Below, one piece after another: positions 1-36,005 of a stretch of DNA of 36,005 nt. A program made the position numbers and the translations under genes. A model generated the notes under the pieces. It ran no database searches and was not told where the DNA came from. It was given only the letters and a program-made list of their open reading frames with translations. The stretch comes from Patescibacteria group bacterium (GTDB lineage Bacteria; Patescibacteriota; Minisyncoccia; Phycocordibacterales; UBA918), in contig JAIEOU010000001.1 of NCBI GenBank assembly GCA_019750255.1, forward strand, positions 1-36,005, given 5' to 3'. The stretch's first letter is position 1; each line of letters starts with the position of its first letter.

Positions 1-252
1 TGTTTTCCTTGTGCAGGCGCCTCGCTACTTTCAAGCTTACCAGCGTGGAAAGTGGCGGCGGCGAGCTGCCTAGGAGAAAGAACGAGCCACGAAGTGCGGT
101 CAGATTTTCCTCAGGGTAGAGGAAAATCTGACATACGCAAAACATAGTCGCTACGCTCTTTGTTTTACTTAACTATGTTTTCCTTGTGCAGGCGCCTCGC
201 TACTTTCAAGCTTACCAGCGTGGAAAGTGGCGGCGGCGAGCTGCCTAGGAGA
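1..252 (-). repeat. structured intergenic repeat cluster A with a 77-bp perfect direct repeat
   Basis: 1-77 is identical to 176-252. Contains hairpin GCTACTTTC...GAAAGTGGC in both copies, hairpin CAGATTTTCCTC-[AGGGTA]-GAGGAAAATCTG (101-130), and a reverse-strand core AAGAG-C-GTA-G-CGACTA inside AAAACA/TGTTTT (139-166). Confidence 0.8.
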
Positions 253-307
253 TAAGCAGTGGCAGCGACTTGCCTGAGGCCAGCCACAGCTCGCTAGGTT
301 TATATTC

Positions 308-2071
308 CTAGACTGTGAAGCTCTCTATCCCATACGCAGGTAACTTGCGTTTCGACTCAAGGGTTGTGAGGTCAGCGAGAAGACTTGTTAAGTCCCCTTC
401 CTTTCCCGCCTCAAGCTGCTTTAAAAGCTGCTTACGCTCAGCAATCGCCTCCCGGATAATAAGAGAACGAGTGAGGTTTAAATTGGACACAATATCCTCA
501 AGAAAGGCTTTTTCACTCCGCGAGGCATAGCGGTTACCAATATCGATAGTGGCGTGCGCCAACATGTCGGCGGTCACTGTCGCCTGCACCTCTGCGAGCG
601 GAGCATCGGTAATTTCTTCTAGGGCTTTACTCACCCTCATTGCTAGCGAGCCATCAAGGAGCGACACCGCCGCGACCAGCCAGGACAGAAAACGCTCACG
701 CTGTTCACTGCGTAATCGAGCCGTGTCCACGGTAGCCGGAACTGCAACCTGAGGAATCGGATGTGCACTTACCCGCTCTGGTGTGCGTTCGTTTTCGCTT
801 CGTGCCCTCTCAACCTCAAATCGCACGGAGTCAAGACTGACCCCAAGCGCAGCTGCTACTATTCCGACAAAATGCTCTTGATCAATACGATTCGGGATGA
901 GCGTCACGTACGGAATAACTTCTTCACTCACACGCAAACGGAACGCGCGCTCGTCGGTTACCTGCTCCTTTAGGTGCACAAGGAGGAAGTCGATAATCGG
1001 CACCGCACCACCGACCGCACTTTTAAGCGCATGAGGGTCCTTCTCTACGAGATCAGCTGGATCCGCGCCCGGTGGTAGCTTGGCCACCTTCACATCGAGC
1101 CCGCGGCGCAACATAACTTCAGCTGCGCGTTTCATCGCTGCAATACCAGCCCGGTCCGCATCAAGCGCGAGCACCACCCGGGTAGAGAGCCGTTCGAGTA
1201 GCTGCACATGATGGAGCGTAAGCGCAGTCCCTGACACCGCCACCGTATTCCCGTAGCCTGCTTGATGGCTCATAACCACATCAAACTGCCCTTCTACAAT
1301 CAAGAAGAAATCGAGTGTACGGATTGATTGCTTAGCCAAGTCATAACCAAAGAGGAGCTCGGATTTTTTATACAGTTCAGTCTCGGGTGAATTAACATAT
1401 TTTGGCGTCTTCTCGTCCGGCGTTAGCGTTCGGCCCGAAAATCCAACGACTTTACCATTTGGATCACGCAGCGGAAACATAACCCGGTCACGAAATACAT
1501 CAAACGGTTCCTTCCCGTCTGCCCCTGGCTTTACCACCCCAGCTTTTAGCATCTCGGGCACACTGTAGCCTTTCGCTGCCAGGTACTCCTTGAGCAGTCG
1601 CCAGCCGCCAGATGAAGGACCGGGCGCGTAGCCAATCCGCCACTTACTTACGGTCGCTGGTTTTACCGCCCGCTTCTCAAGATAGGCGGTGGCAATCGGC
1701 GCGAGTGGAAGCCACTCTTCAAAAAATTTAGTTGTCTCTTCAATAAGCGCATAGAGACGGTCGCGCTCGCTGCGTTTTTCAGGGGCTTCGGCGACCAGCT
1801 CCACCCCAGCCTTTTCTGCCAATTGCCTTAGGGCCTCACGAAAATCCACTCCCTCCATGGTTTGAATGAAAGAAAATATATCACCACCCTGACTCGTCGA
1901 AAAACAGTAATACATCCCGCGCTCGGGCGAGACATAAAAAGACGGGGTTTTTTCGTTCGTGAACGGTGACTTTCCCTTAAAATTCCGCCCTGCCTTGTGG
2001 AGCTCCACATACGGCGAAACCACATCAATAATATTAAGTCGTTCTTTAATTTGTCGAACTGCATCAGACAT
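308..2071 (-). CDS. dnaG: DNA primase DnaG
   Basis: N-terminal DnaG zinc-domain-like segment (FKGKSPFTNEKTPSFYVSPERGMYYCF), TOPRIM region (FFLIVEGQFDVVMSHQAGYGNTVAVSGTALT...VVLALDADRAG). TATAAT 11 nt upstream of the start. Confidence 0.96.
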   Translation of the reverse strand: MSDAVRQIKERLNIIDVVSPYVELHKAGRNFKGKSPFTNEKTPSFYVSPERGMYYCFSTSQGGDIFSFIQTMEGVDFREALRQLAEKAGVELVAEAPEKRSERDRLYALIEETTKFFEEWLPLAPIATAYLEKRAVKPATVSKWRIGYAPGPSSGGWRLLKEYLAAKGYSVPEMLKAGVVKPGADGKEPFDVFRDRVMFPLRDPNGKVVGFSGRTLTPDEKTPKYVNSPETELYKKSELLFGYDLAKQSIRTLDFFLIVEGQFDVVMSHQAGYGNTVAVSGTALTLHHVQLLERLSTRVVLALDADRAGIAAMKRAAEVMLRRGLDVKVAKLPPGADPADLVEKDPHALKSAVGGAVPIIDFLLVHLKEQVTDERAFRLRVSEEVIPYVTLIPNRIDQEHFVGIVAAALGVSLDSVRFEVERARSENERTPERVSAHPIPQVAVPATVDTARLRSEQRERFLSWLVAAVSLLDGSLAMRVSKALEEITDAPLAEVQATVTADMLAHATIDIGNRYASRSEKAFLEDIVSNLNLTRSLIIREAIAERKQLLKQLEAGKEGDLTSLLADLTTLESKRKLPAYGIESFTV

Positions 2072-2258
2072 AAAGTGGCTGAATTATACCCTTGTTTTAG
2101 AATTGGCGGAGATATTGACGTTTTGCTATTTATGTTTTTATATTGTAAGTTCGAAAATGAGGATATTTTCTCATGAATTTGTTCATGTACATTGCTTGGC
2201 AGCTGTATCGGCACATGTGGCAAGCCTCACACTCTCCGGCGATGCGGACGCTGCGGGC

Positions 2259-2412
2259 TATACTGCCACGCGCCTTATTGGCATACTTGCATGTATCTGG
2301 GAGATACAAAAAAAGGCTATTCCAACTCGAAGGAATGTCTCGACAACAAGTCATAGCTGCCCCGCCTAACGAGAGAAGCCACGCTTCTCTTCATGGCGGA
2401 GCTTTCTTTTTT
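2259..2412 (+). ncRNA. candidate small RNA or very short mRNA (TATACT -10 box at 2259-2264, terminator at 2362-2412)
   Basis: TATACT box, hairpin GTATCT-GGG-AGATAC (2293-2307), then GAGAGAAGC/GCTTCTCTT hairpin nested in CCGCC/GGCGG followed by a T-rich tail (CTTTCTTTTTT). A 21-codon ORF (2291-2356, MYLGDTKKGYSNSKECLDNKS) lies inside. Confidence 0.35.
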
Positions 2413-2530
2413 AAACGTACGCAACGACTACTACACCATCATATATGAAAGTGGAACTAAATATTATAAAAAAATCACCCAGCACCTGAGGCACCGCGTG
2501 ATTTTTTGTAAGCAACGATTTGTTCGACCT

Positions 2531-5500
2531 CTATAAACCCAACAATGTTTTCATCTTTAACATTGTCTGCGGTCCAAAGCGTCCAAAGCCGGTTGTGTCG
2601 GCGGTTCCAACTGACACAATACCGTGCTTAACCTGAAACTTTTGCACGGCAGCTACAGTCATCGGTCCGTAGTAACTCGTCTCCATACCCGCAGAACCCA
2701 CTCCGACACTCGCAATCATAGTATCGGGGTCATGGTTGAGAATCTGTTGTAACGCTCGCACAGCTGGACCTGATGCACCCAAACTCAGCGGCATCGTCGG
2801 CAGATCAAAGCCGCTTCGTACTAGACTATTTTGCGCGTAAAGGGATTGTACCTGTGCTTCATTCAGGGCTTGGGCAAAGTATTTTACATCATCAATAATG
2901 CCGTTAAACGAACCAGCACCACCAATAGCGGAACCAACGCCAAGCTCACTCCCTACTGGAACACTGTACTCCCCAGCCACACTTCCCACTGCCCCACCAT
3001 TAAGGTACATTCGGACAACATTACTTACATCGTCGTAGGTCACAACAAGGTGTTCATAGGTACCCGCCGTGACTGCTCGACTAGACGTCAGACTAATATT
3101 TCCCCCTGACTCAGTCGTCCAGAATGTCGGTTTCAGTGAGTTATTCTGGAATCCTAGACGGAAGCCATTGACGGTGTATTTTTCTCGACCAGCAATACTA
3201 TTCGTGTAATAGGATGAATTCAAAGAATTGACCCTAATCCACGCAGCAAATGAAAAAGATTTACTATCAAGCACTGCGGCCTTTCCGAGATCAGCACCAT
3301 CGTCTGGACCATCGACCAATAGTGCGTTACCGAACTTTCCTACAGTAAACGAAGTACCGCTATTGATTGTCCCGTTGATTCCACTAGCAGAAGCATCTCT
3401 CGCGAGCACACCACTCGACTCATCAAATTTCCAGTACCCAACCGGACTAGGAACCGGCGTTAAAAGTACCGATGGTGCTGGAGGGACAGACGGCACTGGC
3501 GCAACCGGTAACGGAGATGGTTGTGTTGGATTCGCGACCGGGGGCACATAGAATGCAATCGCCTCCTGATTGCTCCAACCATCCGCACCAGATCTGTAGT
3601 TCACTTTCCACCATACGTCATCACCAAACGATACTGGACCGCCGGTTACTATACCGCGCGCATCTACGCGTTGTGTACCGAGACGCCTACTCGAGTCATC
3701 GGCACGACGATGAACGAAATGTTCATATATTACAAACACCTCTGCGCCAACCTTAATCTCTGAATCAATCGGGGTTGGGGTTGGGGTTGGGGTCGGGGTT
3801 GGGGTCGGGGTTGGAGTTGGAGTTGGAGTTGGAGTTGGAGCAGGGGCGGGTGTTAGGGCCGCTGTAGATTTTGTAAGATAATCTTGCACTCCCCAACCGT
3901 CTGCCCCACTATCGTAATTGATATTCCACCAGACATATCCGCCAGCATTAACAGGTCCACTAGCGAGCACACCAAGGGCGCCACGCGGCTGAGTACCAAG
4001 GAGTACTCCAGTAGCGGAAGCAGTGCTTCGAACATTAAGATTATCCGTCGTTACGATACGGTCATTGACTTTGAAGTCGGATAGCAACGGCGTGGTTGGT
4101 GTAGTTGGCGGTACTGGCGTTGGCGTAACAGGAACTGAATTAATTTCTAGAAAGTCACAGTCCTTGGTTGGTTTGGTTGGTAGGTTAGTACCAATGGTAC
4201 TGCCAACCTCCTGACCCTTAGCTCTCACTTGAGCGAACGTATTATCAGTGTTATTCCACGACCAATTATTATTAGCTAGGTCAGCTACGAAATACGTATT
4301 GTTTCGGAAGGTATTCTGACTCGCAACCGCGGCTTGGTCTTCTTGTACGTCAGTAACACTACCCATAGCACCATACTCTGTTGACCGAAGTGTAACGGTG
4401 TTGTTGTAGACTTCGTTGTTACTGGATGGTGTCCAGGGCTTTCTATCTTGAGAAATTATTGTGATGCCGTTGCCGTAACCAGGACCCACGTCCACAGTGT
4501 TGCCGTACACCTTAACGCCGCGTGCGCTCGAGATTAGAATTTGAGGGTGCCATAACCAGGTACGGTTAATATCGGAATCGCCGTTATCAAAGACGATATT
4601 GTTACGAATTATACCGTTAGAGCTTATTTCATACATTATGCCGTTATCACGATTTCCCCACACTTTATTTTTTTCCACGATTATATTATCGGCACGTTCG
4701 TCCTGCCAGATACCCGGCCCCTCATTGTCATAGACACAATTATTCACTATGGTGCCGCTTTCGTTTTCTGTTACTTTTCCACCCCCTCCTTCCCATAGCC
4801 AGTTTACGCCAGCGTAGCCATTACGGGCAATTTCGTTACCTTCGAAGAGCCAATTCGAACCGCCGGCTGCATATCCCATCTGACCGTTATCAATTATTTT
4901 ATTTCGAAGCACTTTTGTTCCAGGGCCCGCATTGATTCCCATTCCGTGGTTTAAGCGAATGGTGTTACCTTCCAACGTCCAACCTGCACCGGCCGTTTCG
5001 CTGTCGATTGCACCATTCTGGAGTGTGGTGGCGTACTTCTCTATGGTTAGGTTTTTAATGGTAACGTTCGTAACTCCCGCACCACCCCCGCCAAAAGCAC
5101 GCGGCGTAACGCTCGTTTCGACCGTTTTGCCTGCAGGGTTATCGCCGATATAAATGCGGTCGGCTGTGTAGTCAAAAAACCATTTACCCGGACCGACCGC
5201 CGCTACACTGGTAACATGCTGCATCGGTACGTTGTTTATAAATAAATCCTCTGGATAGGTACAACGTGCAAAACCACTAAAGCAGAGTTCAGGATCCTCA
5301 TTACGCACACCTTGTTGTGTCTGCCCCGTTACCATCCAGGTGTTGCCACTTTGGGTAAAGTTGGTAAGCAGTCTCGAACCGTTGAGAATTGCTCCAGCCG
5401 TACCGTCAAAAGTCATACCTTGCTTTGGGACTATCGACTGCATGCGGTAGACTCCCGCATTCAAAATAAAGGTTGTCCCGGCCGGATTAGCATTTACTGC

Positions 5501-5632
5501 ATTTTGGATATTATCCCCGGGGTTGAGCGTCACAGCCGCAAAGGCAGTGGGTAGGGTAAGAAGTGTCAGTATGGCCAAAAGCGCTACCACTAACGATTTT
5601 GGTACAGCGGACAACAGGATAGCTTTTTTCAT
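2531..5632 (-). CDS. secreted multidomain surface protein: right-handed parallel beta-helix, two SH3b-like modules, Pro-Thr linker, LamG-like domain, C-terminal peptidoglycan-binding-like domain
   Basis: Signal peptide from MKKAILLSAVPKSLVVALLAILTLLTLPTAFA (start trimmed from 5710); beta-helix repeats (NNIVFDNGDSDINRTW...); SH3-like NLNVRSTASATGVLLGTQPRG; LamG-like VGYWKFDESSGVLARDAS...GIIDDVKYFAQALNEAQVQSLY; LGASGPAVRALQQIL...YYGPMTVAAVQKFQ. Confidence 0.85.
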   Translation of the reverse strand: MKKAILLSAVPKSLVVALLAILTLLTLPTAFAAVTLNPGDNIQNAVNANPAGTTFILNAGVYRMQSIVPKQGMTFDGTAGAILNGSRLLTNFTQSGNTWMVTGQTQQGVRNEDPELCFSGFARCTYPEDLFINNVPMQHVTSVAAVGPGKWFFDYTADRIYIGDNPAGKTVETSVTPRAFGGGGAGVTNVTIKNLTIEKYATTLQNGAIDSETAGAGWTLEGNTIRLNHGMGINAGPGTKVLRNKIIDNGQMGYAAGGSNWLFEGNEIARNGYAGVNWLWEGGGGKVTENESGTIVNNCVYDNEGPGIWQDERADNIIVEKNKVWGNRDNGIMYEISSNGIIRNNIVFDNGDSDINRTWLWHPQILISSARGVKVYGNTVDVGPGYGNGITIISQDRKPWTPSSNNEVYNNTVTLRSTEYGAMGSVTDVQEDQAAVASQNTFRNNTYFVADLANNNWSWNNTDNTFAQVRAKGQEVGSTIGTNLPTKPTKDCDFLEINSVPVTPTPVPPTTPTTPLLSDFKVNDRIVTTDNLNVRSTASATGVLLGTQPRGALGVLASGPVNAGGYVWWNINYDSGADGWGVQDYLTKSTAALTPAPAPTPTPTPTPTPTPTPTPTPTPTPIDSEIKVGAEVFVIYEHFVHRRADDSSRRLGTQRVDARGIVTGGPVSFGDDVWWKVNYRSGADGWSNQEAIAFYVPPVANPTQPSPLPVAPVPSVPPAPSVLLTPVPSPVGYWKFDESSGVLARDASASGINGTINSGTSFTVGKFGNALLVDGPDDGADLGKAAVLDSKSFSFAAWIRVNSLNSSYYTNSIAGREKYTVNGFRLGFQNNSLKPTFWTTESGGNISLTSSRAVTAGTYEHLVVTYDDVSNVVRMYLNGGAVGSVAGEYSVPVGSELGVGSAIGGAGSFNGIIDDVKYFAQALNEAQVQSLYAQNSLVRSGFDLPTMPLSLGASGPAVRALQQILNHDPDTMIASVGVGSAGMETSYYGPMTVAAVQKFQVKHGIVSVGTADTTGFGRFGPQTMLKMKTLLGL
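3771..3840 (+). repeat. G-rich hexamer tandem repeat (GGGGTT/GGAGTT)n encoding the Pro-Thr linker on the - strand
   Basis: ggggttggggttggggttggggtcggggttggggtcggggttggagttggagttggag; translates as PTPTPTPT on the - strand. Confidence 0.9.
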
Positions 5633-5763
5633 CAGTAAAAAATTATTTATTCTTCGTAAGGAGTTTGTATATTCTGATATAACCGTACCATTGCAGCAAT
5701 GAACAATCAATAACTTTCCACATATAATGTCAAGCGTTCTCCCTGCCCGGAGTTTTAGGCGAC

Positions 5764-5804
5764 AGAAAAACAGCGCGGCACCGAAGGTGCCGCGCTGTTT
5801 TTCT
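5764..5804 (-). terminator. bidirectional-looking terminator after rpoC
   Basis: Perfect inverted repeat AGAAAAACAGCGCGGCACC-GAA-GGTGCCGCGCTGTTTTTCT. Confidence 0.85.
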
Positions 5805-5821
5805 TTCTTACTTCCCTACTA

Positions 5822-8800
5822 CTAGATTTGCTTCGCCTGCATCTCCTTAATCATAATGTCCTTGTTACTACCTGCAAACCCTGATCCAGCGGGGATGAGC
5901 TTACCGATAATAACGTTTTCCATAAGACCAGAGAGTGTATCTTCACTACCACGGACCGCGGCGTTGATGAGCACACGAGTGGTGTTCTGGAATGACGCGG
6001 CTGAGAGGAATGACTTACGTGAGAGAGAGGTTTCGGTGATACCCAAGATGAGCTTGTCACCTTTAGCAACATCTTTCCCTTCAGCCTTTAGTTTCGTATT
6101 CTCCTCTACAAAGATCCACTCTTCTACCACATCACCAATCGTAAAGCGGCTGTCGCCTGACTGTGAAATCTTCACACGGCTCATCATCTGCTTCACGATC
6201 AGTTCGATGTGCTTACGCGCAATTGTCACACCCTGGAGTTCGTAAATCTTACTTACTTCAGAAATGATGTAGTCCTGCGTTACTTCCTGACCACCGTACT
6301 TGAAGAGTTCTGGAAGCAGTGCTGAACCGTCGGTGAGGAGTTGTCCCTGGATAACCGTGTCACCCTTTGAGACTGCTACCACTCGCCTATAGTGTACTGG
6401 GTACTCGATGTTGTCCTTCTTCTTTGGTGCACCCTTGGCGCCCATGTCTGGAGCAACAATCACGAGCTTCTCGCGACCAACAGTGCGGATATCAACCACG
6501 ATACCTTCAGCCTTTGAGACAGTCGCCGGAATCTTTGGTGCACGCTTTTCAAACACTTCTTCCACACGCGGGAGACCTGAGGTTACGTCTCCACCAACTG
6601 ACGCGGCTCCACCGGCGTGCTTGGTATTCATCGTGAGCTGTGTACCTGGCTCACCAATCGCTTGCGCAGCCACTGTTCCTACCGCCTCACCAATATCAAC
6701 AAGACGGTTGGTAGTAAGGTCAATACCGTAGCACTGCTGACACACACCACGGAGGGTCTTACAGGTCATTGGTGAACGCACGATTACTGACTCACAAGTT
6801 GCTTCTTCTACCTGAATTGCATCACGGCGTGAAAGCAGGTGCGCCTTCGGGAAGAGTACGCGACCCTTACTGTCGATTGCATCTTCAGCCAGCACCCGAC
6901 CTTTAATAGCTTTACTGAACGCAATTTCGATACCTGAGGATGAAACGCGACCGATAAGCACCCCTTCTTTAGTCTTACAATCTGCCTCAGTGATAATCGC
7001 GTCTTGTGCAACCACGAAGAGACGGCGGGTCAGGTATCCAGCCTTCGCAGTCTGGAGAGCGGTGTCGGCAAGCCCCTTTCGTGAACCGTGAGTAGTAATG
7101 AAATACTCGATCGGTGTCATACCTTCCTTCATTGATGACAGCACAGGGAATTCGAGCGTCTCACCACGAGTGTTAACGATGAGTCCCTTCATACCGGCCA
7201 TCTGGGCAATCTGTCCAAGGGAACCACGAGCGCCCGACTTCCACATTTCAAAGGCTGAACCGTGTTCCGAGAGGGTTTCTGGGAGAATTTTTTCTAGCTC
7301 GGTCTTCGCTGCGTGCCAGATTTCAATAATCATACGACGGCGCTCATCACGTGAAAGAAGACCTTCATCGTAGTTTGAGAACACGAGGCGTTCGGCGGTT
7401 CGGGCACGTTCGATAATCGCACCCTTGCCTTTAGGCACCACCACTTCATCAATACCCCAGGTAGTACCTGAAAGCGTGGCGTATTTGAAGCCAAACTTTT
7501 TAAGCTTGTCGACAATTGCTGGCACGGCTTCGGCGCCACGGTCGTCAATAATATCGATGATGATACTAAAGAGGGTACGCTGCACAATCACATCGTTAAT
7601 AAACTTGTGATCAGACGGAAGTACGCTGTTGAAGAGGAGACGACCAACCGAGGTCTCGAAAATCTTACCTTCGTACTGCTGATACTTCGCCGTATCGGTT
7701 GCGAGCACCTTGATTTTGGCGCGGAAGTCAATAACGTCGTAGTCGTAGGCATTAATGGCGTCGTTCGGGGATGAGAAGAACTTTCCTTCACCCTTCGCAC
7801 CTTCAATGATCTTTGTCATCCAGTAGGCACCCAGTGCCATGTCGAGGAGCTTTTCCGATACCACTGGTTCTGAACTACCTGGTTTGAGGATGTTCTTGTT
7901 TGCAGAAATGATTTCCTTGGCTTCAAGCTGAGCTTCGTCGGACAGCGGTACGTGAACAGCCATTTGGTCACCATCGAAGTCGGCGTTGAAGGCGCGACAC
8001 ACAAGCGGGTGTACCTGAATAGCGTTACCTTCAATCAGTACCGGGCGAAAAGCCTGGATACCTTGACGGTGGAGGGTTGGTGCACGGTTGAGGAGCACGT
8101 GCTTTTTGTTGATGATGTTTTCAAGAATCGCCCACACCTCTGGTACGCCGTCTTCGATTAGACGACCTGCACCACGGATGTTGTACGCGAGTTCCTGCTT
8201 GAGGAGCTGCGCGATTACGAACGGCCGGAAGAGCTCGAGCGCCATGTGTTTTGGAAGACCACATTGGTCAAGTGCGAGTTCCGGACCGATGACGATAACC
8301 GAACGGCCGGAGTAGTCTACACGCTTACCAAGAAGGTTCTGTCGGAAGTAGCCCTGCTTGCTCTTTAGGTAATCAGACAGTGACTTGAGTGGGCGACGCT
8401 GTGCCTGACTCATGGCTGAGTACGCCCCACCACCGTGACGGATTGAGTTATCAATAAGCGCGTCTACAGCCTCCTGCAAAATACGCTTCTCGTTACGCAA
8501 GATAACGTCCGGCGCCATAATGTCGATGAGCTTCTTCAAACGATTGTTTCGGTTGATGACGCGACGGTAGAGGTCATTCAGGTCACTTGACGCGTGACGT
8601 CCACCTTCAAGCGCCACCATTGGACGAATTGCTGGTGGGACAACCGGAATGCGCATCAGGAACATCCATTCAGGACGTACGCCAGCGTTCACCATGCCAC
8701 GAATGAGCGAGAGACGCTTGTCGAGCTTGGCACGCTCAAGCGCACCGGCGGTCTCCCGGTCTTTCTCAAGACCGGTGAGGAGCTTTGGCAAATCGATACT

Positions 8801-9517
8801 CTTGAAGAGGTCGAAAATAGCCTCAGCACCAATACGTGCCTCGAACAATGTCGAGTACTTAATCGAAAACTTATGGAAGCGGGCTTCGTCGAGCACTACA
8901 CCAATCTTCACGCTTTCAATTTCGCGCTTAGTGTCATCCATACGCGTTGTGAGCGCTTCCTTTGCGTCATCATTCTGCAGAGTCTTCATCTTGGCCTTGA
9001 ACTCAGTATCGAGATCGCGGAGGATACGGGTACGGTGTTCTTCGTTTACCTTGATTACAATGTACCCTGCAAAGTAGATAACCTTTTCCACTGACGAGGC
9101 CGTGATACCGAGAATCATCGCGATACGACTGGGGACGCCGCGGAGGAACCAGATGTGTGATACCGGGACACACAGATCGATGTGACCCATGCGCTCGCGA
9201 CGCACAATTGCGCGAGTGATTTCAACTCCACACTTTTCACACACAATACCCTTGTAGCGGATACCGCGGTACTTCTTACACGAACACTCGTAGTCTTCTA
9301 CCGGACCAAAGATACGTTCATCGAAAAGACCATGCTTTTCAGGGCGCTGGGTACGGTAGTTGATGGTCTCGGGCTTTGTTACTTCTCCGTGTGACCACTC
9401 GAGAATAGTGTCGGGCGACGCGAGCTTGAGGCTGATGCCTTTAAAATTCGTCGGCGCCACTGGGGTCTTTTGAAACATAGGTGCTGTAGACATAGACGAA
9501 TTATTAGGCATTCTCAT
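5822..9517 (-). CDS. rpoC: DNA-directed RNA polymerase subunit beta'
   Basis: [16 protein letters not shown] catalytic motif, N-terminal zinc site [20 protein letters not shown], second zinc site [22 protein letters not shown]. Start trimmed to MRMPNNSS, which overlaps the rpoB stop (ATGAGAATGCCTAA). Confidence 0.97.
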
Positions 9518-12500
9518 AAGTACGCTTCGGCGCTTCTTCCTTATCAAGGCGGACATCGAGCGCAAGGCCGCGAAGCTGGTTTACGAGCACATTGAACGCA
9601 GCTGGAGTGTGCGGGTGACCAATCTTCTCGTCACGCACAATGGCGTCAAAGGCAGCACTACGGCCGACAATGTCATCAGACTTGATAGTGAGCATTTCCC
9701 GCAAGGTGTAGGCAGCACCATAACCAAGGAGCGCCCACACTTCCATTTCTCCAAAGCGCTGACCGCCCACCTGTGCCTTACCTCCGAGCGGCTGCTGGGT
9801 AATAAGAGAGTACGGACCAATCGAACGCATGTGAATCTTATCCTCTACCATGTGGTGGAGTTTAAGGATGTACATGTAACCAACAGCCGTCTTCTGAGCA
9901 AATGGTTCACCGGTTTGACCATCGCGGAGCTGGATCTTTCCGTCTTCAGGAAGGCCGGCGGCCTTGAGCTCTGCCTTCACGTGGACTTCGGTCGCACCCG
10001 CAAACGGAGGCACCACAGCCTGGTAACCGAGCGTGTGTGCAGCCATACCAAGGTGAAGCTCAAGAATCTGTCCGAGATTCATACGCGAGGGCACACCCAG
10101 TGGTGTAAGGAGAATGTCGATTGGTCGACCGTCTTCGGTGTACGGCATATCTTCCTCAGGGAGAATACGTGAGATAACTCCCTTGTTACCGTGACGACCA
10201 GCAAGCTTGTCACCTACTGAAACATTACGCACCTGTGCCACAGTGATATGGATACGCTTGATTACTCCACTTTCGAGTTGGTCACCCTGCTCACGTGAGA
10301 AAATCTTTACGCCAATAATGCGGCCACGCTTTCCAGCCTCAAGGCGCAGTGAGGTGTCCTTCACGTCCTTCGCCTTCTCACCAAAGATAGAACGCAAGAG
10401 ACGTTCTTCTGGAGTAAGCTGTGTCTCACCCTTAGGGGTTACTTTTCCAACCAGAATGTCGCCAGGACGAACCTCGGCACCGATGCGAATCACACCGTCC
10501 TCATCGAGGTTACGGAGCTTTACATCAGACACGTTAGGAATGTCTGAGGTGGTAACTTCTGGACCAAGCTTTGTGTCACGAACTGACACTTCGAGCTCAT
10601 CGAGGTGAATAGTTGAGAACTTACTCTGCTTTACGAGACGCTCTGAAATAACAATCGCGTCTTCGTAGTTTGCTCCGTTCCAACTCATGAAGGCGACGAG
10701 GGCATTTTGACCGACGGCAATCTGGCCCTTGTCAGTTGATGAGGTATCAGCAAGGAGATCACCGCGCTTTACCGTATCGCCAACATGTACCGCTGGACGG
10801 TGGTAAAAGGCAGAGAAGTCGTTCGTTCGCTGGAAAGTCGTGAGTGGATATTCGTTCTTCTTTCCATCCTTATTCTTTACCACAATGTGTTTGGCGTCAC
10901 ATTCAATGACTTCTCCGGCTTCAAGGGCGTAGAGTACGCGACCTGAATCACGACCAGCAATGGCTTCAACACCAGTAGATACGAGTGGCGCTTCCTGGAT
11001 AAGACATGGAGTCGCCTGCTTCTGCATGTTGGAACCCATGAGGGTACGATTGGCGTCGTCATGATTGAGGAAAGGAATCATCGAGGTTGCTACAGAAAAG
11101 GCCTGGTTGGTGGCGATATCCATATAGTCCACATCCTTGCGTGGAATCACCCGCGGGTCGCCCTTCTTGCGCGCTTCAACGAGATCACTCACGATCTTGC
11201 CACTCTTATCAATCTCCACCGCAGCGTGTGCGATGTTGTACTTCTCTTCTTCGTGCGCGTTTAGGTACACCACCTCATCAGTCACACTTCCCTTCTCTAC
11301 CTTTACGTACGGTGTTTCGATGATACCGAAGCGGTTCACGCGTGAATACATCGCGAGGCGCAGAATGAGACCGATATTCGGTCCTTCTGGAGTATGAATT
11401 GGACAGAGGCGACCATAATGCGATGGGTGCACGTCGCGCACTTCAAAGCCGGCACGTTCACGAGTAAGACCACCCGGACCGAGCGCTGACAGCGTACGGA
11501 GGTGTTCGATTTCGGCCAGAATGTTCTGCTGCTGCGAAAACTGCGAGAGCTGGTTCGTTGTATAAAACTCCTTAATAGCCGCCTGGAGTGGACGCGGGTT
11601 GATAATCTGCATTGGAAGTGATGTCTCGGCCTCGATAGTCGACATACGGTCCTGAATATTGCGCTTCATACGGGTCATACCGACACGCACGCGCTGCTGG
11701 AGCATTTCACCAAAGTAGCGCACGCGACGGAAACCGAGGTGGTCGATGTCGTCAGGCAAGGCGCCTACCTCATGATTTTGCGTGACTATATGCGTAATAA
11801 TAAGGCGCACATCCTCAATCGAGATGGTTCGCTGGTCAGTGGCTTTCTTATCAATTGGGCGTTCAAAACGCTCATTGAAGTGGTGGCGACCAATTTCAGA
11901 AAGGTCGTATCGCTCTGGCGCAAAAATAGATCGCACAAACTCTCGAGCATTTTCTACCGTTGCTAGGTCACCATCACGGAGGCGGTTGTAGATTTCAATA
12001 AATGACTCGTCGGTGGTCTTCGCAGGATCTTTAGCAAGGGTTGCCTTAATGTACTCTTCACCACGCGGCACACCCTTAACAAGCTCGAGCATGTCTTTTT
12101 CGGTAGTAACACCAAGGACGCGGAGGAGTGAGGAAATAGGAAATTTCTTCTTGCGGTCAATCTTCACATTGATGACTCCGTCAGCTTCGGACTCAACCTC
12201 AACCCACGCACCACGCGCTGGGATGATTTTGGCACCAAAGAGCATGCGACCCTTAGCTTCGTTGGCAGTAAAGAAAATACCGTATGAGCGAGCGAGCTGA
12301 GGAACGATAACGCGTTCAACACCATTGATGATGAAGGTACCGTTTTCGGTCATGACCGGCATGTCGGTGAAAAAGATTTCCTGTTCCTTTTCACTTTCGA
12401 ACGTCTTGTTCTTCAAAACCACCATCGCCCGCAGCGGCGCTTCGTAGGTGAGTTTATTTTCTTTAGCGAACTCTGGAGAACATTTTGGCGAGCCCAGTTC

Positions 12501-12725
12501 GTACTTCTTGAAACGGAGTTCAAACTTCTTTTCTGAGTAGTCGGAAATAGGAGAAAATTCAGTGAAAATTTCCTTGAGAGCGGTCTCGACAAACCAACGG
12601 AATGATTCACGCTGTGGCTGGATGAGATCCGGGAGATCAATACGAGGCGCCGGACTGACAGCAAACACCTTTGACGGCATTGATGCGACAGACCCAACGA
12701 CGTCCTGTTCTTTTGTGGTGCGCAT
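9504..12725 (-). CDS. rpoB: DNA-directed RNA polymerase subunit beta
   Basis: RpoB motifs including GRLCPIHTPEGPNIGLI, GDKLAGRHGNKGVISRILPEEDMPYTEDGRPIDI, QPLGGKAQVGGQRFGEMEVWALLGYGAA. Confidence 0.98.
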   Translation of the reverse strand: MRTTKEQDVVGSVASMPSKVFAVSPAPRIDLPDLIQPQRESFRWFVETALKEIFTEFSPISDYSEKKFELRFKKYELGSPKCSPEFAKENKLTYEAPLRAMVVLKNKTFESEKEQEIFFTDMPVMTENGTFIINGVERVIVPQLARSYGIFFTANEAKGRMLFGAKIIPARGAWVEVESEADGVINVKIDRKKKFPISSLLRVLGVTTEKDMLELVKGVPRGEEYIKATLAKDPAKTTDESFIEIYNRLRDGDLATVENAREFVRSIFAPERYDLSEIGRHHFNERFERPIDKKATDQRTISIEDVRLIITHIVTQNHEVGALPDDIDHLGFRRVRYFGEMLQQRVRVGMTRMKRNIQDRMSTIEAETSLPMQIINPRPLQAAIKEFYTTNQLSQFSQQQNILAEIEHLRTLSALGPGGLTRERAGFEVRDVHPSHYGRLCPIHTPEGPNIGLILRLAMYSRVNRFGIIETPYVKVEKGSVTDEVVYLNAHEEEKYNIAHAAVEIDKSGKIVSDLVEARKKGDPRVIPRKDVDYMDIATNQAFSVATSMIPFLNHDDANRTLMGSNMQKQATPCLIQEAPLVSTGVEAIAGRDSGRVLYALEAGEVIECDAKHIVVKNKDGKKNEYPLTTFQRTNDFSAFYHRPAVHVGDTVKRGDLLADTSSTDKGQIAVGQNALVAFMSWNGANYEDAIVISERLVKQSKFSTIHLDELEVSVRDTKLGPEVTTSDIPNVSDVKLRNLDEDGVIRIGAEVRPGDILVGKVTPKGETQLTPEERLLRSIFGEKAKDVKDTSLRLEAGKRGRIIGVKIFSREQGDQLESGVIKRIHITVAQVRNVSVGDKLAGRHGNKGVISRILPEEDMPYTEDGRPIDILLTPLGVPSRMNLGQILELHLGMAAHTLGYQAVVPPFAGATEVHVKAELKAAGLPEDGKIQLRDGQTGEPFAQKTAVGYMYILKLHHMVEDKIHMRSIGPYSLITQQPLGGKAQVGGQRFGEMEVWALLGYGAAYTLREMLTIKSDDIVGRSAAFDAIVRDEKIGHPHTPAAFNVLVNQLRGLALDVRLDKEEAPKRTYENA

Positions 12726-12794
12726 ATGAAATAAAACTTACGGTCACTCGGCTTAGTAAAACCTCCCTCACAGTTCCCAGTTTTGACACACAGA

Positions 12795-12965
12795 CGTCGC
12801 ACTACTAACGCAATAAGAACACGTTATAAACGTGCTCTTATTGGCGACAGGTAATTAGTGCGCTTTTGTGGTAATCACAACGTGGAATCCGCTTACTCGC
12901 CGCTTCAAAATCTCCAGCCGTAACTCATCCGAGACCTCTTTGCGTATGTGGCGAGATTGTAACAC
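12795..12965 (-). promoter_or_regulatory. candidate rpoB 5' leader with hairpin, alternative pairing and short uORF(s)
   Basis: On the - strand: TGTTACAAT-like -10, SD-like AAAGAGGT before a 7-codon ORF MSYGWRF (12905-12928), 14-bp hairpin (12811-12843; one G.U on this strand), with GTCGC/GCGAC and CGCACTA/TAGTGCG as mutually exclusive flanking pairings. Confidence 0.35.
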
Positions 12966-13010
12966 ATGGGTAAATAACCGCAAGCTGGCAAGCCCTACCC
13001 TGTGGAAAGT

Positions 13011-13730
13011 TTACGGTTTTACAGATTTTCCCAACACTGGACCACGGGATACTCCCCGACGCCACTCATCAATATCTTTATGGTTACCCCCTAAAAGTAC
13101 TTCTGGAACTGGATATTTCTGCTTTTTATGGACCAGCACCTCTGGGCGGGTATAAGTACGACCTGAGGTTGCACGATCATCTTCTAGTGAATCAAAGGTA
13201 CCAAGCACCCCCGGTACCTGCCTTGAAACGGTATCGATAATCGTGAGTGCCGGGAGTTCGCCACCGGTAAGGATGTAATCCCCCACACTTACTTCCTCTG
13301 CCTCCGTAATTTCTTTTACCCGTTCATCAATCCCCTCATAACGACCAGAAATAAGTACGATGTGTTCGTACTGCTGCGCAAACTCTTTAGCGAGCGCCTG
13401 GGTAAATACCTGGCCACGCGGTGACATGATGAGTGTCTTTACCTTCCCCGCCGCCCTAGCGGTCGTCTTCTTCCCCACCGCCTTTTCCCAGGCCTTGATA
13501 ACCGGCTCGGCCATCAGTACCATCCCTGGCCCACCACCATACGGACGCTCGTCTACCTTACGATGCTTGTCGGTCGCGAAGTCCCGGGGGTTGTAATACG
13601 AGACAGTAATTTTCTTCCCCCGCACCTTAGCCCCCTTCCCTTTATCTGTCTTCTGGGCCCGACCAAGCACACTCGCGCTCGTATACGCTTCGCACACTTC
13701 TGGAAAAATGGTGATGACGTGGAAATGCAT
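13011..13730 (-). CDS. trmD: tRNA (guanine-N1)-methyltransferase TrmD
   Basis: Start MHFHVITIFPEV; SPRGQVFTQALAKEFA, LISGRYEGIDERV, EVSVGDYILTGGELPALTIIDTVSRQVPGVLG typical of the TrmD SPOUT fold. Confidence 0.96.
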   Translation of the reverse strand: MHFHVITIFPEVCEAYTSASVLGRAQKTDKGKGAKVRGKKITVSYYNPRDFATDKHRKVDERPYGGGPGMVLMAEPVIKAWEKAVGKKTTARAAGKVKTLIMSPRGQVFTQALAKEFAQQYEHIVLISGRYEGIDERVKEITEAEEVSVGDYILTGGELPALTIIDTVSRQVPGVLGTFDSLEDDRATSGRTYTRPEVLVHKKQKYPVPEVLLGGNHKDIDEWRRGVSRGPVLGKSVKP

Positions 13731-13751
13731 AGATTTAAAGTAGCGTACCAT

Positions 13752-13786
13752 ACTAAAAGCGCCGCCCGAAGGGCGGCGCTTTTAGT
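13752..13786 (-). terminator. hairpin terminator
   Basis: ACTAAAAGCGCCGCCC-GAA-GGGCGGCGCTTTTAGT perfect inverted repeat. Confidence 0.75.
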
Positions 13787-13807
13787 GCTAGCACAGCTCG
13801 CCAACGC

Positions 13808-13893
13808 TACTTTTTTCGCTTTGATGCTCAAAAGTAATGAAGCGTCGACATCAGGAAAATATAGTCGTGACTATGTCACTCCTTATTTCTCCT
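13808..13893 (-). repeat. structured intergenic repeat, copy E
   Basis: Reverse strand: AGGA(G)AAATA / TATTTTCCT stem (13853-13893) enclosing AGGAG-TGAC-ATA-GTCA-CGACTA; second hairpin TACTTTT-[GAGCATCAAAGCGAA]-AAAAGTA (13808-13836). Overlaps the stop codon of the KH-domain gene. Confidence 0.75.
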
Positions 13894-14242
13894 AAATTTT
13901 CAAGTCATCTATCGCTTCATCTAGAGTTTTAGTAGTAGTCGGATTATCCTCCTGCATCGCTTCAGCAATCTCGCGACTCATACCCTTCCCCCCTACCGGT
14001 TCGTTAATTTTAAGATTCACTCGTGCATCATGCTTCATACCAACAACTCGTAAGAGCGTGCGAATGGCCTTAGCGGTGTTACCCGAACGACCTATGATCT
14101 TTCCCATATCGTCGGCATGTACGTCGAGCGTAAGAAGCACACCCATTTCATCGACAGTGCGGTTGATGTGTACACTATCTGGGTTATCGACAAGGGCCTT
14201 TACAAGCACCTCCAGGAACTGTTTATCTTCATGCGTATCCAT
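13892..14242 (-). CDS. khpA: KH-domain RNA-binding protein (KhpA-like)
   Basis: KH domain GKIIGRSGNTAKAIRTLLRVV; adjacent to rpsP and trmD, as is common in bacteria. Confidence 0.8.
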   Translation of the reverse strand: MDTHEDKQFLEVLVKALVDNPDSVHINRTVDEMGVLLTLDVHADDMGKIIGRSGNTAKAIRTLLRVVGMKHDARVNLKINEPVGGKGMSREIAEAMQEDNPTTTKTLDEAIDDLKI

Positions 14243-14364
14243 ACAAGGGTGGGCTTAACTGATGTAGTAGGCGTTACAGGACTCGAAACGCGCTCCCGCT
14301 ATGATACGTGAGTCAGTAAGTACGGTCAACGCACCAGTAGTTAAGAAATGAGCAGAAACTCAGT

Positions 14365-14667
14365 TTAGGCTGCAGCGGCAGCCTCCTTTACCTGTGGTGT
14401 CTTCTTCGGGAGCACGTTTCGCTTCTTGGCGTCAATTACCTTTTTAGTAACAAGCAGATTGTGGACAGTGCCAGACGCCTGAACACCCTTGGCAAGCCAC
14501 ATCTTGGCTGCCTCACTGTCAACCACTGACGTACCGAGCTTTGGGTTGTAATTACCGATTTGCGCAACAAAATTATTGCTCTTTGGGCTCTCACGCTTAT
14601 CAACAACGATAATTCGGTATGAAGGGTCGTTTTTTCGGCCCACTCGCTTTAGACGCATCATTAACAT
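14365..14667 (-). CDS. rpsP: 30S ribosomal protein bS16
   Basis: MRLKRVGRKNDPSYRIIVVDKRESPKSNNFVAQIGNYNPKLG. Confidence 0.95.
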   Translation of the reverse strand: MLMMRLKRVGRKNDPSYRIIVVDKRESPKSNNFVAQIGNYNPKLGTSVVDSEAAKMWLAKGVQASGTVHNLLVTKKVIDAKKRNVLPKKTPQVKEAAAAA

Positions 14668-14702
14668 AGTGGCGCTAGACTACCAGAAACGTTTAAAACG
14701 GT

Positions 14703-14869
14703 CAAGGAGAAACAAGGAGGGCGCAGCCCGACTATGTTTTCCTTGTGCGGGCGCTTCAGCAGATTCGACCTCACCAGGGAGAATCTGTTGGTAGCGAACC
14801 GCCTGGGAGATAAGCAGAAACAAGGAAGGCGTAGGCCGGTCAGATGTTCCTCTGGGTAGAGGAACATCT
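14703..14869 (+). repeat. structured intergenic repeat, copy B
   Basis: CAAGGA(G)AAACA / TGTTTTCCTTG (14703-14745) enclosing AGGAG-GGC-GCA-GCC-CGACTA; hairpin CAGATTC-[GACCTCACCAGGGA]-GAATCTG (14760-14787); hairpin AGATGTTCCTC-[TGGGTA]-GAGGAACATCT (14842-14869). Confidence 0.8.
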
Positions 14870-15021
14870 TTATCTTTAAAAAAAGGGCGCCGGTCCGGGG
14901 GGACCAGCGCAAGTTAGGGGGCCCGCCACATAATGCGGTGGCGAGACGGACGGAGGGAGACACCGCCCGTCCAACCATAATACCCCTGGAAAAATAAGGC
15001 GCAAGTGCTATACTTCCGCTT

Positions 15022-16965
15022 GTGAATACTCCCCAACCAGCCTTTAGCGGCCCCATCATGATCCGAGGCAAAGGGACCGGCTTTGTGGCCCACCCCGACC
15101 TTAAAGAAGATATCGTTATCGAACGAGATAATTTAGGTATCGCCCTCGATGGTGATACGGTAGAAGTTTCCTTCACCCCGCCAAAGGGAGACAAACGCGC
15201 CGAAGGAAAGGTAGTAAAAATTATTCAGCGGGCCCATCGCGAAATCATCGGGGTGGTAAAAACGAGAATCTTGCTTGGCGCCACGAGCTACTATCTCCAG
15301 CCGGACAACCACCGCATCCACGTCCGTCCCTACCTCCCCGAAGCAACCGCAAATGACCTCGACATGAAGGTGGCGGTCACGATTACCAGCTGGACGCTTC
15401 CGGCTACAGACCCAACCTGTACCATTGTCGAAACCCTTGGGCGGGCTGGCGAACACGAAACGGAAATGCAAGCCATCATTCGCGGCGGCGGGTTTGCTAT
15501 CGACTTCCCCGAAGCAGTTGCAAAAGCTGCTGAAGACATAAGTAATCGCCGTGACGAAATTTTCCACGACGCAGCGGCGGACCCTAAGCGTCGGGACTTC
15601 CGGGGAATCACCACCATGACCATCGACCCGGTTGATGCCAAAGACTTTGACGACGCCCTGTCGTTTCAAACCCTACCATCGGGTAATGTCGAAGTCGGTA
15701 TTCATATCGCTGACGTTTCCCACTATGTAGTCGAAGGTGAACCCATTGATAAGGAGGCGGAAGAACGCGGTACGTCAGTATATCTAGTTGACCGCGTGAT
15801 CCCCATGCTTCCAGAAGTATTGTCAAACGACCTCTGTTCCCTACGCCCCCACGAAGACCGCCTGGCTTTTTCTGCTGTGTTTGAACTCACTCCCCAGGCC
15901 GAGATTGTACATGCGTGGTACGGTCAGACTATTATCCACTCGGATAAGCGTTTTAGTTATGAAGAGGCCCAGGAAGTCCTCGACAAGAACGATGGTCCGT
16001 TCCTCGCCGAACTAACCACCCTTATGACCCTCGGCCGCCTCTTGCGCAAGGAACGATATAAAGAAGGCGCTATTGCCTTTGAGCAACCCGAGGTAAAGTT
16101 TGAGCTCGATGAGCGCGGTGCGCCAATTCGGGTGTATGCCAAGGTGCGCACCGAAACCATGATGATGATTGAAGACTTTATGCTTCTGGCTAACCGCGAA
16201 GTGGCAACTTACATCTATGACCTTTCGAAGGACACCAACAAAGACCTGGCGTTCGTGTATCGTATCCACGACACACCAAACCCCGACAAAATTACCGAGC
16301 TCGCTCTTTTCCTCAACGCGCTCGGCTACGAGTTTGATGTAAACAAGGGTGTCGTGACCGCAAAAAGCATCAACAAACTGCTCGCCTCACTCGACGGCAA
16401 ACCGGAAGCTAACCTCATCAAGACTGCTACCATTCGCTCGATGGCTAAGGCAATCTACTCAACCAAAAATATCGGGCACTTCGGTCTCGCCTTTAAGTAC
16501 TACACCCACTTTACCTCACCGATTCGCCGCTATCCGGACCTGATGGTGCACCGACTCCTCCGTCGTCACCTAGACAGCTCAGTCATCAAGGGTAATGAGC
16601 TTGCTCGCTATGAAAAGCTTTCAAAGCAGTCATCAGAACGCGAAATGGAAGCAGTATCAGCTGAAAGAGACTCGATTAAGTTCAAGCAGGTCGAGTACAT
16701 GATGAACCGGATCGGCCACATCTTCGAGGGCGTCATTACCGGTGTGACTGACTGGGGCGTTTACGTACAAGACAAGGAGTCACTATCGGAAGGTATGGTG
16801 CGCCTTGCCGCCATCAAGAGCGACTACTATGAGCACGACCCCAAGGGCTACCGCATCAAGGGGCAAAAGACGGGTAAGGTCTACCGCCTTGGTGACGAGG
16901 TAAAGATTAAGCTCGTGAAGGTACTTAAAGATGAACGACAGCTAGACTTTGAACTCCTTGCGTAA
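15022..16965 (+). CDS. rnr: ribonuclease R (RNB/VacB exonuclease)
   Basis: RNB catalytic motif TIDPVDAKDFDDALSF, HYTHFTSPIRRYPDLMVHR-like region, C-terminal S1 domain GVITGVTDWGVYVQ. GTG start 7 nt after TATACT. Confidence 0.95.
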   Translation: MNTPQPAFSGPIMIRGKGTGFVAHPDLKEDIVIERDNLGIALDGDTVEVSFTPPKGDKRAEGKVVKIIQRAHREIIGVVKTRILLGATSYYLQPDNHRIHVRPYLPEATANDLDMKVAVTITSWTLPATDPTCTIVETLGRAGEHETEMQAIIRGGGFAIDFPEAVAKAAEDISNRRDEIFHDAAADPKRRDFRGITTMTIDPVDAKDFDDALSFQTLPSGNVEVGIHIADVSHYVVEGEPIDKEAEERGTSVYLVDRVIPMLPEVLSNDLCSLRPHEDRLAFSAVFELTPQAEIVHAWYGQTIIHSDKRFSYEEAQEVLDKNDGPFLAELTTLMTLGRLLRKERYKEGAIAFEQPEVKFELDERGAPIRVYAKVRTETMMMIEDFMLLANREVATYIYDLSKDTNKDLAFVYRIHDTPNPDKITELALFLNALGYEFDVNKGVVTAKSINKLLASLDGKPEANLIKTATIRSMAKAIYSTKNIGHFGLAFKYYTHFTSPIRRYPDLMVHRLLRRHLDSSVIKGNELARYEKLSKQSSEREMEAVSAERDSIKFKQVEYMMNRIGHIFEGVITGVTDWGVYVQDKESLSEGMVRLAAIKSDYYEHDPKGYRIKGQKTGKVYRLGDEVKIKLVKVLKDERQLDFELLA

Positions 16966-16975
16966 AGTGCAGCAC

Positions 16976-17013
16976 AAGAAAGCGCGGTGTCCGTACGGAC
17001 ACCGCGCTTTCTT
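16976..17013. terminator. terminator after rnr
   Basis: 38-nt perfect palindrome AAGAAAGCGCGGTGTCC-GTAC-GGACACCGCGCTTTCTT. Confidence 0.8.
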
Positions 17014-17036
17014 ATAGCGAGCTACATAAAAGAAAG

Positions 17037-17063
17037 GCCCGCGCGGAAGGATTCCGCGCGGGC
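17037..17063 (-). terminator. terminator of the small membrane-protein gene
   Basis: GCCCGCGCGGAA-GGA-TTCCGCGCGGGC with a T-rich tail on the - strand. Confidence 0.75.
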
Positions 17064-17081
17064 AATTTCGACGCCACCCAT

Positions 17082-17453
17082 TTACCGCACCAGTGTGGCA
17101 ATCCATATGAGGGCCATGAGGATAAACCAAGCAATGGTGCAAACGCGCATACGCCCATCGCCATGGTGGCATACGGATATGAACACCGGAACGTTGAGGA
17201 GAGCAAGAAGCGGCCAGTTATTCGTCCTGAACGCATCGATGTTTGGCGCTGTCCACACTTCCCACACCGTGGGTGAGTAGATGAGCGGACCAAGTAAGGT
17301 CAAGGCTAGGAACCACTTTCCAGTCGCACTTTGCACGAACGGAAGCGTCAAGCGCCTTACCCAAGCACAGACAGCTTGATCAGACAAGCATACAGCAGTC
17401 CACACTCCTTGGATTCCAGCATTGGACGATGGACGTTCCAGTACATCACTCAT
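17082..17453 (-). CDS. small membrane protein of unknown function
   Basis: SD-like GGGGGAGG before MSDVLERPSS; hydrophobic segments (WFLALTLLGPLIY, PLLALLNVPVFISV, IAWFILMALIWIATLV); own terminator. Confidence 0.6.
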   Translation of the reverse strand: MSDVLERPSSNAGIQGVWTAVCLSDQAVCAWVRRLTLPFVQSATGKWFLALTLLGPLIYSPTVWEVWTAPNIDAFRTNNWPLLALLNVPVFISVCHHGDGRMRVCTIAWFILMALIWIATLVR

Positions 17454-17553
17454 ATTCGTTTCCTCCCCCTTTACAAAGCAGCCGGCAGTATAGACTAGCA
17501 ATTATTAAAGAGCAACCAGTATCACAGCAAAACCCTAGAATTTTAGAGAGTTG

Positions 17554-19824
17554 TTACTTCGCCACCGCAAGCGCCTCCTCGAGGCGGACCGAAAGTAGTT
17601 TTGATACACCATCACTACCCATAGTGATACCGTAGAGGACACTCGCGCGGCTCATCGTCTCCCGGTTGTGGGTGATAAGAATCAGCTGACTCTTTTTGGC
17701 GAGGGCCTCAATCAAGTCTCCATAGCGGCGGCTATTGGCTTCATCAAGCGCCGCATCGGTCTCATCAAGAATCACAAACGGTGGTGGATTCACCTGACTC
17801 ATTGCAAATATAAGCGCGATTGAGGTGAGTGCACGCTCGCCACCCGAGAGCATCTCCAGGCCCTTCACCCGCTTATTCGGTAATTTCACGTTAAGCTCGA
17901 TACCGACTTCGGTCTCACGCTCTTCTTCGCTTTCCTCTGTCCCATCTTCGTCTTCACTTTTCACCTTACTCTTTGGCTCCACCCGCGCGAGTGATGCTTC
18001 TCCCCCGCCAAACATCAGAGTGAAGAAGGTATTAAATTCGACCGATATTTTATCGATACCAGCAAAAAATTGTTCTTGGAGTTCGCTCGTTAGTTCCGCA
18101 ATCAAGGTCATGAGCTTTTCTACCGAGGCGGTGAGATCGGCCACTTCGCGCTCGAGAAAGGCGTCGCGTTCTTTCGCCTCCTGCCACTCCTTCATGGTGT
18201 CATCGGTAGCACCGATACCAAGTTCCTCAAGGCGAATCTTCAGCTTCTCAAGCTCATGGCGACGAGCGCGCTGCAGACTGCGATCCTCCGCTGCGATAAT
18301 CTCAGAACTTACCACCACTCCATCAATTTCAAGCGGGGTTTCAAAGTACCGTGCGAGTTCTCTTCCGAGGAGCGCCACTGATTCTTCAAGCTCTCGCTTA
18401 AATTCATCACGGTCGCGTTCGAGCGCCAATAATTCTCGATCAATGCGCTCAACTGTTGCCTCAAACATACGTTGTTCTCCTACCAGACGAAAAACTTCTC
18501 GCTCGGCTTGGCGCGCACCATGCGCTTCAGCCTCGAGGGATTTTCGCACGTTGTTGTATCCAGCTTCGGCTTCGCGCTCAATGGTTTCTGCCTCTTCCAT
18601 TTTTAATCGCAGCGCCGTGGCCCCTACTTCAAGCTCCGCCCGTTCCTTCGCAAGTTCTTCATCATCGTCAACAACAGGCGCCTCAGGAGCGCGTTCAAGG
18701 AGCACCCGCAGCCGGCGCACAACATCCGTGAGGGTGCGCTTAATCAGTGCTAGGTCATCACGCTGTGCCACTCCAGCCACCTGTTGCTCGATGTCCGCAA
18801 CGACGCGCTCAAGCTCACCCCGAGGAATGGCGGGAAGTGCGACGGATTTAGGACGACTACGCTCTTCAATACGGCGCACCAAGTACGCCAGTTGACCTTC
18901 GATTTGACCGAGCTCCCGCAACGCCGTCTGGCGGTTTTTTGAGGCCGCTCGCCAGGCCTCTTCGGCAGCTACTACCCCACTACTTTCTTCATCATTCGCC
19001 TCAGCTGCCTTTAGTACATCTTTGGCAGCGGCAAGTTGCTTTTTAACCTCCTCAAGCACAGCGGTCGGTTCCTGACGTAGTGCGTGTAATCGATCAGCAT
19101 GAAAGGCTATGTATGAATCTTCCCGCTTCAGATACTCAAGGTATGCTCCTTTTAGTTTCGTTTGCACCTCAAGCGACTTTTCAATTTTCTGGACCTGCTT
19201 CTCGAGGTACCGCAGGTGCGGTGCTGCTTCACGCCGCAAGGATTCCACCTGAGCAATATTCTCCCGCGTTTTATCGAGCTTCCGTTCGGCTTCATTCTTT
19301 TTCAGTTGGTACACCTTGAGTCCAAGCGCATCTTCAATCATTTCCCGGCGTTCACGCGGTCCGGCCGAAATGATACGATCTGCTTCACCTTGTGAGATTA
19401 TATGATGACCAGTTGAGCCAATGTTTGCTACCGCCAGAAGCTCTTGGACATCTTTTAGTCGTACCGCTGAACCGTTAAGCAGGTATTCATTCTGACCATC
19501 ACGATGAACCACCCGCTCAATCCGCACCTCATCAAAATCCAGTGGAAATTGTCGCTTACTATTATCGAGCACCACTTCTACCTGGGCGCGATTGCCCCGC
19601 GAGACGCTTTCGCTTCCACCCCAAATCAGGTCTTCACCCCGCTTGCCGCGCATCGATTTTACGGATTGCTCACCGAGCACAAACCGAAATGATTCCGCCA
19701 CATTACTCTTCCCCGAGCCGTTTGGACCAACAATGGCGGTAATGGGTGCAGAAAACTCCAGCTCGCCTTTTTTGGCAAATGATTTAAAGCCATTGATGGT
19801 AAGAGATTTAAGGTACATAGACAT
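17554..19824 (-). CDS. smc: SMC-family ATPase, short, without a recognisable hinge
   Basis: Walker A GPNGSGKSNVAESFRFVLGEQS, C-terminal LSGGERALTSIALIFAMSQVNPPPFVILDETDAALDEANSRRYGDLI; 756 aa versus roughly 1100-1200 aa for canonical bacterial SMC. Confidence 0.88.
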   Translation of the reverse strand: MSMYLKSLTINGFKSFAKKGELEFSAPITAIVGPNGSGKSNVAESFRFVLGEQSVKSMRGKRGEDLIWGGSESVSRGNRAQVEVVLDNSKRQFPLDFDEVRIERVVHRDGQNEYLLNGSAVRLKDVQELLAVANIGSTGHHIISQGEADRIISAGPRERREMIEDALGLKVYQLKKNEAERKLDKTRENIAQVESLRREAAPHLRYLEKQVQKIEKSLEVQTKLKGAYLEYLKREDSYIAFHADRLHALRQEPTAVLEEVKKQLAAAKDVLKAAEANDEESSGVVAAEEAWRAASKNRQTALRELGQIEGQLAYLVRRIEERSRPKSVALPAIPRGELERVVADIEQQVAGVAQRDDLALIKRTLTDVVRRLRVLLERAPEAPVVDDDEELAKERAELEVGATALRLKMEEAETIEREAEAGYNNVRKSLEAEAHGARQAEREVFRLVGEQRMFEATVERIDRELLALERDRDEFKRELEESVALLGRELARYFETPLEIDGVVVSSEIIAAEDRSLQRARRHELEKLKIRLEELGIGATDDTMKEWQEAKERDAFLEREVADLTASVEKLMTLIAELTSELQEQFFAGIDKISVEFNTFFTLMFGGGEASLARVEPKSKVKSEDEDGTEESEEERETEVGIELNVKLPNKRVKGLEMLSGGERALTSIALIFAMSQVNPPPFVILDETDAALDEANSRRYGDLIEALAKKSQLILITHNRETMSRASVLYGITMGSDGVSKLLSVRLEEALAVAK

Positions 19825-20433
19825 TTACCAGCACCTGGCCCCTGGTGAAGATACTGCATATGTATCTGTCATTACTGGCCATGGAATTCCACTAAGATCT
19901 ACGCATCCTTCTGGATAGCGAACATACGGATGACTTAGACTATCTACAAATAGCGCTTCAACACTACGGTGAATGAGCACCTTATATTCTGTTCCAGCAT
20001 TGTTCGTAGCATAATAAATACCTCGCCCTTGCGGCAGACCCGCTGATGATTCAATGGGTAGTGTGTCAATAAATTCAGGGACAAAATCCGCACCCGCGTT
20101 TATGCCAATTATATAATTGGCACAAGTATCATTCCATGGCATCGTCGTCTGTCCAATTGGCCCAGCCCATACTCGTGTGCCGACTTCCCAAGCAACACCG
20201 CACCCCATCGCTGGATAACGCTCGTGTTTATCTTTATAGAGCTCTAGGGCCACCCGTAACTGCTCAAGTTGGTTCATGCGCACCTTATCCCGAGACTGCT
20301 TACGTGCCTCGGAAAAATTGACGTACACAATCGCCACTAAAATGCCAATTATGGCAATAGCAACCAGAAGCTCAATTAAAGTAAAGCCCTTATGGTCCTT
20401 TCTCTCAAATGTAAAAAAATGCATCATAGACAT
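19825..20433 (-). CDS. type IV pilin-like protein
   Basis: Prepilin motif KGFTLIELLVAIAIIGILVAIVYVNFSEARKQSRDK; stop TAA directly followed by the smc ATG. Confidence 0.85.
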   Translation of the reverse strand: MSMMHFFTFERKDHKGFTLIELLVAIAIIGILVAIVYVNFSEARKQSRDKVRMNQLEQLRVALELYKDKHERYPAMGCGVAWEVGTRVWAGPIGQTTMPWNDTCANYIIGINAGADFVPEFIDTLPIESSAGLPQGRGIYYATNNAGTEYKVLIHRSVEALFVDSLSHPYVRYPEGCVDLSGIPWPVMTDTYAVSSPGARCW

Positions 20434-21008
20434 TCACCTCCAACTGAATACACTGCGTAGGTGGTCGGGTGTGGACTTGTTGCCCCACAGAGCACGGTGG
20501 TCCTTGGACACTGCGGTGGGCAGGCGGCAAATTTCTTAGTGTCCGCATAACTCGAAAACTGATTATTTGTGGATTCAATCGTTCCAAACGTGATGATTTT
20601 GTAGGCCGTTCGGTCGGCATTTACAAAGTACATAAAACTTTGCCCAACGGCTTCAGTCGGATCGGGATACGAAGTTATAAACCCGGCCATGTTACTGGCA
20701 CTAATAAATTGCTGCGCATTTGTACAGACTGCTGTAGTAAGTCCGGCAGCATTAGTTGAATCAGTAGTTGCCCAGCTCCCACTACTTCCACAGCCCCGCT
20801 CCGGATACTGTCCATTTTGTGCCTTATATTGCTCGACCGCTAACTGCAGATCAGACAACGTGGTTTGCCTAATTTTGTCACGCGCACTTTTGCGTGATTC
20901 ATTAAAGTTAACGTAAATAATCGCCATCAAAATACCAATGATTGTAATTACTACCATTAGTTCAATGAGGGTAAAACCGCGACGTAGATTTATTGTGCCT
21001 ACCATCAT
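20424..21008 (-). CDS. type IV pilin-like protein
   Basis: RRGFTLIELMVVITIIGILMAIIYVNFNESRKSARDK; overlaps the next pilin gene by 10 nt. Confidence 0.85.
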   Translation of the reverse strand: MMVGTINLRRGFTLIELMVVITIIGILMAIIYVNFNESRKSARDKIRQTTLSDLQLAVEQYKAQNGQYPERGCGSSGSWATTDSTNAAGLTTAVCTNAQQFISASNMAGFITSYPDPTEAVGQSFMYFVNADRTAYKIITFGTIESTNNQFSSYADTKKFAACPPQCPRTTVLCGATSPHPTTYAVYSVGGECL

Positions 21009-21070
21009 ATAGATTTATTCACTCATTTTATCACGCAACGAGCCTGACTTTAGCACAGAAACACAGGTCA

Positions 21071-21598
21071 CTAATTGTCATCGATTTCATTAAAAAACAC
21101 ACAAACGTCGTCATCTTGCGCCACGCGTTCAGTAGCCCAGGCGGAAGAAGTGAGCCAGGTATCTAGCTGACCGTCACGTCCCCGACTGCAAATAATGCTT
21201 GGAAATTCAGTCCCTGAATGGATAAAATTATCATCATACAAATAAAAATTTCCCCAAGGGTCCCGGGAAGGCACGGTTATATCTACTGCGGCTTTTACTT
21301 CAGGTATGATAACTGACTCCCACGAACTTTCTGAATCATTTGGAGAGACCGCAGGATTCCGAAACCTACAATGTGAGCAGTATCCAGCTCCAGGCATTTC
21401 TCCAACTCGCTCGACATAGAGCTGGAACGCCAGCTTTATATCTTCAAGATCTGTCTTAGCCTTACCGACTCGACCCGACTCCCTAGCACCGGACATACTG
21501 ACGAGCGCGGCGCCGAGTAAGATGCCAATTAATGCTATAACGACCAGCAGTTCAATTATTGTGAAGCCTGATTTGTTTTTATTAAAGAGCGCAATCAT
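21071..21598 (-). CDS. type IV pilin-like protein
   Basis: KSGFTIIELLVVIALIGILLGAALVSMSGARESGRVGKAK. Confidence 0.85.
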   Translation of the reverse strand: MIALFNKNKSGFTIIELLVVIALIGILLGAALVSMSGARESGRVGKAKTDLEDIKLAFQLYVERVGEMPGAGYCSHCRFRNPAVSPNDSESSWESVIIPEVKAAVDITVPSRDPWGNFYLYDDNFIHSGTEFPSIICSRGRDGQLDTWLTSSAWATERVAQDDDVCVFFNEIDDN

Positions 21599-21604
21599 AC
21601 CACC

Positions 21605-22402
21605 TTATTTACAGATAATTTCTGTGGTCGCTGCCACGGCACAAACACGATGATAATCAGAAATGGGAGCAAGCGGATCTGCCAGGCTCGGATTAACCGA
21701 TGAAATATTACATACGCCCCGATTGGCGGCAGTACCTTCTAGTGGTGCAAAACCTCCCCATACACCGTAGGTAGTGGTAAAGCCCACGTCGGTATTACTA
21801 CAGGTGTATGCAGATGCAACTGCTGCGTCAAACGGGTAATGAGCCGTAGCAGCACCAGGATGCTTTAATCGCCCACAAAGACCAACCTGCCTGATATCAG
21901 TAGTGTTTGGAACCGAGCCACTCGTTGGCTTCACGTCACAGCTTTTCATTGGATGGGTATAATCAACCACTTCCGATTCAACAGATTTCCGAGCGATTAA
22001 TTTGTAAACGGTACCATCATCGTTGGTTACATACGCGTATCCGCAGTCCGTAGCGCAGCCACGTTTAGGGTCGCGTGGTAAAACCGGGATGTACGTGGGA
22101 GCTAGACCCTCAATATACACGCCTCCGCTAGCACACTGGAAACCGGTACCCATTCCGGATTCACCCGACCATTGATTGGGACCATTACAGCCCTCTGGAT
22201 ATCTTCCTTCACGTTGCTTGTACAGCTCAAGTGCAGATTGTAGCGCCCTCAGATCAGCCTGCCGATCAGCATCACGTCCGATTCTTCCCGACTGTGACGC
22301 GTAAATATAAACGCTGCTACTAAGTATTCCAATGATTGAAATGACCACCAATAATTCCACCAGGGTAAAGCCCGAGATTGAGATGCGGCAGGAACGATAC
22401 AT
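21605..22402 (-). CDS. type IV pilin-like protein
   Basis: SGFTLVELLVVISIIGILSSSVYIYASQSGRIGRDADRQ; start trimmed to MYRSCRISIS, which lies 8 nt after a TGC-TACCAT extended -10 box. Confidence 0.83.
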   Translation of the reverse strand: MYRSCRISISGFTLVELLVVISIIGILSSSVYIYASQSGRIGRDADRQADLRALQSALELYKQREGRYPEGCNGPNQWSGESGMGTGFQCASGGVYIEGLAPTYIPVLPRDPKRGCATDCGYAYVTNDDGTVYKLIARKSVESEVVDYTHPMKSCDVKPTSGSVPNTTDIRQVGLCGRLKHPGAATAHYPFDAAVASAYTCSNTDVGFTTTYGVWGGFAPLEGTAANRGVCNISSVNPSLADPLAPISDYHRVCAVAATTEIICK

Positions 22403-22473
22403 ATTCACCAATGGTAGCACAAAGGGGTGAGCGCAGAGCGCCCACCCCTTTGTGCTCTGTGCACAGTTTGCAT

Positions 22474-23190
22474 CTACTCATCACCCCAGCCCTTGGCGGC
22501 AATAGCGTGTTGTGCCGCCTGCTGCTCGGCCTCTTGCTTCGAACGCCCCTTACCTTCTGCAACCTTTTCGTGACGCAAGAATACACCGATAGTAAAAATA
22601 CGATCATGATCAGGACCTTCCTGGGAAATTGTTTCGTAGGTGGGAGTAATGGAGGCTTTCTCTTGTGATAATTCCTGAAAACGACTCTTTGGATCCTGCC
22701 ACAGACGCTTACGAACAATCTCTTCAGTATGCTTAAACAGCCGGCCAGCAATAAAATCACGTGCAGCATCGTAGCCCTGATCAAGATAGAGCGCACCGAT
22801 GCAGGCCTCAAATACGTTTGCCAGAATGTACTGTCGAGCGCGACCCTCATCCTTAGCCTCACCCTTAGACATGAGTAGGAATTTATTTACCCCCAACGCC
22901 TCTGACGCGGCCGAGAGCGATACAGTATTTACGAGCGCTGCCCGGATAGCAGTCAGTTCACCTTCCGGTTTTTCTGGATACATCTTAAAGAGATGGTCGG
23001 TGACCACAAGCTCGAGGACAGCATCGCCAAGAAACTCGAGGCGCTCGTTATGTTCCCAAGTAGCCTCTCTGTGCTCATTTAAGTACGAACGGTGAGTGAT
23101 AGCCGACAAGAGCAAATCAGTATTATTGAAAGTAGCCCCTAAAAGGGTTTGCAACGCAGCCAGGTCGGTAGTATGTGTGATATCGTCCAT
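22474..23190 (-). CDS. rnc: ribonuclease III
   Basis: RNase III signature NERLEFLGDAVLELVV, C-terminal dsRBD (KSRFQELSQEKASITPTYETISQEGPDH...GKGRSKQEAEQQAAQHAI). Confidence 0.95.
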   Translation of the reverse strand: MDDITHTTDLAALQTLLGATFNNTDLLLSAITHRSYLNEHREATWEHNERLEFLGDAVLELVVTDHLFKMYPEKPEGELTAIRAALVNTVSLSAASEALGVNKFLLMSKGEAKDEGRARQYILANVFEACIGALYLDQGYDAARDFIAGRLFKHTEEIVRKRLWQDPKSRFQELSQEKASITPTYETISQEGPDHDRIFTIGVFLRHEKVAEGKGRSKQEAEQQAAQHAIAAKGWGDE

Positions 23191-23218
23191 GAAATTATTT
23201 AAAAGTGAGTGCGTGGAT

Positions 23219-23319
23219 AAAATCATGTGCTACAAACAGCGACTGAGTAGCCGAGCGAGGCATACTTGGTGTACGGTGAAATTCGTTACGAGTATAGCAA
23301 CACCGTAGCGAATGATTTT
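23219..23319. repeat. structured intergenic element H
   Basis: AAAATCAT / ATGATTTT outer stem, TACGGTG/CACCGTA and CTAC/GTAG inner stems; shares CGAGG..TACTT..GTAC.GTGA..AATT with element G at 32725-32840. Confidence 0.4.
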
Positions 23320-23342
23320 TGGCACGCAGGACGAGGGTACCA

Positions 23343-24245
23343 CTATTTACTGCGTCTGCCAACCAGCATCGTAATCGCCTTGGTTACAATAGGTAGAATG
23401 TCTTCGTAGAAATTAAGGTCAAGAATATCGGCAACTTTGAACCACTTGGCATCATCGAGACCCCCCTTCTTTGCGAGTGTAACATCTTGGTACGGTGCCC
23501 GGGCGAGAAAATAATGAACTTGTTTCCGCACCTTACCCTTCTCCGGCTGAGAGGCTACGTATTCGTTATTGCCCAACTCGGCTTCAATTATAACGGGTAG
23601 ACTCATCTCTTCAAGGAGCGCCCGCGTTGCCCCCTGTTCCACCGTTTCCTCGGGTCTTACCTTACTCTTTGAAAGTGTCCAATGGCCAAAAATATCATGC
23701 ACAAGCGCCAAGTACATCACGCCATCCTCTTCAGCGTAGACCACCGCCCCGGCGAGTCGCTCAATCGGCATCTGGTCAAACGGCACTTCTTTCTTCTTAC
23801 GCTTACTCACCTCCTCCTTCCCTGGCTCACCAATTTCTTTATATACAGCCCCTAGTACTCCGTTTACGAAGCGACTACTGTTTTCACCCCCAAATTGCTT
23901 AGCCAGCTCAATCGCCTCATTAATCGCTACCTTAGCGGGAACTTCATTGCGCTCAGAAAAAAGCAGCTCATAGAGACCAAGGCGTAGAATATTACGATCA
24001 ACGGGAGAAATTCGGTCGAGAGGCCATTCCGGAGCCGCTTTAGTAATAACGAGGTCAAGCTCGTTTTGCTTACTCAAAATACCGTCAAGGAGCTTTTCCA
24101 TAAACGGTAGGTCGGCTTTATTTGGAGCAAACTCGGAGACGTTACGTTCTAGTACTTCACCTATGGCTTTTTTATCAATAGCATTGAGATCCCACTCAAA
24201 GAGGGTCTGGAGAACGATACTGCGGGAAAGATGCCGATTAGCCAT
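23343..24245 (-). CDS. nusB: NusB antitermination domain fused to a Nudix-like domain
   Basis: N-terminal NusB (RHLSRSIVLQTLFEWDLN...PEWPLDRISPVDRNILRLGLYELLF...VAINEAIELAKQFGGENSSRFVNGVLGAV), then Lys-rich linker and Nudix-like region (LAGAVVYAEEDGVMYLALVHDIFGHWTLSKSKVRPEETVEQGATRALLEEMSLPV). Confidence 0.85.
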   Translation of the reverse strand: MANRHLSRSIVLQTLFEWDLNAIDKKAIGEVLERNVSEFAPNKADLPFMEKLLDGILSKQNELDLVITKAAPEWPLDRISPVDRNILRLGLYELLFSERNEVPAKVAINEAIELAKQFGGENSSRFVNGVLGAVYKEIGEPGKEEVSKRKKKEVPFDQMPIERLAGAVVYAEEDGVMYLALVHDIFGHWTLSKSKVRPEETVEQGATRALLEEMSLPVIIEAELGNNEYVASQPEKGKVRKQVHYFLARAPYQDVTLAKKGGLDDAKWFKVADILDLNFYEDILPIVTKAITMLVGRRSK

Positions 24246-24315
24246 ATGAAAATGTACAAAACTACTACTGCTACTAGAGTACCATACATCCAGCTTCACA
24301 ACCGAGAAATCCACA

Positions 24316-24341
24316 AACCCCGCCCACAAGTGGGCGGGGTT
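24316..24341 (-). terminator. terminator after rpmF
   Basis: AACCCCGCCCAC-AA-GTGGGCGGGGTT. Confidence 0.65.
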
Positions 24342-24350
24342 ATTGGTTGG

Positions 24351-24608
24351 TTACTTTGACTCCACTGGATCTACGGCCGCTCCGCGGATAGCCTCACGCT
24401 TTGCTGTCATTCGGTCTTCTCGACTCTTCTTCTTAGCCAAGAGGTCAATTACGACTCGTCCCTTATAAAAGCCGCAATTAAGGCACATGTGATGAGGGCG
24501 GTGATCCGCTCCACAGTTTGTGCACTTTGAAAGGGTTGGCGCTTTGAGCGCGTGGTGAGAACGGCGGCTGCCGGTCTGCCCCTTGGTGTGTCGCATTCGT
24601 ACTACCAT
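24351..24608 (-). CDS. rpmF: 50S ribosomal protein bL32
   Basis: MRHTKGQTGSRRSHHAL...CTNCGADHRPHHMCLNCGFYKGR with both CxxC pairs; TATAGT 10 nt upstream of ATG. Confidence 0.93.
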   Translation of the reverse strand: MVVRMRHTKGQTGSRRSHHALKAPTLSKCTNCGADHRPHHMCLNCGFYKGRVVIDLLAKKKSREDRMTAKREAIRGAAVDPVESK

Positions 24609-24683
24609 AATGGGCGGTACTATAGCAGGGTTCGAATAAAAAAGCAAAGCGCCAGCAGGTAAACCCACTGACGCTCATATGCC

Positions 24684-24959
24684 CTAGTCCTTTGCAATAC
24701 GCAAGGAGGGGGGCCGTCGTTCTCCGTGCGTACAAGCTTTCTTAGTCCTGACTGAAACCTGGGAGGGTTTTTTATCAGACACTAGGAAAATCTGGACACC
24801 CGACTTCTCAATAATGTCAGGGTTGGTACAAGCAATTTCCTGACCGTTCATCAAATTATTGCTGAAGCGGCAGTCGGTACAGCCAACCGCTTCCAGATAA
24901 TCTGGTGAGACAGGTTCTCTACTGCTGGCATTCAGATCTTGCTCGTTTTCTTTACGCAT
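24684..24959 (-). CDS. small Cys-containing protein of unknown function
   Basis: 91-aa ORF with VGCTDCRF, EIACTNPDI and KACTHG spacing; occupies the gap between rpmF and rnhB. Confidence 0.5.
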   Translation of the reverse strand: MRKENEQDLNASSREPVSPDYLEAVGCTDCRFSNNLMNGQEIACTNPDIIEKSGVQIFLVSDKKPSQVSVRTKKACTHGERRPPSLRIAKD

Positions 24960-25040
24960 GGTACATCCCCAAAATATCTAACCCAAGGTTCACCATACTT
25001 TCATAAAGTGTTTTTGTCAATGCCTTGAGAGGCATCGTAG

Positions 25041-25688
25041 TCACTTCCTAAATATATTGCGGCAAAAACTCTGTCTATGGATTTTAGATATTCCGAGTTT
25101 CATAAGGACCTCTCGGTGGGCCGCAGTACCATACCCCTTGTGTGCAGCAAGCCCAAATCCAGGATACCGACGAGCCACCGCAACCATTTCCCTGTCTCGT
25201 GTCACCTTCGCCACAATGGAGGCTAGGCCGATAACCGATTCTTTAGCGTCACCTTTGATAATGGTTTCTTGATGAGGAAACTCTGCCGGCGCCTTTAATC
25301 CCCCATCAAGCTTCACCATCACCGCATCCGCACCGAGGAGTGCCCGAGGGATGTTTTCTAAAACCGGCCTAGGATGAGCGTTACTTTTTTCTAAGACCTC
25401 GCTGAGGGCTCGCCCTAACGCTTTTTGTATTGCGGGCACAATGCCGATTTCATCTATAGTAGCGGCCGACTCCCCCGCCACCACATAAAACAACTTCCCT
25501 TCGCTCTGCAACACTTCGGCCGCACCATAAATACTTTCTCGCTTCTTTTGTGAGAGTTTTTTACTATCCGTAACTCCGGGAAGTAGGGACCAATCAAAAT
25601 CCTCCGGCACGAGCGCCGCCCCGACCATCACCGGCCCCGCAAGCGGTCCGCGCCCCACCTCGTCTATGCCAATGTGCCAGGTATCCAC
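25041..25688 (-). CDS. rnhB: ribonuclease HII
   Basis: IGIDEVGRGPLAGPVMVGAALVP, GVTDSKKLSQKKRESIY, KGDAKESVIGLASIVAKVTRDREM, HKGYGTAAH. Confidence 0.95.
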   Translation of the reverse strand: MDTWHIGIDEVGRGPLAGPVMVGAALVPEDFDWSLLPGVTDSKKLSQKKRESIYGAAEVLQSEGKLFYVVAGESAATIDEIGIVPAIQKALGRALSEVLEKSNAHPRPVLENIPRALLGADAVMVKLDGGLKAPAEFPHQETIIKGDAKESVIGLASIVAKVTRDREMVAVARRYPGFGLAAHKGYGTAAHREVLMKLGISKIHRQSFCRNIFRK

Positions 25689-25740
25689 AGAAGTGCATCA
25701 TATCACCACCCCAAGGAACCAGTGCTATACTAGCCGCACC

Positions 25741-28700
25741 ATGGCTGACACCCCACAGACTGACAAGACCGTAGACACGTCCCCGGCGACCTTCGTCCAC
25801 CTCCACGTCCACTCGCACTACTCCCTACTCTCCGCCATCCCGACCCCAAAAGAGCTGGCCTATGCCGCGAAAGCTGATGGCCAGCCCGCCCTCGCTATCA
25901 CCGACGCCGGAGCTCTCTATGGTGCTATCGATTTCTACAAAGCCTGCACCAAAGAAAAAATAAAGCCGATTCTTGGTCTCGACGCCTACCTTGCTCCACG
26001 AGGGCGGTTTGATAAAGACACCCGTATCGATAAGCCGCGGTCGCGCCTGGTGCTTCTTGCCAAGAACTTTGCTGGCTACCAAAACCTCATCAAGCTCGTT
26101 ACCCTTTCAAATACCGAAGGTTTTTATTATAAGCCTCGCCTCGATGAGGAGCTCTTGCGCACCTATGCTGACGGACTTATCGCTATCATCCCCTCCTTTG
26201 CCGGTGAAGTCGCGCAGGCGCTGAAAAACAGCGATATGAAGCACGCCAGTGATCGGCTCGATTTCTACCGCGCGGTCTATGGAGATAACTGCTATCTCGA
26301 AATTACCCACCACCCAGAAGTCATGGACCACGAGCAAAACCAGGACCGTCTCATCCAAATTGCACGTGCGTCTAACACCCCGCTCGTAGCCGCTCACGAC
26401 GTGTATTACCTAAAGCCGGAAGATCGCTTGGCCCGCGAGACCATGATGAAGATTCAAAATGGTGGTGTGGTGGACCTCAGTGCCGACCACGGTAGCGATG
26501 AAGACTTTTCGTTTATCACTCAAGCGCGCGCGGCGGAACTCTTTAAAGACACCCCGGATGCGCTCGCAAACACAATAAGAATTTCCGAAGAGTGTACGGT
26601 AGAGCTCGAAATTGGTACCCACTGGTACTTCCCTAATTACATAATTAACAGTGGGCGCGAACCTGACCATGAACTACAGGTAACCGCCTACGAGGGGGTG
26701 GCATGGCGCGGGCTTTCAATTGAGGATACCGAGGTAAAGACCCGTCTCGATTACGAACTTGAAGTTATCAAAAACAAAGGCTACGCCAAATACTTCCTGG
26801 TGGTCGGTGACCTGTTGCGTGAAGCGCGTGAACGCGGCATCCTTACGACAATTCGTGGATCGGTAGCCGGCTCCCTCACCACCTACGTACTTGGTATTAC
26901 AAACGTTGATCCACTCGAATACAAACTCCCCTTCGAACGATTCTTAAATCCCCAACGTCCATCAGCGCCGGATATCGACATGGATTACGCCGATGATCGG
27001 CGTGATGAAATCATTGAGTACGCTAAGGCTAAATACGGAGAGGATAAAGTCGCGCAAATTGGCACCTTCGGAACGATGATGGCACGAGCTGCCGTGCGCG
27101 ACGTGGCACGCGCCCTTGGTCACCCCTACTCAGTTGGTGACCGGATTGCGAAACTCATTCCGATGGGTGCCCAGGGCTTTCCGATGACGATTAAACGCGC
27201 GCTTGAGATGGAACCAGATTTAGCGGAGCTTTACAAAAAAGATAGTGAGGCCCGTGAGGTGATTGATTTGGCTAAACAAATTGAAGGTCGCGTGCGACAC
27301 CTTGGTGTGCACGCTGCTGGCGTGGTGATTGCACCCGAACCGCTTAATCAATTCGTTCCGATCCAGCTCGACCCCAAGACAGGTAAATACATCACTCAGT
27401 ACGAAATGAAGAGTGTGGGCGAAGACGGAGTGGGTCTTCTCAAATTCGATTTTCTTGGTATTAAGAACCTGGCCATTTTGGCTGACGCAGTAAAGCGGGT
27501 GAAGAAAATTCGCGACATCGTAGTCGATATTGAAAATATCCCCCTCGATGACCCGAAGACATTCTCAATTCTCGCGGCTGGACAAACCATGGGTCTGTTC
27601 CAGCTAAACGGCTCAGGCATGACTGCCTTTTCGAAGCAATTAAAGCCGAGTACCATCCACGACATTAACGCCATGGTGGCACTCTACCGCCCAGGACCAA
27701 TGGAATCCATTCCGCAATATATTGAACGAAAACACAATCCATCGCTCGTTACCTACCTTGACCCGCGCCTGGAAAGCATCCTCGACCGCTCGTACGGTGT
27801 TATCACCTACCAGGACGACGTTATGACCATCGCGCGTGAGCTCGCCGGTTATTCGTGGCTTGAGGCCGATTCGCTCCGTAAAGCGATGGGAAAGAAAATT
27901 CCCGAAGTTATGGCCGCCGAAAAAGACAAGCTCTTCAAAGGCTTCGCTGAGTTTGGCAAACTATCATTAGGCTTGGCGGAAAAACTTTGGAAACTGATTG
28001 AGCCATTTGCCGCCTACGGATTTAACAAGGCGCACGCTGCCTCCTATGGTCGCGTCGCCTACCAAACGGCCTACATGAAGGCGAACTATCCGGTTGAATA
28101 CATGTCAGCCGTCCTTACCGCCGACTCTGGTGATACCGAAAAGATTTCTGAAATTATTCACGAGTGTGAGCGCATGGGTATCGACGTACTTCCACCAGAC
28201 ATCAACGAATCATTTACCGACTTCTCGGTGGTACCCGGTACTCAAACCATTCGCTTTGGTCTCACCACCATAAAAAACTTTGGTGAAGGAATTGCCGAAA
28301 CCATCATCAATGAGCGGAAGGAGAACGGTCCATACCAATCGCTCTCTGATTTCCTCTCACGCATCTTTGATCGTAACCTTAATAAGAAATCACTCGAGGC
28401 GCTCATCACAACCGGTGCACTCGATCGCTTCCACGAGCGCGGGCTTATGCACGCCAATATGGAAAACCTCCTCGCCTTCAACGAGGATACCGTTTCTCGT
28501 CGCGAGTCTGCCCAGAGCTCCCTCTTTGGCGGCATGGAAAGCAGTGTTGATTCACTCGAACTCACTCCCGCGGCAGAGGCGACACAAATGAAGAAGCTAC
28601 AGTGGGAAAAGGACCTCCTTGGGGTGTATGTATCGGGTCACCCGCTTGATGCCTTTAAAGATGAGCTGGCCAAGCGCCCTCGCATCGGTACCATTGTGGC

Positions 28701-29010
28701 TGACAAGCGCGCTGGTATCCCGGTTGTGACCTGTGGCATGATTTCGACCGTCCGTGAACTCCTCACGAAGAAAGGTGACCGTATGGCGTTTGTGGGACTC
28801 GCTGATCAAACTGACTCGATTGAAATGGTACTCTTCCCCGACACCTACGCCGAAGTCCGGGACCTCATCGTTCCGGGCACCTGCGTCGCCATTAAAGGCC
28901 GCCTTTCCATTCGCAATGACGAGGTTAGTATCGCAGCGGAGCGAGTTAAGGCCTTGAGCTCAGGCACAGACACGGCGGTTGACAATGCGCCTGCAGGAGT
29001 TACGATGTAA
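25741..29010 (+). CDS. dnaE: DNA polymerase III subunit alpha
   Basis: PHP domain FVHLHVHSHYSLLSAIPTPKEL, catalytic PDIDMDYADDRRDEIIEYAKAKYG, FNKAHAASYGRVAYQTAYMKANYP, C-terminal OB fold. TATACT 9 nt upstream of ATG. Confidence 0.97.
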   Translation: MADTPQTDKTVDTSPATFVHLHVHSHYSLLSAIPTPKELAYAAKADGQPALAITDAGALYGAIDFYKACTKEKIKPILGLDAYLAPRGRFDKDTRIDKPRSRLVLLAKNFAGYQNLIKLVTLSNTEGFYYKPRLDEELLRTYADGLIAIIPSFAGEVAQALKNSDMKHASDRLDFYRAVYGDNCYLEITHHPEVMDHEQNQDRLIQIARASNTPLVAAHDVYYLKPEDRLARETMMKIQNGGVVDLSADHGSDEDFSFITQARAAELFKDTPDALANTIRISEECTVELEIGTHWYFPNYIINSGREPDHELQVTAYEGVAWRGLSIEDTEVKTRLDYELEVIKNKGYAKYFLVVGDLLREARERGILTTIRGSVAGSLTTYVLGITNVDPLEYKLPFERFLNPQRPSAPDIDMDYADDRRDEIIEYAKAKYGEDKVAQIGTFGTMMARAAVRDVARALGHPYSVGDRIAKLIPMGAQGFPMTIKRALEMEPDLAELYKKDSEAREVIDLAKQIEGRVRHLGVHAAGVVIAPEPLNQFVPIQLDPKTGKYITQYEMKSVGEDGVGLLKFDFLGIKNLAILADAVKRVKKIRDIVVDIENIPLDDPKTFSILAAGQTMGLFQLNGSGMTAFSKQLKPSTIHDINAMVALYRPGPMESIPQYIERKHNPSLVTYLDPRLESILDRSYGVITYQDDVMTIARELAGYSWLEADSLRKAMGKKIPEVMAAEKDKLFKGFAEFGKLSLGLAEKLWKLIEPFAAYGFNKAHAASYGRVAYQTAYMKANYPVEYMSAVLTADSGDTEKISEIIHECERMGIDVLPPDINESFTDFSVVPGTQTIRFGLTTIKNFGEGIAETIINERKENGPYQSLSDFLSRIFDRNLNKKSLEALITTGALDRFHERGLMHANMENLLAFNEDTVSRRESAQSSLFGGMESSVDSLELTPAAEATQMKKLQWEKDLLGVYVSGHPLDAFKDELAKRPRIGTIVADKRAGIPVVTCGMISTVRELLTKKGDRMAFVGLADQTDSIEMVLFPDTYAEVRDLIVPGTCVAIKGRLSIRNDEVSIAAERVKALSSGTDTAVDNAPAGVTM

Positions 29011-29015
29011 CCATT

Positions 29016-29208
29016 CAGAGATTGTGGTGGCTACCAACCATCAGCCGTATAAGCCGGCGCAGCATTGCCTAATCTGTATCTAAAGCGCCCTATACCGTGC
29101 CTTGCATCGTCTAGGGAAGCTCGGTGGAACCGCGGTTTTGCTCCACGCAAAAATCGTCCGAGTAAAAAATACGATTCGTCGTATTTTTTACTCGGACGAT
29201 TTTCGTTT
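29016..29208 (+). promoter_or_regulatory. T-box leader (tRNA-sensing transcription attenuator) of thrS
   Basis: Antiterminator CUCGG (29120-29124) - UGGAACC bulge (29125-29131) - GCGGUUUUGC...GCAAAAAUCGU - CCGAG (29158-29162); mutually exclusive 25-bp perfect terminator 29150-29203 with TTCG loop, then TTTTCGTTT; Stem III-like CCCTA/TAGGG (29088-29116). Confidence 0.88.
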
Positions 29209-29215
29209 ACTAATT

Positions 29216-29410
29216 CGTCTTTGCGAGCGGAGCGAAGCAATCCATAAGTAGAATTAAGGAGTGACAACGTCACGACTATAATTTACTTAGGCAAAAGCTT
29301 TGTTATATTCGACCTCACAGGGAGAATATAGCAATTAGCTTTTGTAGAGTCTTATGACACAACCCTGGATCGCCACACCCATCCGCTTCGCTTCTGGGTT
29401 CGCGAAGACG
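29216..29410 (+). mobile_element. MITE-like insertion with imperfect terminal inverted repeats in the thrS leader
   Basis: Left end CGTCTTTGCGAGCGGAGCGAAGCAATCC (29216-29243); right end ...GGATCGCC...AGCGAAGC-type inverted counterpart ending CGCGAAGACG (29366-29410). No coding capacity. Confidence 0.45.
29246..29344 (+). repeat. structured intergenic repeat, copy C
   Basis: AAGTA(G)AATTA / TAATTTACTT enclosing AGGAG-TGAC-AAC-GTCA-CGACTA (29246-29288); extended hairpin CAAAAGCT...TATATTC-[GACCTCACAGGGA]-GAATATA...AGCTTTTG (29292-29344). Confidence 0.78.
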
Positions 29411-29445
29411 CAACACTATTTACCAATTCTTCACACCTTCCATTT

Positions 29446-31185
29446 ATGTCATCACTAGAACACAAACGCCACACCTTGGCACACTTGCTGGCAGCGGCCA
29501 TTCTTGAACACTACCCTCACGCCAAACTTACCCTCGGTCCCGCTATTGCGACCGGCTTCTATTACGATGTCGATTTTTCTGGCGGTCCGGCACTTGGTGA
29601 CGATGGTCTTAAAGACGTACAAAAGGCGATGAAAAAGCTCGTAAACAAGTGGACCGACTGGGAACACCGCGAGGTGACGGTAGACGAGGCGCGTGCTGCC
29701 TTTGCCGGTAACCAGTACAAACTCGAGCTCATTGAAGAAATCGCCGGTCGCGGTGAAGCCATCACGCTTTACACCTGTGGCGGCTTTACCGACCTCTGTC
29801 GCGGTGGCCACTGTGACCACCCGAATAAAGAGCTCGACATGGACGCTTTCAAGCTTGATAAAGTCGCCGGTGCCTACTGGCGCGGTGACGAGAAGAATCC
29901 GATGCTCTCGCGCATTTATGGAATCGCGTTTGAAACTAGAGAAGAACTCGACGCGCACCTCACCCGTATCGAAGAAGCCAAGAAGCGCGACCACCGTAAA
30001 CTTGGTAAGGAGCACGACCTATTTACCTTTTCCGACCTGGTGGGACAAGGCCTTCCACTATGGACACCAAAAGGCACTCTCGTGCGCCACGAACTCGATA
30101 CCTATATTTGGAAGCTTCGTGAGAAGCATGGCTACCAGCGGGTCACCATTCCGCATATCACTAAAAAGGACCTTTATGTCACGTCCGGTCACTGGGACAA
30201 ATTTGCAGACGAACTATTCCGTATCACCACCCGCGAAGGAAAAGAGTACGCCCTGAAGCCAATGAATTGCCCGCACCACACCCAGATTTTTGACCGCCAG
30301 CCGCACAGTTACCGCGACATGCCGCAGCGCTACGCTGAGACAACCATGGTCTACCGTGACGAACAGTCTGGCGAACTTGGAGGCCTTACTCGCGTGCTTT
30401 CAATCACCCAGGACGACAGCCACGTCTTCTGCCGAAAAAGCCAAATCAAGGAAGAATTCTTCCGTATCTGGGACATGATTGATACGTTCTATGGTACGTT
30501 CGGCTTTAACTTACGCGTCCGGCTTTCATTCCACGAACCGACAGAGATGGAAAAGTATCTCGGAGATACTGCCATCTGGGAAACGGCAGAGAATGCGCTT
30601 CGAGAAATTGCCACTGAGCGCAAAGCTGACCACTTCGAAGCCCCAGGTGAAGCGGCTATGTATGGGCCAAAGCTCGACTTCATGGCCAAAGACTCACTTG
30701 GTCGTGAACACCAGGTTGCTACGATCCAGCTCGATATGAATATGCCCGAGCGCTTCGACCTCACGTGTATAAACGAGGAGGGCAAAAAAGAGCGCATCGT
30801 TATGATTCACTGCGCCATCATGGGATCAATTGAACGCTTTACTGCCGTACTGATTGAGCACCTCGGGGGCAACTTCCCGCTCTGGCTCTCACCAGAACAA
30901 ATCCGGATTATTACGGTTTCAGACTCACACCATGAGTTTGCTGAAAAAGTCTACACCGAACTTAAAGGTGTTGGCATTCGCGCCGCCTTTGATGACGCTA
31001 ACGAATCGATGGGAAAGAAAATCCGTAATGCAAAACAAGCGCATCTTCCCTACTTCGTCGTTATCGGAGACAAGGAAGTTGCCGGCAAGTACGTCACCCT
31101 TGAAAGCCGTGATGGCACAACTCAAGAAATTACGCTTGATAAACTCGGCAATCACCTCCTCACCGAAATTAGTATTCGGAAATAG
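29446..31185 (+). CDS. thrS: threonyl-tRNA synthetase (no N-terminal TGS domain)
   Basis: HTLAHLLAAAILEHYPHAKLTLGPAIATGFYYDVD, GGFTDLCRGGH, MNCPHHTQIF, TRVLSITQDDSHVFC, C-terminal anticodon-binding domain. Confidence 0.96.
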   Translation: MSSLEHKRHTLAHLLAAAILEHYPHAKLTLGPAIATGFYYDVDFSGGPALGDDGLKDVQKAMKKLVNKWTDWEHREVTVDEARAAFAGNQYKLELIEEIAGRGEAITLYTCGGFTDLCRGGHCDHPNKELDMDAFKLDKVAGAYWRGDEKNPMLSRIYGIAFETREELDAHLTRIEEAKKRDHRKLGKEHDLFTFSDLVGQGLPLWTPKGTLVRHELDTYIWKLREKHGYQRVTIPHITKKDLYVTSGHWDKFADELFRITTREGKEYALKPMNCPHHTQIFDRQPHSYRDMPQRYAETTMVYRDEQSGELGGLTRVLSITQDDSHVFCRKSQIKEEFFRIWDMIDTFYGTFGFNLRVRLSFHEPTEMEKYLGDTAIWETAENALREIATERKADHFEAPGEAAMYGPKLDFMAKDSLGREHQVATIQLDMNMPERFDLTCINEEGKKERIVMIHCAIMGSIERFTAVLIEHLGGNFPLWLSPEQIRIITVSDSHHEFAEKVYTELKGVGIRAAFDDANESMGKKIRNAKQAHLPYFVVIGDKEVAGKYVTLESRDGTTQEITLDKLGNHLLTEISIRK

Positions 31186-31192
31186 ATACCAC

Positions 31193-31228
31193 ACAAAAGA
31201 CCCGCGACTCTAGTCGCGGGTCTTTTGT
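31193..31228. terminator. terminator after thrS
   Basis: ACAAAAGACCCGCGACT-CT-AGTCGCGGGTCTTTTGT. Confidence 0.88.
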
Positions 31229-31242
31229 ACATATAGTTTTAC

Positions 31243-31431
31243 TTAGAATCCTTGAAGAAGTCCAGTCACCGCACCGGCATACTGCACTCCGAGAAAAAAG
31301 CCAAAGAACGGAAGAACTATTACGACAACGGCCGCAGTGATTTTTGACAGCGACGTTGGTTTATTAAGTGGTGCATGCCATGACTCTTTTTGGGCGTTTG
31401 CTGAAGTATCTTTTGATGTTGTAAATGCCAT
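31243..31431 (-). CDS. small single-pass membrane protein
   Basis: MAFTTSKDTSANAQKESWHAPLNKPTSLSKITAAVVVIVLPFFGFFLGVQYAGAVTGLLQGF; one clear TM segment. Confidence 0.5.
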   Translation of the reverse strand: MAFTTSKDTSANAQKESWHAPLNKPTSLSKITAAVVVIVLPFFGFFLGVQYAGAVTGLLQGF

Positions 31432-31485
31432 ATACAGCAATCATACGTGTTCTACCAAAAAAAAATACTCTGCTTATCCCACACG

Positions 31486-32640
31486 CTACTCCTCCTGCCG
31501 TTTCGGTAAATATGATTGTTTTTTAAGCTTATCCGGAAGGTAGCCTTTCTCATGATTAAATCCGGCTTCCCATTTTTGTCCCTCACCATACCCCAGCCCC
31601 TTCATTAATTTAGTTGGTGCGTTGCGGAGGTGCAGGGGAATTGGCAGGTGACCGTGCTTCTTTACATCCGCGAGCGCTGCAAAGTATGCATCGTAGGCAC
31701 TACGGTCCTTTTTAGAGCGTGTCAGATAGGCCGTGCCGTGAGCGAGGTTTATCTGGCACTCCGGATACCCAATGAGCTCGACCGCTTTGAAGACTTCGTT
31801 CGCGACCACCAGTGCCGTTGGCTGCGCAAGGCCAATATCTTCACTAGCAAATATCACCATCCGGCGGGCAATAAATTTCGGGTCTTCACCGGCATCGACC
31901 ATACGAGCAAGGTAATAAAGAGCAGCATCAGCCTCCCCCGCCCGCATACTTTTTATGTAGGCTGAAATAGTGTTGTAGTGCTCTTCACCTTTTTTATCGT
32001 ACCGCAGATGCTTGGACTGCACGGTATCCTTTAGTGCCGACAGAGTGATACTACCGTAAAGCTCCTTTGCGTTATCGAGCACCGTGAGCATTTGACGCGC
32101 GTCCCCCTGCGCAAGACCAATGAGCCACTCACTCGCCTCCTTTGGAACTTCGTACTTCGTTCGTTTGAGAATGGTACGCATATCCTTTTCGGTCAGTTCT
32201 TGCAGCACAAACACGCGCGCCCGCGACAAGAGCGCCGGAATCACTTCAAACGATGGATTCTCGGTAGTAGCGCCAATCAGGGTCAGTGTTCCCTTTTCAA
32301 CATAGGGTAACAAAAAATCTTGCTGAGCTTTATTAAAGCGGTGTATCTCATCGAGAAAGAGGACCTTGGGTCGTCCCAAACTCCCAGCCTCAATGATCTG
32401 CCGAATATCATCCTTCCCGGCCGACACGGCCGAGAGTTCAAAAAACTCAGCCCCAAGTGCCTCTGCGTAAATGCGCGCCAAGGTCGTCTTCCCACTTCCG
32501 GGCGGCCCCCACAGAATAAATGAGAAGATGTGCTTTTTTAAAATCGCTTCGAAGAGCGGTTTACCTTTCCCCACCAAATGCTCCTGACCAATGTAGTCCT
32601 TAAGGGACGTCGGGCGAATACGAGCAGCCAGGGGTTCCAT
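31486..32640 (-). CDS. rarA: replication-associated recombination protein A (RarA/MgsA AAA+ ATPase)
   Basis: EPLAARIRPTSLKDYIGQEHLVGKGKPL, Walker A WGPPGSGKTTLA, Walker B LFLDEIHRFNKAQQD, GATTENPSFEVIPALLSRARVF. Confidence 0.95.
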   Translation of the reverse strand: MEPLAARIRPTSLKDYIGQEHLVGKGKPLFEAILKKHIFSFILWGPPGSGKTTLARIYAEALGAEFFELSAVSAGKDDIRQIIEAGSLGRPKVLFLDEIHRFNKAQQDFLLPYVEKGTLTLIGATTENPSFEVIPALLSRARVFVLQELTEKDMRTILKRTKYEVPKEASEWLIGLAQGDARQMLTVLDNAKELYGSITLSALKDTVQSKHLRYDKKGEEHYNTISAYIKSMRAGEADAALYYLARMVDAGEDPKFIARRMVIFASEDIGLAQPTALVVANEVFKAVELIGYPECQINLAHGTAYLTRSKKDRSAYDAYFAALADVKKHGHLPIPLHLRNAPTKLMKGLGYGEGQKWEAGFNHEKGYLPDKLKKQSYLPKRQEE

Positions 32641-32724
32641 AATAGGTGCATTGTACTCCCCTTCAATAAAAAGAAAACGCCAGGAACCTCGAGGGCCATG
32701 GCGTAGCTTTTAACTCCTACCAAG

Positions 32725-32840
32725 CCTTTAGAAAATAGATGAGATACGCGAAGCACAAGCGAAAAAATACGAGGTGTACTTTTACGTACAGTGAGAATTT
32801 TTGAGCGCCGTGCGACAAAGTAGCTCGCTATTTTCTCAAG
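32725..32840. repeat. structured intergenic element G (long imperfect hairpin)
   Basis: CCTTTAGAAAATAG ... CTATTTTCTCAAGG outer stem; GCAC/GTGC, GCG/CGC, AAAAAT/ATTTTT and GTAC/GTAC nested inside. Confidence 0.6.
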
Positions 32841-32843
32841 GCG

Positions 32844-33815
32844 CTACCCTCGTGCTTTGATGGCCTTCATGATAGCGGTCTTCACCGCTTCAGCTTCATC
32901 GGTATAGGTGCCGTCAAGCGCACTCGTAAGGGCGTTTATGACCGCCTTTAGCGAATCATCAGACATGGTCTCGGTATTGTCACGCAAGAGCGCTGACAAG
33001 TTCACCTCATCGCCGCGTCGACTGCGATAGAGCGCATCGAAGTCGGCAACGGCGTCCGCAAGCGCAAACATCGGGCGGTGACCAATGAGGGCAAACGCCG
33101 CCCCCAGGTTGCCAAGCGTAATCATCTCAGCAAGCGAGCCTGTACCTTCAGGAATTACGGTTGGCACATACGGCTCAGTACTTGATGCGGATACCGGTGT
33201 AGCGAGACAAGCAACACAGACGTCACGCATCCGTGATTCACTCACAACCACCCAGCCATCTTCCGATGGATACCGTGATTTAACGGCTTTAATCACACTC
33301 GCCATTAAATCCTTTAGATCGGTTCCCGACGGAACAGTCGCCACAAAGTGACGGAGAGCATCGGTAGACAAGAGCACATGTGCAGTGTGCGCCTGGTTCT
33401 CGAGCGCACGAGCTAGCTCAGCATCTTCATGCGCCTCTTCGGTACTTTCGACTGATTCCGCCGGGTTACTGTATCCCAGCACCGGAAGATTAGCCGGTAC
33501 GTTACCATCGCTAAATTGCACGAGTGGACGCGTGTCGACAGCTACTTTTTCAACAAAGATACCAGGATGAGGAGCCGGAGCGTCTGCATCGATATGTGGC
33601 AGACCAGCTTCAAGGACCGCTGCCTCTTTAAAGGTTCGTACGAGCACTAATCGATAGCTCACGAGCGTCGAGAATGTAACAAGTAGTATGTAGAACAGGC
33701 CCAGTGCGATCGGACCACCACCAAAGACACCGAGCGCAATGGTAGCTACAGCCATAAAAATGAGCACCTGCGTAGTAGCAATCGTTGATAGGGTTGAAAC
33801 GAATGAAGTAGACAT
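32844..33815 (-). CDS. membrane protein of unknown function
   Basis: Two N-terminal hydrophobic helices (VLIFMAVATIALGVFGGGPIALGLFYILLVTFSTLV) followed by a soluble region; TATAAT 9 nt upstream, overlapping the sortase stop codon. Confidence 0.7.
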   Translation of the reverse strand: MSTSFVSTLSTIATTQVLIFMAVATIALGVFGGGPIALGLFYILLVTFSTLVSYRLVLVRTFKEAAVLEAGLPHIDADAPAPHPGIFVEKVAVDTRPLVQFSDGNVPANLPVLGYSNPAESVESTEEAHEDAELARALENQAHTAHVLLSTDALRHFVATVPSGTDLKDLMASVIKAVKSRYPSEDGWVVVSESRMRDVCVACLATPVSASSTEPYVPTVIPEGTGSLAEMITLGNLGAAFALIGHRPMFALADAVADFDALYRSRRGDEVNLSALLRDNTETMSDDSLKAVINALTSALDGTYTDEAEAVKTAIMKAIKARG

Positions 33816-33825
33816 AGGGGGGAAA

Positions 33826-34524
33826 TTATACAGCTTCGCTGTAGAGGAGTTTCGCCTCTACGATATAGCGGTCATCTTTACTGCCAAAGCTATTGCAGGT
33901 GGCGAGAGTGAGTCGCTTTCCCGTATTAGCAATCGGCACCACGAGCTCACTTGCGCTCGCTTTATAGACACGCTCAACCTGGTATACGTACTCTGTATCG
34001 GCTGAACGCAGGCGAATAGTGTCACCCCATTCCAGATCTTGAATACCGTTAAACGCTTGAAAGTATTCGTTATTGACACTTGGCAAGTAGCTTGAGTGGC
34101 CAAGAATAAACATATTGCCATCGTCAGCAAAGGTAGCTGAGTCCGGGTGACGTACAACACCACCAAGGAGCGCCTCATCAAGATCAGCAATCACGCGTGA
34201 TTGGGGATTTAAGACCGGTAGCTCACGATTAAGCTTGTCGATAATCATAGTAAACGGGAGCGTATTTTCTGGCGCGATTGCAGCCGGTTCTGAATCAATC
34301 GTCGTGGCGCCAGTGGCCTCAACAGCTTCTTCAGATTCGGTTTCGGTGATAAAGGCTCCGTCATTGTTCTCCGCCGCGTTTTTCGGCACTGCACCAAACG
34401 CTGTCAGAATAATGTACGACAACGTAAATACCACAAAAAAGACGAACAAAAAGGCAGTTGCTTTGTCGCGAAGGGCCGCAACCAACATGGTAGTGTCGCG
34501 TGGAGCTAGAGATTGGTCGCTCAT
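33826..34524 (-). CDS. sortase family protein
   Basis: N-terminal TM anchor; catalytic-like His (MFILGHSSYLPS), Cys (RLTLATCNSFG) and Arg (DDRYIVEAKL) in sortase order. Confidence 0.85.
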   Translation of the reverse strand: MSDQSLAPRDTTMLVAALRDKATAFLFVFFVVFTLSYIILTAFGAVPKNAAENNDGAFITETESEEAVEATGATTIDSEPAAIAPENTLPFTMIIDKLNRELPVLNPQSRVIADLDEALLGGVVRHPDSATFADDGNMFILGHSSYLPSVNNEYFQAFNGIQDLEWGDTIRLRSADTEYVYQVERVYKASASELVVPIANTGKRLTLATCNSFGSKDDRYIVEAKLLYSEAV

Positions 34525-34560
34525 AAGTTGCTATATGGTAGCATAATTTATGGGTGATGT

Positions 34561-34698
34561 CAAGGATAAATAACGAGCGTAGCGACTGTATTTTCCTTGT
34601 GCGACCAATTTTTAAGGAGCAAAGCGACTATGAAAATGAAGTACTCCTGTGGTGCAATTGCTTCAATGGTTTTGAGCATCAAAGCGAAAAAAACATTG
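34561..34698 (+). repeat. structured intergenic repeat, copy F (two core units plus hairpin)
   Basis: CAAGGA(T)AAATA / TATTTTCCTTG enclosing ACGAG-C-GTA-G-CGACTG (34561-34599); second core AGGAG-C-AAA-G-CGACTA in ATTTTTA/TGAAAAT (34608-34637); hairpin CAATGGTTTT-[GAGCATCAAAGCGAA]-AAAAACATTG (34664-34698). Confidence 0.75.
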
Positions 34699-34788
34699 GT
34701 AGCAACTTGCCTATAAGTTCTACAATTACCCTGTACTTTAGATTTGTGCAAGAGTCGCTGCCGCTCTTATTCGCTGGCGAGTCGCCGC

Positions 34789-34874
34789 AGCTGTTTTCTC
34801 CTTTTGGGTCGAAAACAGCTAGGCAATCGCACAACGAAAATATAGTCGGCCGTAGGCCTCTTTATTTCTCGTTG
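34789..34874 (-). repeat. structured intergenic repeat, copy D
   Basis: Reverse strand: CAACGA(G)AAATA / TATTTTCGTTG enclosing AAGAG-GCC-TAC-GGC-CGACTA (34832-34874); hairpin AGCTGTTTTC-[GACCCAAAAGGA]-GAAAACAGCT (34789-34820). Confidence 0.8.
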
Positions 34875-34906
34875 ACAAACCACCTACAAAAAGGTAGCGT
34901 TTTTCT

Positions 34907-35953
34907 ATGACTACTAATACCCCCGAGGGCATCCCGGACGAAATCCGCGCCGCCGCTGAAAAAAAGCGAAAAGTCCTTAATTTTCTCGCAATTTTTGGCT
35001 TTTTGGCCATGATTGTGATGGTGGCCATATTGGCAGTTATAGCCGTACGTTTACTCCCAACTGCTTTTTCTTCACTAGCTAATCTGGCCGAGACAATTAA
35101 TGGTCGAGGTGGGGACCGCACAATAGTGGTGAATGCTGACAAAACTGACCTCGTAAGCGGTGACGAGGTGACCCTCACCTGGGAGGCGGCACCCCTTCCC
35201 GGCAGCTATACCTTTAGCTATGAGTGCGTAGACGGTGTAGCGGTGGAAATCCGTCGCGACGATACCACACGCGCAGTACGCTGCGACACGGTCTACTCTC
35301 TCGGTGAAACAAACGAAGTTCGTCTGTTCATTACCTCAGAAAAACTTGCTAGCACTTCGATTCCCTATACCATTACCTTCCTCCGCACCAATGACACTTC
35401 CCCGCGTGCCTCGGTAGACGGAACGTTAGCCATCGCACGTGAGGGAGATGAAGACACCCCCGGAGCGCCCGAAGCACCTGAAGAAGACGTGGCAGCTGTG
35501 CCGCCGCCAGCTCCTGCCCCCGCAGAGCCAGCGCCGGCAGCACCACGCCCTTCCACTCCCCGCACCGAGTACTATTCCTACATCCCGACTTCAAATCCTA
35601 ACGGTACTACCGACCTACGCGTCACCTTTATTGAGATGGGTGTCACGAAAGGTAACGAGCTCCTCGGTCGCAGCACCTTCACCGGTAGTAACGAAAACTT
35701 CTTCCGTTTTGAAGTCCGCAATGTCGGCACGAAGACCTCAGAAGAATGGAGCTACACGGCCACTCTACCCGGTGATGCCGATTTCAAGCGCGACGACCAG
35801 AAAGAACTTAAGCCTAACGAGCGTGCCGTTATTACTGTCCGCTTTCCGGTTGAAAAGCGTAGCGGAAGCGAGCAAGTACGTATCACAGTTAAAGCTAACA
35901 ACGAACGTGTAAGTAGTAATAATACTCTTACGTGGAGTGCGAACGTTCGCTAA
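34907..35953 (+). CDS. membrane-anchored extracellular protein with Pro/Ala linker and CARDB-like C-terminal domain
   Basis: N-terminal TM (VLNFLAIFGFLAMIVMVAILAVIAVRLL), PPPAPAPAEPAPAAPRPSTP linker, C-terminal FFRFEVRNVGTKTSEEWSYTATLPGD...LKPNERAVITVRFPV...VRITVKANNERVSSNNTLTW. Confidence 0.75.
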   Translation: MTTNTPEGIPDEIRAAAEKKRKVLNFLAIFGFLAMIVMVAILAVIAVRLLPTAFSSLANLAETINGRGGDRTIVVNADKTDLVSGDEVTLTWEAAPLPGSYTFSYECVDGVAVEIRRDDTTRAVRCDTVYSLGETNEVRLFITSEKLASTSIPYTITFLRTNDTSPRASVDGTLAIAREGDEDTPGAPEAPEEDVAAVPPPAPAPAEPAPAAPRPSTPRTEYYSYIPTSNPNGTTDLRVTFIEMGVTKGNELLGRSTFTGSNENFFRFEVRNVGTKTSEEWSYTATLPGDADFKRDDQKELKPNERAVITVRFPVEKRSGSEQVRITVKANNERVSSNNTLTWSANVR

Positions 35954-36005
35954 CCTCTAACCAAGCCAGCCTAATAAAACAGCGTCCGGCCTCTTTGGGG
36001 CCTGA

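Follow-up and report, generated by a model that had tools for sequence, protein, structure and literature searches.

The window, that is the whole stretch of 36,005 nucleotides that was analysed, carries several copies of a dispersed element of about 105 nt, composed of two hairpins, H1 and H2, joined by a short linker of one base. The element is selected as a folded strand, as had been proposed from the sequence alone; this conclusion is well supported, because covariation is found in both hairpins, tandem G·A mismatches and a bulged base are kept, and the element strand is more stable than its complement in all five copies folded. In the best explanation, to which we assign a probability of about one half, the element belongs to the REP/MITE-like mobile repeats; it would be non-autonomous, subject to selection as a single strand (DNA or RNA) in its folded form, and lodged at gene ends. 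The genome from which the window derives is referred to below as the own genome.

Copies of the element in the window

The original prediction listed seven cores, distributed on both strands, with enclosing stems and a bulged base. All seven were found in the window at the expected places and with the expected letters, and both the stems and the bulge are present:

14714-14734, + strand: core B
29256-29278, + strand: core C
13861-13883, - strand: core E
34842-34862, - strand: core D
34573-34588, + strand: core F1
34614-34630, + strand: core F2
144-160, - strand: core A

The recurrence of the core is not due to chance: a pattern derived from its right side, CGACTATRTTTT, has 31 occurrences in the genome of 950 kb, as against 0 for the reversed control. 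The cores are real, but the unit is the bipartite sequence of about 105 nt, of which the core forms only a part of the first half. Similarly, the interval originally assigned to the element, 14703-14869, contains copy B, but its second portion is a different unit. The copies and the adjoining units are the following:

14702-14803, + strand: whole copy B, with H1 at 14703-14745 and H2 at 14747-14802; cmsearch score with model R1 95.9 bits, RNA MFE -53.8, z -6.5
14716-14733, + strand: core of copy B, composed of GGAG, the mini-hairpin GGC-GCA-GCC and CGACT
14804-14869, + strand: an H1-like variant, AAACAAGGAAGGCGTAGGCCGGTCAGATGTT, followed by a hairpin whose loop is TGGGTAG, the different unit adjoining copy B
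13792-13896, - strand: copy E, between the KH-protein gene and trmD; 101.1 bits
29244-29346, + strand: copy C, between dnaE-like and thrS-like genes; 88.9 bits, z -8.5
34776-34875, - strand: copy D; 81.7 bits, z -7.0
34560-34711, + strand: composite copy F, with H1 (F1 core), a nested module (F2 core) and H2; 34618-34711 scores 50.6 bits
98-172, - strand: copy A, H1 with a truncated second part, nested in a + strand copy at 69-245; 24.5 and 53.4 bits
6-70, + strand: tail of a copy cut by the contig start, the same repeat as at the right end of contig C4

In copy E, the stop codon of the KH gene, TAG, is located at element position 3. The nested module of copy F reads GCGACCA..AAGGAG/CGACTA..GAAGTAC..TGTGGTG.

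Additional small units were observed in the same regions. A hairpin with an (A/T)GGGTAG loop follows an H1-like variant ending in CGGTCAGAT at 109-122 and at about 14844-14857. The module GCGACCA-(H1 core)-GAAGTACTCYTGTGGTG, lying between H1 and H2 at 34605-34661, was also found at loci L019, L231, L249 and L252, and occurs alone in distant Patescibacteria. Directly 5' of copy C, a CGTC-REP-like repeat (TTTGCGAGCGGAGCGAAGCAATCC) spans 29223-29242; its GGAG / CGAAG core resembles H1, as if related motifs were nested.

Structure and covariation

H1 may be represented as TAAGGA-G-AAATA-AGGAG-(mini-hairpin)-CGACTA-TATTT-TCCTTA. In H2 an outer stem (GCAA..UCGC or GCGA..UUGC, among many other forms) is followed by an internal loop, UU / GGYA, and by an inner stem closed by a small loop. 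Both hairpins contain a conserved tandem G·A/A·G mismatch, on the same strand. The 5' foot of the aligned copies is TAAG, GGYAG is found only within the 3' strand of H2, and neither a GTAG nor a CGTC tag is present at the foot of H1 or H2 in the aligned copies.

A covariance model, R1, was built from 22 aligned copies, with an explicit structure of 38 pairs. Within this training set 89.9% of the cells are paired and 26 pairs show changes on both sides, while pairing drops to 38-46% when the structure is slid along the same set. When 48 copies from other genomes, outside the training set, were aligned by the model, all of the 38 pairs showed changes on both sides. The covariation of inner and outer stems, claimed on the basis of the seven cores, was evident in the larger populations: 384 double-changed cells were counted in the relatives' copies, versus 97.8 after shuffling and 66-95 in slid controls, and 440 in the own copies, versus 128.6 after shuffling; the structure is somewhat favoured by alignments fitted to R1, but the size of the effect is still far beyond the slid controls.

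The letters of the H1 tandem mismatch are kept in 52/63 and 60/64 of the own copies on the left strand, and in 56/63 and 57/64 on the right strand; for H2 the corresponding figures are 50/59, 57/59, 56/59 and 55/59. G·A letters and bulge are kept in about 80-97% of the own copies, and the G·A letters similarly in the relatives. Among the 61 own copies that have the bulged base, G is found 48 times, T and A 6 times each, and C once. For all five copies that were folded both ways, the element strand was more stable than its complement, for instance with -53.8 versus -42.8 kcal/mol for copy B and -35.8 versus -21.4 kcal/mol for copy E.

Known types of structured RNA were also considered. The window gave no match to Rfam 15 at the gathering threshold, and no credible match over an element was obtained at E<=1 for five other loci; no known Rfam RNA was thus recognised in these sequences. 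A kink-turn was discarded by sequence inspection: the tandem G·A step is present, yet the three-nucleotide loop, on its strand, falls on the wrong side of this step. Only 1 of the 45 listed copies is closely followed by a T-run after H2, and the copies are therefore not intrinsic terminators; at the KH locus, a separate terminator follows the element.

Distribution across genomes

At a threshold of E<=0.1, the genome-wide search with R1 gave 71 matches for the own genome, of which some overlap or are only partial, and was thus not limited to the cores already listed; since several contigs (C2, C4, C7, C8, C12 and C13) start or end inside an element, the true copy number may differ somewhat from this count. 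All together the family corresponds to about 0.8% of the 950-kb genome. The search of related Patescibacteria, also envisaged originally, yielded between 0 and 15 matches per genome within the genus, namely 0-13 in each of 34 relatives and 15 in G061, the closest genome seen. Other families of the order gave few, weak matches. No match at 1e-4 was found in 187 genomes of the class belonging to other genera; in this search, over 188 genomes, the own genome was the sole match, and low-copy carriers could be missed, because strict filters recovered only 21 of the own copies.

The H1 core alone, searched as AAATAAGGAG-N(3-14)-CGACTATATTTTC, was found at 35 exact loci in GTDB genomes, mostly from Kaiser-, Nomura-, Wolfe-, Taylor- and Niyogibacteria and other Parcubacteria, with the addition of a MAG labelled Gammaproteobacteria. 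Since the core occurs in many groups, where it is joined to different second parts, H1 is a widely shared module, and the H1+H2 arrangement seems to be restricted to this genus. Viral contigs did not contain the H1 core, and phage carriage was rejected on this ground.

In the MAG labelled Gammaproteobacteria, the exact H1 core is present on five contigs (L225, L229, L242, L248 and L251), inside a CGTCATTCC..GGAATCCAGAG palindrome; either the module is shared widely, or this genome was misbinned. At L078 and L082 (own genome and G033), an rRNA operon is followed, just past its 5S rRNA end, by a copy in the opposite orientation.

Placement at stop codons

Copies are located between genes, in all gene arrangements, and about half of them are opposite to or upstream of genes. 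Placement was tested on copies with a co-oriented ORF of at least 90 aa ending close upstream. In 11 of the 21 own cases the stop codon of this ORF falls among the first 14 nt of the element, versus 0 of 22 at the 3' end (Fisher p 6e-5); for the relatives, the figures are 12/26 and 0/19 (Fisher p 4e-4). The genes ending inside the element look full length and include, on the basis of recognisable protein sequence, nusG, ftsZ-like, pilC-like and tRNA synthetase-like genes, as well as others.

In the ftsZ-like case H1 has the native gene end as its left arm, since in G060, where no element is present at this site, the gene ends with the same codons (CTT AAA TAA versus CTT AAG TAG). When L066 of the own genome is compared with its orthologue L175 of G061, the stop codon of the own left arm is found to have changed from TAA to TTA, which extends the protein by four codons, and the partner base has changed too, keeping the pair.

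Copies without a co-oriented upstream gene fold as well as those having one, with 92.2% versus 95.1% paired (p 0.09) and 95.6% versus 97.2% of the G·A letters kept (p 0.64). This speaks in favour of the element itself, and not the mRNA of the neighbouring gene, being the object of selection.

Pairing between gene ends and downstream arms

Two loci, nusG and the KH-protein gene, were traced across the genus. H1 is found at the nusG stop in several species, where the last codons make up the left arm and are matched by the right arm:

nusG, own genome: AAG CGG GTT TAA with TAAACCGCTTA
nusG, G034 and G002: AAG AAG ATT TAA with TAAATTTCTTA
nusG, G060: AAG AAA GTT TAA with TAAACTTCTTG
nusG, G022: AAG AAA ATT TAA with TAAATTTCTTG

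Gene ends and arms from the same species score better than pairs combined across species, with permutation p values of <5e-5 for nusG and 3e-4 for KH, which are to be taken as indicative since related sequences are not independent; pairing was not significant for control coding sequence located 42-60 nt further upstream.

In other species an unrelated element, family 2, occupies the same point of nusG and KH, and an arm about 100 nt downstream matches the gene end: in the KH gene of G028, for instance, CCTAAAGATTTAA pairs with TTAAATCCTTAGG. Family 2 starts directly after the stop codons. It is described by model R2, with members at:

L143, 1392-1497, - strand: family 2
L191, 1392-1497, - strand: family 2
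G000, contig C15, 100726-100830: family 2

R2 matches were found in 35 of the 38 genomes of the genus, with 12 in the own genome and 75 in G009. An element is present at nusG and KH in many species, a pattern that looks like host use, and the species-by-species matching at both genes favours such use at those sites. A broader proposal, which we consider rather doubtful, is that small structured elements from two or more unrelated families occupy gene 3' ends, where the last codons and the stop enter their stem and each downstream arm is adapted to its own gene; they would correspond either to a mobile element directed to gene ends, with a guide arm that can be rewritten, or to a widespread mRNA structure embracing the stop codon in Patescibacteria.

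Mobility and candidate enzymes

Presence or absence at an orthologous site, a MITE-like trait, was observed between KH and trmD, where the site is empty in G004 and filled in the own genome and in G061, between the KH stop and the terminator. Head-to-tail tandem arrays are present, and one orthologous site contains two tandem copies in the own genome versus four in G061. Direct repeats occur at single loci, with a length of 14 bp in L020 and of 33 bp, stop codon included, in L180 of G061. Target-site duplication as a general rule was dropped: a first test gave a p of 0.0002, but its best case, L026, includes another repeat, and a refined flank test was not significant for the own copies (p 0.13; 0.05 for the relatives).

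The own genome contains a single Y1 gene (C9:10401). This RAYT-like gene encodes 225 aa, with the HUH motif NHFHILV, and lies near three copies of a CCCGGAG..CTCCGGG palindrome (L031:1247, 2579 and 2619), which is a better candidate for its cognate repeat. For 30 Y1 genes of the genus and the order, no match to the element (E<=1) was found at a distance of up to 1.5 kb, and no Y1 match was obtained in G020, G034, G002 and G022, all carriers of the element (7 copies in G020, 6 in G034). The presence of Y1 does not follow that of the element; the suggested link to REPs and RAYT is therefore not supported, considering also the different palindrome beside the own Y1 gene and the absence of a GTAG or CGTC foot tag. 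Reverse transcriptase (RVT_1) is absent from the own genome, and retrotransposition by a local enzyme was accordingly rejected. No mobilising enzyme was identified among the Y1 and reverse transcriptase candidates.

Discussion

According to the mobile repeat reading, the folded strand would be recognised by a trans-acting enzyme, most likely as single-stranded DNA that becomes exposed when the genome replicates; plausible contact points for this enzyme would be the two G·A steps, and only copies able to fold correctly would spread. Insertion beside stop codons would be tolerated because the gene stays intact, the stop being supplied by either the gene end or the element. At these sites the coding end itself would act as left stem arm, and the right arm would later change to match it, so that some copies would be kept and would co-evolve as 3'-UTR structures. 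Selection at the level of the element and use by the host are compatible, and can both be true, for a mobile repeat kept at some gene ends.

Use by the host could also be the primary explanation, a reading that we hold as possible, though tentative. The element would then be a 3'-UTR structure starting from the stop codon and protecting or controlling the mRNA end, with a stem that opens when the ribosome terminates and re-forms afterwards. Its position, with the stop codon inside H1 in about half of the co-oriented cases and never at the other end, speaks for such a role, as do the species-specific pairing of last codons and downstream arm at nusG and KH, observed for two unrelated families, the double change at one H1 pair in L066/L175, despite the loss of the own stop codon, and the greater stability of the element strand in 5/5 copies. 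Yet about half of the copies, being opposite to or upstream of genes, are equally structured, genomes of a single genus carry anything from 0 to 71 copies, and the single close T-run among 45 listed copies leaves no role as intrinsic terminators. Little selection would be needed if template-switching during replication copied one arm onto the other and extended the palindrome into the gene end, and if arms were exchanged between copies. Recurrent sets of matched arms, an H2 that appears swapped between the orthologues L066 and L175, long perfect arms extending into coding ends, and the frequent rearrangement denoted by arrays and local direct repeats are all in line with this mechanism; such a correction would, however, remove the internal loop of H2 together with the bulge and the tandem G·A mismatches, and G·A and bulge are kept in most of the own copies. 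We judge it unlikely as the explanation of the family: template-switching and exchange between copies probably add to the matching of the arms, but do not explain the kept mismatches.

That the sequences are true REP elements, mobilised by RAYT (Y1 transposase), appears very improbable. They are dispersed, intergenic, palindromic and located at gene ends, and REP termini often provide a TAG stop to flanking ORFs, according to the part of the REP catalogue considered here (PMC3733652); against this stand the 0 of 30 Y1 genes near an element, the carrier genomes with no Y1 match, the other palindrome flanking the own Y1 gene and the lack of GTAG at the hairpin foot.

This GTAG/CGTC catalogue is the closest published framework. 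In the same part of it, REPs are found downstream of ORFs and GTAG termini often supply the stop codon; the phyla listed there do not include Patescibacteria, and no bipartite element with a G·A step in each hairpin, nor any covariation with coding ends, is described (PMC3733652). GTAG REPs and REPINs with RAYT are similar to the element in being dispersed intergenic palindromes with single-strand-specific features, often found at gene 3' ends and occasionally contributing a stop codon (PMC3733652, same part); the element differs in its length of 105 nt, its bipartite organisation, the G·A steps in both hairpins, and the absence of a GTAG foot and of an associated RAYT. CGTC REPs are described there as having stems of 8-9 bp, loops of 4-5 nt and a CGTC tag at one end, with no dedicated transposase reported (Di Nocera et al. 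2013; PMC3733652). Location downstream of ORFs and the lack of a reported dedicated transposase are shared features, whereas the element has no tag, longer and bulged stems, and a second hairpin, and its anatomy does not conform to the CGTC tag, stem and loop sizes given in that part of the catalogue. A literature search with the letters of the core returned nothing relevant. The likeness to REPs in behaviour, that is in dispersal, location at gene ends and arrays, remains.

Bacterial MITEs include ERIC (127 bp), RUP, Correia/NEMIS and BOX; some of these are named in the REP catalogue (PMC3733652). The element is comparable to them in size, intergenic dispersal, modular arrays and lack of coding capacity, and differs from them in having no terminal inverted repeats of a known IS, two adjacent hairpins selected on one strand, and coding ends included in the stem. 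The ends of IS200/IS605 carry two subterminal hairpins that are read as single-stranded DNA. Two strand-specific imperfect hairpins are thus a common trait; unlike IS200/IS605, the element has no transposase between or beside the hairpins, no fixed target tetranucleotide was found, and Y1 genes do not co-occur with it.

The genomes of Patescibacteria are very small, yet core genes, nusG among them, have their 3' ends occupied by the element and by family 2. A functional pairing with the gene end would define an mRNA 3'-end structure of a new kind, having the coding end itself as one arm; if the pairing arises by insertion, it would point to a mobiliser recognising folded strands. In either reading, the species-by-species matching of coding and non-coding arms offers a ready-made natural experiment.
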